Assembly (NCBI GenBank): GCA_021774795.1
Contig: JAJFIR010000044.1
Coordinates: 50,560-114,559 of the forward strand
Source: Emcibacteraceae bacterium
Lineage (GTDB): Bacteria > Pseudomonadota > Alphaproteobacteria > Sphingomonadales > Emcibacteraceae
Reading direction: 5' to 3'
DNA: 64,000 bases
The position numbers and the translations under genes were made by a program. Below the pieces are notes generated by a model. That model saw nothing but the letters and a program-made list of their open reading frames with translations. It made no database searches and was not told the origin of the DNA. Positions 1 through 64,000 of the stretch are shown piece after piece (within the stretch, counting starts at the first letter, position 1; every line of letters starts with the position of its first letter).

Positions 1-1460
1 CATTCATGAAAGCCCATTTTAAAAAAACGTTCACCATATCCGGTTGAACCGCGATAATTCATTTGCAAAACAGCGTATCCTTGGGCGGTTAAATATTGAA
101 CCCACCAATCAAATCGCCAATTATCACGTGCAAACGGACCCCCATGAGGTAAGATTATTGTGGGTAGATTTTTGGGTTCTTCCTCCTTTGGTAACGACAG
201 ATACCCCGGAATTTCCAAGCCATCACGGGCTTCATAGGTAATTGGCGTCATTTCTGACAGTTTTTCAATATCAACTTCCTGATAATTATAGGCTATCATT
301 TCAATGGAGTTCTTGTCTTTATCATGAATATAATAAGTCCCAGGCTCTGTCGGTGAAGTTACCTCTATAATTTCTTTTTTTTCATCTTTAGTACTACTAC
401 GCATATTAATTGATTTATTTGGAAAACTCCTATGATACAGATCGAGATCTTTTTGATATTTATCAATAAGAAATACCATTCTTGGCTGTTTATCATAAAA
501 GGTATATCCGGAAATTTCCCCTTCATCAGTAAACATTAAATTTACGATGTCGTATTGATCGTTACTTACTATTTTTTCCAGGAACTCATTTGTATCAACA
601 TTATAAGTATATGCAGAACTTCTACCATTTTCATCATTTTTCGTAACATAAATAATATTTGGATCGTCTGTAAATCCTTCAAAATAATATGGTATATCTT
701 CTTTGATACTGTCGAAGTCATATAATGTGATCCAAGGGCTATCTTCGGATTTGCGATAGTATGCTACTTCTCTTGCCTTAAGTGAACCTTGCCTATCTGT
801 TTCACCCTGCCCAAATCTGACGATACCGTCACTGTCCGAATACCAAGACTGTATTACTGGTCTGCCTTTAACAACCCTTCTCGGTAGCTTATCACTTCTA
901 ATATCAATTTTGTAAACACCTCTTTCAAATTGTTCATGATAATCTAATCCTACAAGAACATGATTTGGTTCATCCCTCAACATATCAACAACATTAGCTT
1001 GTATTTGAGATTGCCTACGTCTTTTAGTATTTTGTCGTATAGGGTTTAATGCGTCCTCACCATCCCATTTCATCGAAATTAATCTCGTCTCAACCGTGTC
1101 TACACTTAAAACATCATCTCTTAATTCTCTAAAATTTCCTCTGGCAGCAAATCGAACGCCGGCAAGAATACGCTCATTATTTGCCCATCTTGCCCATATA
1201 AATTCCTGATTTTCAAACGGGGGTATTCCATTTTGTTTTGCATTTGGGTCTGTTAAGGAACGGGTAACAAGAATTTTTCTGCCCTGATAGTTTTGGAACA
1301 TAAGTATTTTAGTGCCATCGGGTGATATTTTTAAATTTTGATATTCAGGAAGTTTTCCAAATATTTTTGCATCTGCCGCAATTTTATCTTGTGCTTGTGA
1401 ATTAACTGAAAACACAATCAATAAAACCAATAGTGATGTAAATGAACGTATAATACTCAT
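1..1460 (-). CDS. S9-family prolyl oligopeptidase / acylaminoacyl peptidase, exported, C-terminus outside window
   Basis: Partial gene: 486 codons are visible, from an ATG at 1458-1460 with a GAGGGG Shine-Dalgarno six bases upstream, and it runs off the left edge. Residues 1-24 form a signal peptide ending in SQAQ. The next ~400 residues fit the beta-propeller of S9 peptidases (a repeated DG/DD blade pattern). The alpha/beta-hydrolase domain begins near residue 430 with the oxyanion-hole motif HGGP, followed by NYRGSTGYG. The catalytic Ser/Asp/His should lie beyond position 1 and cannot be checked. These enzymes cleave short peptides, here probably in the periplasm. It is a separate unit from the sulfatase downstream of its start. 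Confidence 0.9.
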   Translation of the reverse strand, partial: MSIIRSFTSLLVLLIVFSVNSQAQDKIAADAKIFGKLPEYQNLKISPDGTKILMFQNYQGRKILVTRSLTDPNAKQNGIPPFENQEFIWARWANNERILAGVRFAARGNFRELRDDVLSVDTVETRLISMKWDGEDALNPIRQNTKRRRQSQIQANVVDMLRDEPNHVLVGLDYHEQFERGVYKIDIRSDKLPRRVVKGRPVIQSWYSDSDGIVRFGQGETDRQGSLKAREVAYYRKSEDSPWITLYDFDSIKEDIPYYFEGFTDDPNIIYVTKNDENGRSSAYTYNVDTNEFLEKIVSNDQYDIVNLMFTDEGEISGYTFYDKQPRMVFLIDKYQKDLDLYHRSFPNKSINMRSSTKDEKKEIIEVTSPTEPGTYYIHDKDKNSIEMIAYNYQEVDIEKLSEMTPITYEARDGLEIPGYLSLPKEEEPKNLPTIILPHGGPFARDNWRFDWWVQYLTAQGYAVLQMNYRGSTGYGERFFKMGFHE

Positions 1461-1571
1461 AATTTTCCCCTCGTTTCGAATATCAATAGATAGATTATTA
1501 CATATGCATTTTAGTTTTTCAATGTTGAATTGCAATTTATAGGGGTAAAACAAGAGGATGATTTAATTCAA

Positions 1572-2990
1572 TTATTTACGTTTTGGCTGCTCGGCGCCAA
1601 CAGAATTGAGCCAGCTTTGCATTTCCGACTTTATACGAGTTACCATATCAAAATGGTCATCAACAAGGTTATTTTGTTCGCCAATATCATCTGCAAGATT
1701 ATAAAGCTCCGTTTCATCGCGCTCATAAAAATAAATCAATTTCCAGTCCCCTTCCCTCACCATATAAGAAGGCTCGGAATATGAACCATGATAATGGGGA
1801 TAATATACTCTAATCGCCTTACGGTCCGGTTCACTTTCATTTGATAATATACCCTCGAGGCTGACACCGTCCGGTGTTTCCATATTATGCTTTTCTATAC
1901 CAGCGAGCCCCATCAATGTAGGTGCAATATCCATCGAAATAGTTGGTATACTGCTTTCTGTTCCCGCTGCCGTAATACCCGGTGCGCGGATCATTAATGG
2001 TATGCGTATACCGCCTTCATATACCCATCCCTTTCCGGCCCTAAAAGGTTTGACTGAAGTTGGTGCCAATCGGCGCAACGTCGAAAGACCGCCATTGTCC
2101 GACGTCAATATGACGATTGTATTTTTATCAAGACCCAGATCATCTAATCCATCCAGCAATCGCCCGACATTTACATCAAGCGCGTGAACCATAGACGCAT
2201 ATTCAGGGCTATCTTGTCTGATACGGCTCATTGCGTCATTTTTTTCCATATGGGTATTGGATATTTGATCAGGAAGCTTCGCGGCTTTATTTTCGTAGTA
2301 CGCCAAATATGGTTTAGCGGCCGTAATTGGCGTGTGCACAGTGTAAAAAGACAACATAGCGAAAAAAGGATCATCCCCTTGTTCTTTCATGAATGTGAGA
2401 GTTTCGTCGGTTAGGCGGTCCGTAAGATATTCACCTTCCAGTCCATCTTTAAGGCGTGGGTTAGTATAAGGCGCGTAGTAACTTGCGGGCTGTCCTGCGT
2501 GGTAACCGCCTTTATTAATATCATAGCCATGTTGATCAGGATGGTATCCTTCTGCACCCAGATGCCACTTGCCAGCGTAAAATGTCTTATAGCCCGCATC
2601 TTTAAAAGCTTCCGCCAGTGTAATTTCCGAATGGGGCAATTCATTTAATATTGCTGGTGTCGTTATCGGTTTCGTCAATTCAATTTCAGAATTTCCCGGA
2701 ATCCAATCGGTAATTTTTAATCTTTCAGGAGACTTTCCGGTTTGAAGAGCAGCTCTTGTTGAAGAACATACAGTCGATGCTGAATAAGCATCTGTGAAAC
2801 GCATGCCCGACGCCGCCAGTGCATCTATATTTGGTGTTTCGTGAAAGGTTGATCCATAACTTGATAAATCAACGCTGCCCAGATCATCAACCAATAAAAT
2901 AAGTACATTCGGCCTTCCCTGCGCCAGTGAACCATTGCAAAATAGTAATACGCTCAACAATACCCAAAATAATCTAGTCCGCTTCATCAT
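1572..2990 (-). CDS. Sulfatase (arylsulfatase superfamily), exported, with a non-canonical active-site motif
   Basis: 472 residues, normal for the family, with a signal peptide (1-24). Family signatures are present: the metal-binding DD pair (residues 35-36, VDDLG), AGKWHLG, and TSDNGG near residue 297. It should hydrolyse a sulfate ester in the periplasm. The maturation motif is C75-S-S-T-R79 instead of the usual C-x-P-x-R, so the proline is replaced by serine while Cys, Arg and the following TGK are kept. Sulfatases need this Cys (or Ser) converted to formylglycine, so the change may affect maturation. The ATG has an AAGGA ribosome site. It follows the LysR gene by 17 bases and is probably co-transcribed with it. 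Confidence 0.92.
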   Translation of the reverse strand: MMKRTRLFWVLLSVLLFCNGSLAQGRPNVLILLVDDLGSVDLSSYGSTFHETPNIDALAASGMRFTDAYSASTVCSSTRAALQTGKSPERLKITDWIPGNSEIELTKPITTPAILNELPHSEITLAEAFKDAGYKTFYAGKWHLGAEGYHPDQHGYDINKGGYHAGQPASYYAPYTNPRLKDGLEGEYLTDRLTDETLTFMKEQGDDPFFAMLSFYTVHTPITAAKPYLAYYENKAAKLPDQISNTHMEKNDAMSRIRQDSPEYASMVHALDVNVGRLLDGLDDLGLDKNTIVILTSDNGGLSTLRRLAPTSVKPFRAGKGWVYEGGIRIPLMIRAPGITAAGTESSIPTISMDIAPTLMGLAGIEKHNMETPDGVSLEGILSNESEPDRKAIRVYYPHYHGSYSEPSYMVREGDWKLIYFYERDETELYNLADDIGEQNNLVDDHFDMVTRIKSEMQSWLNSVGAEQPKRK

Positions 2991-3007
2991 GGTCCTTTTA
3001 TAATTTT

Positions 3008-3892
3008 TTATCCCAGTTTAAAATGCTCGACTGACATTTCAATAAAATATTTTAACGCAGGATAATCAGCACGGTATTTATTCCATAACATGAAGGAATG
3101 GAATTCTTCGCCGATTTCCCAATCAAGTTTAACCAGTCTTCCTTCTTCCAGTTCCTTCTTTACCGTAATATCGGTCAACGTAGCAATGCCAAGTCCGGAT
3201 AACGCACATTGTTTGATGGTTTCCGTGTTAATAAATTCCATGAAACTGAACAAATGAATGCCTGCTTTATGCATCCGTTTTTGAAACACTGAACTATAGC
3301 AACATTCCATCGCCCATAAAAGATGGTGATATTCCGCCAGTTCTGCGGTTTCAAAATTCTTGCCCGCAAGCGGATGATCCGGCAGCGCATAAAGCGAAAC
3401 CGGTTCTTCGCATATTTTGACGATCTGTGTATTGGCGACACTTAAATCCTGTTCTACCAAAAATCCCACGTCAAGGGTACCCATTTTAATGCTTTCGTAA
3501 AGTTCCTTGTCGCTCATTATTTTAAACGAAATATGAACATCCGGTGCCTTTTTCTGAAATTTACGAAGCAAATCCGGCAGTCTGTACGTACTTATCGTTT
3601 CCACAGCACCAATCGTGAGTGTTCCGGAAATCTTCGGTGACAGGGCAACCGCCTCTTTTCCGTCGCGGCTTAAATCAATGATCTGGCGTGCGTATTTGTG
3701 AAATCTTTTGCCGGCGTCCGTAAGTGTCACACCCTTACGGTCCCGCACAAATAAATCCGCACCCAATGAATATTCTAACGATTTGATTTGCGCTGTTATG
3801 CTGGAATGCGCATAATTTAAATTATGAGCCGCTTTGGAAAAACTTTTGCGACTTGCAATTTCAAGAAAGCTTTTAAGTTCGGTGATTTTCAT
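3008..3892 (-). CDS. LysR-family transcriptional regulator
   Basis: 294 residues, typical LysR length. The N-terminal winged helix-turn-helix (about 1-60) starts MKITELKSFLEIA and contains the usual AAHNLNYAHSSITAQIKSLE recognition-helix region. Residues ~88-290 fit the two-lobe effector-binding domain (TLTIGAVETISTYRLPDLL). It is likely co-transcribed with the sulfatase 17 bases downstream and divergent from the small membrane protein gene at 3988. Both are plausible targets. A 15-base palindrome lies in the shared promoter region. The effector is unknown. Confidence 0.93.
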   Translation of the reverse strand: MKITELKSFLEIASRKSFSKAAHNLNYAHSSITAQIKSLEYSLGADLFVRDRKGVTLTDAGKRFHKYARQIIDLSRDGKEAVALSPKISGTLTIGAVETISTYRLPDLLRKFQKKAPDVHISFKIMSDKELYESIKMGTLDVGFLVEQDLSVANTQIVKICEEPVSLYALPDHPLAGKNFETAELAEYHHLLWAMECCYSSVFQKRMHKAGIHLFSFMEFINTETIKQCALSGLGIATLTDITVKKELEEGRLVKLDWEIGEEFHSFMLWNKYRADYPALKYFIEMSVEHFKLG

Positions 3893-3931
3893 GATTCACT
3901 TTTTTCGAATGTATGTTTCTATTTAATTCTA

Positions 3932-3946
3932 TTTAATTGAATTAAA
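3932..3946. promoter_or_regulatory. Palindrome in the LysR divergent promoter region
   Basis: TTTAATT and AATTAAA flank a single G, giving a perfect 7+1+7 inverted repeat midway between the divergent LysR gene and the gene at 3988. LysR proteins usually bind AT-rich dyads (T-N11-A) near their own promoter, so this is a candidate operator. It is AT-rich, so chance is possible. Confidence 0.4.
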
Positions 3947-3987
3947 ATATTCTGTAAACCTGTTTCATCTTTAACAAAGGATCTAAA

Positions 3988-4257
3988 ATGAATAACACAC
4001 AGCTATTTATGGATATCGTTGGCTGGGTCGGCGCGGGGTCATTATTATGCGCTTACCTTCTTATTTCTAATGATAGAATTGCTGGCAAATCATACTTATA
4101 TCAAGGACTAAATACCGTAGGTAGCTTCGGTCTTGTTTTAAATTCATTTTATTATGGTGCCATGCCGTCAGTCATATTGAATGTCATCTGGGTGATGATA
4201 GGCATCTATACATTTAATACTATGATTAGGAAACCGAAGGAGCAAAGTAATGAATAA
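3988..4257 (+). CDS. Small membrane protein of the CBU_0592 type
   Basis: 89 residues with three hydrophobic segments (about 8-26, 40-56 and 58-76) and a short charged C-terminal tail. The pattern GWVGAGSLLCAYLL near the N-terminus and YQGLNTVGS in the middle matches a family of small inner-membrane proteins of unknown function (CBU_0592 type). The stop overlaps the start of the cyclase-family gene by eight bases, so the two are translationally coupled. An AAAGGA ribosome site precedes the ATG. Function unknown. Confidence 0.75.
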   Translation: MNNTQLFMDIVGWVGAGSLLCAYLLISNDRIAGKSYLYQGLNTVGSFGLVLNSFYYGAMPSVILNVIWVMIGIYTFNTMIRKPKEQSNE

Positions 4258-4930
4258 ATTTATGAAAGACGGTTATACACTTATCGACGTAAGCCACACA
4301 GTAAAAGACGGTTTGATAACATATAAAGGCCTGCCCGCACCGATTATTTGTGATTATTTAAATCGTGAAGCATCCAAAAAGCATTATGAAGAAGGGACTT
4401 CATTTCAAATTGGCACCATAACAATGGCGTCCAACACCGGCACATACGTAGACGCACCATTTCATAGGTACGAGGATGGAAAAGACCTGTCGGAGCTTGC
4501 ATTAACATCACTTGCTGATCTGGACGCAGTAAAAATATGTATACCAAAAGACATATTGGAAATTGATGAAGAACATTTTCACGGTACCGATATTAAAAAT
4601 AAAGCCGTTCTTATTGAAACAAATTGGTCAAGGCATTGGGGTCAAGATCAATATTTTGAAAATCATCCGTTCGTTAACGAAAAGGCGGCGCAATATTTAC
4701 GCGACAACGGCGCAATTTTCGTCGGTATAGATAGTTATAATATTGACGATACCCGCGGCAATAAACGCCCTTGTCACAGTATATTATTGCATAACGATAT
4801 CCCCATATGCGAGCACATGACGGGGTTAGCTGAACTTCCAGAAAACGACTTCAAGTTTTTTGCCGTACCTGTAAAAGTAAAAGGCATGGGCACTTTCCCG
4901 GTTCGCGCCTTTGGAATCGTCGCTAATTAG
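4250..4930 (+). CDS. Cyclase-family hydrolase (kynurenine formamidase-like)
   Basis: 226 residues, matching the metal-dependent cyclase/KynB/isatin hydrolase superfamily. The hallmark segment near residues 62-73 reads NTGTYVDAPFHRYEDG. In the family consensus H-x-G-T-H-x-D-x-P-x-H the first and second His are Asn and Tyr here, while Asp and the last His are kept. I recall NTGTYxD variants as a recognised subgroup, so it need not be inactive. A second conserved stretch is FVGIDSYNIDD. The substrate cannot be predicted. It may start at M5 (4262). Its last four bases overlap the convergent lipid kinase gene. Confidence 0.85.
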   Translation: MNKFMKDGYTLIDVSHTVKDGLITYKGLPAPIICDYLNREASKKHYEEGTSFQIGTITMASNTGTYVDAPFHRYEDGKDLSELALTSLADLDAVKICIPKDILEIDEEHFHGTDIKNKAVLIETNWSRHWGQDQYFENHPFVNEKAAQYLRDNGAIFVGIDSYNIDDTRGNKRPCHSILLHNDIPICEHMTGLAELPENDFKFFAVPVKVKGMGTFPVRAFGIVAN

Positions 4931-5811
4931 GGTTTTGGTGATACCAGTGAAATGGTTTTTGTTGATATAGATATCTGTACCGGGAGATCACCAAAATCGT
5001 CCCCGTCCACCTGAATAGGCGCGGCTTCGGCGCAAGAAATTGAAATTGATTTTGCTGGGTATAACTCTATGTCATCCAAAGTGGCAACACGGTTGGTGAT
5101 GATTGACACAAAATACCTCAATAAATTGAACCGTCCTTTATTCTTCATCAAAACCACGTAAAGTTTATCATCTTTTATATCAGAGCCGGGCGCACAAATA
5201 TATTTACCGGCATAATATTTACCGTTACTGACAATCGCACCAAAGCAAATATGGTCATTGCCATCTATAGTGACTTTATATTCAGTATTCTTCGAAATTA
5301 TCAACTGTTTTACGAAAGATATAAAATACGCGAACTCACCTAAATATTTTTTTAATGTCAAGTTTACATTCTTCACTGACAGTGCATCCAAACCTACACT
5401 CGCCATCAGGGCAAAATAACGTTCATTTATTTTTGCTATATAAATTTTCTGGCAATTGCCCCGCACTATCGTATCAATAATGTGCGTACTTGTATTTTTA
5501 AGCCCTATTTCTTTTGCAAGGACATTCACAGTACCCGTCGGGATAATGCCCAGTGGCATATCTGAGCCATATAACCCATTTATGACTTCATTTATTGTTC
5601 CATCGCCACCTGCCGCTACGATCATATCAATATCTTTTTTCGTACAATATTGTTTTGCTAATTCAGTCCCGTGCCCCGCATATTCGGTCATGATAAGTTC
5701 AATGGATATCTGATTATTTCGTAAGCCATCAAATATAGCCATAAATTTTTCACGGTCACGCCCGCCCGCATAGGGGTTATGGATGATGAGTATCCTATTT
5801 TTAGTCAGCAT
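4927..5811 (-). CDS. Diacylglycerol/sphingosine-kinase-family lipid kinase
   Basis: 294 residues, the usual size for YegS/BmrU-type kinases. The nucleotide-binding motif GGDGT is at residues 68-72, followed by NEVINGL, and the N-terminal NPYAGG is typical. Further signatures are PLGIIPTGTVNVLAKEIG and, near the C-terminus, IQVDGDDFGDLPV. Such enzymes phosphorylate a lipid alcohol at the inner membrane using ATP. It is a single gene convergent with the cyclase-family gene. The exact lipid substrate is not readable from sequence. Confidence 0.92.
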   Translation of the reverse strand: MLTKNRILIIHNPYAGGRDREKFMAIFDGLRNNQISIELIMTEYAGHGTELAKQYCTKKDIDMIVAAGGDGTINEVINGLYGSDMPLGIIPTGTVNVLAKEIGLKNTSTHIIDTIVRGNCQKIYIAKINERYFALMASVGLDALSVKNVNLTLKKYLGEFAYFISFVKQLIISKNTEYKVTIDGNDHICFGAIVSNGKYYAGKYICAPGSDIKDDKLYVVLMKNKGRFNLLRYFVSIITNRVATLDDIELYPAKSISISCAEAAPIQVDGDDFGDLPVQISISTKTISLVSPKP

Positions 5812-5929
5812 GATTTATTTCTAACGTGAAACGAAAACAGTCGCAAATTTTAAATATTGTTAACCATTTGTTTTAGGATTGGTTTTAATATGATACGGTT
5901 AATATTGAACTTAAAAGAACAACACGTTT

Positions 5930-8302
5930 ATGAAATCAACACAAAGTTATTACCATACACGTATTATCATTTTTCTGTCTTTACTTTGCCTTTGCGCATG
6001 TGGCGGCGGGGGCGGTACTGGCGGCGGATCAATACCATCCACAATAGTAACTCCGCCACCCGCACCCCCAGCCCTTCCACCAATAGTTTTTGATACCGCT
6101 GAATTTAGAGAAAATTATTCACTGGATCAAATGAAGGCCGGCGTAGCTTATTCTAATGGCGCATCAGGAAACGGCATCGTAGTTGCGGTTATAGATTCCG
6201 GTGTTACAGTTGTTCCTGAGCTCGTCGGACAGCTACATGCTGACAGCACCAATGTATCTGCCCTCGGCAATCCCTCGGACGTAGGCGATTTTAACGGTCA
6301 CGGAACTGCGATGGCCAGCATTATTGCCGCATTGCAGGATCATGACACAAATAATGATCCCAATAACATGCACGGCGTCGCGTTCAATTCAAAAATATTG
6401 GCGATAAACGCCACAACAGCCGCCACATGCACAAGTTTTTCCAACTGCACCTTTTTACATTCGGATATCGCTGCGGGCTATGATTACGCCCGAACCCACG
6501 GCGCAAAGGTTATCAATGAAAGCCTTGGCTCCAACAACCTAAGTAGCCTTGCCCTGCAACAAGCTGTGGAACGTGCCGTAAACGATGACATTGTTATCGT
6601 TGTGCCTGCCGGAAACATCGATGCGGGTGATCCAGCAGGAACCGGTGACGCTGTGCAAAGGTCCGCAGAGGTTGCATTGGCAAGTTGGGCGAACGGGCAG
6701 ATAATTATCGCGGGATCCGTGGATTCCAATGATGTTATATCCGGTTTCAGTTATAAAGCCGGCGCAGCGGCAAGGAATTTTTATTTGATGGCTGGCGGGC
6801 AGTCAATAACGACACCGAATGGCTCCCCTGGCACCGGTAGCACATATTTTTTAATATCGGGGACATCCGCATCAACCGCGCAAATATCGGGGGCTGTAGC
6901 ACTTCTAAGAGAAGCCTTTCCAAGTTTAAGTGCAAATGAAACCGCCGACCTTTTATTCACGACCGCCACCGACCTTGGTGCTCCGGGTGTCGATGATATA
7001 TATGGTCGCGGACTGCTTAATCTGCAAGGTGCCTTCACCGCCCAGGGTAATACGGTTATCGCCGGAACCGGGTTTGGCAGCGGCGCGCAGATTGGCACGG
7101 GTGGCGGTTCTTCCAGTTTAATGATCGCCGGCGGTGCGTTTGGCGCGGATATGCCATTTTCCAGCTCCTTTAACGATATTATGGTGCTCGATAAATATGA
7201 CAGGTCATTCTCACTGGATCTAACCCAAAGTGTTTATACCGGGCAAGCCGCACTCAGCTTGGAAGGATTTCTTGATGGCGGAACCCAACATAGACAGCAG
7301 GCATTCAGCCTTAGTGATAGGGCAAATATGAAGCTTGCCTGGCGGTCCGATGATCAATTTGAAGACATTAATAAAGGTTATTTCAACCTTCAATCAGATC
7401 GAGATAAAACCGTATCTGACCTGCGAATGTTATTATCCTTCCAAATTGATGATGATCGTTCAGCGAAAGTGTCAAGCGGTATGTCCATTGCAGAAATGCT
7501 TGAAGATTATCGTCCTGATGACTTTATGACACCCAATAAACACGGTTTTGAATCTTTAGTTTCGCCAAATAATAATCGCGCTGTAGCATATAAGACAATG
7601 GTTGGTAAAAACACGGCTTACCAAGTCGCTTTTTCCAATAACAATATTAAGTATGACCCCCTGTTATTCGCGCAAAATATCAGAGTGAGAAATTCATTGC
7701 TTCTAAATCGCTTTAGCCATCAGGCGACAGATCAACTGTCGTTGGTTTTTGACATCGGTATGTTACAGGAACAAGGCAGCGTTCTTGGAAGCGTATCCAG
7801 AGGTGCCATGGAAATTGGTCGCGGCGCAAGGACGGCATTTGTCGGGGGTCGCGTTGATTTTAAAATTTCGAACAGTATAGAATTATTTGCCCGCGCGTCA
7901 TACGGCATTACCGATGTCGAGGCAAGCTTTAGTGGTATTTTAGGCAACATCAGCACACTCAAGTCTCATAGTTACTTGATCGGACTTAAAAAGAGTGCAC
8001 TATTCCTAAACAATGATCAGTTTTCTTTAACATTCAGCCAGCCTCTATTATTATCGGGCGGAAATGCATCAATAAGTAAAGTTTTAAGTCGGGACTATGT
8101 TAACGACGTTTATAATATGTCGTTGGAACGGCTATCGCTAACACCGACGGGACGCGAACGAGATATTGAAATATCGTATGGCGTTGGTAATTTATATGGT
8201 CGGTCTGTGCGTTTGAATGTTCTTCATCAAATTAATCCCGGGCATAGTCAGAATATACCAGATGCCACTACATTTTTGCTAAGATTAGGATCCGTATTTT
8301 AA
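5930..8302 (+). CDS. Subtilisin-like serine protease, lipoprotein autotransporter
   Basis: 790 residues. The signal peptide ends in a lipobox L-C-A-C with lipidation at C24, followed by a poly-Gly then Pro-rich linker. The S8 catalytic triad is visible: D89 (VIDSGV), H124 (GHGTAMAS) and S313 (SGTSAST). Residues ~440-790 are rich in alternating hydrophobic residues and end in LRLGSVF with a terminal Phe, as in outer-membrane beta-barrel autotransporters. The combination resembles Bordetella SphB1, a lipid-anchored surface subtilase that processes other surface proteins, but that role is inference here. It is followed immediately by the DUF4169 mini-gene. Confidence 0.9.
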   Translation: MKSTQSYYHTRIIIFLSLLCLCACGGGGGTGGGSIPSTIVTPPPAPPALPPIVFDTAEFRENYSLDQMKAGVAYSNGASGNGIVVAVIDSGVTVVPELVGQLHADSTNVSALGNPSDVGDFNGHGTAMASIIAALQDHDTNNDPNNMHGVAFNSKILAINATTAATCTSFSNCTFLHSDIAAGYDYARTHGAKVINESLGSNNLSSLALQQAVERAVNDDIVIVVPAGNIDAGDPAGTGDAVQRSAEVALASWANGQIIIAGSVDSNDVISGFSYKAGAAARNFYLMAGGQSITTPNGSPGTGSTYFLISGTSASTAQISGAVALLREAFPSLSANETADLLFTTATDLGAPGVDDIYGRGLLNLQGAFTAQGNTVIAGTGFGSGAQIGTGGGSSSLMIAGGAFGADMPFSSSFNDIMVLDKYDRSFSLDLTQSVYTGQAALSLEGFLDGGTQHRQQAFSLSDRANMKLAWRSDDQFEDINKGYFNLQSDRDKTVSDLRMLLSFQIDDDRSAKVSSGMSIAEMLEDYRPDDFMTPNKHGFESLVSPNNNRAVAYKTMVGKNTAYQVAFSNNNIKYDPLLFAQNIRVRNSLLLNRFSHQATDQLSLVFDIGMLQEQGSVLGSVSRGAMEIGRGARTAFVGGRVDFKISNSIELFARASYGITDVEASFSGILGNISTLKSHSYLIGLKKSALFLNNDQFSLTFSQPLLLSGGNASISKVLSRDYVNDVYNMSLERLSLTPTGRERDIEISYGVGNLYGRSVRLNVLHQINPGHSQNIPDATTFLLRLGSVF

Positions 8303-8476
8303 ATGAATAAGATACTAAGTTTCAGCAAAGCCAGAAAATCAAAGGCCAGGACAGATCAAGAGAAACACGCAAAAGAAAATCGTATAAAATTCGGCAGAAG
8401 TAAAGCCGAAAAACAGCTATCAAAAGCAAAAGCTAAAAAACTCAGTAAAAAAATAGATGATCATAAAATTGACTGA
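8303..8476 (+). CDS. DUF4169-family small basic protein
   Basis: 57 codons from ATG at 8303, one base-step after the protease stop, to TGA at 8474-8476. The protein is very Lys/Arg-rich and contains the family pattern SFSKARKSKAR, then KENRIKFGRSKAEK and the C-terminal DDHKID. This matches the DUF4169 family of alphaproteobacteria, whose members are about 55-65 residues with a conserved ENRxxFGRTKAEK core and an H-x-L/I-D end. Function unknown, and the high charge suggests nucleic-acid contact. Convergent with the DUF2889 gene, 31 bases away. Confidence 0.85.
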   Translation: MNKILSFSKARKSKARTDQEKHAKENRIKFGRSKAEKQLSKAKAKKLSKKIDDHKID

Positions 8477-8507
8477 TCTTTTGAGTGTAAATTATTCAAC
8501 TAATCTA

Positions 8508-9080
8508 TTAATCAGCTTCCTTGCCTTTATAAAATTCCGGAAAATGGGTCTTTACCACATTTCCATCGTCAGCCCATGCATGGCAGCTATTTATAATCAT
8601 TGGTTTAAATAGTTCTGCGTGATCTTTCTTGGCTTTTTTGCGCTGCAATGGCCCGATCATTGTTTGAAATGCCACTGTCGCAATCGGGCCCATCAATTCA
8701 TTGATATGCGTGCAGCCAAGTCGCCCCTTCACTTTTTCGTTTAAAGCGCGCCGCCAGCCAACACCAATGCGAATTCCTATTAATTCTTTATATACGCTTG
8801 TGATGCTAGGGCATGTTTCAAACGGGCTGTTGTCCGTCACCGCCTCTGCGTCAACAATGGTATAGCTATCGTCAAGCGTAATGCGCACCCACATTTCATG
8901 AACGGCTTCACCAGGTTCTATGCCGTCTCTGTACTGATTTTTAATGGGATAGGTCTTTATGTCCGTCAGATGGGCTTCAATGTCCCAAAGATTATCTTCA
9001 CGTTGATAACCGTTTAATTCAATCGAACGGGTGTGAAGTTTTTTTCGCGGAGCGGCATTTGATAATGGCATTACTGTCAC
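8508..9080 (-). CDS. DUF2889-family protein
   Basis: 190 residues. It carries the features of DUF2889: an N-terminal HTRSIELNGYQREDNLWDIEA segment, then LTDIKTY, IEPGEAVHEMWVRITLD, and CPSITSVYKELIGIRIGVGWR, with LGCTHINELMGPIATVAFQ near the end. The family is soluble, common in proteobacteria and lacks an assigned function. The HTxS/E and GCTHINE motifs suggest a metal or small-molecule site, which is only inference. Divergent from queC. The start may be M5 (MPLSN, 9068). Confidence 0.85.
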   Translation of the reverse strand: MTVMPLSNAAPRKKLHTRSIELNGYQREDNLWDIEAHLTDIKTYPIKNQYRDGIEPGEAVHEMWVRITLDDSYTIVDAEAVTDNSPFETCPSITSVYKELIGIRIGVGWRRALNEKVKGRLGCTHINELMGPIATVAFQTMIGPLQRKKAKKDHAELFKPMIINSCHAWADDGNVVKTHFPEFYKGKEAD

Positions 9081-9173
9081 CTGAATTATGAATATATGAT
9101 AGTGTTATATAATATGATTTAATAATAGTCATGGAAATCTAATATCATTTATTGTATGTGATGCAAAAGAAAC

Positions 9174-9887
9174 ATGAGAATTAAACAAATGTCAGTAAAA
9201 AAAGCGGTTCTCCTTTTAAGTGGCGGCCTTGATAGCAGCACCTGCACCGCTATCGCCCAAAAACAGGGTTTTGAGGTCTACGGCCTAAGTTTCCGCTACG
9301 GACAACGTGACACCCATGAACTCGACGCCGCAGAACGCGTTGCAAAAGCAATGCGACTTAAACGCCACGTGATAATTGATATAGATTTGCGTGCTTTTGG
9401 TGGCTCCGCTTTAACGGACGATATTGATGTCCCTAAAGGCCGCAGCGACGATGAAATGGAAGATGAAATTCCGGTTACCTATGTTCCGGCACGAAATACA
9501 ATATTTCTGTCATTCGCCCTCGCTTACGCCGAAACCTTGAAAAGCAACGATATTTTCATCGGTGTTAACGCACTCGATTATAGCGGTTATCCCGATTGCC
9601 GCCCGGAATATATCAAAGCGTTTCAGAAAATGGCAAAACTCGCCACTAAAATCGGCGTAGAAGGTGATGTCGGCGTTAAGATTAACACACCGCTCATTGA
9701 CATGTCCAAGGCAGACATCGTTAAAACCGGACTTAAGCTTGGTGTAGATTACAGCCTGACTACAAGCTGTTATGACCCTTCTGAAAACGGTGTCGCCTGC
9801 GGTCAGTGTGATAGCTGCCTGCTCAGGTTAAAAGGATTTAAAGAAGCCGGAAGTATAGACCCTATAACATATCAGAGTAACGCATGA
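9174..9887 (+). CDS. queC: 7-cyano-7-deazaguanine (preQ0) synthase QueC
   Basis: 237 residues. The N-terminal PP-loop motif SGGLDSSTC (about 17-25) binds ATP. The C-terminal zinc site is built by the Cys cluster in [17 protein letters not shown]. It converts 7-carboxy-7-deazaguanine plus ammonia and ATP to preQ0 for queuosine tRNA modification. The stop overlaps the queE start (ATGA), so the two are coupled. The start may be the in-frame ATG at 9189 ([13 protein letters not shown]). No preQ1-type leader structure was recognised upstream. Confidence 0.96.
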
Positions 9888-10510
9888 CTTATAGCGTCAA
9901 AGAACTTTTTTATACATTGCAAGGTGAAGGCGCACAATCAGGGCGCGCCGCAATATTCTGCCGGTTTAGCGGCTGCAACCTTTGGTCAGGGCTGGAAAAG
10001 GATCGCAAGGACGCCATTTGTAATTTTTGCGACACCGATTTTGTCGGCATGGACGGAACCGGCGGCGGTAAATTCAAAAATGCTCAGGAACTAGCCGCTA
10101 AAGCTTTCGCAAAATGGCCCGGCGGCGGTGATCCCTATATCGTTTGCACGGGCGGTGAGCCATTACTGCAGTTAGACGTAACGCTCATAAAAGCTTTGCA
10201 AAAAGTGGGGTTTGAAGTCGCCGTTGAAACAAATGGTACCATCGCCGCACCAAAAGAGCTTGATTGGGTGTGTGTCAGCCCCAAAACCATGGATCAATTG
10301 GTGCAATTATCCGGTGACGAGCTAAAACTAGTCTACCCACAGTTAAAAGTTCAACCGCACGACGTCGAACATTTGAAATTCAAACATTATTTTCTTCAAC
10401 CCCTTGACGAAATCGGGACCGATCATACAAAGGCCGTAACAAATTATTGTTTAGATAATCCAAAATGGAGAATTAGTATTCAAACACATAAGATTATTGA
10501 TATATCTTAA
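9884..10510 (+). CDS. queE: 7-carboxy-7-deazaguanine synthase QueE (radical SAM)
   Basis: 208 residues, typical of the short QueE type. The N-terminus [19 protein letters not shown] is a family hallmark. The [4Fe-4S] ligands are in CRFSGCNLW and [10 protein letters not shown], with the family's expanded spacing between the first Cys and the CxxC pair. The GGEP SAM-binding motif is in [10 protein letters not shown], and SPK follows near residue 130. It rearranges 6-carboxy-tetrahydropterin to 7-carboxy-7-deazaguanine, the step before QueC. QueD and the GTP cyclohydrolase are not in the window. Confidence 0.96.
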
Positions 10511-10540
10511 AGTATTAAATTAAATATTAAAGATAATCTA

Positions 10541-11353
10541 TTGAAAAATAACATTAATATCAATAAGAAACAAATTGAAACATTCCAAAAGGAAGGCGTT
10601 ATATTAATCAAGGGTCTTTTTAAGGATTGGGTGGATATCATACGCGCCGGTATTGATTATAATATGGAAAACCCCGGTCCCTACGCCGCAGAAAACCTTA
10701 AGGACGGCGAAAATGGTCGTTTTTTTGATGATTATTGCAATTGGCCGAGAATAACTGAATTTGAAGATGTTATTAAAAACTCCGAGGCCGGAAAAACGGC
10801 CGCAGCACTGATGAAATCAAAAGCGGTGCAAATATTTCATGATCATGTTTTGGTTAAGGAACCTGGTACTTCGAAGCCAACGCCGTGGCATCAGGACTCC
10901 CCTTATTATTTCGTTGATGGGGACCAGCATGTAAGCTTTTGGTCGCCGATGGATCACGTAACAAACGCTACATTGCGGTGTATATCTGGTTCACACCTTT
11001 GGCCAAAACCGGTGCTGCCGACAAAATGGCTCTCCGAAGATAATTTTTTCCCGGATGATAATAAATATATGCCTGTCCCTGATCCCGATAGTGATCCGGA
11101 CCGTTATAAAATTGTTGAATGGGAGATGGAACCGGGTGATGCGGTCGCGTTTAATTATAAAATCCTTCATGGCGCGCGCGGTAATGATCTTACGACACGA
11201 AGACGCGCTTTCTCAGTTCGTTTTGTCGGCGATGACGCGCGCTATATCAGCAGACCCGGTCCGACATCCCCGCCCTACCCCGGACATAATATGGCAGACG
11301 GTGACCGATTAAGAGAAGACTGGTTTCCTGTGGTTTATTCCGAAGGTTCCTAG
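10541..11353 (+). CDS. Phytanoyl-CoA dioxygenase (PhyH)-family Fe(II)/2-oxoglutarate oxygenase
   Basis: 270 residues from a TTG start at 10541. There is no upstream ATG in frame and the N-terminus IETFQKEGVILIKGLF fits the family. Iron ligands are visible as H117-x-D119 (PWHQDSPYY) and the distal H210 (ILHGARGND). The Arg-rich TTRRRAFSVRF following it would bind 2-oxoglutarate. A WSPMDHVT stretch gives the expected strand between them. The substrate is unknown. PhyH-family enzymes hydroxylate small molecules, lipids or ectoine-like compounds. It lies 30 bases after queE but has no obvious functional tie to queuosine. Confidence 0.88.
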   Translation: MKNNININKKQIETFQKEGVILIKGLFKDWVDIIRAGIDYNMENPGPYAAENLKDGENGRFFDDYCNWPRITEFEDVIKNSEAGKTAAALMKSKAVQIFHDHVLVKEPGTSKPTPWHQDSPYYFVDGDQHVSFWSPMDHVTNATLRCISGSHLWPKPVLPTKWLSEDNFFPDDNKYMPVPDPDSDPDRYKIVEWEMEPGDAVAFNYKILHGARGNDLTTRRRAFSVRFVGDDARYISRPGPTSPPYPGHNMADGDRLREDWFPVVYSEGS

Positions 11354-11457
11354 GCCTCACCATCCTGCACAGCGTCACTTGCTTTCGATTGCTTTCGACC
11401 CGAAGCGAATAATTTCTGTGCGCCGCTGAAATCTCCGTACTATGCTCGCTCAAAGAT

Positions 11458-11790
11458 TTAAGCCTTTTTGTTCCCTTTCTTACCACGGGCGATTTCAGTA
11501 TGAAGTGCGTGAAGCCGTTGTTCGAAGAAAGCTCTAAAAGGAGAAACCCAGTTATCAACTTCTCTCATTGGGGAAGCGTCAAGTACATAAATTCTTTTCG
11601 CACCTTCCCCGCGTACATGCGCAAATCCGGCCTCACGAAGAATTTTTAGATGCTGTGAAACGGCAGCTTGTGTAATTCCAAATTCGTTTTTTATGTCAGT
11701 AACAACTTCACCAGCACTAAGTTCTGAATCTGCCAGTATTTCAAGAATTTTTCTCTTTACCGGGTCTCCGAGAATCTGAAAGGCATTCAT
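11458..11790 (-). CDS. ArsR-family winged-helix repressor
   Basis: 110 residues, a typical ArsR/SmtB-fold regulator. The recognition region is FGITQAAVSQHLKILREAGFAHVRGEG, with the preceding LGDPVKRKILEILADSELSAGE. There are no CxC metal ligands, so it is not a metal sensor of the ArsR/SmtB kind. The C-terminal EVDNWVSPFRAFFEQRLHALH resembles ArsR regulators paired with AHSA1-domain proteins. It starts two bases after the SRPBCC gene, with its ribosome site inside that gene's 3' end (GGAGAGGAA). It probably represses its own operon through the palindrome at 12449-12464. Confidence 0.92.
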   Translation of the reverse strand: MNAFQILGDPVKRKILEILADSELSAGEVVTDIKNEFGITQAAVSQHLKILREAGFAHVRGEGAKRIYVLDASPMREVDNWVSPFRAFFEQRLHALHTEIARGKKGNKKA

Positions 11791-11792
11791 GA

Positions 11793-12413
11793 TTATTCCT
11801 CTCCCAAATAGAATTTCTCAGTATTCCTCGCTGCCGCAATGGACTCTTGTCTATCAAATCCAGCCTTTGTCGTCGCCTCTCCCCAATCTTTAGAACAAAA
11901 TGAGATAATGTTCTTTGCTTCTGGCAAAGCCATAAATGCTGTATCATCAATTGATTGTGCGGTTCGCACATAGTATCCTAGCCCCATTAACGCAAGATCC
12001 CAACCAACGCCCGTTGCAGCTGGACCATAGGTTTCGAAATGTTTACCTTCAGCATGTGCAAGATGTTCCATGTATAGATGTGTCTTACCACTCTCCGACA
12101 GAAGCTCAACTTTTACCCAACTCGTATCACCCCCAAACTCCCAAGTAAGGTCGAAGCGCTTTTCATTTTCACAATGAGTGATTTCTCCTCCAGCATTACC
12201 TTTAATTTGAAACCTACCCCCAAGTTTAAAGTCCCCTTCAACTGGTGCAAACCATTTCGGCAAACGCTGTTTGTTCGTTAGGGCATCCCATAAATCATTG
12301 ATTTCGGTATCATACACAGATTCCAGTATCGTAGCACAAGCTGTTCTGCCGCTTATGTCTCTTTTTTCAACGCGTCGGGTTACAGCTTCTGCCAAAGTAA
12401 GCAAATCTTTCAT
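11793..12413 (-). CDS. SRPBCC/AHSA1-domain protein
   Basis: About 206 residues from ATG at 12413 (a TTG four codons earlier, 12425, is possible). The central part carries the START/Bet v1-like fold pattern: ESVYDTEINDLWDALTNKQRLPKWF, then GDFKLGGRFQIKGNAGGEI and FDLTWEFGGDTSWVKVEL. AHSA1 proteins are named after the Hsp90 activator, but bacterial members bind hydrophobic ligands and have no settled role. They very often sit beside an ArsR gene, as here. It is first in a two-gene operon with that repressor. Confidence 0.88.
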   Translation of the reverse strand: MKDLLTLAEAVTRRVEKRDISGRTACATILESVYDTEINDLWDALTNKQRLPKWFAPVEGDFKLGGRFQIKGNAGGEITHCENEKRFDLTWEFGGDTSWVKVELLSESGKTHLYMEHLAHAEGKHFETYGPAATGVGWDLALMGLGYYVRTAQSIDDTAFMALPEAKNIISFCSKDWGEATTKAGFDRQESIAAARNTEKFYLGEE

Positions 12414-12448
12414 TTTATTTTCCAAACAAAATATAAGTTAATAATTAT

Positions 12449-12464
12449 ATAAGTTTAAACTTAT
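12449..12464. promoter_or_regulatory. Probable ArsR operator
   Basis: ATAAGTTT and AAACTTAT form a perfect 16-base palindrome 35 bases upstream of the SRPBCC/ArsR operon. A further half site, ATAAGTTA, lies at 12432-12439. ArsR-family dimers bind such dyads over their own promoters, so autoregulation is likely. Confidence 0.6.
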
Positions 12465-12599
12465 TTATAACATTGTCAATAAAAGGTGCATTTAATTGAT
12501 GGTAAATGACCGCTTTGGCCAGAAGCAAATATTAACTTCTTAGAAAATTGCCATTTTTAAAATATGCTCTATTATTGAATTTTATTAATTGGGGAAGTT

Positions 12600-13019
12600 A
12601 TGCAAATCACACTAAAATTCCTGGCAATTATTATGCTATCTGTATGCCTTTCGGGCTGTGCGACATTCAGGAATTGCGACTCATTCACCGATGACCCGAT
12701 TGCGCAACGTTACTGCTTGGCGGATCAGGGTGATGAAGAGGCTCAATATAATATCGCGGTTGATACAATGGAACTAGGCGATACAAAAAATGCCATAAAA
12801 TGGCTGGAGAAAGCAGCAGAACCGAAAAGCGATAGAATCCCCGATTTTATTCCGACCGGCAATAACGGCGATGTCAGAATCCAGATGTATGAACGCGGGC
12901 CGAAAACTCCTGGACATAAAAAAGCTCAATTGCTTCTTGGTAAAATATATGAAGAAGGACTGGGTGTCGATGTGGATATTAACAAAGCAAAAAAATACAG
13001 AAAGATGGCAGGGAACTAA
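12600..13019 (+). CDS. Lipoprotein with Sel1-like repeats
   Basis: 139 residues. A signal peptide ends in the lipobox L-S-G-C with C20 lipidated. Residues ~48-70 (AQYNIAVDTMELGDTKNAIKWLEKAAE) and ~113-139 (KAQLLLGKIYEEGLGVDVDINKAKKYRKMA) fit Sel1/TPR-like helical repeats, which usually mediate protein contacts. The two repeats are separated by a longer insertion than usual. The GGGGAAG before the ATG is a good ribosome site. Partner unknown. Confidence 0.8.
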   Translation: MQITLKFLAIIMLSVCLSGCATFRNCDSFTDDPIAQRYCLADQGDEEAQYNIAVDTMELGDTKNAIKWLEKAAEPKSDRIPDFIPTGNNGDVRIQMYERGPKTPGHKKAQLLLGKIYEEGLGVDVDINKAKKYRKMAGN

Positions 13020-13101
13020 TATGAGAATTAATATGGCGATAACATTCCATCATACTGATCCAAAAACAGGGACACGTAAAGTTATCGAGTTAGGGGGTTA
13101 G

Positions 13102-13263
13102 ATGATGAGAGCGACGAAATCGTTACTTTTAACATTTATTGGCTGTTTGGCAATGTTACAGCCAGAGAGGCTATACGCTGATGGTACGGATAATGTAAGG
13201 GATGAGATGCCTATTCTGAGAGCTAAGATAAACACGGCGGAACCAGAGAACTTGGCGAAATAA
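13102..13263 (+). CDS. Hypothetical small exported protein, possibly frameshifted
   Basis: 53 codons from ATG at 13102 with a TTAGGGGG ribosome site. The N-terminal 27 residues look like a signal peptide (KSLLLTFIGCLAMLQ then LYADG). Another reading frame stays open from about 13233 to the TAA at 13369, just past this stop, so a single-base indel may have split a protein of ~90 residues. The alternative frame includes a CCC run and is Cys-rich. A 26-codon ORF (13021-13101) precedes it. No family recognised. Confidence 0.35.
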   Translation: MMRATKSLLLTFIGCLAMLQPERLYADGTDNVRDEMPILRAKINTAEPENLAK

Positions 13264-13377
13264 CAAAAAAAATTAAGCTCGCGCAATCAAAAACAGATTT
13301 ACCTATTACTTCATCTTGCTGTTGCCGCAAACATGTCGTAGCCTCTGAATACTGCACCAATTAATGGAACTTTTTTA

Positions 13378-14118
13378 ATGATTGCTAATCTACCAATGTA
13401 TCAAAGGCCGGAACTTGTGGATGCCCATGACCTATATTGGCAATTGATAAGGCAAAAATTGGCCGAAGTTAATATGCGAAGCCCGGAACATTTATCACAA
13501 GACGCAGATGAAATGGAAGTATGGGGTGACCCAAACCTGGTGCTTAGTCAAACATGTGGGCTGCCTTACCGAACGGTCCTTCACCCACATGTCACTTTAA
13601 TTGGTACTGCTGATTTCGGCGTAAACGGTTGTCCGCCCGGATATTACAGAAGCGGTTTTATCATTCGGGAAAACGAAATTCGTGACGATCTGCGGGATTT
13701 TAAAAATGCTTTATTTGCTTATAATGACGAAATATCTCAGTCAGGATATTTCGCTGCGCGCTTTGAAGCCGAACCACTGGGGTTTTTCTTTGAAAGGCAA
13801 ATATGCTCCGGCGATCATGTTAATAGCGCAAAAATGGTAAGTGACGGGCGCGCCGATATTGCAGCGATTGACGCCGTATCACTCACGTTGATGTCACAAT
13901 ATGAAGATTTCATGGAGAATTTAAAAGTTCTTTGCTGGACAAAACCGACACCCGGCCTTCCCTATATTACAGCCAAACGCGGCGTAAAAGATTTGTTTTT
14001 TTATGCCATCAAGGGTGCCATTAGGAATCTTCCGAATGATGTCCGCAAAAAATTAATGATAAAAGATATTATCGATATTCCTAAAGAAGATTATCTTGCC
14101 TTAGGCGAGACCGAATAA
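13378..14118 (+). CDS. PhnD-like (PF12974) solute-binding protein without signal peptide
   Basis: 246 residues with features of phosphate/phosphonate-type periplasmic-binding proteins: NLPMYQRPELVDAHDLYWQLIRQKL at the start, LSQTCGLPYRT, and GRADIAAIDAVSLTLM. No signal peptide is visible, since the protein begins directly with MIANLPMY. No ABC permease or ATPase lies nearby. It is therefore an orphan cytoplasmic or mis-started binding protein. The ATG at 13378 follows a T-rich stretch without a strong ribosome site. Ligand unknown. Confidence 0.8.
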   Translation: MIANLPMYQRPELVDAHDLYWQLIRQKLAEVNMRSPEHLSQDADEMEVWGDPNLVLSQTCGLPYRTVLHPHVTLIGTADFGVNGCPPGYYRSGFIIRENEIRDDLRDFKNALFAYNDEISQSGYFAARFEAEPLGFFFERQICSGDHVNSAKMVSDGRADIAAIDAVSLTLMSQYEDFMENLKVLCWTKPTPGLPYITAKRGVKDLFFYAIKGAIRNLPNDVRKKLMIKDIIDIPKEDYLALGETE

Positions 14119-14121
14119 GCA

Positions 14122-16758
14122 TTAATTTAACAGGTACTCACCGCCACCTTCAATAATAATCTGGTCACCAGTTCCCGCGCAGAATGAATTATTATCTGGC
14201 CTCGACGAACACCCAATCTCGCCGGGAAGATGTATGTTTGCTTTTACGTTATCCGGTATGCTAATTTTGAATGCTCCTTCTTCTTCGCGCCAATCAACCT
14301 CAACTTTGCCCCACGGTGTTATCGCGGCACCACTAATATGATCCAAGCCATGTGCATCCGGGCTAATATGCAGCATATTACCGCCTAACCCGTCGCCGTC
14401 CCATGTTATGCCCAGTACACTATCCTGCAACCAGACCATGCCAACCGCAGCCCAGCCATGTGAACCGGTTGGGTCTTGGGGTTGTGCCGTATTAATAGCG
14501 TCGGTAGATAATCCAATATCCTCATGTCGAACAAAATATTCCGGAAGCGGTCCGCCGTACGGCCCTTGCAGGTTTTTTGGCGTCAGATTATCCGGTGATC
14601 CCGGTAAATATGGGCTCATCCTCCATTTTAAATGTGCCATCGCTCTTATCGCCAATCCATTATCGGTCAGTACTTTTAATGATCTATATAAATAAGTTGG
14701 GTTATTCCACGGCGTTACACCTTCCGGGGCTCTGCCAACGGGAGCCGGGAAAAAATTATCCATTAACCTTCCTGCTTGATCCTGAGCAAATAATCCCGCG
14801 TCAATAGCCGAAAGCTGCGCGGCTTGACTTTTGCCGGCTAAGCGACCATCACTTGCATAAAGAACATCCGCCGCATAAGGCACGTCACCGTCTATGACCA
14901 GATAACTATGAAACGCATCTATCATACGTTCTCTGGTTTCGATCCATCCAATAATATCAGCACCCGCAATCTCATATGTATCAGCTATTTCTATGGCTTC
15001 GCCTAACCGTTTAATAAGCCAGGTATGGGCTATAACACTGACATCTTCGGGATCACTGGCATGCTCACCAACGCGAATATCGGCGAAGATGTTATTTGTT
15101 CTAAACAGCCCGTCGTCATCAACCTGCGCTATCAACAATTCAACGTAATTTGTTAGTGCAATAGCGAAATAGTTTGCAAGTTGCCTTGCGGTATCCTGGT
15201 TGGTCATGGCAAACCACATTAAATGATCATGAAGCATTGTTATCCACTGCATCCCCCAATCCCACGAGACCAATTCAATAAAGGATTGCGGCGCAAAGCT
15301 TAAGAACTTGCCATCGACGCTGGATTCCTGCGAATGGGCCAGGGTCAAATAACGAAGGTCCGTATCACCAATCCACCCTTCAGCAATCAACGCTCTAAGG
15401 CGGATATCTTCAAGCCACTGACCGTCTTCACGGCCCGGCGTATCGATATAAACATCGCTCATCGTTACTTCCGCATGGATTTTCGAAAGAGTAATAATTT
15501 GATCAAGTAGAGTATCATTTGCTTCAAAATCACCGCGCCAGTCCACCGGATATTGTGATTTGACAATACCTAGCTTTTTAATTTTTATCGAAGCATTTGT
15601 CGGAGCCGTAATATGCATTGTCATATAACGCGCTGTGCGCTCTTCCGGAATTTCGACGGATTGAGTGCCATTACCTGATGTTATGTACCTGTCACCGTAA
15701 TGTTTACCGACAACACCCTCTGTTTTAATCCATCCTGTATCCGCGTCCACATGGTGGCTTGCGTCATAAAGGGAAACATTGAGTTCGCCGTAACCGAAAC
15801 TGACTGCGATGCCGGCATTTTCGGTTTCCAATTCGAATGCCGGATAACCGTGAACAGGCATATGCAGATCAAATGTTGCATATTTTGTTTCCCCCGCCTT
15901 CAATTGTAATTTAACGGCCTGATCCGAAAATAAATCAGCAAATTTCTCGGTCAGTTGCTGATCGGGTAAATACTCAGCATTCTCCATATATGATGGAAAC
16001 GAAACATCACTTAACAATTTTTCAGAAAGCGTTGAAAATTCGGCAGGATAATTGATTAAACCGGCAGCAATAATATTTTTAACCCCAACATATTCTTCGC
16101 GCTGTCCTTTCGGGTATAAATCATGGGAAAATGTCCACGGTCCGTCATTGATTATGATCGCGCTGCGCCATTCCAGTTCTTCATCAATTTTTGAACCATC
16201 GATAATAAGTGGAAAACGAATACGTAAATCCCCGATTACACCAATTATTTGTTGTTCATGGTGGGTAAACTGTTTTGCCTCTGCCGTTTGCCAATTTTCA
16301 TTTGTCCCCAGCTCCGGTATTTTAGGAACAAAGAAAAACACCCCGCCACGGCGTATTTCATCGCGCTGAAAGTTCTTCACGTCACCCCAGTTATGATGAA
16401 GGATCAAAATTTCATTTTCCCCGTCCTTCAAATATGGACTGAGGGTGATTTGCTCGGGGCGAACTTTACTCGGATGATATCTCGTTACTTTCCTGCGAAC
16501 TATTTTATCATTCACATATAGCCGGGCAGTAGAATCTGCTGCGAAATACGCCATTATGTCGTTGTCGCTGACGTTATAATTAAAGGTCTTCTTAAAATAG
16601 GTAAATCGGTTCATCGCCATTGGAATAACATCAGGATGCCATATCCACTCGGCAGAATCCCACTTGGCAACCTGTTCGGGTCTATCTTGGCTTTCTCCAC
16701 AAGACGTCAAAATAAAAGCAACCGTAATCCAAAAAATTCCCAGAAGAACTATTCGCAC
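14122..16758 (-). CDS. GH78-type alpha-L-rhamnosidase-like lipoprotein
   Basis: 878 residues. A lipobox L-T-S-C puts the lipid on C20. Residues ~35-140 form a beta-sandwich typical of GH78 N-terminal domains (WIWHPD, FTYFKKTF, LYVNDKIV, NEILILHHNWGD). The (alpha/alpha)6 catalytic domain starts around residue 420 with DTPGREDGQWLEDIRLRA, where GH78 enzymes carry their acidic residues, and includes WDWGMQWITMLHDHLMW and GSHGWAAVGMVW. It probably removes rhamnose-like sugars from polysaccharide at the cell surface or periplasm. It lies 21 bases after nhaC and likely shares its transcript. Confidence 0.85.
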   Translation of the reverse strand: MRIVLLGIFWITVAFILTSCGESQDRPEQVAKWDSAEWIWHPDVIPMAMNRFTYFKKTFNYNVSDNDIMAYFAADSTARLYVNDKIVRRKVTRYHPSKVRPEQITLSPYLKDGENEILILHHNWGDVKNFQRDEIRRGGVFFFVPKIPELGTNENWQTAEAKQFTHHEQQIIGVIGDLRIRFPLIIDGSKIDEELEWRSAIIINDGPWTFSHDLYPKGQREEYVGVKNIIAAGLINYPAEFSTLSEKLLSDVSFPSYMENAEYLPDQQLTEKFADLFSDQAVKLQLKAGETKYATFDLHMPVHGYPAFELETENAGIAVSFGYGELNVSLYDASHHVDADTGWIKTEGVVGKHYGDRYITSGNGTQSVEIPEERTARYMTMHITAPTNASIKIKKLGIVKSQYPVDWRGDFEANDTLLDQIITLSKIHAEVTMSDVYIDTPGREDGQWLEDIRLRALIAEGWIGDTDLRYLTLAHSQESSVDGKFLSFAPQSFIELVSWDWGMQWITMLHDHLMWFAMTNQDTARQLANYFAIALTNYVELLIAQVDDDGLFRTNNIFADIRVGEHASDPEDVSVIAHTWLIKRLGEAIEIADTYEIAGADIIGWIETRERMIDAFHSYLVIDGDVPYAADVLYASDGRLAGKSQAAQLSAIDAGLFAQDQAGRLMDNFFPAPVGRAPEGVTPWNNPTYLYRSLKVLTDNGLAIRAMAHLKWRMSPYLPGSPDNLTPKNLQGPYGGPLPEYFVRHEDIGLSTDAINTAQPQDPTGSHGWAAVGMVWLQDSVLGITWDGDGLGGNMLHISPDAHGLDHISGAAITPWGKVEVDWREEEGAFKISIPDNVKANIHLPGEIGCSSRPDNNSFCAGTGDQIIIEGGGEYLLN

Positions 16759-16779
16759 TTTCTATTCCCCTCAATTCTA

Positions 16780-18174
16780 TTACACGGCCTCTTTTTCAGG
16801 TTCTTTCCTAAAGATTGCTAAACCCAACGACGCTATAATAAGCGCGACAATAAAGTTCAAATAATTTAAAAATGCCCAGGGCAGGTAGTCAACAACCGCG
16901 ACCCCCATTACACCCGAGTAAAACGCACCACCCAAAGACCACGGCATCAGCGGTGTTATAAGCGTTGTACTTTCCTCAACGGTTCTGGAAAGCATCCGGC
17001 GTTTAAGACCCATATCTTCAAATTTCTTCCTGAACAACTGCGACGTAAGAACAATGGAAATGTAGGATTGACCGGTCGCTATACTGCTGACAATCCCGGT
17101 GAGCATCGTTGCAAATAAAAGCGATATGACGCTTTTAAGATGTTTTAATATGCCCTGCAACATCGAAGTTAAAATTCCAACTTTGTCTAGCAACCCACCA
17201 AGTGCCATAGCAAATAGAGCAAGTGAAAATGTTCGCATCATACTTTGTATTCCGCCCCGATTGACCAACGTATCAAGCCCGGGATGGCCGGTTTCTGCTT
17301 TATAGCCATCCTGAAGGCTAGCTAATATTCCAAGAATATCGTGCCCTTGTTGAAATACTGCCATCAATATAGCAACACTGGATGCGGCCATCATCGCAGG
17401 CTCAGCCGGTATTTTTTTAAGGCTAAGCCCGAAAAGAACAATAACAGGCACAAACCCCCAAACGCTAACCACATAATTATTTTTTATAGCCTCTTGAAAT
17501 AACTGAATATCGTTGGTAGCTAGCGCATCCGCAGAATATTGAAAACCAATGAACGTAAATAAAATAAGGCAAATTATATATGTGGGAACTGTCGTATAAA
17601 GCATTGATTTAATATGCGTATATAAATCTGTTCCCGCTGAAATTGCCGCTAGATTTGTGGTATCGGATACCGGCGACATTTTATCACCAAAACTGGCACC
17701 GGCAATCACCATACCCGCGACGATCGGAAGTGGGACCCCCATCGCTGCACCAATACCGATTAATATAACACCCGCTGTTGCCACTGTCCCCATAAGGGTT
17801 CCCACAGAAACAGACATAAAACTGCATAACAATAATCCCGCTGGCAAAAACACCGCTGGGTGAATAAGGTCAAGACTGTAATAAACAATGCTGGCAATGG
17901 TGCCACTTTCCAGAAATGCCGCGACAACAACACCTATCAGGATAAAAACATACGCGGCCCCAAGACCGTTAGATATCCCGTCCGACATCAACTGTTTTAT
18001 TTCTTTAAACTTATATCCGAGGGAATAACTGTGAAAGCAAGTCCAAATGATGCTGACGATCAATAACACATGAATATTTATGTTAAATGCTATAACACCG
18101 GCGACGATGATCGTCAGTATGCCACCGAAGCACAATAGCGCTTGCCAAAAGTTCGGAATTTTATGAGTATTCAA
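16780..18174 (-). CDS. nhaC: NhaC-family Na+/H+ antiporter
   Basis: 464 residues with about 11-12 hydrophobic segments. Family signatures include GASFGDKMSPVSDTTNLAA, where the Asp residues are needed for transport, and GYKFKEIKQLMSDGI. It should exchange Na+ for H+ (or malate/lactate in some members) across the inner membrane. First gene of a probable operon with the GH78 lipoprotein, which hints that the transported solute could relate to sugar or acid catabolism (inference). Confidence 0.93.
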   Translation of the reverse strand: MNTHKIPNFWQALLCFGGILTIIVAGVIAFNINIHVLLIVSIIWTCFHSYSLGYKFKEIKQLMSDGISNGLGAAYVFILIGVVVAAFLESGTIASIVYYSLDLIHPAVFLPAGLLLCSFMSVSVGTLMGTVATAGVILIGIGAAMGVPLPIVAGMVIAGASFGDKMSPVSDTTNLAAISAGTDLYTHIKSMLYTTVPTYIICLILFTFIGFQYSADALATNDIQLFQEAIKNNYVVSVWGFVPVIVLFGLSLKKIPAEPAMMAASSVAILMAVFQQGHDILGILASLQDGYKAETGHPGLDTLVNRGGIQSMMRTFSLALFAMALGGLLDKVGILTSMLQGILKHLKSVISLLFATMLTGIVSSIATGQSYISIVLTSQLFRKKFEDMGLKRRMLSRTVEESTTLITPLMPWSLGGAFYSGVMGVAVVDYLPWAFLNYLNFIVALIIASLGLAIFRKEPEKEAV

Positions 18175-18450
18175 TATTACTCCCCGTTATTTTGTATTTT
18201 TATATTAGTAGAAATCTTACACAGCTAATTCATTGAGTACAAATAATAAATTTACCAAAATAACATACAAATCAGTTAAGTTTTAACAGGTACTAGCCAT
18301 TATTGAACAGTGTAGCTTCTTTTGCGATGGACAAGATAATTCCCAAAAAACGGCAGAAACATTGATTTTTTTCAAATAATTGTATATCGTTATCTTCGTC
18401 ACCGATGTTTGCACCACTCTGGTTGTTTTTTATTTTTGTAGAAGAGGAGC
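18175..18450. other. Intergenic region between nhaC and the sterol-desaturase-like gene
   Basis: Divergent promoter region of 276 AT-rich bases. No RNA gene or strong dyad was seen. A purine-rich GAAGAGGAG lies at its right end just before the next gene. Confidence 0.5.
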
Positions 18451-19425
18451 TTGGTTATATCCATAAATATGTCCATAAAAAGGCTCATTTGCGTAAGTGC
18501 TTTAGTGATATTTCCGATTTGTTTCCTAGGCATATATCTTATCAACTTCGTATATATAGGTCACGGTGTAAGGGATAATATTCCAAATTTTGATTTATTT
18601 TTGTCACTAGCCATTTTGTTGGGGCTTGAGCAAATATTTGTTTATAAAAATGCTGTATCTCAAAAATCTGTGGTATTTAGGGACATAGCGTCGACGCTCG
18701 TCAACGCGTTATTCACCGGGAATGTAATGCGTATGGTTTTCGTGCCATTCGTATTATTCTTTCCAAGCCTATTGTTTGGCCGTCCGGTATTTTTTGCATT
18801 ACCAACCGATTTAGGTCCTTTCTGGTTACAGTTAATCCTGGTTTTATTCTTTTATGGTTTTATTCGTTACTACATTCATCGCCTTCAACACATCATACCC
18901 TTCCTATGGGAACTTCACTCCTATCATCATGGTATAACAGACCTTAGAGCGTCCAATACGCTCGTTTCCCATCCGCTAGATTACTCGCTTCGAAATATCT
19001 TACCGGCACTAATTCTTGGTATAGTCGGGTTTGATCCAGAGGCCGTCTTCATCAGTGCCAGTTTACTTGGCACTGCAAGCATTTTTTCTCATTGCGGTGC
19101 GAATGTCAGCAGTGGCTGGTTAAGTTATATTTTCGTTACACCCGAATTACACCGTTGGCATCACGCAAAAGTGGTTCCAGATGGCCATAAATATTCGGTA
19201 AACTACGGTGTAGGATTTATTCTCTGGGACCGGATTCTTGGCACTTATTATTTCCCAAAAAAAGACGGCGTGCCTATTCAACCACAACCGCTTGGCCATC
19301 CGGATGGAAGAACAGATGAAAAAAATTACTTAAAACTTCTTTTTCTTACCCGATACTGGCCAAAACGGCTCAAATTAAAGCACCGTAAAATTTTTCGGTT
19401 AGAGAAAACCTCACACGAGGGATAG
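18451..19425 (+). CDS. Sterol desaturase / fatty acid hydroxylase superfamily protein
   Basis: 324 residues if the TTG at 18451 is used, 318 from ATG 18469. The GAAGAGGAG at 18441-18449 is unusually close to the TTG, so the start is uncertain. Four or five membrane segments are present. The diiron His boxes are clear: HRLQH (near 138), HSYHH (near 154) and, distally, HRWHH (about 234). Such enzymes hydroxylate or desaturate membrane lipids using O2. The substrate (carotenoid, hopanoid or fatty acid) is unknown. It ends one base before the convergent oxidoreductase. Confidence 0.88.
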   Translation: MVISINMSIKRLICVSALVIFPICFLGIYLINFVYIGHGVRDNIPNFDLFLSLAILLGLEQIFVYKNAVSQKSVVFRDIASTLVNALFTGNVMRMVFVPFVLFFPSLLFGRPVFFALPTDLGPFWLQLILVLFFYGFIRYYIHRLQHIIPFLWELHSYHHGITDLRASNTLVSHPLDYSLRNILPALILGIVGFDPEAVFISASLLGTASIFSHCGANVSSGWLSYIFVTPELHRWHHAKVVPDGHKYSVNYGVGFILWDRILGTYYFPKKDGVPIQPQPLGHPDGRTDEKNYLKLLFLTRYWPKRLKLKHRKIFRLEKTSHEG

Positions 19426-19426
19426 A

Positions 19427-20443
19427 TTAGCCCCAGCCCTCAATTACATATTTGCCTATAGCGCGGCCTTCTTCGATCGTTGCGTGGATTTTGCGCATGT
19501 TTTCTGCATTAATCGGACCTACCACTTCCGTCACAGTAGTAATTAAATCACCATTATCTATGAGTGCCGCTGTTTCAGAAAGAAGTTTTCCAACTTCACC
19601 CATGTCATCGGTCTCGTGCATCGAACGCACAAACATAAATTCAAATGAAAACCTTGCCGATTTTGGTTTTAATAAATCAAGATTGCTATCTTCGAAGAAA
19701 TCAACAATTGTACAAATATCGCCTTGTGGCTTAATTACATCAGTAATCGTTTTCCAGTATCCCGCAATATTTGTTAGACACAGAACATAATCCACATTAG
19801 CGTGACCAATGGCTTCAAGCTGCGCGGGAATATTTTCGTAATGGTTGATAACATGATCTGCACCCCGTGCCTTACACCAGTCAGAAGATTCAGGGCGGGA
19901 AGCCGTTGCAATGACATTTAGCTGGCTTAATTTTTTTGCAAGTTGAATAGCGATCGAGCCAACACCTCCGGCCCCACCAATCATTAAAATCGTTTTTCCA
20001 GCATCTGTTCCTGTCTTTGAAATACCCAACCGTTCAAATAAAGCTTCCCAGGCTGTTATCGTCGTAAGTGGTAACGCCGCGCTTTCAGCAAACCCAAGCG
20101 AAGTTGGTTTTTTCGCCGCTATGCGCTCATCGACGAGCTGATATTCACTGTTAGAACCCGGTTTAGTGATGCAACCCGCATAATATATTTCATCACCAAC
20201 CCTGAACCCGGTAACATCGTCACCAACAGCCGTCACCACACCTGATGCATCCCAGCCAAGAATACGAAGTGTTTCATCCGGATGGGGTCGTTTTCGCACC
20301 TTTGTATCAACGGGGTTAACGGAAACAGCTTTGACATTGACCAGTAAATTACGGGCAGTAGCGACCTGTCTATCTATTTCAACATCCAAAAATGCTTCTG
20401 CTTCATTAACGGTAAGGGCTTTATATGATCCAACGGCTTTCAT
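19427..20443 (-). CDS. Zinc-type alcohol dehydrogenase-like / NADPH:quinone oxidoreductase (MDR)
   Basis: 338 residues, full length for the quinone-oxidoreductase branch of medium-chain dehydrogenases. The GroES-like half has VNVKAVSVNPVDTKVRKR and GWDASGVV. The Rossmann motif MIGGAGGVGSIAIQLAK (~152-168) binds NADPH. The Cys/His residues of the catalytic zinc are not all present, in keeping with a ZADH-like oxidoreductase. It probably reduces quinones or enones. Convergent with the sterol-desaturase-like gene. Confidence 0.92.
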   Translation of the reverse strand: MKAVGSYKALTVNEAEAFLDVEIDRQVATARNLLVNVKAVSVNPVDTKVRKRPHPDETLRILGWDASGVVTAVGDDVTGFRVGDEIYYAGCITKPGSNSEYQLVDERIAAKKPTSLGFAESAALPLTTITAWEALFERLGISKTGTDAGKTILMIGGAGGVGSIAIQLAKKLSQLNVIATASRPESSDWCKARGADHVINHYENIPAQLEAIGHANVDYVLCLTNIAGYWKTITDVIKPQGDICTIVDFFEDSNLDLLKPKSARFSFEFMFVRSMHETDDMGEVGKLLSETAALIDNGDLITTVTEVVGPINAENMRKIHATIEEGRAIGKYVIEGWG

Positions 20444-20634
20444 TATTTATCCTAATTATTTATAAGTTTGTTTGCTGCCTCATTTATATACATATTTTAA
20501 GCTAATTTATTAGTGTTTTTTTATAAACTTAGGCCCGATTTTTGTAAAAACCAATTTCGACTAGACAAAAGATTACAGAAAATACAAACTAAAATAAGTT
20601 AATATACTATCGAAACTTACATCGGAGTTGAAAA

Positions 20635-21495
20635 ATGATCGATATTTTTCGAAAAATATTAAAAAAAAATAAAAGCACCGACGTGGGTGAAAATCTTCGT
20701 TATTATACCCGGATCAGTGATCTGATTGTATCGGCAGGTCTGTTTTCGATGATCTTTTCAGTGAAACTCAATGTCACAGATTATTTCGGTAGTGCTAACC
20801 TCTCAGAAATAACCGACCCTTCATTCCTTACTAATCTGCTTAATTTTCTTAACTCACAGTGGCTACTTTTAACGTTCGCACTTTTCGTCTTTATTTGGTA
20901 CTTACTTTATAAAATCGCTGTTAAAAATGAAACTGAAATCCTTGTAAGATTATATTCACAATTTAACCCGCCGCAAGGATGGGAGGAGTTACTTGGCCAA
21001 AAATGGGTGCCGGTTTTGTCGGTGGGCATTACTCTCGCTTTCCTTGCTATGGCATGGTTTATTGACGATATCATGAAGTTCTGTTTAATCATGTTACTGC
21101 TGAATCTAATGGATGTGAGAGGAAATAATCTAATGCGGCAAAATTTGACCTTGCATTTCGAAAATAAGAAACATATCCCTCTGGACAGTGACTTACATAA
21201 GGCTTTTATTATGCGGCGCAGAGAAGTGGCAAAAGAATATTGGATATGGAAGCCTCAGATTGAGCGCATAACAATTATGATTATTTTTACTTTAGTGGCA
21301 TTTACATTAGCCTCCTCCGAGCTTACATTTGGCTTCAAAGTGTGGCCTTGGGTACCTTACCTGATTATTATATTTACCATTATCGGCAACGAATATACCA
21401 TGGGTATTTGGCGAAGCCAAAGAGATCAAGAACTAGACCTTATAGAAGAAAATCAAAACAAACATGAACAGTCACTAATGAATGAAATAAAGTGA
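20635..21495 (+). CDS. Hypothetical polytopic membrane protein
   Basis: 286 residues, no family recognised. Hydrophobic segments are near residues 30-47, 72-93, 125-155 (long, perhaps two helices), 212-231 and 234-250. A basic N-terminus (FRKILKKNKS) and an acidic, Gln-rich C-terminus (RDQELDLIEENQNKHEQ) suggest cytoplasmic ends. GGAG lies eight bases before the ATG. It precedes the M24 peptidase by 41 bases and may be co-transcribed with it. Nothing indicates function. Confidence 0.75.
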   Translation: MIDIFRKILKKNKSTDVGENLRYYTRISDLIVSAGLFSMIFSVKLNVTDYFGSANLSEITDPSFLTNLLNFLNSQWLLLTFALFVFIWYLLYKIAVKNETEILVRLYSQFNPPQGWEELLGQKWVPVLSVGITLAFLAMAWFIDDIMKFCLIMLLLNLMDVRGNNLMRQNLTLHFENKKHIPLDSDLHKAFIMRRREVAKEYWIWKPQIERITIMIIFTLVAFTLASSELTFGFKVWPWVPYLIIIFTIIGNEYTMGIWRSQRDQELDLIEENQNKHEQSLMNEIK

Positions 21496-21536
21496 GTGGA
21501 AGTGTAAAAAATGAATGAAATAGGAAACACAACAGT

Positions 21537-22898
21537 ATGAAAAAAACGCTCATTGTCTTACTTGGGTTTTTAACAGCGATAACAAATACAAACGCTCAGG
21601 AGATCACAATTGAAGAATTACAACTGGATGACCGCATTCTGCCACTTCGTGAACGGGCAAAAGTTGAAGATGATCTGTTGAAAGACCGACTGGATACATT
21701 AGTGCCAATGTTAATGCGCCGTGAGGGCATTGATGCATGGGTCATTATTTCCCGCGAATATAACGAAGACCCCGTTCTTAAAACTATGCTACCCGCAACA
21801 TGGCTCAGCGCACGGCGGCGCACCGTTCTTATTTTTCTGGACCACGGAGAAGCAAATGGTGGCGTAGAACGCATGGCCGCAGCTCGATATGGCGTCAGTG
21901 ATATTTTTAAAGGCAGCTGGGCCCCCGAAGAAGAGCCGGACCAATGGCGTTATATAGCGCAAATAATGAATGAATTTGATCCAAAAAACATCGCACTAAA
22001 TTACTCGGATGATTGGGCGCATGCTGATGGCCTTACATATTCCGAACAACGCGATTTCATCGCAAATATCCCTGACCGGCTGCGCACGCGCATTGTATCC
22101 GGTGAAAGATTATCCGTTGGCTGGCTTGAAACACGGACGCCAAAAGAAATGGAAATATATGAAGATGTCATGGAAATTGCTCACGGCATTATCGCCGAGG
22201 GCTTTTCTGGAAAAGTGGTTACACCGGGTGTAACCACAACTGATGATCTTGTTTGGTGGTTTAGACAACGTATTAATGACCTTGGTCTGGATACCTGGTT
22301 CCATACCAGCATAACCCCCGAAAGATCAGACCGCTCAAAAGCTGATATTGAGGCCAATGGTCTTGATCCTAATATACTTTATAAAGGCGATCACGTTCAT
22401 ATCGATTTTGGTATTTCATACTTAAGCCTACAAACGGATACACAGCAGAATGCTTATATCCTGAGGGACGGTGAAACTGACGTTCCGGAAGAACTTAAAA
22501 TTGCACTCAGGGGCGGTAATGCCCTTCAGGACATGCTCACGGGCAATTTTCAAGTAGGCCGTACCGGAAACGATATTTTAAAGCGCACCCGCGATCAGGC
22601 AATTGCAAATGGCATTGGACCCGTTATTTATACTCATCCTATCGGCCTGCATGGCCACGCGGCGGGAACGACAATCGGTATGTGGGACAAACAGGAAGGC
22701 GTGCCGGGAAGCGGCGACTATCCCATGCACGCTAATACCGCCTATTCAATTGAACTCACAGCAAATGTCGATGTACCGGACACATGGAGCGTAGAGCCTA
22801 TGAAAATGATGCTGGAGCAAGATGGCTTCTATGATGGTACGACATTCCGTTATATCGCAGGTCGGCAGACCGAATATCACATCATCGACCCTGAATGA
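21537..22898 (+). CDS. Exported M24-family metallopeptidase (Xaa-Pro aminopeptidase-like)
   Basis: 453 residues with a signal peptide (1-20, ending TNTNAQ). The pita-bread metalloprotease domain occupies roughly 210-453. Metal ligands are seen as D290 in HVHIDFG, a second Asp in QTDTQQN, His in HPIGLHGH, Glu in YSIEL and a final Glu in GRQTEYH. It should hydrolyse X-Pro peptide bonds or related substrates in the periplasm. First of three closely spaced genes with a serine hydrolase and a DUF454 protein, suggesting shared peptide or cell-wall processing. Confidence 0.9.
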   Translation: MKKTLIVLLGFLTAITNTNAQEITIEELQLDDRILPLRERAKVEDDLLKDRLDTLVPMLMRREGIDAWVIISREYNEDPVLKTMLPATWLSARRRTVLIFLDHGEANGGVERMAAARYGVSDIFKGSWAPEEEPDQWRYIAQIMNEFDPKNIALNYSDDWAHADGLTYSEQRDFIANIPDRLRTRIVSGERLSVGWLETRTPKEMEIYEDVMEIAHGIIAEGFSGKVVTPGVTTTDDLVWWFRQRINDLGLDTWFHTSITPERSDRSKADIEANGLDPNILYKGDHVHIDFGISYLSLQTDTQQNAYILRDGETDVPEELKIALRGGNALQDMLTGNFQVGRTGNDILKRTRDQAIANGIGPVIYTHPIGLHGHAAGTTIGMWDKQEGVPGSGDYPMHANTAYSIELTANVDVPDTWSVEPMKMMLEQDGFYDGTTFRYIAGRQTEYHIIDPE

Positions 22899-22905
22899 GT
22901 GCATT

Positions 22906-24435
22906 GTGAACATCTGTAAGACATTTATATTTATATGCTTAGTTTTTCCCACAAGTTTAAGTCATTCCAAGGATATATCCAGCCGCCAAATTGACAGGAT
23001 CGTCGAAGATGTAATGAATATTTTTTCTGTCCCCGGAGCAGCAGTTGGGGTGATTAATGAAGGAAAAATCATTCATGCAAAAGGTTATGGCCATCTCACG
23101 ATTACTGATGCTGCAACTGTAAATACACAAACTTATTTTGGTATCGCATCAAACAGCAAAGGTTTTACAGCGACCGCCCTCGCCCTGCTTGTCGCCGACG
23201 GTAAAATAACCTGGGATGATAAAGTAAAGGATCACTTGGAACATTTCCAGATGTCAGACCCGTGGCTCACGGATCATTTTACCATCCGCGATTTATTATC
23301 CCATAGTACCGGCCTGCCACTTGGGTCCGGTGATTTGATGTGGTGGCCCGACAGCAACTATTCAGCCGATGAGATCATTAAGAACATGCGCTATTTAAAG
23401 CCAAACCGCGAATTTAGGACCACATATGAATATAATAATGTGCCGTTTATCGTCGCAGGTGCCATTATTCCTGCGGTAACGGGAAAAACTTACGAACAAT
23501 TTCTTGCCGAACGTATTTTCAAGCCGCTTAATATGGCCCGCTGTACGGCAAATACTCCGATGATGGCAAATGATAACAATATTGCTGAGCCTCATGCCGT
23601 TCTTAATAAAGACCTTACCCAAATAAAAAGATATCTTGCAATTGATCAAGTTGCTGGCTCTGTGGCTGCCGCAGGCATCCAGTGCAGCATTGATGACCTT
23701 CTTAAATGGGAAATGATGCACATTAATCATGGAAAAGGACTGTTGCCAAAAAATATTCATGATCAGCTATGGCAAATAAATACGCCGATAAACGTTACCG
23801 AAAATAATGTTCAAAACGGCATTAATTTTCGCGGATATGGCCTTGGTTATAATATAAGCGATTATTTCGGATCACGCGTAATTTCCCACGGTGGTGCCTT
23901 GATCGGAATGTATTCCTATCTTTCGATGATCCCTGAACTGGGCGTTGCTATTGCGATTACCACTAATCAGCAATCGGCTGCTGCCTATGCGGCTATCAAT
24001 AATCAAATTCGCGACCACATTATGGATATTACGGGCGGCCCAACCGCTGAGCAAATATTTGATGCCGGTGAAACATCACGGAAAAAAGAAGCCAGACGGT
24101 TAAGGAATTTGCGCGGTGACGGCACATCGGCGAAAGAAAATGTCTCTTATACAGGTACTTATAATGATCCCTGGTGGCATGACGTCACAATTAGTGAATT
24201 AGATGGGGACTTATATTTTATTTCACAAAGATCACCAAGTTTGCGTGGTAATCTGGTACATTTTGAAGGCGACAGATTTATTGTCCGTTGGGATGACAGA
24301 ACCCACGAAGCCGATGCTTTCATTCTATTTAGCGCAAATGACAGCGGCAAAATAAACGGCTTTACTATGGAAGCTATTTCACCGAGAACTGATTTCAGTT
24401 ATGACTTCCATCACGTGAATATGGTCAAAAAATAG
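22906..24435 (+). CDS. Exported serine hydrolase (class C beta-lactamase / DD-peptidase fold)
   Basis: 509 residues from GTG at 22906, eight bases after the M24 stop. This start gives a clean signal peptide (NICKTFIFICLVFPTSLSHS), whereas the longer reading frame upstream overlaps the peptidase. Active-site motifs: S82-x-x-K85 (IASNSKGF), Y176-N-N178 (EYNNVPF) and H328-G-G330 (ISHGGALIG). Residues ~410-509 form a lipocalin-like C-terminal domain. The family includes esterases, D-aminopeptidases and beta-lactamases, and the substrate cannot be told. Confidence 0.9.
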   Translation: MNICKTFIFICLVFPTSLSHSKDISSRQIDRIVEDVMNIFSVPGAAVGVINEGKIIHAKGYGHLTITDAATVNTQTYFGIASNSKGFTATALALLVADGKITWDDKVKDHLEHFQMSDPWLTDHFTIRDLLSHSTGLPLGSGDLMWWPDSNYSADEIIKNMRYLKPNREFRTTYEYNNVPFIVAGAIIPAVTGKTYEQFLAERIFKPLNMARCTANTPMMANDNNIAEPHAVLNKDLTQIKRYLAIDQVAGSVAAAGIQCSIDDLLKWEMMHINHGKGLLPKNIHDQLWQINTPINVTENNVQNGINFRGYGLGYNISDYFGSRVISHGGALIGMYSYLSMIPELGVAIAITTNQQSAAAYAAINNQIRDHIMDITGGPTAEQIFDAGETSRKKEARRLRNLRGDGTSAKENVSYTGTYNDPWWHDVTISELDGDLYFISQRSPSLRGNLVHFEGDRFIVRWDDRTHEADAFILFSANDSGKINGFTMEAISPRTDFSYDFHHVNMVKK

Positions 24436-24443
24436 GAATTCAA

Positions 24444-24908
24444 TTGGAAAATAATACAAAAAGATACCTTTTTCTTAGTTTTGGGTGGTTGATGTTTACC
24501 ATCGGTTTTATTGGTACCTTTTTGCCGGTTTTACCAACAACTCCATTTATGCTACTGGCACTATGGGGATTTTCCCGGGGATCGGAAACATTACATGATT
24601 GGCTCTATAATCACCCAAAATTCGGAGATACTCTCCGCGATTGGGACAAATATCGGATTATCCCAATGAAAGCGAAGATAACCGCGGTTTCAATGATGTC
24701 ATTAAGCGCGGTTTATCTTATATTTTTTTCAACCATTCCCAATCTGGTATTAATACTCTCACTTGGGATAATGTTATATGGTGCCGTGTTCATTCTATCT
24801 AAGCCCAGTCGCCCGAAACCCAAGAAAACTCTTAACATTGATACCGAAACCGGTGCAGATGCCAACAGTGATACCGAACCCGACAATGAGGATCACTTAC
24901 CTTTATAA
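24444..24908 (+). CDS. DUF454 / YbaN-family inner-membrane protein
   Basis: 154 residues from a TTG start at 24444 with AGGAATTCAA upstream, eight bases after the serine hydrolase. Family hallmarks include GTFLPVLPTTPFMLLALWGFSRGSETLHDWLYNH. Two or three membrane helices fill residues 8-45 and 75-115, then an acidic tail rich in Asp, Glu and Thr (DTETGADANSDTEPDNEDH). DUF454 proteins have no firm role. The 16-base overlap with the convergent regulator is real, since both reading frames are well supported. Confidence 0.88.
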   Translation: MENNTKRYLFLSFGWLMFTIGFIGTFLPVLPTTPFMLLALWGFSRGSETLHDWLYNHPKFGDTLRDWDKYRIIPMKAKITAVSMMSLSAVYLIFFSTIPNLVLILSLGIMLYGAVFILSKPSRPKPKKTLNIDTETGADANSDTEPDNEDHLPL

Positions 24909-25837
24909 ACCATAAAATAGTCAGCTCTTTCAAAAGGTGTATCAAACCTTGGTACTTCTACAAATCCCATTTTTTTATAAAGAGTGATCGCAGGCACTAA
25001 TATACTATTGGTTTCCAGAAATAGTTTTTTTCCGGCACGGGCTTTGTAGCGCTCAATTACCTTTTTGATCAAAGACTTAGCGATACCGTGTCCGTGCGCA
25101 CTTGGCAACACACCCATTTTACTAAGCTCAAAATTACCGGGGCTATCATATTTAAGGGCAATGGCACCCACAGGCTTACCATTTAATAGTCCCATATATA
25201 TCTCGCCTCCTTGCGCCAGAATATTTTCTTCCGGCGCCAGTAAGCTAACGATATCTTCTTCTTCCATTTTAAAGTATTTATCAATCCAGTATTGATTGAT
25301 ACGCCGCCAGTCATCACTATATTTCATGTGATAAGAGATTATCTCCACTTTTGAGCAAGTTGAGACTTCACCTTTACAACCTTGATAACGCTGGGTGAAT
25401 GATTTTCGTTTAAGCGCAGTTTCAAAATCACCAAAAGCATCTAAAATATTGGTATTGCTTTCTCTTAAAACAGTATTCATCGCTCTTCTTGCCGTTTGCC
25501 AAATTGGTTTTAACTTTTCAATTAATCTTTTTCCCTTTCGCGTTAGGGTGACAATTTTACTTCGGGCATCATCAGCCTTCTTAAGGGAGAGCAAATCTTT
25601 TGCGGCAAGTTTCTTAACCGTCTGGCTAACCGCTGAATGCGACAATCCTGATAATTTTTGGATCTCCGCGATGGCGAGAGAGCCTTTTTTCATCAAGCTA
25701 TAAAGAATAGGGAATTCTCTTACACTTAAATCCACTTGTTCAGATTTATATATTTTGTCCATTTCTGTGGACAATGTTTCATAGTTTCTGCGGCATCTGG
25801 TCCCAATACCAATTTCCATAAATAACTCATCTGTCAT
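24893..25837 (-). CDS. MarR-type regulator fused to a GNAT acetyltransferase
   Basis: 314 residues. The first ~145 are a MarR winged helix (IAEIQKLSGLSHSAVSQTVKKLAAKDLL, with the DDARSKIVTLTRKGK wing). The last ~150 are a GNAT domain with the acetyl-CoA binding segment GVLPSAHGHGIAKSLIKKVIERYK. The fusion is a known bacterial architecture. The acetyltransferase half may modify the regulator's ligand or itself. The dyad at 25851-25880 upstream is a likely autoregulatory operator. Confidence 0.92.
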   Translation of the reverse strand: MTDELFMEIGIGTRCRRNYETLSTEMDKIYKSEQVDLSVREFPILYSLMKKGSLAIAEIQKLSGLSHSAVSQTVKKLAAKDLLSLKKADDARSKIVTLTRKGKRLIEKLKPIWQTARRAMNTVLRESNTNILDAFGDFETALKRKSFTQRYQGCKGEVSTCSKVEIISYHMKYSDDWRRINQYWIDKYFKMEEEDIVSLLAPEENILAQGGEIYMGLLNGKPVGAIALKYDSPGNFELSKMGVLPSAHGHGIAKSLIKKVIERYKARAGKKLFLETNSILVPAITLYKKMGFVEVPRFDTPFERADYFMVYKGK

Positions 25838-25850
25838 AGTTTTTCACACT

Positions 25851-25880
25851 TATATTACTAATTATATAACTAGTAATATA
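25851..25880. promoter_or_regulatory. Probable MarR-GNAT operator dyad
   Basis: TATATTACTA (25851-25860) and TAGTAATATA (25871-25880) are exact inverted repeats, with ten bases between, 14 bases before the regulator's start codon. A dyad at this place is typical of MarR autoregulation. Confidence 0.6.
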
Positions 25881-25932
25881 ATAATATATAACTCATTTCA
25901 AGATTTATTTTTTAGGAAAATTGAATCTTAAC

Positions 25933-26556
25933 TCAGCTATTTGGCCCCCAACCATCTAGCCATATATTTAACGGCATGACGTCAGGTTTAACACCGTTGG
26001 CACGAAACCAACTATCGATGGCGTAGCTATCACCATTATCCTTTTGGATAAGCGTCGCAGTATTATGAAGCATTTTAAAATCAATACCGCCACCCCGCAG
26101 AGCAATCCGACCGATATTGTGATATTTAATAAATCCGGCATCATTTAAAAGTTCCAGATAAGTTGTCGTATTGATGCTCTCATCAATGCAATCCAGTTGC
26201 CCTTTTGGCATCAGGGTAAATAACCACGATTTCCCGATGTCATCCTCAGTTCCGGTTTTCGGTCCCACAACTTTTTCCATCAATGCAATAGCTTGAGGCA
26301 ATAATTCGCGTTCCGCTTCTGCTGAATCCGGCATTTTATCGAAACTGGAAATGATAGACTGCCATTCATCCGGCTCAAAAGATACCTGCTGTACTTTCTG
26401 ACAGCCATAAGAAGAACAATGGCTGAATAAGGCGATTTCCGCTTTCGGTGCATTAACGGATGCCTTGACCTTTTCCGCCGTGGTGTGTCCACACGCGCTT
26501 ATCAAAAGACAAGATACGAAAATGATCAAGCATTCTCTTAAGTTATGCATATGCAT
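25933..26556 (-). CDS. Hypothetical lipoprotein
   Basis: 207 residues with a signal peptide and lipobox I-S-A-C (C22). The mature part contains two Cys in HCSSYGCQK and one in QLDCIDES. Near the C-terminus YAIDSWFRANGVKPDVMPLNIWLDGW is reminiscent of transglutaminase-like or PDZ-linked families but is not enough for a call. Eleven bases after the preceding small exported protein gene, so probably in its transcript. Function unknown. Confidence 0.75.
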   Translation of the reverse strand: MHMHNLRECLIIFVSCLLISACGHTTAEKVKASVNAPKAEIALFSHCSSYGCQKVQQVSFEPDEWQSIISSFDKMPDSAEAERELLPQAIALMEKVVGPKTGTEDDIGKSWLFTLMPKGQLDCIDESINTTTYLELLNDAGFIKYHNIGRIALRGGGIDFKMLHNTATLIQKDNGDSYAIDSWFRANGVKPDVMPLNIWLDGWGPNS

Positions 26557-26567
26557 TAGTTACTTTA

Positions 26568-27086
26568 TTAACTACTGCTGCTAGTGTTGGTGTCGTTATC
26601 ATCGCCGTCAACTAAGAAATAAATACCAACACCGATGGCTATTGCGCCCAGTATTAAAATTATATTTCCGTTTCCATTTGCAAAACCATTGCCGTTTCCG
26701 TTACCGAAAATGTAATTTCTATCCTGATTATCAACAAATTCAAATTGAGCAACTTTAAAATTCAACATACCTGCTCTATTATGCTTGCTCTCCAGCAGAT
26801 TTATTTGCCGTACATTCGCATATTGGAACGGATCCGATTGGCTATAGCGTTGGCCGTAAGAAAGCTTAAAACCATAATAACTTGGTTTTGGTTTTTTGTC
26901 TTTTGCACCAAATGGAACGCTGAACCCGAATTGCGCTGTCAAACCACGCGATTGAAGCTTACTATAAGAATTATTGAATTTCATATTATCAAACGCATTG
27001 AAATGCCGGTTCTCTGCATATGAAATTGACGTTTGTAACCAGACAAATGTCCCGGCTACAATAAGTGTAACGATTTTTCTCAACAT
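26568..27086 (-). CDS. Hypothetical exported protein with Gly-Asn repeat and C-terminal membrane helix
   Basis: 172 residues. The signal peptide ends near SYAEN (residues 1-24). The middle has SRGLTAQFGFSVPFG and KLSYGQRYS, resembling strands of small outer-membrane proteins. Then FGNGNGNGFANGNGN is a short GN repeat, followed by a hydrophobic helix IILILGAIAIGVGIYFLV and the acidic tail DGDDNDTNTSSSS. No family recognised. The GN tract with its trailing helix is unusual and may be a membrane anchor. First in a pair with the lipoprotein. Confidence 0.7.
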   Translation of the reverse strand: MLRKIVTLIVAGTFVWLQTSISYAENRHFNAFDNMKFNNSYSKLQSRGLTAQFGFSVPFGAKDKKPKPSYYGFKLSYGQRYSQSDPFQYANVRQINLLESKHNRAGMLNFKVAQFEFVDNQDRNYIFGNGNGNGFANGNGNIILILGAIAIGVGIYFLVDGDDNDTNTSSSS

Positions 27087-27450
27087 AATTATTCCCTATT
27101 ATTTGATTTACAAAATAATTCGAAGCCCTCATAGGGAAAGTACTAATTTACTATGCTAATTACTAATATATTTAAGATATGTTTGGTCCTTCCCTCAAAG
27201 GACGGTAAGATTACTGTAACAGAAAATGAAATATATTCAACCTGACAAGACCTTTTTACTCAACACAAGTTAAACAAATATTTCCAGTCTTATTTTAAAG
27301 GACAAGATTTGTTTAATTTGAGGTTACGTCATCAAAAAATACAACTATAATCAAAGGATAATACGATATCGGTAGAATTACACTTTGCAAACTTCCAACT
27401 TAATAACTATATAAGTTCTGATATACTATAAATTGATCGGAAATGAATAA
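27087..27450. other. AT-rich intergenic region with two inverted repeats
   Basis: 364 bases without a gene, between divergent transcription units. GTCCTT / AAGGAC (27186-27191, 27198-27203) form a small hairpin with a six-base loop. TTAAACAAAT / ATTTGTTTAA (27270-27279, 27307-27316) are exact ten-base arms around 27 bases. Either could be operator or RNA structure. I see no coding potential or known RNA. Confidence 0.45.
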
Positions 27451-28419
27451 GTGGCATATTTTGAAGTCGTTGCAGGACTAATATTGTTAGTAGTAGCCGG
27501 CGATGTAATGATCCGCGGTGCTGTGTCAATCGCCGAAAATTTAGGTCTGAGTAAACTTGTCATTGGCTTGACTGTAATTGCCTTTGGCACATCCGCGCCT
27601 GAATTAGTCGTTGGCATCGATGCAGCCCTTGCTGGTGCTCCAACTCTTGCACTCGGTAACGTAGTTGGCAGCAACATCGCAAATATCTTGCTGGTTATTG
27701 GTATGCCTGCGATGTTTTACCCCTTTGTTTGCGATAGCAGCGAAGTTCGACGAAATTATTTCATAATGCTCGGCGGAACGGTATTTTTTATGGCACTTTG
27801 CTTAACGTCACCTTTCGGTCATTTTCACGCAACTTTACTGCTTATTCTTCTGATCGCCTTCCTTGTGAATTCTTATCAAGTCGGACGACTTAGCAAAAGC
27901 CAGATAGAAGATGATCAACAAATTGCGGATGAAGCATACGAAGACCTGGATGCATTGCCAGAAAAACCACTCAAAACGCCGCGCGCATCATTTTATGTGT
28001 TAATCGGCTTAATTGGCCTTATCTATGGTGCAAATATACTCGTCGAAGGCAGCATATCGATAGCACAATCATTTCAGGTATCGGAAGCAGTCATTGGCCT
28101 TACCATCATCGCTATTGGAACCAGTCTACCTGAGCTGGTAACAGCCTTTGTTGCCGCCAGGCACGGGCATGGTGACGTTGCACTAGGCAATGTGATTGGT
28201 AGTAACATATTTAATCTTTATGCGATTATGGCAGGCACAGCTTTCGTCGCTCCAATCCCAATACCGCAAAACTTTTTGCATCTTGACCTTTGGGTCATGG
28301 CGCTTTCTTCTGCCGCTCTAATTCCCTTTATAGTCTGGAAAATACGCTTTACACGTGTAATTGGCTTTGCATTTACCGGTGCCTATATTATATATTTAAT
28401 TTCGTTTGGCGTTTCATAG
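27451..28419 (+). CDS. Calcium/sodium antiporter (CaCA, YrbG-type)
   Basis: 322 residues from GTG at 27451. It has the duplicated alpha-repeat signature: IAFGTSAPELVVG in the first half and IAIGTSLPELVTA in the second, each followed by ALGNVVGSNIANILL / ALGNVIGSNIFNLY. About ten membrane helices in two inverted halves, linked by an acidic loop (DDQQIADEAYEDLD). It exchanges Ca2+ for Na+ (or H+) over the inner membrane. FolB follows 14 bases later. Confidence 0.93.
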   Translation: MAYFEVVAGLILLVVAGDVMIRGAVSIAENLGLSKLVIGLTVIAFGTSAPELVVGIDAALAGAPTLALGNVVGSNIANILLVIGMPAMFYPFVCDSSEVRRNYFIMLGGTVFFMALCLTSPFGHFHATLLLILLIAFLVNSYQVGRLSKSQIEDDQQIADEAYEDLDALPEKPLKTPRASFYVLIGLIGLIYGANILVEGSISIAQSFQVSEAVIGLTIIAIGTSLPELVTAFVAARHGHGDVALGNVIGSNIFNLYAIMAGTAFVAPIPIPQNFLHLDLWVMALSSAALIPFIVWKIRFTRVIGFAFTGAYIIYLISFGVS

Positions 28420-28433
28420 TAGGATTATAACAA

Positions 28434-28853
28434 ATGCCCCATACAGTTAAGAAAAATAATTTAACCCCGATGAAGTACGCAGATGCATCAAGAAGTGTAC
28501 GTCATGTTTTTGTTCGCGATTTACTACTTTCCTGTTCCATAGGAATCTATGATCATGAAAAAGAAAATCCTCAAAATATACGCATAAATATCGACCTTTG
28601 CGTTAAAGAAGATTCTGTGTCCCTTAACGATGATTATGGCAATGTGGTTTGTTATGAAAAAGTTGTAAATGCAATCAAAAATATCGTTAACTCCGGCCAC
28701 GTGCGTCTCGTGGAAACATTAGCAGAGAAAATTGCTGATTTTAATCTGATTGATCCGCGTGTCGTTTCGGTGCGGGTACGAATTGAAAAGCTTCAAGCCA
28801 TCGAAAACACGACCAGTGTCGGCGTTGAAATCGAACGCCACCGAAGAAATTAA
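28434..28853 (+). CDS. folB: Dihydroneopterin aldolase FolB
   Basis: 139 residues. The fold's motifs are present: VRDLLLSCSIGIYDHEKENPQ, then DDYGNVVCYEKVVNAIKNIV and VRLVETLAEKIADF with the catalytic Glu in VETLAE, plus RIEKLQAIENTTSVGVEIER. It converts dihydroneopterin to 6-hydroxymethyl-dihydropterin in folate synthesis. It carries a ~20-residue N-terminal extension, and M13 (28470) is an alternative start. Likely cotranscribed with the antiporter. Confidence 0.9.
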   Translation: MPHTVKKNNLTPMKYADASRSVRHVFVRDLLLSCSIGIYDHEKENPQNIRINIDLCVKEDSVSLNDDYGNVVCYEKVVNAIKNIVNSGHVRLVETLAEKIADFNLIDPRVVSVRVRIEKLQAIENTTSVGVEIERHRRN

Positions 28854-29071
28854 ACAATTGTCCAAGTCAAATATTTCGTTATTGTAATATCGTTAAATCA
28901 TTGAAAAGGTTGCATATATTTAGCTGTTCTTTTTTGTTCTTTTTATTCGAGTTGTTAACAGCCAAAGTTTTACACTTCCTATAAATAATGACGATTTTAA
29001 TTTATTTAAAAATATAAATAAAAAGCTTATTGACATTGAATATATTCATATAATTCAATAACTTATTTCGT

Positions 29072-29090
29072 TTGCCTAAAATTTAGGCAA
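29072..29090. promoter_or_regulatory. Palindromic operator-like site upstream of uvrC
   Basis: Nine-base arms TTGCCTAAA and TTTAGGCAA around one A. Too compact for a terminator, and it fits a dimeric regulator site. It lies about 230 bases before uvrC. Confidence 0.4.
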
Positions 29091-29150
29091 TATGCTACAA
29101 ACTCAATGGTTCTGCCATGTTTGATTAACAATAAAAAGTTATGCACCAGT

Positions 29151-29173
29151 TTATCCACATAAATCGTGGATAA
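29151..29173. promoter_or_regulatory. Inverted pair of DnaA-box-like sequences
   Basis: TTATCCACA at 29151-29159 matches the DnaA consensus TTATNCACA exactly. CGTGGATAA at 29165-29173 is TTATCCACG on the other strand, one mismatch. Spacing is five bases. Confidence 0.45.
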
Positions 29174-29318
29174 GTTTTTCGCGAATCTCTTGGTGAAAGT
29201 TTAGTCATTGATTCACTTACATATTTATATTTTGTTAATCATAAAGTATATTGCACGATCATAAAATGAAATGATTTTAGCTTGGTAAACCCGCTAAGCT
29301 TGGATATAAATTATAACC

Positions 29319-31157
29319 ATGATCGACGGCGTAAATATCATAAAGTCTTATCTCAAGAACCTTGGCACAAATCCAGGCGTATACCGCATGCTAGATGCGG
29401 ACGAAAACGTCCTTTACGTCGGTAAAGCCAAAAACCTGTCTAATCGTGTTAAAAGCTATACAAATTTAAAAGGTTTATCACACCGTATTGCTAAAATGGT
29501 GTCGCTTATTCGTTCCATGGAGTTCGTAACGACCCACACCGAAGTGGAAGCATTGCTCTTAGAAGCAAATCTTATTAGGCATTATAAACCACATTATAAT
29601 ATTCTCCTTCGAGACGATAAATCATTTCCCTATATTCTAATTGATACTACACATAATAGCCCAAGGGTTTTGAAGCATCGCGGTGCTAAAAAAAGAAAAG
29701 GATTTTATTTTGGCCCCTTTGCCTCGGTCGGCGCGGTAAATTCCAGTTTGAATATATTGCAAAAGGATTTTTCCCTTAGAACGTGTACTGATAGTGTTTT
29801 TAACAGCCGGAGCAGACCCTGTCTTCTTTATCAGATAAAAAGGTGCTCAGCCCCCTGTGTGGATAAGATATCAACCCGGGATTATGACGCCCTTGTTGAC
29901 GAAGCACACGACTTTTTAAGCGGAAAAAGCGATGCTATCAAAGGCCGCTTTACCATAAAAATGGAAGAGGCAAGTCGGGAAAAAAAATATGAACTTGCCG
30001 CCGTTTATAGAGACAGGCTTAAGTCCTTGGCGACAGTTCAAAGTCGTCAGGATGCGACACAAGGCAAAATCGAAGAAGCGGATGTTATTGCAGCATTCCA
30101 AAGTGGTGGTCAAACCTGTGTACAAGTGTTTTTCTATCGCGCAGGGCAAAACTGGGGTAATAAAGCCTATTTTCCAAGACACGATAAAGACCAATCGGTA
30201 GATCTGGTTCTACCTGCTTTTATGTCGCAGTTTTATGATAATAAGCTGCCACCGAAGAAAATATTTATCAACCATGATATAGAGCAAAAATCATTATTGC
30301 AAAAAGCCCTGTGCATAAAAGCAGAACGTAAAGTTGCTATCAGTAAACCGCAACGCGGCGATACTCTATCGCTGATTAATATGGTGGAAAAAAATGCCCG
30401 GGAGGCGTTGGAACGAAAAGTAGCAGAGACATCATCGCAACAACGGTTATTAAAGGGCGTCGCAGAGCTATTTGATCTGGAACAGCCCCCTGCCCGCATA
30501 GAAGTTTATGATAATAGTCATATCTCTGGCACAAGCGCGCTCGGTGCAATGATCGTTGCTGGTCCTGAAGGTTTTGAAAAAGCGTCATATCGAAAATTTA
30601 ATATAAAATCAGAAGACCTTGCCCCCGGCGATGATTTTGGGATGATGCGTGAAGTTATGACCCGTCGATTTAAAAGGCAACTTAGCGAAGACCCGGATAG
30701 AAGCGCACCAACATGGCCCGACCTGCTGTTAATTGATGGCGGTAAAGGCCAGTTGAGCGCGGTTCTTGGTGTACTCGAAGATCTTGGCTTGACAAATATT
30801 CCTGTTGTATCCATTGCAAAAGGGGTTGACCGAAACGCGGGGCGGGAAGACTTTTACCAAGATGGAAAAAAACCATTTAAATTACCACCTAATGATCCCG
30901 TGCTTTATTTTTTACAAAGGCTTCGCGACGAATCCCATAGATTCGTTATTGGGTCGCACCGAACAAGACGTGCGAAAAAAATGCATAAATCGCTCCTTGA
31001 CGGCTTACCCGGCGTCGGAGCAATGCGCAAAAAGGCACTGTTACTGCATTTTGGTTCTGCCAAGGCGGTATCCGGTGCCGCAATTCAGGATTTGGAAAAG
31101 GCAAATGGCATTAGCAGAGCCCTCGCCACTCAAATTTATGATTATTTTCATCCATAG
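29319..31157 (+). CDS. uvrC: Excinuclease ABC subunit C (UvrC)
   Basis: 612 residues, standard for UvrC. In order: GIY-YIG nuclease (~14-95, starting PGVYRMLDADENVLYVGKAK), a Cys-containing segment (CLLYQIKRCSAPC), a UVR domain (~200-235, EKKYELAAVYRDRLKSL), an RNase H-like nuclease (~385-540, IEVYDNSHISGTSALGAM and LLIDGGKGQL with catalytic Asp), and tandem helix-hairpin-helix (~560-612, LLDGLPGVGAMRKKALLLHFGS). It makes both incisions in nucleotide excision repair. It heads uvrC-pgsA-moaD-moaE, a common alphaproteobacterial order. Confidence 0.98.
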   Translation: MIDGVNIIKSYLKNLGTNPGVYRMLDADENVLYVGKAKNLSNRVKSYTNLKGLSHRIAKMVSLIRSMEFVTTHTEVEALLLEANLIRHYKPHYNILLRDDKSFPYILIDTTHNSPRVLKHRGAKKRKGFYFGPFASVGAVNSSLNILQKDFSLRTCTDSVFNSRSRPCLLYQIKRCSAPCVDKISTRDYDALVDEAHDFLSGKSDAIKGRFTIKMEEASREKKYELAAVYRDRLKSLATVQSRQDATQGKIEEADVIAAFQSGGQTCVQVFFYRAGQNWGNKAYFPRHDKDQSVDLVLPAFMSQFYDNKLPPKKIFINHDIEQKSLLQKALCIKAERKVAISKPQRGDTLSLINMVEKNAREALERKVAETSSQQRLLKGVAELFDLEQPPARIEVYDNSHISGTSALGAMIVAGPEGFEKASYRKFNIKSEDLAPGDDFGMMREVMTRRFKRQLSEDPDRSAPTWPDLLLIDGGKGQLSAVLGVLEDLGLTNIPVVSIAKGVDRNAGREDFYQDGKKPFKLPPNDPVLYFLQRLRDESHRFVIGSHRTRRAKKMHKSLLDGLPGVGAMRKKALLLHFGSAKAVSGAAIQDLEKANGISRALATQIYDYFHP

Positions 31158-31230
31158 CATAATATTCGTTGCCTTGGTCATCAAATTATCTAAAATCAAA
31201 TAACTTTAATAACCAACCTAAGTGCAGTGC

Positions 31231-31776
31231 ATGAATAACTTTGCCAATATTTTAACTTTTTCCCGAATTTTGATGATCCCGCTAATGGTCGCATCATTTT
31301 ATATCAAAGGGGAAATGGGCAATTGGGTCAGCTTTTCCATATTCATTGTCGCCGGAATTACTGACTTTTTCGACGGTTATGTTGCTCGTCGTTTTGATCA
31401 GATATCTAAACTTGGGGCTTTTATGGACCCTATTGCCGATAAGTTATTAATAGCGGCTGCCCTTATGATGATGGTTGCTTTTGATAGAATTGAAGGAAAC
31501 TCGGTGCTCGCCGCCATCGTCATTATGTGCCGCGAGTTTGCCGTTTCCGGCTTAAGAGAATTTCTTGCCGATTTGAAAGTAAGTGTTCCTGTGACATATT
31601 TGGCCAAATGGAAGACCACACTACAAATTTTGGCTATTGGCTTTCTACTCGTCGGCGATGCAGCACCAGAGATCGTGCCGGCGGTTCTTATTGGCGATAT
31701 TTGCTTGTGGGCGGCAGCCGTATTAACATTATATACCGGATATGATTATCTTAAATCCGGGTTAAAACACATGTGA
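31231..31776 (+). CDS. pgsA: CDP-diacylglycerol--glycerol-3-phosphate 3-phosphatidyltransferase PgsA
   Basis: 181 residues from ATG 31231 (MNNFANILTFSRI), with a GTG three codons earlier as alternative. It carries the CDP-alcohol phosphotransferase motif D-G-x2-A-R-x8-G-x3-D-x3-D in DGYVARRFDQISKLGAFMDPIAD. Four or more membrane helices follow. It makes phosphatidylglycerophosphate for acidic phospholipid synthesis at the inner membrane. It lies between uvrC and moaD in the same direction. Confidence 0.95.
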   Translation: MNNFANILTFSRILMIPLMVASFYIKGEMGNWVSFSIFIVAGITDFFDGYVARRFDQISKLGAFMDPIADKLLIAAALMMMVAFDRIEGNSVLAAIVIMCREFAVSGLREFLADLKVSVPVTYLAKWKTTLQILAIGFLLVGDAAPEIVPAVLIGDICLWAAAVLTLYTGYDYLKSGLKHM

Positions 31777-31783
31777 GCATTAA

Positions 31784-32035
31784 ATGAACTTACTTTACTT
31801 TGCAATGATACGAGAAAGCATCGGTAAATCATCTGAAACAATTGATCTACCGGACCATGTCAAATCTGTATCTGGGCTTCTTACTTATTTGGAATCAAAA
31901 GGTGATAATTATATTTCAGCCTTTGCTCAAGATGACCTTATTCGTGTCGCGGTTAATCAAGAATATGTCGGCCTAAACCATGCGGTTACAAATGCCGATG
32001 AAATCGCCATATTTCCGCCGATGACAGGCGGTTAA
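31784..32035 (+). CDS. moaD: Molybdopterin synthase sulfur carrier subunit MoaD
   Basis: 83 residues with a beta-grasp pattern and the C-terminal di-glycine (PPMTGG) that is thiocarboxylated. It donates sulfur to make molybdopterin together with MoaE, one base-step downstream. The MNLLYFAMIRESIG start is typical. It lies seven bases after pgsA, consistent with co-transcription. Confidence 0.95.
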   Translation: MNLLYFAMIRESIGKSSETIDLPDHVKSVSGLLTYLESKGDNYISAFAQDDLIRVAVNQEYVGLNHAVTNADEIAIFPPMTGG

Positions 32036-32036
32036 A

Positions 32037-32483
32037 ATGCATGTTTCCGTTCAGACAGAAGATTTTGATATCGCCATAGAAATTGGTAAACTTACTCATA
32101 ACCGTAAAGATATCGGTGCCATCGCGACATTCACCGGGTTGGTTCGTGATATTCACGGTGATAAAAAAATCAGGAAATTAACATTGGAACACTTCCCCGA
32201 GATGGCGACGAAAGAGCTTGAAAAAATTGCCAGGCTCGCAAATGATCGTTGGCCTTTGCAAGGCATATCTATTATTCATCGCTACGGCGAACTGTTGCCC
32301 GGTGATAATATCGTGCTCGTTGTTACAACGTCCCAACACCGGGAAGCAGCCTTTGAAGCCGCTCAATTTGTAATGGATTGGCTAAAAACCGATGCACCTT
32401 TTTGGAAAAAAGAAGAAACGCCCGAAGGTGTACACTGGGTCGCGGCTAAAACGGAAGATGATGACAAAAAAGATCGTTGGTAA
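32037..32483 (+). CDS. moaE: Molybdopterin synthase catalytic subunit MoaE
   Basis: 148 residues. Signatures include IGAIATFTGLVRD, LTLEHFPEMATKELE, and the active-site lysines in FWKKEETPEGVHWV near the C-terminus. With MoaD it forms the heterotetramer that inserts the dithiolene sulfurs into precursor Z. Its stop lies two bases from the convergent ilvE stop. MoaA, MoaB and MoaC are not in the window. Confidence 0.96.
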   Translation: MHVSVQTEDFDIAIEIGKLTHNRKDIGAIATFTGLVRDIHGDKKIRKLTLEHFPEMATKELEKIARLANDRWPLQGISIIHRYGELLPGDNIVLVVTTSQHREAAFEAAQFVMDWLKTDAPFWKKEETPEGVHWVAAKTEDDDKKDRW

Positions 32484-32485
32484 AA

Positions 32486-33367
32486 TTACACCTGCCGACC
32501 ATTAACCAGGTCATCATAATCTTTCATCATATTCTTGCACACATCCCCTACAACAAACTTATAATCACCAATTTCACTAAGTGGAGATATTTCAGCAGCC
32601 GTTCCGGTGAGGAACGCTTGCTCAAAATCTGCCATTTCTTCAGGCATAATTGCTCGTTCGATAACTTTTATACCACGTTTTTTTGCAAGTTCCATTGCCG
32701 TCCTGCGGGTAATGCCATCTAAAAAACAGTCAGGTGTCGGTGTATGTAGCTCTCCGTCCTTATAAAAGAATATGTTCGCGCCCGTTGCTTCGGCTACTTG
32801 ACCCCGGTAGTCAAGCATCAATGCATCATCATAGCCATTTTCCGTCGACGCATCCTTACACATCGATGCTATCATATATAGCCCCGCGGCCTTTGAAGCC
32901 GTTGGTGCTGTGTTTGGTGCGGGGCGTTGCCATTTTGCAAATTCGAGACGAAGGCCCCTCATACGAACATCCAAGCTGAAATATGCCGGCCATTCCCACG
33001 CGGCGATAGCCGTGTGAATTTTAGTCCCTTTTGTCGCAACACCCATCATTTCTGATCCGCGCCAGGCAACCGGGCGCACATAAGCATCAACCAGTCCATT
33101 TGCTGCAACCACCTCATTTGCCGCCGCATCCAGTTCATCCGCCGTATATGGATTTTCGAAACCGAGTATTTGACCTGATTTAATAAGACGTACACTATGT
33201 TCATGTAATTTAAAGATTTTTCCGCCGTATGCCCTTTGTCCTTCAAACACACTACTGGCATAATGCAGGGCATGGGTTAGCACATGAAAATTTGCATCAC
33301 GCCAATCAATCAGCTTTCCATTATACCATATTACGCCATCACGATCATCAAATGCAGGTGCAGACAT
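32486..33367 (-). CDS. ilvE: Branched-chain amino acid aminotransferase IlvE
   Basis: About 293 residues from ATG at 33365-33367 with AAGGATTTAAGTG upstream. Fold-type IV PLP enzyme signatures: HYASSVFEGQRAYGG, the region AYVRPVAWRGSE, and the C-terminal GITRRTAMELAKKRGI with FLTGTAAEISPL. It transfers amino groups to make leucine, isoleucine and valine. Divergent from a MarR regulator, a pair common in alphaproteobacteria, so the regulator may act on both. Confidence 0.95.
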   Translation of the reverse strand: MSAPAFDDRDGVIWYNGKLIDWRDANFHVLTHALHYASSVFEGQRAYGGKIFKLHEHSVRLIKSGQILGFENPYTADELDAAANEVVAANGLVDAYVRPVAWRGSEMMGVATKGTKIHTAIAAWEWPAYFSLDVRMRGLRLEFAKWQRPAPNTAPTASKAAGLYMIASMCKDASTENGYDDALMLDYRGQVAEATGANIFFYKDGELHTPTPDCFLDGITRRTAMELAKKRGIKVIERAIMPEEMADFEQAFLTGTAAEISPLSEIGDYKFVVGDVCKNMMKDYDDLVNGRQV

Positions 33368-33442
33368 CACTTAAATCCTTAAATTATCAACATAAAAATT
33401 AAAATATTTCACATTCTTCTTGATCTGTGTAACATTATGACT

Positions 33443-33471
33443 AATATATGTCAACATGGCTGACATATATT
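33443..33471. promoter_or_regulatory. Perfect dyad spanning the marR start codon
   Basis: AATATATGTCA (33443-33453) and TGACATATATT (33461-33471) are exact 11-base inverted repeats around seven bases that contain the ATG at 33456. A dimeric MarR protein bound here would block its own translation start or transcription elongation, and perhaps ilvE. Candidate autoregulatory operator. Confidence 0.65.
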
Positions 33472-33959
33472 TCCCGGATATCGATTTATCAAAAATCGAC
33501 GAAGAACAATTAACCATAAAAACAACTGAGCTGCTCTATTTCGCGTACCGTGATTTTATTGCCTGGCCCGACGATGTCCTACAAACATATGGGTTTGGCC
33601 GCGCTCATCATCGGGTTTTATTCTTTGTAAGTCAAAATCCAGGCATGACGGTTGCTGAACTCCTGACCCTGTTAAACATTACCAAACAAAGTTTATCCCG
33701 GGTATTGAGCACGTTAATTGACCAAAAATATATCATTCAGAATATCGGCGAAGAAGACAGACGCCAACGCCTTCTATATTTGACTGATAAAGGCAAAACA
33801 TTACTTGCAGAAGTATCCGAACATCAAAAAGAGCAAATATTAAAAGCCAGCGAGGCCTGTGGTGTCGAGGCAACAGAGGGTTTTTGGAAAGTATTGATCG
33901 CCTTAATTAGCGAAAATGACAGAGGTAAAATTTTACAGTTAATTTTTAATAATAAATAG
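33456..33959 (+). CDS. MarR-family transcriptional regulator beside ilvE
   Basis: 167 residues with a winged helix-turn-helix: MTVAELLTLLNITKQSLSRVLSTLIDQKYI, and the wing EEDRRQRLLYLTDKGKTLL. The divergent arrangement with ilvE is conserved in many alphaproteobacteria. No close ribosome site stands out, since the region before the ATG is occupied by the operator dyad. Ligand unknown. Confidence 0.93.
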   Translation: MADIYFPDIDLSKIDEEQLTIKTTELLYFAYRDFIAWPDDVLQTYGFGRAHHRVLFFVSQNPGMTVAELLTLLNITKQSLSRVLSTLIDQKYIIQNIGEEDRRQRLLYLTDKGKTLLAEVSEHQKEQILKASEACGVEATEGFWKVLIALISENDRGKILQLIFNNK

Positions 33960-33993
33960 TTATATCATTTTATTAATGTAATAGTTTAGAAAT

Positions 33994-35172
33994 TTAGACA
34001 TATTGCCCCGCTGCATGACCCGATGCCCAGGCCCACTGAAAATTAAAACCGCCCAAGTGGCCGGTGACATCAACCACTTCGCCAATAAAATAAAGCCCCT
34101 TTACCTTAATTGCTTCCATTGTTTTTGAGGATAGCTCACTGGTGCTCACTCCGCCCCTTGTCACCTCTGCCGTTGCGAAACCCTCCGTACCATTGGGTTT
34201 TAAACGCCATTCACTCACCACATCCGCTACAATTTTAATATTCTTATGGGATAAATCCGCCATCGTCCCTTGTATATTTGCGCGTTCACATAAATACACA
34301 GCCAATCTTTTTGGTAATATTGTTGAAAGTGCCGTTTGTATTTCTTGTTTCGGTTGGCTTAATTTTAATGCTTTTAGTTCCCCGAATGAATCACGTCCCG
34401 GGGCGAGGTTAACTATTATTTCCTGTCCACTACGCCAAAAAGACGAGATTTGCAGTATAGCCGGGCCGCTGAGCCCTCTATGAGTGAATAAAAGAGCTTC
34501 GTGGAAAGATGTTTTCCCGCACTTTACATCGACATCAACGGCGACCCCTGAAAGCGTTCTAAAATCAAAAATAAACTCTTCACCAAATGTAAGAGGCACC
34601 AGTGCAGGCACCGGATCAACGATCTTTAATTTAAATTGTTTCGCTATATCAAAGCCGAAGCCGGTGGCACCCATTTTTGGAATGGAAAGCCCGCCTGTCG
34701 CTATAACGAGTGAATGTGCTTTTATTGGCTCTTCGCCAAAACTAACATCAAACCCTTCAATGGTCTTTTTAATATTTTTCACTTGGGTGTTTACATGTAC
34801 CTTTACCCCAACTTCTTCACACTCCGCGAGCAGCATATCTATGATATCATGAGCACTATTGTCACAAAATAGCTGCCCTAATGTCTTTTCGTGATAAGCA
34901 ATCTCATATTTTTCAACCAGAGCAATAAAGTCCCTCGGACCATATCTTTTAAGTGCAGATTTGCAAAAATGTGGATTATCTGAATAAAAATTACCGGCTT
35001 TACAGTGGATATTGGTAAAATTACACCGCCCGCCTCCTGAAATACGAATCTTACCCGCGACAGATTTATTGCTCTCCAGAAGAAGTACGGACCGCCCGCG
35101 TTTACCCGCCTCGATAGAGCACATTAACCCTGCCGCTCCCCCGCCGATTATCACAACATCATATTGGGTCAT
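33994..35172 (-). CDS. NAD(P)/FAD-dependent oxidoreductase (YhiN/HI0933-like)
   Basis: 392 residues. The dinucleotide-binding motif GGGAAGLMCSIEAGKRG is at the N-terminus, followed by RISGGGRCNFTN, a hallmark of the HI0933/YhiN family. The C-terminal GEVVDVTGHLGGFNFQWAWASG closes the FAD site. The substrate is unknown. It overlaps the end of proC (TAATG) and sits at the tail of the UbiK-YbjN-ProC cluster. Confidence 0.92.
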   Translation of the reverse strand: MTQYDVVIIGGGAAGLMCSIEAGKRGRSVLLLESNKSVAGKIRISGGGRCNFTNIHCKAGNFYSDNPHFCKSALKRYGPRDFIALVEKYEIAYHEKTLGQLFCDNSAHDIIDMLLAECEEVGVKVHVNTQVKNIKKTIEGFDVSFGEEPIKAHSLVIATGGLSIPKMGATGFGFDIAKQFKLKIVDPVPALVPLTFGEEFIFDFRTLSGVAVDVDVKCGKTSFHEALLFTHRGLSGPAILQISSFWRSGQEIIVNLAPGRDSFGELKALKLSQPKQEIQTALSTILPKRLAVYLCERANIQGTMADLSHKNIKIVADVVSEWRLKPNGTEGFATAEVTRGGVSTSELSSKTMEAIKVKGLYFIGEVVDVTGHLGGFNFQWAWASGHAAGQYV

Positions 35173-36014
35173 TAATTCGCGAGTTCTTTGGACCGGCGTT
35201 TTGCTTCCAACATGGCGCGGCGAATTAATTTTACCATACCATCATCTGACATTAAGACATCAAGGGCTGCTGCCGTTGTTCCGCCCGGGCTGGTTACATT
35301 TTCACGTAGTTTCGATGCGCTATCTTCCGATGCATCAAGCAAAGCCCCTGCACCGCTCACGGTCTGGCGGGCGAGCTTGCGGCTCAATTCATTAGAGAGC
35401 CCAATGGTTTCCCCAACCGCCGCCATCGCCTCTACCAGATAAAACACATAAGCAGGGCCGCTACCGCTTAAAGCTGTGACAGCATCTATTAAGTTTTCAT
35501 CTTCAATCCATTCAACGACGCCAATCGTTTCAAGTAAAAATGTGCACATCTTTTTTTGGATTTCCGTTACCGGGTCGTTTGCAACACAAACAGTTATGCC
35601 TTTTCCAATAGATGCAGGTATGTTTGGCATCGCACGAATTACTGCACATTCCCTGGAAATATTATCTTCGAAATAACTAATGGTTTTACCAGCGGCAATC
35701 GATAATATTACTGATTTCGAAATGTCTAAGGAATTGAGAGCATCAAGCGCGTCATCCATCATCTGCGGTTTTACTGCCGCAATAATAATCGAAGGATGTA
35801 TTTCTTTTGAGAGAGTCAGGATTTCTTTGTGCAACTGTTTTTTTGGTATATTAGGGAAATTTTCCTTTATATGGTCAAGATAAGGATCAACAATATAAAC
35901 CGCGTCTTCCCCAAGACCTTTTTTTAACCAACCCCCCAGCATAGCACTTCCCATTTTCCCGCAACCAACAAGTAATATTGGCGTGGACGATGAAACGGCC
36001 TCAAATTTAGACAT
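35172..36014 (-). CDS. proC: Pyrroline-5-carboxylate reductase ProC
   Basis: 280 residues, typical. Rossmann motif VGCGKMGSAMLGGWL near the start, AVKPQMM, and the signature GSGPAYVFYLVEAM at ~175 plus the C-terminal TSPGGTTAAALDVL. It reduces pyrroline-5-carboxylate to proline with NAD(P)H. It is nine bases after the YbjN gene. Confidence 0.96.
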   Translation of the reverse strand: MSKFEAVSSSTPILLVGCGKMGSAMLGGWLKKGLGEDAVYIVDPYLDHIKENFPNIPKKQLHKEILTLSKEIHPSIIIAAVKPQMMDDALDALNSLDISKSVILSIAAGKTISYFEDNISRECAVIRAMPNIPASIGKGITVCVANDPVTEIQKKMCTFLLETIGVVEWIEDENLIDAVTALSGSGPAYVFYLVEAMAAVGETIGLSNELSRKLARQTVSGAGALLDASEDSASKLRENVTSPGGTTAAALDVLMSDDGMVKLIRRAMLEAKRRSKELAN

Positions 36015-36023
36015 AAAACTACC

Positions 36024-36524
36024 TTAAGCGTTACCCACGGTATCAAGCATGGTGGCTTCTATTGCGTCCTGTGGTGATTTTCCGCCCCAAATCACAAATT
36101 GAAATACCGGAAAATAACGATCAATTTCAGCCATAATAGTTTTTGTAGCAAAATCACACGCACCAGCTATATCCGTAGCGTTGGACGGCGGTATGATTGA
36201 ATTTCTGTACATCACCGTATCGTCATCACTCCAAACGGAAAAATGTCCCATATCAAGCCGCTCATTGATCAGAGTTATAACCTCCAGAATTTTAAAGCGA
36301 TGCTTATCGGTTACACGGATATCCAGTTGTCCCGCGCACTGAAGAATATTTTTTTCAGGCAACCATAAATATCGCAAATGGAAATCACACCATTCACCGG
36401 TAATTGCCGCAACGATTTCCTCGTTACCTAATCTTTCATAGGGCCATTCGTTTTGCCCAACGATAAATTCAAGAATATCCAATGGATTATTTTGGTCTTC
36501 GTTCAGTTCATTCACTGATAACAT
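36024..36524 (-). CDS. YbjN-domain protein
   Basis: 166 residues. The YbjN fold (type III secretion chaperone-like) is suggested by LDILEFIVGQNEWPYERLG, WLPEKNILQCAGQLDIRV, and VITLINERLDMGHFSVWSDDDTVMYRNS. In alphaproteobacteria this gene is commonly next to proC and the UbiK gene, as here. Its role is not settled. It starts two bases after the UbiK-family stop. Confidence 0.9.
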   Translation of the reverse strand: MLSVNELNEDQNNPLDILEFIVGQNEWPYERLGNEEIVAAITGEWCDFHLRYLWLPEKNILQCAGQLDIRVTDKHRFKILEVITLINERLDMGHFSVWSDDDTVMYRNSIIPPSNATDIAGACDFATKTIMAEIDRYFPVFQFVIWGGKSPQDAIEATMLDTVGNA

Positions 36525-36526
36525 TA

Positions 36527-36793
36527 CTATTTCTTCTTTTTCTTAAGCTTTGATATTTCTTGTTCTAAAATGTCCAAACGCTGCAAAAGTTCAGCATTTT
36601 CCTGACGGGCGGCTACGGCCATTTCGCGCACCACTTCATATTCCTCTCGTGTCACCAAATCCATATCGGCAAGTACAGTTTGAAGCCGGGATTTAAACTG
36701 GCCTTCCACTTCACTTTTAACGCCATGAATGGTTCCGGCGGCACTCTGACCAAGTTTGGCCAGGTCACTTAACAATTTATTGTCAGATTGCAC
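36527..36793 (-). CDS. ubiK: UbiK/BMFP-family ubiquinone accessory factor
   Basis: 88 residues from GTG at 36791-36793 with GAGGATTTTATC upstream. The protein has LLSDLAKLGQSAAGTIHGVKSEVEGQFKSRL and the family motif VTREEYEVVREMA, then a C-terminal coiled coil (LLQRLDILEQEISKLKKKKK). UbiK-type proteins assist ubiquinone biosynthesis in the Ubi complex. The family name is clear, the ubiquinone role is from homologues. It heads the cluster through YbjN and proC. Confidence 0.88.
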   Translation of the reverse strand: MQSDNKLLSDLAKLGQSAAGTIHGVKSEVEGQFKSRLQTVLADMDLVTREEYEVVREMAVAARQENAELLQRLDILEQEISKLKKKKK

Positions 36794-36976
36794 GATAAAA
36801 TCCTCACTAATTTTAAGGGTCGGTTAAGGGGTAAATACTAACATATAATTTTTGCACTATGGACAAACATTTAGCTGTTGCCAAGTAACATTAAATATGG
36901 GAGAAGTTCAAGGAACCTACGCACACATCCTAATGCTTTGTTTCACTTGATTTTCAATGGTTAATGGTCAGGATAT

Positions 36977-37795
36977 ATGACTGAAATTTTATTATTTTCC
37001 GCACTCACTTATCCGGATATCGATCCAATTTTATTTCAATTTGGTCCCATAGCGATTCGCTGGTATTCGCTCGCTTATATTGTTGGACTCGGTTTTGCCT
37101 GGCATTACATGTCACGACTTATAAAAGTAAAGGCCGCGCCTTGCACTCAGGAACATGTGAGTGATTATATTTTTTGGGCAATGATGGGGATCATTTTGGG
37201 TGGTCGGCTTGGCTATGTGCTTTTTTATAATCCTTCCTATTATTTAAGTAATATTGGTGATGCCTTTGCTGTTTGGGACGGCGGTATGTCTTTTCATGGT
37301 GGTTTTGCAGGTGTATGTATCGCCACGATATTATTTTGCCGAAAAAATAAAATACCCTTATTTAGATTTGCCGACATTATAGCCTGCGCCAGCCCTATTG
37401 GTCTTATGTTGGGTCGGTTCGCAAATTTCGTAAATGGGGAATTATATGGCCGCACTACAGACGCATCTATTGGTATGATCTTCCCGGGCGGCGGTCCCCT
37501 CCCGCGCCACCCCAGCCAGCTTTATGAGGCAATGCTTGAAGGGTTCCTGCTCTTTTTCATCCTCTATTTTTTATATAACTTTACAAAAGCACGACATAAG
37601 CCCGGATTACTCACCGGCATATTCGTTATAGGATACGCACTGGCGAGAACTTTCGTTGAGCAGTTCCGAGAGCCCGATAATCATATTGGATTTTTATTTG
37701 GTACCGATATACTGACCATGGGTCAGCTTTTAAGCACACCGATGATTTTGTTTGGCCTTTATCTTATATTTCGTCCAAAGAAATCAAGTTTATGA
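36977..37795 (+). CDS. lgt: Prolipoprotein diacylglyceryl transferase Lgt
   Basis: 272 residues, seven predicted membrane helices. The Lgt signature region MLGRFANFVNGELYGR includes the conserved Arg and Asn, and HGGFAGVCIATILF precedes it with the essential His region. It attaches diacylglycerol to the lipobox Cys of prelipoproteins such as the several encoded here. The stop overlaps the start of the MidA-like gene (ATGA). A good CAGGA site precedes the ATG. Confidence 0.96.
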   Translation: MTEILLFSALTYPDIDPILFQFGPIAIRWYSLAYIVGLGFAWHYMSRLIKVKAAPCTQEHVSDYIFWAMMGIILGGRLGYVLFYNPSYYLSNIGDAFAVWDGGMSFHGGFAGVCIATILFCRKNKIPLFRFADIIACASPIGLMLGRFANFVNGELYGRTTDASIGMIFPGGGPLPRHPSQLYEAMLEGFLLFFILYFLYNFTKARHKPGLLTGIFVIGYALARTFVEQFREPDNHIGFLFGTDILTMGQLLSTPMILFGLYLIFRPKKSSL

Positions 37796-38901
37796 CGGGC
37801 CTTAATAATCATCTCATAAATCTTATAAAACTGCATGGCCCTATTCCTATAAGCAGTTATATGACCGAAGTTTTAACCAATCCAAAATATGGTTATTACG
37901 TCAATCAAAAAGCGTTTGGCGTCGAGGGTGATTTTACGACGGCACCCGAGATTAGCCAGATGTTCGGCGAATTAATCGGTCTATGGTTTGCTGACGTATG
38001 GCTCAAAATGGATAGACCGCACAAGATCCATCTTATCGAGCTTGGCCCCGGGCGCGGGACGCTGATGGCGGATTTCATCAGGGTACTTAGGGTTCTACCT
38101 GAATTTTTAAATGTTATAGAGCTTCATTTTGTCGAAGCTTCCCCGCAAATGGCAGATATCCAAAAAAAGAAAATGTCAAAGTTCGAAGGCACAATAAATT
38201 GGCACGAAACAGTTAAATCTGCTCTTAATGCAGCTGAAAATGATTTGGAACCTACATTTATTATTGCAAATGAATTTTTTGATGCTTTGCCGGTCCGGCA
38301 ATTTCAAAAGGGCGAGCTCGGATGGCACGAACGCATGGTCACAGTGAATGAAAAAGGTGACGGCCTTACAACCATGCTATCCCCGTTTCCGGTTCAAGAG
38401 GTAAGACTTCCGGAACATCTAAAAATGGGTGAACTTCACAGCGTAATCGAAGTATCACCGATGACAGAATTTATCACTGACGAAATTTGCAAACATCTTA
38501 AGCTCTATAACGGCACCGCATTATTTATTGATTATGGTTATACTATTCATCGCACCGGCGAAACACTGCAAGCCATTGAAAAACATAAATACGCAAATAT
38601 TTATAAAAATCCGGGATTGGCTGATCTTTCTGCACACGTGAATTTTAAAAAGGTAATGGACATTATTGAAGCATCCGGACTAGTTAGTCTTGGTCCGGTC
38701 TACCAGGGGAAATTTCTCAGCGATATGGGAATAGAAGAACGCGTAAAAATTCTCACGAAACAAGCTACCGCAGAACAATCAAAAGACATTCTGAACGCTT
38801 TGAACCGTTTGGTGGCGCCGGATGAAATGGGTACCCTTTTTAAGGTGGTCGGCATACTTTCTGAAGCCGATATCGAAGTTTCCGGATTTAATGATGATTA
38901 G
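37792..38901 (+). CDS. SAM-dependent methyltransferase, MidA/NDUFAF7 family
   Basis: 369 residues. It has the family start IPISSYMTEVLTNPKYGYYV, the GDFTTAPEISQMFGELIGLWF stretch, the SAM motif LIELGPGRGTLMADFIRVL, and ANEFFDALPVRQF. The eukaryotic homologue methylates a complex I subunit. In bacteria a role in respiratory complex assembly is assumed. Its start overlaps lgt and its end overlaps pgeF, the usual alphaproteobacterial trio. Confidence 0.95.
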   Translation: MTGLNNHLINLIKLHGPIPISSYMTEVLTNPKYGYYVNQKAFGVEGDFTTAPEISQMFGELIGLWFADVWLKMDRPHKIHLIELGPGRGTLMADFIRVLRVLPEFLNVIELHFVEASPQMADIQKKKMSKFEGTINWHETVKSALNAAENDLEPTFIIANEFFDALPVRQFQKGELGWHERMVTVNEKGDGLTTMLSPFPVQEVRLPEHLKMGELHSVIEVSPMTEFITDEICKHLKLYNGTALFIDYGYTIHRTGETLQAIEKHKYANIYKNPGLADLSAHVNFKKVMDIIEASGLVSLGPVYQGKFLSDMGIEERVKILTKQATAEQSKDILNALNRLVAPDEMGTLFKVVGILSEADIEVSGFNDD

Positions 38902-39640
38902 ATGTGAACACGGAAACACTCTTCAAACCTCGAAGCACATTTATCATGGTTTTTTTGGTCGCGATGGCGGTGTTTCATCGGGGCTTTATAACTCGCTTAA
39001 TTGCGGCACCCATTCAGACGATGTAGCAAAAAACGTCATTAAAAATCGAACCCGGTGCATAAATTATCTGTGTGAAAATTCAACCCTTGCAGAAATTCAT
39101 CAAACTCACAGCAACATTATCCATATAATTGACAAGGACCTGGATATTGTCGACGCAGATGGCGTTGTCACCAAACGGAATAATATTGCCCTATCCATTG
39201 TCACCGCGGACTGCGCACCGGTGTTACTTGCTGACCCCATATCAAATGTAATCGGTGCTGCACACGCAGGATGGCAGGGTGCACGGACAGGTGTTTTAGA
39301 AAATACGATTACTGCTATGTGTAATTTGGGAGCAACACGTAATGATATTATAGCAGCAGTTGGACCCTGTATTTCACAAGAATCTTATGAGGTAGGGGAA
39401 GATTTTTACGGTAAATTCGATGAAAAAAAATACTTTAAGGATGGCGAAAAAAAACATCACTACTTATTTGATTTGGAAAGTTTCGTGGTCAGCAAATTAA
39501 AAACCGCAGCTATCGGCCAAATTGACCGTTTAAAAATTGACACCTACAAATCTGAAAATGGTTTTTTTAGCTACCGGAGAACCACGCATTTAAAGGAAAA
39601 TGATTATGGCAGGCAGATTTCGATCATTTTACAAAAATAA
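38891..39640 (+). CDS. pgeF: Peptidoglycan editing factor PgeF (YfiH/multicopper oxidase-like)
   Basis: About 249 residues from ATG 38891 (or 38894), overlapping the MidA end; the longer upstream extension is not plausible. Metal-binding and family motifs: HGFFGRDGGVSSGLYNSLNCG, IHQTHSN, VTADCAPVLLADP, and AAHAGWQGARTGVLENT, ending in FFSYRRTTH. PgeF cleans up mis-incorporated muropeptide residues; other members were called laccases. Third gene of the lgt operon. Confidence 0.93.
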   Translation: MMIRCEHGNTLQTSKHIYHGFFGRDGGVSSGLYNSLNCGTHSDDVAKNVIKNRTRCINYLCENSTLAEIHQTHSNIIHIIDKDLDIVDADGVVTKRNNIALSIVTADCAPVLLADPISNVIGAAHAGWQGARTGVLENTITAMCNLGATRNDIIAAVGPCISQESYEVGEDFYGKFDEKKYFKDGEKKHHYLFDLESFVVSKLKTAAIGQIDRLKIDTYKSENGFFSYRRTTHLKENDYGRQISIILQK

Positions 39641-39750
39641 ATCAAAAATTTGTATTTTGACGCTCGCTTTTTTCAATTAATTCTGTATAAGAAACTTATA
39701 AAATTTAGGTGATTTCAAAAGTAAATTTTTAAAATGGGATTTTTTAAAAT

Positions 39751-40686
39751 ATGAAACTACTTTCAGGAAACAGCAATATTCCGCTTGCTGAATCCATTGC
39801 TACTCATTTAGGGATGGAACTTACTAAAGCCAACATAAAAAGGTTTTCCGATCAGGAAATCTGGGTTGAAATTCAGGAAAATGTGCGCGGTGAGGATGTT
39901 TATGTAATTCAGCCAACTTCAAATCCGACAAATGATAATGTGATGGAATTACTTATCATTATTGACGCTTTAAAAAGAGCATCTGCAAAACGTATCGTTG
40001 CGGTGATACCCTACTTTGGCTATGCTAGACAAGACCGGAAGCCCGGACCAAGAACGCCAATCAGCGCAAAACTCGTCGCTAATCTCATAACAACTGCTGG
40101 CGCTAATAAAGTCCTTACAATGGATTTACACGCAGGACAGATCCAAGGCTTCTTTGATATTCCTACCGATAACTTATTCGCCTCTCCGGTGCTGGTAGAA
40201 GATATCCAAAAAAGATATGCCGACTACGACAAAATTATGGTCGTGTCACCGGACGTTGGTGGTGTGGTACGCGCCCGCGCCTACGCCAGCAAAATTGGCG
40301 TCCCACTTGCCATTATTGATAAGCGCCGCGAAAAAGCCGGCACGTCCGAAGTTATGAATGTTATTGGTGATGTAAAAGGATATCACTGTGTATTTGTAGA
40401 TGATATTGTTGATAGCGCGGGGACACTCAGTAATGCTGCTGGCGCGCTTATTGCACAAGGCGCGACTTCAGCAAGTGCTTATGTTTCGCACGGCGTATTT
40501 TCCGGCCCGGCGATTGACAGAATAAACAATTCAGTTCTCGAACATGTGGTTACAACCAACTCTATTGCCGGCACGGACGCAGTCAGGGGCTGTGAGAAAA
40601 TTATTCAAATCAGTATCGCCCCTCTTTTTGCCAAAGCAATCAGGCGAATTCACGAAGAAAGCTCAGTTTCGGTACTATTCAGTTAA
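39751..40686 (+). CDS. prs: Ribose-phosphate pyrophosphokinase Prs
   Basis: 311 residues, the usual length. The N-terminal [20 protein letters not shown], the flexible loop [16 protein letters not shown], the PRPP-binding loop [17 protein letters not shown] and [11 protein letters not shown] are all canonical class I features. It makes PRPP from ribose-5-phosphate and ATP for nucleotide, His and Trp synthesis. Weak GGGA upstream; a six-codon reading frame overlaps its start. It precedes rplY by 154 bases. Confidence 0.98.
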
Positions 40687-40749
40687 TAAGATAAAAAGAT
40701 AAAATAAAGATTGAGTTTTAAGTAATAAAGCGTTAAAAGCGGCGCTCAT

Positions 40750-40812
40750 AAGGGTCTGTATCTTGTATGATCACAGGCCCTTTGATATTAGCACCCCTGG
40801 AGGCTGATATCA
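40750..40812 (+). promoter_or_regulatory. Two adjacent hairpins in the rplY 5' leader
   Basis: Stem 1 pairs AAGGGTCTGT (40750-40759) with ACAGGCCCTT (40773-40782), ten pairs including one G-U. Stem 2 pairs TGATATTAGC (40783-40792) with GCTGATATCA (40803-40812), nine of ten plus a mismatch or G-U on the RNA. They abut directly and lie 28 bases before the rplY start. A ribosomal-protein autoregulatory leader is plausible. There is no T-run for a terminator. Confidence 0.5.
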
Positions 40813-40840
40813 GTTTGAAAAATTTTGGAGAAACAAGACA

Positions 40841-41527
40841 ATGGCTAATGAAGTAATTAAAGCTGAATTGCGCACAAAAGCGGGTAAGGGGTCCTCTCGT
40901 GCAATACGTAGAGACGGACTGGTTCCAGCAGTAGTTTACGGCGCAAAAAAAGATGTAACCATGATCACGGTTGATCATATCGCAGTTGTGAAACTTTTAA
41001 ACACCGGAGGTTTCCTTAACACAACATATGATGTTGAGATTGAGGGGAAGAAGGAAATGGTTCTTCCACGTGATGTTCAATTCCATCCCGTAAGCGACAA
41101 ACCGCTGCATGTTGACTTCCTGCGTCTCGCGCAAAATGCAACTATCGCTATTAACGTTCCTGTACATTTCCTTAATGAAGAAGAATGTCCCGGTATTAAA
41201 CAAGGCGGTATTATTAACGTTGTGAAACATGATATTGAACTCAGCTGTCCTGCAAATGACATACCGGAAGCAATCGAGATTGATCTTACCGGTCTTGAAC
41301 TTGGCGACAGCGTTCACATCTCTTCTATCACGTTGCCTGACGGCGTAACTTCAGTCATCGATGACCGCGACTTTACCATCGCAACCATTGCCGCACCAAG
41401 CGGACTAAAAGATGATGAGGAAGAAGATGAAGAAGGTGTTGAAGGCGAAGAAGGTGAAGAAGGTGAAGAAGGCGCAGAAGAGCATAGCGTTGAAGTAGAA
41501 GCCACTTCACAAAAATCTGAGGAATAA
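40841..41527 (+). CDS. rplY: Ribosomal protein L25 / general stress protein Ctc
   Basis: 228 residues: the L25 domain (~1-95, IKAELRTKAGKGSSRAIRRDGLVPAVVYG) plus the Ctc C-terminal beta domain (to ~190), then an acidic Glu/Gly tail (GVEGEEGEEGEEG). It binds 5S rRNA in the large subunit. It has a TTGGAGAAAC ribosome site. The tail is a short tandem repeat at the DNA level (GAAGGTGAA units at about 41445-41475). The 5' leader contains paired hairpins. pth follows 24 bases later. Confidence 0.96.
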   Translation: MANEVIKAELRTKAGKGSSRAIRRDGLVPAVVYGAKKDVTMITVDHIAVVKLLNTGGFLNTTYDVEIEGKKEMVLPRDVQFHPVSDKPLHVDFLRLAQNATIAINVPVHFLNEEECPGIKQGGIINVVKHDIELSCPANDIPEAIEIDLTGLELGDSVHISSITLPDGVTSVIDDRDFTIATIAAPSGLKDDEEEDEEGVEGEEGEEGEEGAEEHSVEVEATSQKSEE

Positions 41528-41551
41528 GCCCGGAAACTAAAGGATACTGCC

Positions 41552-42139
41552 ATGTTGCTATTTGTTGGTCTGGGTAATCCCGGAAAAAAATATGACAACA
41601 ATCGGCATAATATTGGATTTATGGCGGTGGATGAGATCATTCATCGCCATAATTTTTCCGAACCAAAAATTAAATTTCAAGGTGCTCTATACGAAGGTCG
41701 GATCGGCGGCGAAAAAGCTTTCATATTAAAGCCCCTCACCTTTATGAACTTATCGGGGAAATCTGTTTCCCAAGTCGCTCGTTTTTATAAAATACCTTCA
41801 GAACAGATATTTGTATTTTATGACGAACTCGATTTGGCGGCGGGTAAAATAAAATTCAAAACCGGCGGCGGTGCCGTCGGACATAATGGCATCAAAAGTA
41901 TCGATCAATATATCACTAACAATTATCATCGCATTCGTATCGGTATCAGCCATCCGGGTGATAAAGAACGCGTCCACGGACATGTACTGGGTGATTTTAC
42001 GAACACGGATAATATCTGGCTTGATCTAGTCCTGGGCGCAATCGCCGATTCCGCAGATAAACTCATATCGGGAAATGGTGTGGATTTTTTAAATGAAATC
42101 GGTTTGATTTTAAAGCCGAATGAAAAGGATAAAAAGTAA
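41552..42139 (+). CDS. pth: Peptidyl-tRNA hydrolase Pth
   Basis: 195 residues. Signatures: VGLGNPGKKYDNNRHNIGFMAVD with the catalytic His in RHNIG, ILKPLTFMNLSGKSV, VFYDELDL and GGGAVGHNGIKSI. It recycles tRNA from drop-off peptidyl-tRNA. Its stop shares a base with the start of ychF (TAATG). The rplY-pth-ychF order is standard. Confidence 0.97.
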   Translation: MLLFVGLGNPGKKYDNNRHNIGFMAVDEIIHRHNFSEPKIKFQGALYEGRIGGEKAFILKPLTFMNLSGKSVSQVARFYKIPSEQIFVFYDELDLAAGKIKFKTGGGAVGHNGIKSIDQYITNNYHRIRIGISHPGDKERVHGHVLGDFTNTDNIWLDLVLGAIADSADKLISGNGVDFLNEIGLILKPNEKDKK

Positions 42140-43242
42140 TGGGATTTAAGTGTGGTATTGTTGGGCTTCCAAATGTCGGAAAATCAACCCTTTTCAATGC
42201 GTTAACCAACACGGCACAAGCGGCAGCGGCAAATTATCCCTTTTGCACCATTGAACCAAATGTCGGGCAAGTCCCCGTCCCTGACCCACGCCTTAACAAA
42301 TTGGCTGTAATTGCAGGATCCAAGGAAACCATTCCAACGCAATTGTCTTTTGTTGATATCGCTGGATTGGTTCGCGGTGCTTCAAAAGGAGAAGGTTTGG
42401 GTAATCAGTTTCTCGGTAATATACGCGAAGTTGACGCCATTATCCATGTATTGCGCTGCTTCGAAAACGATGACATCACACATGTCGAAGGTATTATAGA
42501 CCCGATCGCTGATGCTGAAACCGTCGAAACAGAACTGATGCTATCGGATATGGAAAGTCTGGGCAAAAGAAAAGCCGGTCTTGAACGCCGCATTCGTGGT
42601 CAGGATAAAGAGGCCAAAGTTATTATGGAAATGCTAGATCGCTGTCTTTCTATGCTGGAGGATGGCCAACCTGCTCGTAAAGTCAAAGCAGCCGATGCAG
42701 AGGAACAAGTTCTCATTGACGGATTGCAGCTTATCACAACAAAGCCTGTTCTTTACGTGTGTAATGTCAATGAAGACGATACCGTGGACGGAAACGAGTT
42801 TACGAAAAAAGTAGCGGCTAAAGCAGCAGCCGAGGGTGCCGTTACCGTGAACATATGCGCATCACTAGAAGAAGAAATCGCGCAACTTGATGATCCGGAA
42901 GAGCAAAAAGAATTTCTTGCTGATCTTGGTCTTGGAGAAACTGGTCTCGGGCGGGTTATTCGGGCGGGATATGACCTTCTTCATCTTATAACCTATTTCA
43001 CCGTTGGCCCAAAAGAAGCCCGCGCCTGGACCATTACACGAAAAACCAAAGCCCCACAAGCGGCCGGCGTCATTCATACGGACTTTGAACAGGGGTTTAT
43101 TCGCGCTGAAACAACATCTTACGACGATTATGCAGAATTTAACGGCGAAGCAGGCGTAAAGGATGCCGGTAAAATGCGACTGGAAGGTAAGGAATATATT
43201 GTCGCTGACGGTGACGTAATGCATTTTAGGTTCGCTAATTAG
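42139..43242 (+). CDS. ychF: Redox-regulated ATPase YchF (Obg family)
   Basis: 367 residues. P-loop GLPNVGKSTLFNALT, G3 region VDIAGLVRGASKGEGLG and the altered G4 motif NVNEDD in place of NKxD, which makes YchF prefer ATP. C-terminal TGS domain (YFTVGPKEARAWTI and HTDFEQGFIRAE). It binds ribosomes and is linked to stress responses. It is convergent with the CsgG-family gene, 28 bases away. Confidence 0.97.
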   Translation: MGFKCGIVGLPNVGKSTLFNALTNTAQAAAANYPFCTIEPNVGQVPVPDPRLNKLAVIAGSKETIPTQLSFVDIAGLVRGASKGEGLGNQFLGNIREVDAIIHVLRCFENDDITHVEGIIDPIADAETVETELMLSDMESLGKRKAGLERRIRGQDKEAKVIMEMLDRCLSMLEDGQPARKVKAADAEEQVLIDGLQLITTKPVLYVCNVNEDDTVDGNEFTKKVAAKAAAEGAVTVNICASLEEEIAQLDDPEEQKEFLADLGLGETGLGRVIRAGYDLLHLITYFTVGPKEARAWTITRKTKAPQAAGVIHTDFEQGFIRAETTSYDDYAEFNGEAGVKDAGKMRLEGKEYIVADGDVMHFRFAN

Positions 43243-43270
43243 CAAACCTGAAATCTATAACTCTGTTAAA

Positions 43271-44302
43271 TTAGCGTGATACTTTCACAACCATATCACC
43301 GCGCACCGGCAATATGGGATCAATCGCCGCATAATCACCATATGATAAACGTTGTTCAACACCCGTGAGTGTTACTACACCCAGTTCTTTCTTACGAACA
43401 CTGAGAAGTTCGCCGGTTACCGGGTCCGTTAAACGTTTAACAACACGCTCTACAACAAACTTATCACCAGATTTGAGCCCGGCATTTTCACCAAAGTTAA
43501 TGTAAACTTCACCGGCATCATATTCGACGACAGAACTTGACCAGTCAACATCGCTTGATTGTCTGGCTATCTTCTGCACCGCTTTGGTAATCGCTTTGCG
43601 TGATGCTTGCCCAAGCGGGGTTTTATAGAATTGGTTCGTACCCAAGTTTATACCTTTATATCCTGCATTCACATCAAATGATCTGCTTTTGGCTGTTTCT
43701 TTTACGGTAAAGCTATCAATTATTTCTCCGCTAGATGTATCAACAAGACGAATATCAAAGGCCACCGTACCGCTTTTACCCTGCAAAGACGCACCGCCAC
43801 CAAGCAAACTACCAAGTGCTCCGCTAGCAACCCCTAAATTAAGGCCACCACCTTTGCTTCCAGTGCTAAATTCCGTAACAGCGCCGTAAATAATAATCTG
43901 AGCATTTTGTAGGTTTCCGGATTGTGGTCTCCCTTCTTGCCTTGTTAGCCCGCCTGCTGCCAATTCCTGTTCGGCAAGTACCTGCTGCAAGTTAGCACGC
44001 TCAACCACGATAAACCTGTCTGCTTCGCGAAGTGCTGTTACAAACATAGATGAAAGCCCTCCACCAATCGACCAGTCACCATAGCTGGCAGCGAACGAGC
44101 CAATTGAATCAAACTTTCCAACCGCGACCGTTCTTTTTGGACCACGTACTTTCGGAATTTTACCATCCAGAATGCCTTCTTCAGCGGCGGCGACGCTTTC
44201 ATCTTGCGCATTTGCACTTAACGGTATCCCTATTACAAACGCAATCAAAACCAAATAACGGGCAAGAGAACTGCACATTCTTTCTATATTTTTATATTTC
44301 AT
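43271..44302 (-). CDS. CsgG/HfaB-family secretion-pore-like protein lacking a lipobox
   Basis: About 343 residues from ATG at 44302, chosen for the GGGAG site eight bases upstream; an ATG at 44326 overlaps the preceding stop. The signal peptide (YLVLIAFVIGIPLSANAQ) ends without the Cys that lipidates true CsgG/HfaB. Residues ~50-230 are CsgG-like: TVAVGKFDSIG, SSMFVTALREADRFIVVERANLQQVLAEQEL, QIIIYGAVTEFSTGS, then a Gly-rich loop and VAFDIRLVDTSSGEIIDS. The C-terminal ~90 residues (VYINFGENAGLKSGDKFVVER) recall the FlgT C-terminal domain. CsgG homologues form outer-membrane export pores. Last gene of the operon with the giant protein. Confidence 0.88.
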   Translation of the reverse strand: MKYKNIERMCSSLARYLVLIAFVIGIPLSANAQDESVAAAEEGILDGKIPKVRGPKRTVAVGKFDSIGSFAASYGDWSIGGGLSSMFVTALREADRFIVVERANLQQVLAEQELAAGGLTRQEGRPQSGNLQNAQIIIYGAVTEFSTGSKGGGLNLGVASGALGSLLGGGASLQGKSGTVAFDIRLVDTSSGEIIDSFTVKETAKSRSFDVNAGYKGINLGTNQFYKTPLGQASRKAITKAVQKIARQSSDVDWSSSVVEYDAGEVYINFGENAGLKSGDKFVVERVVKRLTDPVTGELLSVRKKELGVVTLTGVEQRLSYGDYAAIDPILPVRGDMVVKVSR

Positions 44303-44322
44303 CAACTTCGCTCCCACTTTCA

Positions 44323-44892
44323 TCAACGTACTGGTGACCAGACGCCATTAGATTTATTTACCAAATATTCGTCCACCACAGCACCATTTTCTGTGACAAT
44401 ATTTGCCCGTATATTATCGCCTTCATCTTTAATCGGCCCTACTTTGAGCCTCGGATTACCGGAAACCATCAATCTGTATTCAAGAAGTACAGCCACCGAC
44501 TTTTCCGTCGGCCCATCGGGGCCATAAGTTCCTTCTTTTGCGCCACTTGCCACCGGTAAATCAAGACCAGGTGCGCTTCCTTCCTGCATTTTCTTGGCTG
44601 CTGCCTCTGCTGCTACCGCTTGTAATTGCGCAGCGAGCATTTGAATTTGGTGAGTAAGTCCCACATAATCAATTTGGCTTCCCCTACCCGTTTGATACGG
44701 GATAAAAGGATAATCCAGATTTGATTGAGCATTTAATTTCGCCCGCTCGCGATAAAAATCTGCACGCTCAAAATTCCGTTCCTGAATATCTTGCGGCTGT
44801 CTGTTTTGCTGGGCGCTCGCCTGCAACGACATAACGCCAACCAAAGCAATCAAACCCATCGCAAGTACTAGTCTTAATTTATGTTCTATCAA
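44323..44892 (-). CDS. Small exported protein between the giant protein and CsgG-like genes
   Basis: 189 residues from the TTG at 44890-44892, which has an AAGGAGAG ribosome site six bases upstream; a TTG seven codons earlier (44913) would bury that site in the coding part. Signal peptide 1-27 (LVLAMGLIALVGVMSLQASAQ). The mature N-terminus is Gln/Arg-rich; a helical middle is Ala-rich (MLAAQLQAVAAEAAAKK). The C-terminal ~55 residues (VLLEYRLMVSGNPRLKVG, DNIRANIVTENGAVVDEYLVNKSNGVWSPVR) look like a small beta domain. No family recognised. Its place suggests an accessory or assembly factor for the giant protein. Confidence 0.8.
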   Translation of the reverse strand: MIEHKLRLVLAMGLIALVGVMSLQASAQQNRQPQDIQERNFERADFYRERAKLNAQSNLDYPFIPYQTGRGSQIDYVGLTHQIQMLAAQLQAVAAEAAAKKMQEGSAPGLDLPVASGAKEGTYGPDGPTEKSVAVLLEYRLMVSGNPRLKVGPIKDEGDNIRANIVTENGAVVDEYLVNKSNGVWSPVR

Positions 44893-44931
44893 CGAACTCT
44901 CCTTAAATTTCAAACACAGTATAAATAAATA

Positions 44932-47900
44932 TTATCCACCCCCGGCCACATTACCCAATCCGGCAATATTGTCATTCGCGGCACGTGCTGCATTTGCCCT
45001 GTTCGCAGCGCGAACACCGTCCTGAGTAAAGCCAAGTGTTGGATTAAACGGTATTTTATCAAGTGGAACCCCAATTTTCTCCACATCAAGTAAGCCGCCA
45101 TAACGCTCCATGACTCTTTGTCCGTGTCCGGTAGTAATATTGAACATCTCTTCACTTGCTGCATTAGCCCCTCTTCTGGCCCTTGCCGCACCAGCAGCAT
45201 CTCCGATCGCATTCGCTTCCGCTTCCGCAACACGAAATCTTTGTGCTGCGGCTGATGCATTTCTAAATGACGTAACCAACGCCTCATCCGGTGTTAGCAA
45301 TGCCCGTTGAATTAACTTGGCATTGGCGGCTCGCTCGGCTGGTGAACGGCCTATTGTGGGAAGTACGCCACCATTATCATGAACCATTGTTCTTTTGATA
45401 CCGTTGGCCAAATCCTCAAACCCGAAGTTGTTACCCTTAATATCAAACATCACCAATCCACCTTCATTTGTGAACTGTTGTGCACGGCTAAAGGACCTGA
45501 CTTCCGATGGTGACATCGGCGTTTGCCATCCTTTTGCATCGGCATATGTTGGAACAGGTGCTCTTTCTGTGACACGTAAACTTTTACCCGCCAAATCACC
45601 CGCTTCATCAGCAATTCTCGCCGCATCAGCAATATTGTCATTGGCCGCGATCACTTTGAATTCTCCGAAAACTTCAGGGGTATAGATGATGTTATCCTGC
45701 ACCCACTTCGGCAAAGCGCGCAACCCATCTGTACCAACTTTGTCCAATCTCGCAGCAATATTGGAGAGCTCCGTTGCTTCTGCGGCCGGTAAACCGACGC
45801 TAGTCAAATCCTTAGCTTCTTTAAGAACACGGCCTTGATTGGCACCTCTTAACGAAGATACTTCTGTGAACGACCCAGCACCCAATACTTCGCCCTTGGC
45901 CAATGAAAAGCTCGAACCGTCCTGTAAATGCACAACTATCACATCACCATATTGTTTTGCAGCAACAATTGGCGCGGGATTATCCGGTATTTGAACACGT
46001 GGCACGTTAGCCGCTTCGCCGGCCTGTCCGGCAGCAAGTGGTGGGTTACTGTCTGGAATTGCATTAGCAATAGGTTGGCGTCCTCTCGGCGCGTTGGTTG
46101 GCGGGATCCCGCTTCCACTAGCGGGGGATGCACCATCCCTGAAGGACGGCGGGATATCACCCCTGCCGCCCCCTGGCGGAAGTCCATTCCCTGGGGCAGG
46201 ACCATCACGGAATGTTCCCGTTGGTCCCCTTCCCGCAGGAACAGGCCCATCACGGAAAGTGCCTGTCGGCCCCCTGTCAGCAATGAGCGGTGGATTACTA
46301 TCCGGTATGGCGTTAGCAACCTGTTGATTTCCCCTTGGTGCGTTGGTAGGCGGAATACCGTCTCTTATAGTTGGCGGGATTCCATCCCTTATGGTAGGAG
46401 GAATGCCGTTCGGACCGTTGGCTGCAAGCGGCGCGGTTCCACCGGGGCCATTCCTCGTAACAGGTAAAGTTCCTCCCGGGCCGTCTCTTGGAATAGGCAA
46501 TGTACCACCCGGTCCGTCACGCGGAATGGGTAACGTATCTCCTGGTCCGGTACGTCCCGCACTTAACGGTTCATCAAGCGCGTTTCTGAATTCCGGGCCT
46601 AATAATTCGTCCAAACCCTGATAAGGCCCATCGGCTAAACCTGATGGTGCAGATGGGGATCTCGGCGTCGGGCCAGCGGGAAGAGGTGCTCTGGGTGGCG
46701 GATAAACAGGTGAACGCGGTGCTGTGCCAAATGCATTAGAAAACTCTGGCCCCAACAATTCGTCCAGGCCCTGATAAGGTAACGGGCCATTACGTGGCGC
46801 ACCGGGGGCATCATTAAACGCATTTCTGAACTCAGGACCCAGCAATTCATCTAATCCCTGGAACGGTCCATCTGGTGCAGGTGCCGGCCTTAAAGGCGGC
46901 CCGCCCGTTGGCGTACCGCGTAGGGGCACTGGGCGAACCGGCGGATAAACCGGCGGTCTCGGCGCAGAACCAAATGCATTTGCAAATTCTGGCCCGAGCA
47001 ATTCATCTAATCCTTGATACGGTGCCGGCCCGTCTCGCGGCGTAAGCGGCACATCATCAAACGCATTTCTAAATTCTGGCCCCAATAATTCATCTAAACC
47101 CTGGTAAGGGCCGTCCCTCGGGGGTAGCGGTGTTCTTGGCGCGTTCCCACCGGCGCGAAGTGGTGTTGGCCGCGCTGGCGGCAACACCGGCGCTCTTGGT
47201 GTTGTGCCAAACGCATTTGCAAATTCCGGACCCAATAACTCATCGAGTCCCCGATATGCGCCACTGGCTTCTCCTGCGTGGGCTCTGTCGGCAAATCTCA
47301 CACTATCGCCTACAACTTCGCCGGTACGGGCAGCATCCTGTGCGGCATTACCAGATCTGGTAAAATCCCCGGCGGCATCAAGTCCGCGCGCCACATCATC
47401 GAGAACACTTCCAGCATGAGCGATGTCATCAACCTTATCGACCGCGCGTAGTACTGTTGCTATTTTCGTAACGCCCATAGCCGCTAACGTAGGATCAACG
47501 AATAATTCCGCGCCAACCGTCGTTACGTCCGCAGCACCAGAAAACCCGTCAGTGGCCGATCCTGTGGCGTAGGCATTTTCGATTCTATCCAGACCTTCCG
47601 ATATTATCTTGCCTTGACTGACAGCGAACTTCACGCCCAAGTCAATTAATGCACCGGGCTCGCCATCGGCTGCTGAGTTGATAAAGTCCAAATTATCGGA
47701 ACCAAATACATCGATTTCAGTGCCAGTGAGGTCTTCGGCGGTTGATTCCAGAATTTCATAATATAAATCCAGAGGTTCAACAATAAATACGTCAACCATA
47801 CCGACCACACCTTTGACGATACCTTTACCGGTTCCGTACAAACCACCACCGACAACGCCAAAACTAACACCAATATCCGAAACCGCCTTCGCTGTTGCGT

Positions 47901-50900
47901 CGTAGCCGTTAATCATCGACATATAAGGATCAAATGCAGGCTCTTTGAAATCAAGACCGTTTACCGCAGCCTGGATACTTGTTGTCTGATCCGGTTGTGG
48001 TGGTAACCCAAGCATCGCCCCCATGATCGTTGTTGATATCCTTGTAACGTTGGCACGTGCCTCCAACTGATCATCAAAACCAATTTCACCGAGCCCATTC
48101 ATAGTTCCAAAATGGGTTACTTCCCTGCGAACATCATCTGCAAATGTTTGTGTAACCCTTATGGTGCTTTGGTCTTGTTCACCCCAAAATTTGCGGGCCT
48201 CGGTCAGTTTTGTTAATTCCCCGCGCGCCGCTTCTGCATCTTCCGCGCTTGTCGGGTTATTGATACGGTTTCGAATGGCTGTTTCACGCGTATCAAATGC
48301 CGATGTGCGCGCTGCTGCCATATTTCTTGCAGTATCCACTCTTTCTAGTGCCGTAACATACGTATTGACCTGTTTTTGAACTTCTTCGGCCCGTGCCCCA
48401 TCGTCAGCCGCCCACAGTTTCCGATTAGCTTCCTGCCACGTCTCATACCTTAATGTTTCTTCCGTTCTTCGTGCCCGTTGATCAGAACGCAGTCTCGCTA
48501 CACCGGTTTCCAAACCTTCTTTGAGCGTTTTATGCTCGGCTTCTTCTTCATCATTCCAAAACGTCATGTCGTCAAGTTCTTTGATGCGCGCCTGAACCCG
48601 ACCTAAATCACGCCCCCTACTTTCTAGCATTTCAGGTGTAGAGCGCTGACCTTGGGCACTTTCATTAAATTCAGTGTAACGGGCATTTTGATCGATAAAG
48701 TCTTTTCTGGCTTCGCCAAGCTCTAAACGTTCAAGAAAATCAATGCGCTGTGCAGTATTTAGTGTATCCCACTGTGGAATATTTTTATTTAGCCAATCTG
48801 ATCTTTCGTCTGAATCCAGTGCCGACCAACGCCAACCTTCCGGTGGATTTTTCATTAACTCGTTAAATGCGTTGGTTTGAAGGCGCGCCATTTCAGTCGA
48901 CGTTGCAGTCGCTCGTTCAGTTAGGCGATCTGCTTCTTCGGTGAGCCTCAATACTTCTGCATCTAGTCTTGCAGCTTCTTTTCTTGCATTTTCTGCATCC
49001 GTCTCTGCGGTGTCTGCATCCTCTCTTAATTTATCCGCATCACTCTTGACTTCTTGACCTCTGGTCGCAAGTCGTTCCGCGCGTTCATCATCGCTGGTCG
49101 CATCTGATCTGATCTGATCTGCTTCCGCATCTCTCGCGGCAGCGTCGCTTCTATTATTATCGGCCGCTGTTTGAGCATCTCTTGCCAATGATCTATCATC
49201 CGTATTGTCAGCAAGCCTTTGATTTCTTTGCGCCGAAGCCCGTAACCTGTCTGCTTGGGCTTCAAGATCAGCTGCCCGGTCTTTCTGGTCGTCGGCTTGT
49301 CCCGCCGCAGATTCAGCAAGCTCCACATATTCGTCGGCCTGACGTTCTCTTGTACCAGCATTATCATCGGACAAATTCCTCCTGAATTCTGCTTCCTGTT
49401 CGGCCGTTTTAACACCGTACTTCGCCTCTTCAGCGTCTCTGGCGACACTTCGCGCCTCATTAAATTTTCGTCGCGCCGCTTCCTTGGCGGCCGCTGTCGC
49501 TTCTGCTAGTTGCTCAACAGTCGGTGGTGGTGCTGAATTTCGAGCAACGGTCCCTGCGGTGGCTTGCTGGCGTAGTTCAACAATCCTTTGCTCTTGCATT
49601 TGAAGCGGGCCAATAAAACCGCCGGGTGGGTCGATTGGTGGTGAATAATTTTCCACCATTCTAACTTCCACAATTTCCCGCACGACTGTACCGCCGCCGT
49701 TAATGGGCCTTGGGGCCGACCTTACTTCTACAATTTCCTGTTCACCCGCCCCGCTGCCAATCGGTCTAGGGGACGATCTTCCCTCTACAATTTCCCTCAC
49801 GACGGTTCCATCACCATTATTCCCTGTGCTCACATTGGGTGGTGGTGGCGGGCCAAATACCACATCTGAAGCAGGATCGGGAACAGTCCCTGCCCGTGCA
49901 CTGGCAAGTTGGGCGCGCGCTGTCGCAGCATCCGCTTCAAATCTACTGACACCTTCGGCGGCGGCAGACCAAGCCGCAGAAGCACCAATATTTTCTACAT
50001 CCAGTGCAAATTCACCGTCTGGGCTAACCATTATATTGATGTCCCTGAGCTCAAATTGATTGCTTAGGCTGCCAAGGTTTTGTTGCATATCATTATAATT
50101 TAACTGCGCTTGTTGCACGCGTGCCGGATTTCCCGATGCTTCCGCCTGCTCCAGCTCGCTTCTCGCTTGCTGAAGGTTATTATTGGCCTGGACAAAGTCC
50201 ATCTGCAACTGCGCCACTTCCGCTACCTGCTCACGGAAGGCGATCCGATCAATATTACCCTGGCCATCTGTTGGAAAGCCATCCATTAATCCGTCTGACC
50301 ATTCATTGTGGGCGTTAACACGGTCAAAGGCACTGTCTGCTGCGGCAAGTGGTGCCATTTTACCCAATTCACCATCAAGCCTGTTAAGCTCACTTTGCAT
50401 ATCTCGGTACGCTTGATCAGCACCAAAAACAATACCGGTTCCATTTCCACCCGGATCAAAATTATTGATCCGTTCTTGAAGGTCCTGACGCTGCGCTGTC
50501 AGTTCATTAAACCGGGTCGTAAGCGGGCCACCGGGATCCTGGACGTTCCCATCCAGACCACCCCTCGCCGCGGCGACACGCTGCTTCGCCTCACCAAGCA
50601 TATCAATTTCCGTTTGCAATTCGGTGTCAGTCAATCTGCTTAGGCGCTGACGTTCGGCAAAATCACTGGATATTGTTCTAAGCTTGTCCGTGAGCACCCG
50701 ACTGGTTGCGTTTGTCGCGGACATCGGTGTGCCGGTTAATTCCTCCGTGGTAGTGCCGATATCAGTTCTAAATCCATCCCTGGCCCTTGTGGCATCGTTA
50801 AGTTGTTTATTCAGGTCCGCGAGGTCTTCCTGCAAAGATTCCAGGCTGTCTCGATCAAAATCGTCATCCTGACTTGCAGCATCGAACGCGTCCTGAGTTG

Positions 50901-53778
50901 CGTTTCTTCGTTCAGAAATATCTTTTACGTCACGTTCAGCATTCAAAAAGCCGTTAAACGCATTTGAGGCTTCACGGGCATTTTCGTATTCCCTCCACTC
51001 TTCCTGCATTCCTGCGTCGTAGAACTGAGCTTGTAACACCAATTTATCTGCTGTTGACGCACCGCGAGCGGCAGCGTCGGCCTGATTTTGTGCGCGTTCG
51101 ATCGCACGGTCATATGCTCTATCCTGTCGTGAGCCAGAGCCACCCTGACGACGAAGGTTTAGCTGTTCTTCACGAAGCCGGTCTGCCTCACTTTGCGCGT
51201 TTCTCGCGCGTTCGTGAGCATCCGCTTGCATGTTCTTCGCTTCATAGACGGGGTCACCTTGCCATAACGCATCAATTTCCGCCTGTTTGATTCTAAACTC
51301 ACGCATGGCACCTGAGAAATTACTTTGATCACGCTGTAGCATGCCTTCCTGACGTGCCAGATCCGTTGTTGCCCTTGAATTTGCTTGGCGTTCTGCTCTT
51401 ATCCTTTGGCATTCAGGACCACGGCAATTTGGATCGCCGTTACGCCGTGCTCTCTGTTCCTCGCGTCTAAGATCACCTTCTTCACGTTCCAGTCTTTCAC
51501 GTAATTCTTTTTGTCTCTCGCTTTCTTCCTCTATACGGTCAGCTTCTTCCTGGATTTTATCGGCTCTCTCTCTTTGTTCTTCTTCAAGTTTGTCTCTTGC
51601 TTTTTCTCTATCAGTGCGGTTGTCGCGTTCTTCTTGCTCTTCGCCAGCTTTCTTTTCGCCTTCGTCAATATCCTCATCAAGTCCATCAAGTTCTTCTTCA
51701 GCTTCTTTTCGCGCTTTTTCCCTCGCTTTTCTTAACTCTTCTTCAATCAAATCAGCCGCGCGGTCCGCAGCTTCATCACACGCGTTAGCGAGTATTGGTG
51801 GACAGGGTACCGGACCATCTCCATTTATAACATTTCCAAGGTCATCGGATACGCTGGCTACCGTGTTTGATAAACTGGCTATTTGCGCCGAAAGATTACC
51901 GCCATTATTTCCCGCGCGAATTCGCATATTTTGATTGTATATGCTCATTCTTTCCGGATCTGCGATATCGCCGGAATTATTGTCCAACTGGCTGCTCAAA
52001 CCATTGTTCATACCAGAGGATATGCCCGGACTTTCATCTTCAAGCAATTGCATCGCTCTATTTTGTGCGCCGACCCGCAACTCTGATGCTTCTTCCGTGC
52101 GTCTTATGTCTTCTTGGCGTCTGATACGTGCTTCTTCGGCCGCCCTCGCCGCAGCCAGCTCTCGTTCCGCTTGTGACGGCCCTGATGCGGCGGGACTTAC
52201 TTCATTTGCAACCACAGCCGGTGATGAACTGTCCGTCACTTCGGTCTCCGTACTTTCGCTAGAAGTTTCAGGAGGACTTCCTTCTGTCGCTGCCGTTTTC
52301 GAGGCATCCGCGGCGGCACTGTCATCCACACTTGCTGTTTCGACCTCTGCATCATCCGTAACAACGTCAAGGCTACTACCTTCGTTGACCGCAGTTTTAG
52401 ACGCGTCAGAATCACTTATACTGCTTCCTTCACCCACGCCGCCGTCTGAAACAGGTATACCTGTATTACCAACAGCAATAGTTGGTCCAGTACCGGAAGA
52501 ACCCGCAAATGCAGGGGTTGCTACGCCCAGTGGACCCTGTCTACCTTGGGCTGAGCCAACCGCCGTTGGTGTAATCGACCGACAGTCAGGACCCTGACAG
52601 GCACTCTGCTGTATTTCCAACTCAACGTTTATGGATGGCTCCTGTTCTGACAGATTATATTCATGCTGGAAATCCGTGATTTGTGTCGAACCATCACCCA
52701 ATTCAAACGTAGTGGTTGATGCACCGTTGTCTGAACCAACAGAAACCGGGGTAGAAACCAATGGAGCTGACGCGCCTTTCGTTGGAACAGGCGTTGCTAC
52801 GATGGTACTTGGCGATGTACCCACTTGAAAAACAGGTGTACTGGGCGCAGCAAATCCTCCGGTTCCATTATTTTCTATTCCAACTCTGCTTTGGCTGGTT
52901 CCCGCCTGGGTAGCTTGGGTCGCAAGTCCACCACCCGAACCTCCAACTTCTGTATAAACCACAGGTGATTCTATCGTACCTTCAACCAATGTAGTTGTTG
53001 TGGTTTCTGTTATAATCGTTTCGCTGTCGGCGGTTCTTATGGTCGTAACTTCGGTATCAACAGTCTCCGTTGGTGTTGATGTAATCTTTGTTCCGTCACT
53101 TTGCAATTCTACATTCGTCGCGCCAACAGTTGTTTGACTATCGCTCGTCGTGGTCGTGACACCACCCGCTGTAGGCGCGGTTTGCAAGTTATTAAAAGTC
53201 GGTGTATTTTGCGCCACCGAAAAATTTGGTGAATGCGCACCGATAGCCACGCCGGATTGATATTTGGTCGGTTGTTGCGTAATTGTATAATTAAATTGCC
53301 CGGCATTCGTTCCATTACCTTTACTGCCGATGGTGTATCCATTTTCCGATGGTGTCACGTCGAGCCGCATCCAGCCAGTCGGTGTGGGATCGCTTATCCC
53401 TACCGTTCTAATTTCACCCGTATTGGGATTGGCTACAACTTCACTGCTTTCTGAAAGTTGAGACATCAAACCTTGGTTGATTTGAATTTTGCTAACGAGA
53501 TTCTGATAATTATTTAAAGAGGATTGTTGCTGAACATTGTTATTAGACGTAGAAGTGGTCGTTCCTTTACCACCATAATAAGATGGAACAGCCAATGTTT
53601 CTTGTGACCATGACGGTCCAGAGGATAATAGAAGTGCGACACACATCATCGCATAAACACAGAGTTGCAGCGCGCATTTCTTTAGAATGCTAATCGAAGA
53701 ATTATGCTTTTTCGTGGGCTTTGCCAAATCTAATGTTATTTTATTATTTTCAGTGTACCCGTTTCCCCGTTGTCTCAT
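44932..53778 (-). CDS. Giant exported multi-domain protein with kinase-like C-terminus
   Basis: 2,948 residues from ATG at 53776-53778, chosen for the GGGGAG site eight bases upstream (a TTG at 53814 would add 12). Signal peptide with a long N-region (hydrophobic CALQLCVYAMMCVALLLSSG, ending near SWSQ). Then: low-complexity Ser/Thr/Asn region (~60-530); long Glu/Arg/Ala coiled coils (~530-1950); a Gly-rich region resembling pre-toxin segments (~1960-2150); six (Y/F)xGLDELLGPEFxNA repeats (2175-2401); Pro/Gly linker (~2405-2600); and a protein-kinase-like domain (LGAGSFTEV at 2632-2640, K2653, DIKGNN at 2779-2784, HDNGG with D2801). Six Cys in the mature part, in three close pairs. No family recognised overall. 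It appears more GC-rich than its neighbours by eye. Probably surface-located or secreted. Confidence 0.9.
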   Translation of the reverse strand: MRQRGNGYTENNKITLDLAKPTKKHNSSISILKKCALQLCVYAMMCVALLLSSGPSWSQETLAVPSYYGGKGTTTSTSNNNVQQQSSLNNYQNLVSKIQINQGLMSQLSESSEVVANPNTGEIRTVGISDPTPTGWMRLDVTPSENGYTIGSKGNGTNAGQFNYTITQQPTKYQSGVAIGAHSPNFSVAQNTPTFNNLQTAPTAGGVTTTTSDSQTTVGATNVELQSDGTKITSTPTETVDTEVTTIRTADSETIITETTTTTLVEGTIESPVVYTEVGGSGGGLATQATQAGTSQSRVGIENNGTGGFAAPSTPVFQVGTSPSTIVATPVPTKGASAPLVSTPVSVGSDNGASTTTFELGDGSTQITDFQHEYNLSEQEPSINVELEIQQSACQGPDCRSITPTAVGSAQGRQGPLGVATPAFAGSSGTGPTIAVGNTGIPVSDGGVGEGSSISDSDASKTAVNEGSSLDVVTDDAEVETASVDDSAAADASKTAATEGSPPETSSESTETEVTDSSSPAVVANEVSPAASGPSQAERELAAARAAEEARIRRQEDIRRTEEASELRVGAQNRAMQLLEDESPGISSGMNNGLSSQLDNNSGDIADPERMSIYNQNMRIRAGNNGGNLSAQIASLSNTVASVSDDLGNVINGDGPVPCPPILANACDEAADRAADLIEEELRKAREKARKEAEEELDGLDEDIDEGEKKAGEEQEERDNRTDREKARDKLEEEQRERADKIQEEADRIEEESERQKELRERLEREEGDLRREEQRARRNGDPNCRGPECQRIRAERQANSRATTDLARQEGMLQRDQSNFSGAMREFRIKQAEIDALWQGDPVYEAKNMQADAHERARNAQSEADRLREEQLNLRRQGGSGSRQDRAYDRAIERAQNQADAAARGASTADKLVLQAQFYDAGMQEEWREYENAREASNAFNGFLNAERDVKDISERRNATQDAFDAASQDDDFDRDSLESLQEDLADLNKQLNDATRARDGFRTDIGTTTEELTGTPMSATNATSRVLTDKLRTISSDFAERQRLSRLTDTELQTEIDMLGEAKQRVAAARGGLDGNVQDPGGPLTTRFNELTAQRQDLQERINNFDPGGNGTGIVFGADQAYRDMQSELNRLDGELGKMAPLAAADSAFDRVNAHNEWSDGLMDGFPTDGQGNIDRIAFREQVAEVAQLQMDFVQANNNLQQARSELEQAEASGNPARVQQAQLNYNDMQQNLGSLSNQFELRDINIMVSPDGEFALDVENIGASAAWSAAAEGVSRFEADAATARAQLASARAGTVPDPASDVVFGPPPPPNVSTGNNGDGTVVREIVEGRSSPRPIGSGAGEQEIVEVRSAPRPINGGGTVVREIVEVRMVENYSPPIDPPGGFIGPLQMQEQRIVELRQQATAGTVARNSAPPPTVEQLAEATAAAKEAARRKFNEARSVARDAEEAKYGVKTAEQEAEFRRNLSDDNAGTRERQADEYVELAESAAGQADDQKDRAADLEAQADRLRASAQRNQRLADNTDDRSLARDAQTAADNNRSDAAARDAEADQIRSDATSDDERAERLATRGQEVKSDADKLREDADTAETDAENARKEAARLDAEVLRLTEEADRLTERATATSTEMARLQTNAFNELMKNPPEGWRWSALDSDERSDWLNKNIPQWDTLNTAQRIDFLERLELGEARKDFIDQNARYTEFNESAQGQRSTPEMLESRGRDLGRVQARIKELDDMTFWNDEEEAEHKTLKEGLETGVARLRSDQRARRTEETLRYETWQEANRKLWAADDGARAEEVQKQVNTYVTALERVDTARNMAAARTSAFDTRETAIRNRINNPTSAEDAEAARGELTKLTEARKFWGEQDQSTIRVTQTFADDVRREVTHFGTMNGLGEIGFDDQLEARANVTRISTTIMGAMLGLPPQPDQTTSIQAAVNGLDFKEPAFDPYMSMINGYDATAKAVSDIGVSFGVVGGGLYGTGKGIVKGVVGMVDVFIVEPLDLYYEILESTAEDLTGTEIDVFGSDNLDFINSAADGEPGALIDLGVKFAVSQGKIISEGLDRIENAYATGSATDGFSGAADVTTVGAELFVDPTLAAMGVTKIATVLRAVDKVDDIAHAGSVLDDVARGLDAAGDFTRSGNAAQDAARTGEVVGDSVRFADRAHAGEASGAYRGLDELLGPEFANAFGTTPRAPVLPPARPTPLRAGGNAPRTPLPPRDGPYQGLDELLGPEFRNAFDDVPLTPRDGPAPYQGLDELLGPEFANAFGSAPRPPVYPPVRPVPLRGTPTGGPPLRPAPAPDGPFQGLDELLGPEFRNAFNDAPGAPRNGPLPYQGLDELLGPEFSNAFGTAPRSPVYPPPRAPLPAGPTPRSPSAPSGLADGPYQGLDELLGPEFRNALDEPLSAGRTGPGDTLPIPRDGPGGTLPIPRDGPGGTLPVTRNGPGGTAPLAANGPNGIPPTIRDGIPPTIRDGIPPTNAPRGNQQVANAIPDSNPPLIADRGPTGTFRDGPVPAGRGPTGTFRDGPAPGNGLPPGGGRGDIPPSFRDGASPASGSGIPPTNAPRGRQPIANAIPDSNPPLAAGQAGEAANVPRVQIPDNPAPIVAAKQYGDVIVVHLQDGSSFSLAKGEVLGAGSFTEVSSLRGANQGRVLKEAKDLTSVGLPAAEATELSNIAARLDKVGTDGLRALPKWVQDNIIYTPEVFGEFKVIAANDNIADAARIADEAGDLAGKSLRVTERAPVPTYADAKGWQTPMSPSEVRSFSRAQQFTNEGGLVMFDIKGNNFGFEDLANGIKRTMVHDNGGVLPTIGRSPAERAANAKLIQRALLTPDEALVTSFRNASAAAQRFRVAEAEANAIGDAAGAARARRGANAASEEMFNITTGHGQRVMERYGGLLDVEKIGVPLDKIPFNPTLGFTQDGVRAANRANAARAANDNIAGLGNVAGGG
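46040..46560 (-). repeat. Pro/Gly-rich linker built from short tandem and dispersed duplications
   Basis: Within the giant gene: GPGGTLPIPRD-type units in four tandem copies (about 46425-46560), GIPPTIRD in tandem (about 46335-46400), GPTGTFRDGP twice (about 46190-46290), and a longer block IPPTNAPRG...ANAIPDSNPPL twice (about 46040-46110 and 46290-46360). Recent unequal crossing-over or slippage is likely. Confidence 0.8.
46576..47256 (-). repeat. Six copies of a 16-residue coding repeat, alternating long and short spacers
   Basis: Inside the giant gene, copies of (Y/F)xGLDELLGPEFxNA(F/L) lie at 47209-47256, 47059-47106, 46972-47019, 46816-46863, 46729-46776 and 46576-46623. Start-to-start distances are 150, 87, 156, 87 and 153 bases, so the true unit is a pair of about 240 bases repeated three times. 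Odd copies read EFANAFG or EFSNAFG then a Pro-rich stretch, and even copies EFRNAF/L with a short linker. Confidence 0.95.
49655..49810 (-). repeat. Triplicated EIVExR segment in the giant gene
   Basis: Three copies of a unit around VVREIVEGRSSPRPI, QEIVEVRSAPRPI and VVREIVEVR, between the two large coiled-coil blocks (residues about 1325-1375). It is preceded by a FGPPPPPN hinge. It looks like a hinge or docking segment. Confidence 0.8.
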
Positions 53779-53828
53779 ATCGCCTGCTCCCCGCAACTGA
53801 TCTATTGAAATCAACTTCTCTATTTTTT

Positions 53829-53859
53829 AACTGTGTTTCACGATAGTGTCAGCACAGTT
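53829..53859. promoter_or_regulatory. Inverted repeat upstream of the giant-gene operon
   Basis: AACTGTG (53829-53835) and CACAGTT (53853-53859) with 17 bases between, 50 bases before the giant gene's start. It may be an operator or a leader hairpin. No clear sigma-70 promoter was assigned on this strand. Confidence 0.35.
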
Positions 53860-53972
53860 TATCTGCACCTATATATAATGTGATCTTAAAGTCACCGAAT
53901 TGTATACCAAATAGGGGTCAGAGTCGAATCCTCTTCAGCAATTTTCAGACGAGCAATCTCTGTTGAGCCACG

Positions 53973-54000
53973 TTGACAGTTTACCTAACTTCGTTAATAT
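53973..54000 (+). promoter_or_regulatory. Candidate sigma-70 promoter for the KefB-type gene
   Basis: TTGACA at 53973-53978 and TAATAT at 53995-54000 with a 16-base spacer, 49 bases before the ATG at 54049. A near-consensus promoter. Confidence 0.5.
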
Positions 54001-54048
54001 CTCATTATGCTCATCTAAAGAGTGATTATAAAAAAGGGAAAATTTGCA

Positions 54049-55893
54049 ATGGGCGGATTTTTATTTCAGGCATTTGTGTATTTAACGGCGGCCGTTATCG
54101 CCGTTCCAATTGCAAAACGGTTCGGACACGGGTCGGTCCTCGGTTATTTAATCGCTGGCATTATCATTGGTCCGATTATCGGGCTGGTTGGTACCGAAAC
54201 ACAAGACCTACAGCATTTTGCCGAATTTGGCGTTGTCATGATGTTGTTTTTGGTAGGATTAGAAGTTGAACCCCGATTGCTTTGGGAAATGCGCTCCAAA
54301 TTGTTGGGGTTAGGTGGTTTGCAAGTCGGCCTGACAACGGCAATCATATCGGCTGCTGCATTGTTTTTTGGCCTCGCATGGCAGACCTCTCTTGCTATTG
54401 GGTTGATAGGGTCGTTGTCATCAACCGCGATCGCACTGCAAACTTTAAACGAAAAAGGCCTTATTAAATCGGAAGGCGGTCAAGGTAGTTTTTCAATATT
54501 ATTATTCCAGGATATCGCCGTTATTCCTATGCTTGCGCTTATTCCACTTCTGTCAATAGCCGAATTTATGTCACCGTCCGGTGCGGATGCCGTTGAAACG
54601 TCACATAACTTGTTAACGGATTTGCCAAATTGGGCCGCCGCACTTGCAACCCTTGGCGCGATAGCCGCTGTTATTTTTGGCGGTCACTTTTTAGCTAGGC
54701 CTCTTTTCAGGTTTATTGCAGAGTCTCGCTTACGCGAAATATTTACTGCGGCGGCACTTTTTTTCGTAATCGCAATCGCTTTGCTTATGGAACTGGTTGG
54801 GCTGTCGCCTGCGCTCGGCACGTTTTTAGCGGGTGTTGTGCTGGCCAACAACGAATATAAGCATGAACTGGAAAGCGATATTGCACCTTTCAAAGGATTA
54901 TTATTAGGGCTATTTTTTATCACCGTCGGGGCCAGCATTAACCTTGATTTACTGGTTGATGAATTTAATATGATAATCAGCATTACCGCTGCCATATTAA
55001 TTGCAAAATTGGTAATTCTATATTCTATAGCGCGTATTATGAAAATTCCTGCGGCGGGTTGTTGGCTTATCGCACTTGGTCTTTCGCAGGTCGGCGAATT
55101 TGGCTTTGTATTGATTAATTTCAGCATGCAAAACAATGCCATCAATATGGTGCTCGCCAACATATTTTCATTAGTGGTCGCCTTATCAATGCTTGTAACA
55201 CCGTTTCTGTTTATTTTGTATGATAAATTGATCGCCGGACGTCCTGCAAACACTGATGGTCGTGCGGCAGATGACATTGATGATGCGGGATGTGTTATCG
55301 TCGCCGGACATGGACGGTTCGGACAAGTGGTCAACAGGATGCTGATATCGTCGGGATATAAAACCGTTGTCCTTGATCATAAAAGCTCACTGGTTGACGG
55401 CATGCGGCAATTTGGTGTCAGCACATATTATGGTGATGCGTCACGTCCGGATTTACTGCATTCAGCTGGCTTAAAAGAAGCCAACGCGATCGTCATTGCA
55501 ATCGACGATCAAGACCGCGCAATAGAAATGGTACATTTCGTGCGAAGAGAACGTCCCGATATCCATATCGTAGCCCGGGCCGTTGACCGTCACCATGTTT
55601 ATGAACTTTATCAAGCCGGTGCCAACGATATCGTACGTGAAACATTTGATTCAGCCGTCCGCGCAGGAAAATATACACTAGAAGCCATAAGCGGCAATGC
55701 GAAGAAAGCAGAAGAAATATCAACCTTGTTTGTTGCACATGACAGAAAAGTTCTTGTGAAATTAGCACAGGTTTATGACCCAAAGATCGAAGTTTACAAA
55801 AATGATGAATATAAAAAAGTGGCGACTGAACATAACGAACTTTTGAGAGATGCCATTAACGCAATGGGTAGCCAGGCAAAGGAAAACGAATAA
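54049..55893 (+). CDS. KefB/CPA2-type K+/H+ antiporter with RCK domain
   Basis: 614 residues from ATG 54049; an upstream GTG (54022) would add nine. Twelve to thirteen membrane helices (~1-385) in the CPA2 pattern, starting FLFQAFVYLTAAVIAVPIAKRFGHGSVLGYL. The core has SLSSTAIALQTL and FQDIAVIPMLALIPLL; the second is the ion-site region. The RCK/TrkA-N domain (~410-530) has the NAD-binding AGHGRFGQVVNRML and ends FDSAVRAGKYTLEAI. It effluxes K+ (or exchanges it for H+), as in glutathione-regulated systems; no KefF/KefG partner is seen. Confidence 0.93.
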   Translation: MGGFLFQAFVYLTAAVIAVPIAKRFGHGSVLGYLIAGIIIGPIIGLVGTETQDLQHFAEFGVVMMLFLVGLEVEPRLLWEMRSKLLGLGGLQVGLTTAIISAAALFFGLAWQTSLAIGLIGSLSSTAIALQTLNEKGLIKSEGGQGSFSILLFQDIAVIPMLALIPLLSIAEFMSPSGADAVETSHNLLTDLPNWAAALATLGAIAAVIFGGHFLARPLFRFIAESRLREIFTAAALFFVIAIALLMELVGLSPALGTFLAGVVLANNEYKHELESDIAPFKGLLLGLFFITVGASINLDLLVDEFNMIISITAAILIAKLVILYSIARIMKIPAAGCWLIALGLSQVGEFGFVLINFSMQNNAINMVLANIFSLVVALSMLVTPFLFILYDKLIAGRPANTDGRAADDIDDAGCVIVAGHGRFGQVVNRMLISSGYKTVVLDHKSSLVDGMRQFGVSTYYGDASRPDLLHSAGLKEANAIVIAIDDQDRAIEMVHFVRRERPDIHIVARAVDRHHVYELYQAGANDIVRETFDSAVRAGKYTLEAISGNAKKAEEISTLFVAHDRKVLVKLAQVYDPKIEVYKNDEYKKVATEHNELLRDAINAMGSQAKENE

Positions 55894-55897
55894 TCCG

Positions 55898-56647
55898 TTA
55901 TTTATCCACCCGACCTGCTATTAACGTCAACGGCCACGATATGCTTTTTAAAGGTGCGACGCCCCATGCTTTTGCAAATTTGTCGTGCCATAAATATACG
56001 GGGTCATAGTCATTATTCTGAATGTAACGGGTGGTTGCCGACCATGTTCTTAAGTATCCTAAAAACTCATCTAATGACCAGTTGACCTCTATATTAAAGT
56101 CAGGACAGTTAATCTTATCAAAGGGAAAGGCCAAATCCTGATATCCATTTTCAATATGTATTCTTTCCTTGGGCCAATAATCACCAGCAACGTTTTCGTA
56201 AAACTCCATAAATAGCGGATCAACATTTTCGTCAATGGCCATCAAACCATAACACCACACGGCGAGCAAACCATTTGGTTTTAAAACGCGTCCGACTTCA
56301 CCGTAAAATTTATCAAGATCAAACCAGTGCAACGCTTGTGCGACAGTGATAAGATCAACGGCATCGCCCATTAATCCGGAATTTGCTGCATCCGCCGTTT
56401 TGAAATAAATATTATCCGGGCCATCAGCAGACCTGATTTGTGCAGCGCTTGCGTCGGTAGCATGAACTTTTTTAAACAGTTTTGAAAGCCCCCGTGCCGC
56501 TTGCCCGTTCCCTGTTGCACAGTCCCAAACAAGATCATTTTTATCGCACACATTTGCTAGATACGTATATAACTCTTGCGGATATTCGGGGCGGTATCGA
56601 CTATATGCATTACTTTGAATTGAGAAATAATCTTTAAAATCCGCCAT
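55898..56647 (-). CDS. Class I SAM-dependent methyltransferase
   Basis: 249 residues from ATG 56647 (MADFKDYFSIQS); an ATG at 56668 would overlap apt. The SAM motif VWDCATGNGQAARGLSKLF, the aspartate ATDAS, and the post-motif DLITVAQALHWFDLDKFYGEVGRVLKPNGLLAVWCYG are clear. The family's SNAYSRYRPEYPQELY start is typical of small-molecule methyltransferases. Substrate unknown. Third gene after mtnP and apt, so perhaps linked to methyl or purine recycling (inference). Confidence 0.9.
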   Translation of the reverse strand: MADFKDYFSIQSNAYSRYRPEYPQELYTYLANVCDKNDLVWDCATGNGQAARGLSKLFKKVHATDASAAQIRSADGPDNIYFKTADAANSGLMGDAVDLITVAQALHWFDLDKFYGEVGRVLKPNGLLAVWCYGLMAIDENVDPLFMEFYENVAGDYWPKERIHIENGYQDLAFPFDKINCPDFNIEVNWSLDEFLGYLRTWSATTRYIQNNDYDPVYLWHDKFAKAWGVAPLKSISWPLTLIAGRVDK

Positions 56648-56654
56648 TAGAAGA

Positions 56655-57185
56655 TCACAGCTCTTCATATGTCGCTAGCGTGAATATATTACATTCTTTT
56701 GCCTGCAACGCTGAACAACCGCCAAGTTCCGGCAGGTCAATTATAAAACAAGCATCAGTGACGCTTCCGCCCGCTTTTTCGATTAACTTTAAAGCGGCAA
56801 CTGCCGTACCTCCCGTTGCGATAAGATCATCGACCAATAATATATTATCGCCCTCGTTCAGCGCATCCTTATGAATTTCTAATGCATCTTCACCATATTC
56901 AAGTAAATAACGCTCATTATGGGTTTCGCGCGGTAATTTTCCTTCTTTTCTTATGGTGATAAAGCCAACACCCAAAATATGGGCAATGGCACCACCTAAT
57001 ATGAAACCACGAGCTTCAATTCCCGCTACTTTATCAATACCGTTATCTTTATACCTGTCCGCAAATTCTGTAATCATTTTTGGAAAAGCCACATCATTTT
57101 CAAATATGGTGGTCACGTCGCGAAACATAATGCCGGGCTTGGGATAATCAGGTATGGTTCTCACATATTCCTTAATCCAGGACAT
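56655..57185 (-). CDS. apt: Adenine phosphoribosyltransferase Apt
   Basis: 176 residues. PRPP-binding motif ILLVDDLIATGGTAVAAL, with GIEARGFILGGAIAH and RDVTTIFEN upstream. It salvages adenine to AMP. Its start overlaps the mtnP stop (TAATG); together they recycle the adenine freed from methylthioadenosine. The mtnP-apt pair after petABC is common in alphaproteobacteria. Confidence 0.97.
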   Translation of the reverse strand: MSWIKEYVRTIPDYPKPGIMFRDVTTIFENDVAFPKMITEFADRYKDNGIDKVAGIEARGFILGGAIAHILGVGFITIRKEGKLPRETHNERYLLEYGEDALEIHKDALNEGDNILLVDDLIATGGTAVAALKLIEKAGGSVTDACFIIDLPELGGCSALQAKECNIFTLATYEEL

Positions 57186-58054
57186 TAAAGTACTCTCCCG
57201 GCTATCGCAGAAATTTTAACCTTACTTTTCGGGTCTATTTCACCTGTTGTAATTAATGCATATTCCAGTGCATGATCACACCCTTGTGCGCAGGGATGAC
57301 GCTGCTGATCACTACTTAAAAGTGGTATAATATTTTTTATCAATTCACGAGCATTTATCGCGTTTGCCGTTAGGGTTTTCCTAATGGCGACGACATCTAC
57401 TTCCCCGTGTTCAGGATGCCAGCTATCATAATCTGTAACCATCGCTACCGTAGCGTAACAAACCTCTGCTTCGCGAGCGAGCTTTGCTTCCGGCATATTG
57501 GTCATACCTATGACATCACAACCCCAACTCCTATAAAGGTGAGATTCGGCGAGGGTAGAAAATTGCGGCCCCTCCATCGCCAGATATGTTCCGCCATCAT
57601 GCAATTTATTTTCAATGTGCTCTGCTGCATTTATAATGATTTCACCAAGTTTTCCGCAAGTAGGATGGGCTACTGATACATGGGCAACCAAACCATCCGT
57701 AAAAAAACTTTTTTCGCGGGCAAACGTCCGATCAATAAATTGGTCCACGAGCACAAAATCACCCGGTGCCATTTCTTCCTGAAAAGAACCACAAGCACTG
57801 ATGCTAACAAGGTCGGTCACGCCTGCTCGTTTTAATGCATCGATATTCGCCCGGTAGTTAATAGTTGACGGCGAAAGTTTATGGCCTCTTCCGTGGCGCG
57901 GCAAGAACACGACTTTTAAATCCTGAACAGTCCCTACCAACAATTCATCAGATGGATTTCCAAATGTACTTTCAACAGGGATCCACTGGCCATTTTCTAT
58001 ACCATCAATTTCGTAAATACCACTACCGCCAATTATACCCAAAACCTTTGTCAT
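57185..58054 (-). CDS. mtnP: S-methyl-5'-thioadenosine phosphorylase MtnP
   Basis: 289 residues. Family motifs: LGIIGGSGIYEIDG at the start, FLPRHGRGHKLSPSTINYRANIDALK, ISACGSFQEEMAPGDFVLVDQFID and EGPQFSTLAESHLYRSWGCDVIGMTNMPEAKLAREAEVCYATVAMVTDYD-type region (in part). It cleaves methylthioadenosine to adenine and methylthioribose-1-phosphate. Coupled to apt. Confidence 0.96.
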   Translation of the reverse strand: MTKVLGIIGGSGIYEIDGIENGQWIPVESTFGNPSDELLVGTVQDLKVVFLPRHGRGHKLSPSTINYRANIDALKRAGVTDLVSISACGSFQEEMAPGDFVLVDQFIDRTFAREKSFFTDGLVAHVSVAHPTCGKLGEIIINAAEHIENKLHDGGTYLAMEGPQFSTLAESHLYRSWGCDVIGMTNMPEAKLAREAEVCYATVAMVTDYDSWHPEHGEVDVVAIRKTLTANAINARELIKNIIPLLSSDQQRHPCAQGCDHALEYALITTGEIDPKSKVKISAIAGRVL

Positions 58055-58143
58055 TATTTATACTACCTTCCGGAAAAAATTAAGGGCCACCCACTAAGTG
58101 AATAGAGGGCAGCCCAAACATTTATAATTAATTTTTTATTGAA

Positions 58144-58986
58144 TTAAAGATTAGCAGGATCGATATCCTCGCCCTTCTTAACTTTTTTCCAAACTCGCTT
58201 ATTTGTGAAATATAACAAGATTACAAAAACGACCATGAACAACATTACTTTAAGGCCCATTTCCTTGCGCTCCTGCATTGTTGGATCAGATGCCCATGCC
58301 ATAAAATTCGCAACGTCATAGGACATTTGTTCAATCGATGCCGATGTTCCGTCAGCATATTCGACCATTTCTTCAAATAACGGCGGTGCCATGGCAATTT
58401 GGTTGCCTGCGAAATAATGGTTGAAATAAAGCCCTTCATTCATTTCAACGCCTTCGGGTGCTTCTTCTTCGTAACCCATCATTAATGCTACTATATAATC
58501 TTCTCCGTAAACGCTTGACCATGGTAAGAATGATAAATGTTCGCGTGCCTTAACAAGCGTTGAAAAGTCAGGTGGCAATGCCCCGAAGTTTGAAGCCCGT
58601 GCCATTTGTTCGTTGGCGAAAGGAGCCGGAAAATAGTCAGCCGGGATGCCGGTGCGAAACTGAACATCACCTTCGTCATCAATTATTTCATATTCATATT
58701 CAATGGCGATTGCTTTAATTTCATCTTCATTATAACCCAAATCGGCCAAAGAACGAAAAGCCACAAGGTCAAGTGAATGACAGGCTGCGCATACTTCCTG
58801 ATAAATCTGAAGACCCCGTTGAAGTGACGGCAAATCAAACTTTCCAAATACGCCCGCTGATTTGTAATCGTGCCTTTCAGGATGCGGCAAACCGGTATCG
58901 GCAGCATTTGCACTTAATGTAGAAAACAAAATTGTTGCCGAAGCGATAGTAGCCATCAGGCCTTTTATTTTGATGCTATTCATCAT
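58144..58986 (-). CDS. petC: Cytochrome c1 of the bc1 complex
   Basis: 280 residues from ATG 58984-58986, four bases after the petB stop with AGAAGGG upstream; the reading frame extends into petB but that start is not credible. Signal peptide 1-28 (ending SANA). Heme c motif C66-A-A-C69-H70, and C-terminal membrane anchor (GLKVMLFMVVFVILLYFTN) with a basic tail. It transfers electrons from the Rieske protein to cytochrome c in the periplasm. Last of petABC. Confidence 0.97.
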   Translation of the reverse strand: MMNSIKIKGLMATIASATILFSTLSANAADTGLPHPERHDYKSAGVFGKFDLPSLQRGLQIYQEVCAACHSLDLVAFRSLADLGYNEDEIKAIAIEYEYEIIDDEGDVQFRTGIPADYFPAPFANEQMARASNFGALPPDFSTLVKAREHLSFLPWSSVYGEDYIVALMMGYEEEAPEGVEMNEGLYFNHYFAGNQIAMAPPLFEEMVEYADGTSASIEQMSYDVANFMAWASDPTMQERKEMGLKVMLFMVVFVILLYFTNKRVWKKVKKGEDIDPANL

Positions 58987-58990
58987 TTTA

Positions 58991-60256
58991 TTAGCCCTTC
59001 TTCTTGTTGGCATCAAGCACCGCAGCAGCAATGCTGACCGGTACCGGCTTGGTTGTTTCCATTCGGCTTACAAGCGGCATAATCACTATAAAATAAGCGA
59101 AGTAAAATAACGTAGCGAATTGTGCAAATGTAAGCGCGTCAATGCCCATCGTAACTATCTGGTCGGTTGGTATTTGCCCGAGATATCCAAGGAATAAGCC
59201 GTTTACAACGAACAGCCAGAAGAAAAACTTTGAAAGCGGGCGAAAACGCATTGAACGAATTCTTGCACCATCAAGCCAGGGCATTGCAAAAAGGATCAGT
59301 ATTGACGAGAACATCGCGACCACACCCAGAAGCTTATCCGGGATAGCACGCAAAATTGCATAGAACGGTAAATAATACCATTCGGGTACAATATGTTCCG
59401 GCGTAACAAGTGCATTTGCTTTAATGTAGTTATCTGGATGGCCAAGAAAGTCCGGCATATAGAAAACGAATGCCGCGAAGAACATAATAAACACGCCCAG
59501 GCCAAATGCATCTTTTGCTGTGTAATATGGATGAAACGGTATTTTATCATGTGGTCCTTTTGCATCAATACCCAGCGGGTTTGTTGAACCCGGGATATGC
59601 AAAGCCCAAATATGAAGAATAACCACACCGACAAGCACAAATGGTAATAGATAATGTAAGCTATAAAAACGGTTCAGCGTCGGCTGATCAACGGCAAAGC
59701 CACCCCAAAGCCATTCAACAATACCGTCACCGATGATGGGAATAAAATCAAAGGCACTAAATAAGTTAGTGATTACCTTGGCACCCCAGAAACTCATTTG
59801 TCCCCAAGGAAGGACGTATCCCATAAAACCCGTTGCCATCATTATCAGGTAAATAATAACCCCGAGGAACCAGAGTATTTCCCGTGGGGCTTTATATGAT
59901 CCAAAGTAAAATCCGCGTAATATATGGATATATACGGCGATAAAGAACATTGATGCGCCGTTGGCATGGATAGCTTGAATGAGCCAACCATAGTTTACAT
60001 CACGTTTAATATGCTGAACACTATCGAATGCAAGATCAATATGGGGGATATAATGCATTGCAAGCACAATCCCGGTAACGATTTGCACAACCATCATAAA
60101 GCCGGCAAGAACACCAAAGTTCCACCAGTAATTAAGATTGCGAGGTACATTATATCCTGCACCAACCGCACTATAAATCAGTCCCATAATAGGCAGACGG
60201 TCTTCCACCCATTTCACTGCCGGATTTGTAGGTTCGAATTTGTTTTCTGAAGCCAT
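58991..60256 (-). CDS. petB: Cytochrome b of the bc1 complex
   Basis: 421 residues with eight to nine helices. Heme ligands lie in the conserved [19 protein letters not shown] and in [25 protein letters not shown]; the Qo-site PEWY is in [20 protein letters not shown]. It oxidises ubiquinol and pumps protons. It starts eight bases after petA. Confidence 0.98.
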
Positions 60257-60264
60257 TTTTTGTC

Positions 60265-60786
60265 CTATCCGATCTTCACTGTCGTATCATCTAAGAATAC
60301 ATATTCCATAACCGGCAAGTTTGTTGGCGCTGGCCCCTTACGAATTCGCCCGGAAATATCGTAATGCGATCCGTGGCACGGGCAATACCATCCGCCAAAC
60401 TCACCTTGTTGATCAAGCGGAACACATCCAAGATGGGTACACACACCACTCATTATGAGCCATTCCGGTTTTTGAACACGGTCGGCATCACTTTCCGGAT
60501 CAATCAAGTCATCTGCCGTATCATCTGCTTCCGCTCTTGCGATTTCTTCCGCTGTACGGTGACGGATGAAAATCGGGTTATTTCGCCATAAGAATACAAC
60601 GCTTTGCCCTACGGGAATGGCATTAAGATCTACTTCGATCGAAGACAGAGCCAAAACATCTTTAGAAGGATTCATTTGATCCACTAAGGGCCAGGCAGCT
60701 GCGCCTACGGCAACGGCACCAACGGTGGTTGTGGCTATATAAAGAAAATTACGTCTTTCTTCAACAACGTCATTATGTGTGGTCAT
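60265..60786 (-). CDS. petA: Rieske iron-sulfur protein of the bc1 complex
   Basis: 173 residues. A basic N-terminus ([30 protein letters not shown]) forms the membrane anchor and a Tat-like signal. Cluster ligands are in CTHLGC (~115-120) and CPCHGSHYD (~134-142). It passes electrons from ubiquinol to cytochrome c1. First gene of petABC, behind a 298-base leader with several stem-loops. Confidence 0.98.
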
Positions 60787-61084
60787 ACATAAACCTCGTA
60801 AGGGGTTCTAGTTAATTAATTAACGCTTTCGCATTTATTTAATGTGTAAAGGAAAAACCTTTGATTTATAATATTAAATCAAAGTCGTTAAATTCCCCTT
60901 ACCCATCGCATACTATGCGAGACTTATTTACCTATATTAACTACATTTTGCAATGCTTTTTAGGTAAAAATTCATTTTAATTTACCTAATTATCCAACAT
61001 TGTAAATAGTAGATATGGAATAGATGTTTTGAATGGCTTGAAAACCGCTAAATTTATGTCGTATGAAGATAAAATTAACGTCAA
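60787..61084. other. Leader region of the petABC operon with several inverted repeats
   Basis: 298 bases without a gene. Dyads: CTTTGATTTA / TAAATCAAAG (60859-60884), TCGCATA / TATGCGA around one C (60906-60920), and TTAGGTAAA / TTTACCTAA (60960-60989). The first is followed, on the minus strand, by a GTTTTTCC run, so it may be a terminator of the upstream operon or an attenuator for petA. The others look like operators. Confidence 0.5.
60852..60884 (-). terminator. Possible intrinsic terminator/attenuator upstream of petA
   Basis: Ten-base exact stem (60859-60868 with 60875-60884, six-base loop) followed on the minus strand by GTTTTTCC. The stem is AT-rich, so weak. It could end the MFS/cyclophilin/deacetylase transcript. 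Confidence 0.4.
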
Positions 61085-62086
61085 TTAATAATTCCAAATT
61101 CTATCATTAATGAAATTATGAGCCATTCGACCTAGACGATAATAAGGGGGAATTTTAAAATGCGGCACATTTCTAAGTGGTGTGTTTTTCCAAATTTCTG
61201 CGTTTGTGCCAAAATCTGCCGATGTGTAATCCTGATCATGTTCATCAATAAATTCACATAACTTGCTTAACCGCTCCTGGTTCACCCTATTTGGGGTAAT
61301 TTTTGTGAACTGATAGTCGCTTTTTTTAATAAATTCAAATGGATGTGTCAAAACAACGATATTTTCAATACCACGTTTTCTTGCTTTGATTAAAATATGC
61401 CTCATCTCTGGCCATGAACAGCTGGTGATTTGCAATGTCTTATATGGCACCCTTCCCATTAAGTCTTTATCCTGATAGGTAAAAACTGGCACTTCCATCA
61501 CATCATCAATTTTAGTGCGTCCTGCGTGCAGCTGAAGTTCCCCTTCTTCCGGTCTATAGATACCAAGTCCGATATTAGAAGCCAATGGAACTTTAAGGTC
61601 ACTCATCACTTTATAAACGTTACGGTCAACGTGAAGGCTTCCTGTGCGAATTGCATCAGGTGTTCTGCCGGTCCACCTTTCAAAAATTTTGATCGATAAT
61701 TCAAATATTTTTTTAAGTTCTTCGTAGCCCCGTCCTTTACAGGAATCATTCGTGCTATAAGTGCCAATTTCCGGATCATTATTAAAATTAAGCCAGCAAG
61801 GATGAACATGCAGTTGAGTGTCCTGCCCGGCGTCGATAATTTTTTTAACGATTGATCTCATCGGTTCATCACCGAAATAGTAATAATTGACACATTCAAT
61901 AAAGAAGCTCGCTTTAATATTATATTTTGCGAAAGTGTCCAGAAGAAAATCGACACCGTGGCCTTTTCCCTCTACCTCACAAAGAGCAGACGGTTCCGCC
62001 ACTGGTTTTTTAGTTGGATCACCAAACGCGCCACCGATACTAAACTCCGTATCAATGGTGATCGTTACTTCTAATGGTTTGCTCAC
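61085..62086 (-). CDS. Polysaccharide deacetylase-family (NodB-like) protein
   Basis: 333 residues from GTG at 62084-62086. It has TITIDTEFSIGG (motif 1 Asp-rich strand), IKASFFIECVNYYYFG, DTQLHVHPCWLNF (metal-binding His pair) and VVLTHPFEF. No signal peptide, so cytoplasmic or acting on an undecaprenyl-linked sugar from the inside. The substrate is unknown. It ends a three-gene operon with the MFS transporter and the cyclophilin. Confidence 0.85.
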   Translation of the reverse strand: MSKPLEVTITIDTEFSIGGAFGDPTKKPVAEPSALCEVEGKGHGVDFLLDTFAKYNIKASFFIECVNYYYFGDEPMRSIVKKIIDAGQDTQLHVHPCWLNFNNDPEIGTYSTNDSCKGRGYEELKKIFELSIKIFERWTGRTPDAIRTGSLHVDRNVYKVMSDLKVPLASNIGLGIYRPEEGELQLHAGRTKIDDVMEVPVFTYQDKDLMGRVPYKTLQITSCSWPEMRHILIKARKRGIENIVVLTHPFEFIKKSDYQFTKITPNRVNQERLSKLCEFIDEHDQDYTSADFGTNAEIWKNTPLRNVPHFKIPPYYRLGRMAHNFINDRIWNY

Positions 62087-62089
62087 AGT

Positions 62090-62707
62090 CTACTCTCTAC
62101 TAAATGAATTAATCATAACCGGCTCAAGTACCGACTGTCCGCTTGTATATTCGAGCGCGCCTTCAGGGATATCGGTTTTAACATTTTGAATGGCGCGCAC
62201 AACATCCATTCCTTTCGTCACTATACCAAAAGCAGCAAACCCTTGACCGTCAGCATTTCTCATACCGCCAAAATCAAGACTGGGTTGATCGTTCACGCAG
62301 ATGAAAAATTCTGATGATGCCGTATCAGGTTCGCCTCTTGCCATTGAAATGGCGCCGTCAAGATGTTTGATACCCGTTTCGCTGGTGCGTTCCAGTTTAA
62401 TCGGATCAAATAACCCTATATCGCTGTTACCGCTCATCCCGCCCTGAATGACTTCAATTTTAATATTATTCTGGGCCTGATTATCCATTCGAACAACGCG
62501 GTAGAAAGCACCGCCGTTAAAATGACCACCGTCAATATATCTTAAAAAATTAGCCACAGTGATCAGTGCTTTATCTTCATATAAGTCAATGTGAATATCA
62601 CCCATTGTAGTTTCGAGTTTTACTTTTATTGTTTCGGCTGCACCAAATAGCGTGCCACCCAATATCATAACGAGCGTCACAAGTGTAATTTTAAAAGTTC
62701 GAAACAT
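62090..62707 (-). CDS. Exported cyclophilin-type peptidyl-prolyl isomerase
   Basis: 205 residues with a signal peptide (1-24, ending FGAAET). Cyclophilin motifs: TTMGDIHIDLYEDKALITVANFLRYID, GGAFYRVVR, AISMARGEPDTASSEFFICVNDQPSLDFGG and GFAAFGIVTKGMDVVRAIQ. It catalyses proline isomerisation in periplasmic protein folding. It lies between an MFS transporter and the deacetylase, three bases before the latter. Confidence 0.94.
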   Translation of the reverse strand: MFRTFKITLVTLVMILGGTLFGAAETIKVKLETTMGDIHIDLYEDKALITVANFLRYIDGGHFNGGAFYRVVRMDNQAQNNIKIEVIQGGMSGNSDIGLFDPIKLERTSETGIKHLDGAISMARGEPDTASSEFFICVNDQPSLDFGGMRNADGQGFAAFGIVTKGMDVVRAIQNVKTDIPEGALEYTSGQSVLEPVMINSFSRE

Positions 62708-62721
62708 GATCTGTCCTTTAA

Positions 62722-63936
62722 TTATATAATTGAGCCTGCTCTGTCTTTGGGCTTAGTATCCCTTACTTTTACAAACCATAATATAACAACTATCAGGAAG
62801 GCAAGAACGCCGATAACAATATTATTCATATTATCCCATCCAACTCCTTCGAGCATAAAACCGGACGCTAGTGTTGCGAGTGCTGCAAGGCCGAAAACAA
62901 CCAAGTCATTCAAACCCTGAACATAAGCTTTTTCATCCTCGTTATAAGCGTGTTCCAAAAGCGTAGTACCCGCTGTAAACATAAAATTCCAACCAACACC
63001 CATCAAAATAAGGGCAACATAAAAATTAAAAAGTTCGATCCCCGCCTTTGCCGTGAAAGTAGAAACAAGCATGATCAACATGCCACTAAGAATAATTTTA
63101 ATTGATCCAAATCGCGCAATCAACGTCCCCGTGATAATCGCCGGCGCAAACATCGACATGGAATGCCACTGGATGACACCGGCAGCGTCGGCAACTAAGA
63201 AACCACATACCTCAACCACTTCAAGCGGAGTTGCCGTCATAATAAATGACATAGATACATACGCACATGCCCCACTTAATGAGGCGCAGATAAACGCAGG
63301 CCTTTTTAAAACATCCCATAATTTCGGGTTTGCAGCCGGGACATGATCGGCGGGCATAACTTTGCGTGGCGGCAACTTGATCATGAAAATTAAGAAATGG
63401 GCCACTAAACTAAGCGCGATAACAAGACAATATGTCCCCGCATACTGAACGGGTTCGAAATAATTGCTTTCAAACAAAAAAGCGAGCGTCGGTGCACAAA
63501 GTCCCGCCAAAACCCCACCGAGGATAACATATGAAACCGCCTGCTTATGAAAGCTTGGCGGGGACACTTCCATTGCAGTGAAGCGGTAATAATTGGCAAA
63601 TGCCTGATATATACCGTGGGAGAAAGTAGCGACGCAAAGAAGATAATAATTATTTAAATAAATGGAAACCACAGCCAATATTCCGGCAAGCCCTGCGCAA
63701 AGCGCACCAAAATAAAAGCCTCTTTTGCGGCCAAATTTTTTCATAAAAAGCGACGCGGGAAAGGCAAATGCTGCTGTTGCAATAAACGCTGTTGCCGATG
63801 GAATGGTAGCAAGACCCGTATCACCGGTCATCATTTTCGCTACCAAACTGGAATAGGTTATGACAGTTACCACAGAAGCCAGAGTAATAAACTGTGCCAT
63901 AGAAAGAAGAAAGATATTACGTTTTACATTATCCAT
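62722..63936 (-). CDS. MFS transporter
   Basis: 404 residues with twelve hydrophobic segments in two halves of six. The loop after helix 2 has the MFS-like KKFGRKRGFYFGALCAGLAG. A central cytoplasmic loop (LPPRKVMPADHVPAANPKLWDVLKRP) separates the halves. It ends in a charged tail (RDTKPKDRAG). Substrate unknown; the family includes drug and nutrient transporters. First of the operon. Confidence 0.92.
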   Translation of the reverse strand: MDNVKRNIFLLSMAQFITLASVVTVITYSSLVAKMMTGDTGLATIPSATAFIATAAFAFPASLFMKKFGRKRGFYFGALCAGLAGILAVVSIYLNNYYLLCVATFSHGIYQAFANYYRFTAMEVSPPSFHKQAVSYVILGGVLAGLCAPTLAFLFESNYFEPVQYAGTYCLVIALSLVAHFLIFMIKLPPRKVMPADHVPAANPKLWDVLKRPAFICASLSGACAYVSMSFIMTATPLEVVEVCGFLVADAAGVIQWHSMSMFAPAIITGTLIARFGSIKIILSGMLIMLVSTFTAKAGIELFNFYVALILMGVGWNFMFTAGTTLLEHAYNEDEKAYVQGLNDLVVFGLAALATLASGFMLEGVGWDNMNNIVIGVLAFLIVVILWFVKVRDTKPKDRAGSII

Positions 63937-64000
63937 GACTTTACCCCGAACTCTAATTATTTAAGACCAACCCGTCATAGGCGGGTTCTACCCCACTTGG

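Follow-up and report, generated by a model that had tools for sequence, protein, structure and literature searches.

A giant exported-looking protein with a kinase-like C-terminal domain in a three-gene unit with a CsgG-family gene in Alphaproteobacteria

The stretch of 64,000 nucleotides from an Emcibacteraceae bacterium analysed here (the window; contig JAJFIR010000044.1) contains one open frame of about 8.8 kb, which raises the question of what kind of protein it encodes and whether this protein acts alone. The initial annotation described a single frame for an exported giant of about 2,950 residues, and the frame was confirmed at 2,948 residues from its ATG start (Table 1), with 12 residues more if a TTG start is used (44932..53814, minus strand). 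When the last 409 residues were searched against a protein database, with scoring that covered the best 7,988 candidates by word sharing, at least 10 further proteins were matched (11 with the window's own): eight with lengths of 2,826–3,025 aa, a shorter one of 2,608 aa, and a piece of 1,790 aa, two of these relatives being labelled Emcibacteraceae. They are collinear with the window protein and share 37–78% identity with it when aligned over their length, and given such relatives the open frame is far above chance expectation. At E ≤ 1 the giant has no match in Pfam (the CsgA/CsgB curlin repeats included), in NCBIfam, or among PDB sequences, in agreement with the earlier statement that no described family accounts for the whole protein.

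Table 1. Features of the three-gene unit in the window; aa, residues of the giant counted from its ATG start.
Feature	Position	Strand	Basis or remark
CsgG-family protein, 351 aa	43271..44326	-	PF03783; overlaps the end of gene2
gene2, exported-looking protein, up to 196 aa	44323..44913	-	TTG start uncertain
Giant exported-looking protein, 2,948 aa + stop	44932..53778	-	ATG start; open frame
Signal-peptide-like start, aa 1–58; cleavage-like site before QETLAVPSYYGG	53605..53778	-	Simple hydropathy scan
Ser/Thr/Asn-rich low-complexity region, aa 59–540; conserved patch aa 76–150	52159..53604	-	Composition, conservation
First charged coiled-coil-like block, aa 541–1290	49909..52158	-	Composition, conservation, hhalign to lineage B
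Variable Pro/Gly-rich linker, aa 1291–1420	49519..49908	-	Composition, conservation
Second coiled-coil-like block (Ala/charged) plus strongly conserved segment, aa 1421–1950	47929..49518	-	Composition, conservation
Hydrophobic segment, aa 1951–2130	47389..47928	-	Composition; no Pfam/NCBIfam match
Six GLDELLGPEF repeats separated by Pro-rich spacers, aa 2176–2420	46519..47253	-	Composition/motif scan
Pro/Gly-rich linker, aa 2421–2585	46024..46518	-	Composition
Kinase-like domain, about aa 2600–2915	45034..45981	-	Motifs, alignment, predicted structure

The order of segments listed in the initial annotation holds by composition, motif scans, and predicted structure. The signal-like start has its hydrophobic core at aa 39–52 and a cleavage-like site after aa 58 in the hydropathy scan, and 9 of the 11 other distinct complete giants of the same lineage (lineage A, see below) have such a site at aa 57-58; the exceptions are G026 (aa 68) and P0011 (aa 16), where both start codons are uncertain. 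Ser, Thr, and Asn make up 37% of aa 59–330. The coiled-coil-like character of the two blocks is read from composition alone, the content of Asp, Glu, Lys, Arg, and Gln being 57% at aa 661–880 and 47% at aa 1421–1640, and the first block carries the conserved cysteine motifs CxxxxxxxC (659, 667) and DPNCxxxxC (785, 790). The label “pre-toxin-like” given earlier to the hydrophobic segment finds no support in Pfam or NCBIfam. The GLDELLGPEF repeats begin at aa 2177, 2227, 2256, 2308, 2337, and 2388, and a DNA tandem repeat is located at 46475–46549, near the Pro/Gly-rich linker.

The giant is not a lone gene and forms part of a conserved three-gene unit, together with a gene designated here gene2 and a gene of the CsgG family. 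Previously ychF and kefB were taken for its direct neighbours, but the actual neighbours on the same strand are these two genes; all three are read from the minus strand with the giant first, and gene2 begins 18 bases past the giant stop codon. The CsgG-family protein matches PF03783 with E 5e-36 and 124.4 bits, above the curated cut-off of 20.8, and the solved E. coli CsgG structure with E 6e-8; in hhalign comparison with E. coli CsgG the probability is 97.6% over 143 columns, restricted to residues 63–214, and the C-terminal extension is weakly FlgT_C-like (19.8 bits, below the cut-off of 27). At E ≤ 0.001 this protein finds a single match in its own genome. By eye, both partner products have signal-like starts. 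The C-terminal domain of the gene2 product consists of a helix plus three strands and is considered a separate module, because it is also found in other small proteins with no CsgG gene nearby (L092, L093, L095, and L098 in the stretches read).

The distribution of the unit was followed at several taxonomic levels. Within the genus 4 of 13 genomes, and within the family 4 of 32, contain the C-terminal region of the giant, the own genome counted, with no match in the other 9 genus genomes, and a separate search of the family with a gene2 profile gave the identical 4 of 32; in all four genus carriers the three genes are adjacent and in the same order. When the window gene2 was compared with 385 genomes of the class, 15 genomes gave a match, 5 of which (own, G032, G072, G199, and G288) extend well past the C-terminal domain and 10 of which are confined to residues 107–195. 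In G032, G072, G199, and G288 a CsgG gene (product 49–52% identical to that of the window in local BLAST) comes after gene2, and next to it a giant gene, the giants being of at least 3,288 aa (G032, where the frame leaves the contig), 3,855, 4,032, and 3,555 aa, respectively; G072 and G199 are putative Sneathiella limimaris and S. aquimaris. In G072 (L076, L077) genes that resemble TamA/TamB outer-membrane assembly genes by eye lie downstream of the unit.

In the family of G199 the gene2 search matched 4 of 25 genomes, two of them new (G419 and G430), and G419, which was read with G430 left out, contains the unit with its giant in three frames. At this locus (L090:3191-15245) the broken giant stands beside open frames for gene2 and CsgG, which may reflect decay or sequencing error. 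Seven of the 10 class genomes with a C-terminal-only match were read, together with one genome of the phylum sample, and neither a CsgG gene nor a giant was seen in the stretches fetched, some of which are limited by contig ends. In the phylum sample (398 genomes) the only full-length match of the gene2 profile was in the window genome, accompanied by just two partial matches. A profile of the kinase-like domain against the 385 class genomes matched six, the same five as gene2 and weakly G226; this profile contained sequences from five carrier genomes, which helps to recover them, and the window sequence alone, with either the domain or gene2 as query, had recovered G032 and G288. Altogether the unit is present at all nine full-length gene2 loci read, in four families (f1, f3, f42, and f156), and in two gene orders across the nine genomes read. 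Thus the initial expectation of a discrete system with patchy spread and conserved order is borne out, although its defining parts, gene2 and the CsgG-family gene, had been missed.

The kinase-like C-terminal domain was also proposed previously, and at the sequence level it matches no kinase family, but the kinase fold is supported by the predicted model. In Foldseek search all 24 of the matches to this model at E ≤ 0.001 were kinases or kinase-containing complexes, with PRPK/Bud32, PknB, YabT, and OspG as the closest folds. As in the protein kinase superfamily, there is a glycine loop (GAGSFT, 2633–2638), followed by K2653, the DxKxxN residues D2779, K2781, and N2784, and D2801-x-G-G. Both the DxKxxN and the DxGG motifs are retained in all 10 of the aligned domains, those of giants of 3,555–4,032 aa among them, and the catalytic Asp, the following Lys and Asn, and the metal-binding Asp of the DFG site are invariant throughout this set. 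Unlike the superfamily, the giant bears a signal-like start, the N-lobe (VAIK) lysine is kept in 5 of 10 domains (that of the window among them) and is R in the other 5, and the HRD motif is absent in all 10, with (W/I/V/M)-(L/F)-D in its place; atypical kinases commonly, though not always, have HRD.

The giants fall into two lineages, A (window and relatives, 2,608–3,025 aa) and B (3,555–4,163 aa), which differ along most of the protein. In hhalign comparison of A with B two parts match: the C-terminal domain gave 99.9% (E 5.5e-37, 262 columns), and for the first coiled-coil block the probability was 97.8% over 650 columns; with reversed lineage B as control the best result was 86.7% over 12 columns, with 70.5% over 95 columns in the charged block, so the match of the coiled-coil blocks may be partly one of composition. 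The DPNC-x4-C motif within the first block is found in every listed giant of both lineages and in neither piece from G032, and a YATQAxQAxQA-like tract occurs at about aa 280 in some lineage A and at about aa 60–80 in some lineage B proteins. The giant of G032 leaves its contig end at L080:2410-12276, and L081:2548-9324 begins with 32 identical residues; the pieces were left unjoined, and because of this shared end the whole protein possibly exceeds 5,000 aa. Its first piece contains a Big_9 Ig domain (E 4.9e-9), and its second piece has two consecutive kinase-like domains and a further C-terminal part.

The four genus carriers each have the unit at a different site, and no flanking gene is common to these sites in the stretches fetched, some flanks being short; the sole flank matches are between two copies of one genome's locus. 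The frame had been regarded as an insertion into a conserved neighbourhood of the core genes ychF and kefB. This view was rejected because a close kefB copy is present in only 3 of 13 genus genomes and because the interval from ychF to apt/mtnP differs among the five congeners in which it could be followed (G020, G024, G026, G028, and G030), which have no unit there and contain either differing genes or none; nor is the position of the unit conserved, the unit lying elsewhere in the other three genus carriers. The best NCBIfam score of the window kefB gene is with KefC, below the cut-off. The interval itself (43242–57185 in the window) varies among congeners as if it were a frequently changing site. 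From the four different locations we infer movement of the unit between sites, while loss from some lineages would also explain the patchy pattern. The giant has a GC content of 0.508, which is high due to its amino-acid content, and its third-position GC is 0.406 against 0.36–0.415 in six neighbouring genes, which gives no indication that it was acquired recently from a foreign source. Plasmid and phage records contained no relatives at E ≤ 1e-5 (phages with the kinase-like domain as query only). At a contig end of G026 (L037:1-870) a serine recombinase (PF00239, E 3e-40; PF07508) is encoded adjacent to the CsgG gene.

Each component is of a known kind, and the combination of CsgG, giant, and kinase-like domain is new to the literature searched, where no description of such a unit of Alphaproteobacteria was found. 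Pores of the CsgG type have been associated mainly with small amyloid subunits and with the holdfast anchor. As in curli (CsgG, CsgA/B, CsgE, and CsgF), a CsgG-family protein is encoded beside a Sec-type cargo-type gene and a small exported-looking accessory gene, but the candidate cargo here is a coiled-coil-like giant of about 2,600–4,200 aa that ends in a kinase-like domain, and gene2 is neither CsgE nor CsgF (hhalign 0.2% and 0.15% with the E. coli proteins). By eye, alignment A4 of the CsgG family shows no conserved lipid-attachment cysteine after the hydrophobic start, whereas CsgG is a lipoprotein in the excerpt consulted of PMC7738311; many alphaproteobacterial curli systems also have no CsgE and CsgF, as stated in part of PMC3521004.

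The holdfast anchor of another alphaproteobacterium, Caulobacter, likewise pairs a CsgG-like protein, HfaB, with adhesin-like partners, HfaA and HfaD, which need HfaB to reach the surface (PMC6707917, portion available). The window protein, however, scores below the cut-off of the NCBIfam HfaB model (NF037935, 20.3 bits against 300), and the giant is kinase-like-ended. HfaD is several times smaller than the giant. In CDI and two-partner secretion the giant exoprotein CdiA has its own Omp85-type transporter, CdiB, and the present unit similarly places an exported-looking giant next to a gene of outer-membrane transporter type; it differs in that this gene is CsgG-type, the C-terminal domain is constant, and no conserved immunity-type neighbour was seen. 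Neisseria MafA, likened by its authors to CsgG, is an outer-membrane oligomer with CsgG-like features which exports one dedicated toxin-type cargo, MafB (PMC7738311); several MafB variants are possible per strain according to the abstract of that paper, in contrast to the constant domain here.

By analogy with HfaB and MafA, we propose that the giant is exported in a CsgG-dependent manner and displays its kinase-fold domain. The giant may well be exported via Sec and a CsgG-type pore, with a coiled-coil-like shaft presenting a predicted kinase-fold effector outside the cell, and the balance for and against this reading is about even. The giant would enter the periplasm by Sec, if the signal peptide is used as predicted, and then pass the candidate outer-membrane pore encoded beside it, while the gene2 product could serve as a periplasmic chaperone or adaptor for giant or pore. 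The pore would pass the giant unfolded, folding outside would pull it through, and the conserved cysteine pairs may form disulfides after export. The coiled-coil-like stalk would then display the predicted kinase-fold domain at the cell exterior, where it might modify proteins of a contacted cell. Since a kinase needs ATP and free ATP is scarce outside bacteria, it would most plausibly act in a contacted cell. The target would be a neighbouring bacterium or a eukaryote, and a non-sibling is favoured because the C-terminal domain does not vary and no conserved neighbour of immunity type was seen. More tentatively, the unit could represent a separate secretion-effector class of Alphaproteobacteria, in which a CsgG-type pore with an accessory protein delivers a stalk-borne kinase as a weapon or signalling device on touched cells.

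The long coiled-coil-like, Ser/Thr-rich, and repeat regions would also suit a surface adhesin or filament, where the giant is a CsgG-dependent anchor or biofilm fibre and its terminal domain is a pseudokinase for binding or folding. The CsgG-family partner with the HfaB-HfaA-HfaD precedent (PMC6707917, in the part available) points the same way, as do the replacement of the N-lobe lysine in half of the domains and the missing HRD motif. However, the catalytic D, K, and N and the DxGG Asp are invariant across lineages with non-aligning middles, which would not be required of a pseudokinase with a purely structural role, and this alternative is regarded as possible though rather unlikely. Retention of the giant in the envelope, with the CsgG-family protein as a structural ring and the unit as an envelope scaffold, is very improbable: the weak FlgT_C-like extension and the missing lipid-attachment cysteine are consistent with it, but the periplasm offers little ATP for a kinase-like domain, and the CsgG relatives named in passages of PMC6707917 and PMC3521004 act in export.

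A contact-dependent or polymorphic-toxin weapon against sibling bacteria, where the CsgG-type pore stands for CdiB and the kinase-like domain is the toxin, is also doubtful, clearly more so than the adhesin. It would agree with a giant exoprotein beside a pore-type gene, with an enzyme-like C-terminal domain after a hydrophobic segment, with the patchy distribution, with MafA/MafB (PMC7738311, as excerpted), and with the lantibiotic-synthetase-type kinase toxin domain described in PVC-linked polymorphic toxins (a section of PMC3482391). Exchange of the C-terminal domain was counted at loci found by gene2, regardless of the C-terminus of the giant, and the same domain was obtained directly at 8 of 9 loci and on an overlapping contig end at the ninth (G032); the database relatives were left out of this count because they had been found by that same domain. 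Further against a sibling weapon, no other conserved gene of immunity type was seen adjacent to the giant at eight loci (by eye and for adjacency only, some flanks being limited by contig ends), and both partners look exported.

If a CsgG-type pore exports a kinase-ended protein of 2,600–4,200 residues, as the preferred reading of a displayed kinase-fold effector would have it, the size limit and driving force of such pores become testable, and bacteria gain a means of delivering a kinase to the cell exterior. Being compact, patchy, and present in putative Sneathiella species, the unit is amenable to such tests. Exported kinase-like proteins may be a broader theme. In G226, with no obvious CsgG-giant unit in the 14 kb read, a 1,143-aa protein (L107:4512-7943) has a signal-like start and the kinase-like motif LRDFKPDNFG and matches the kinase-like profile weakly (E 3e-5).
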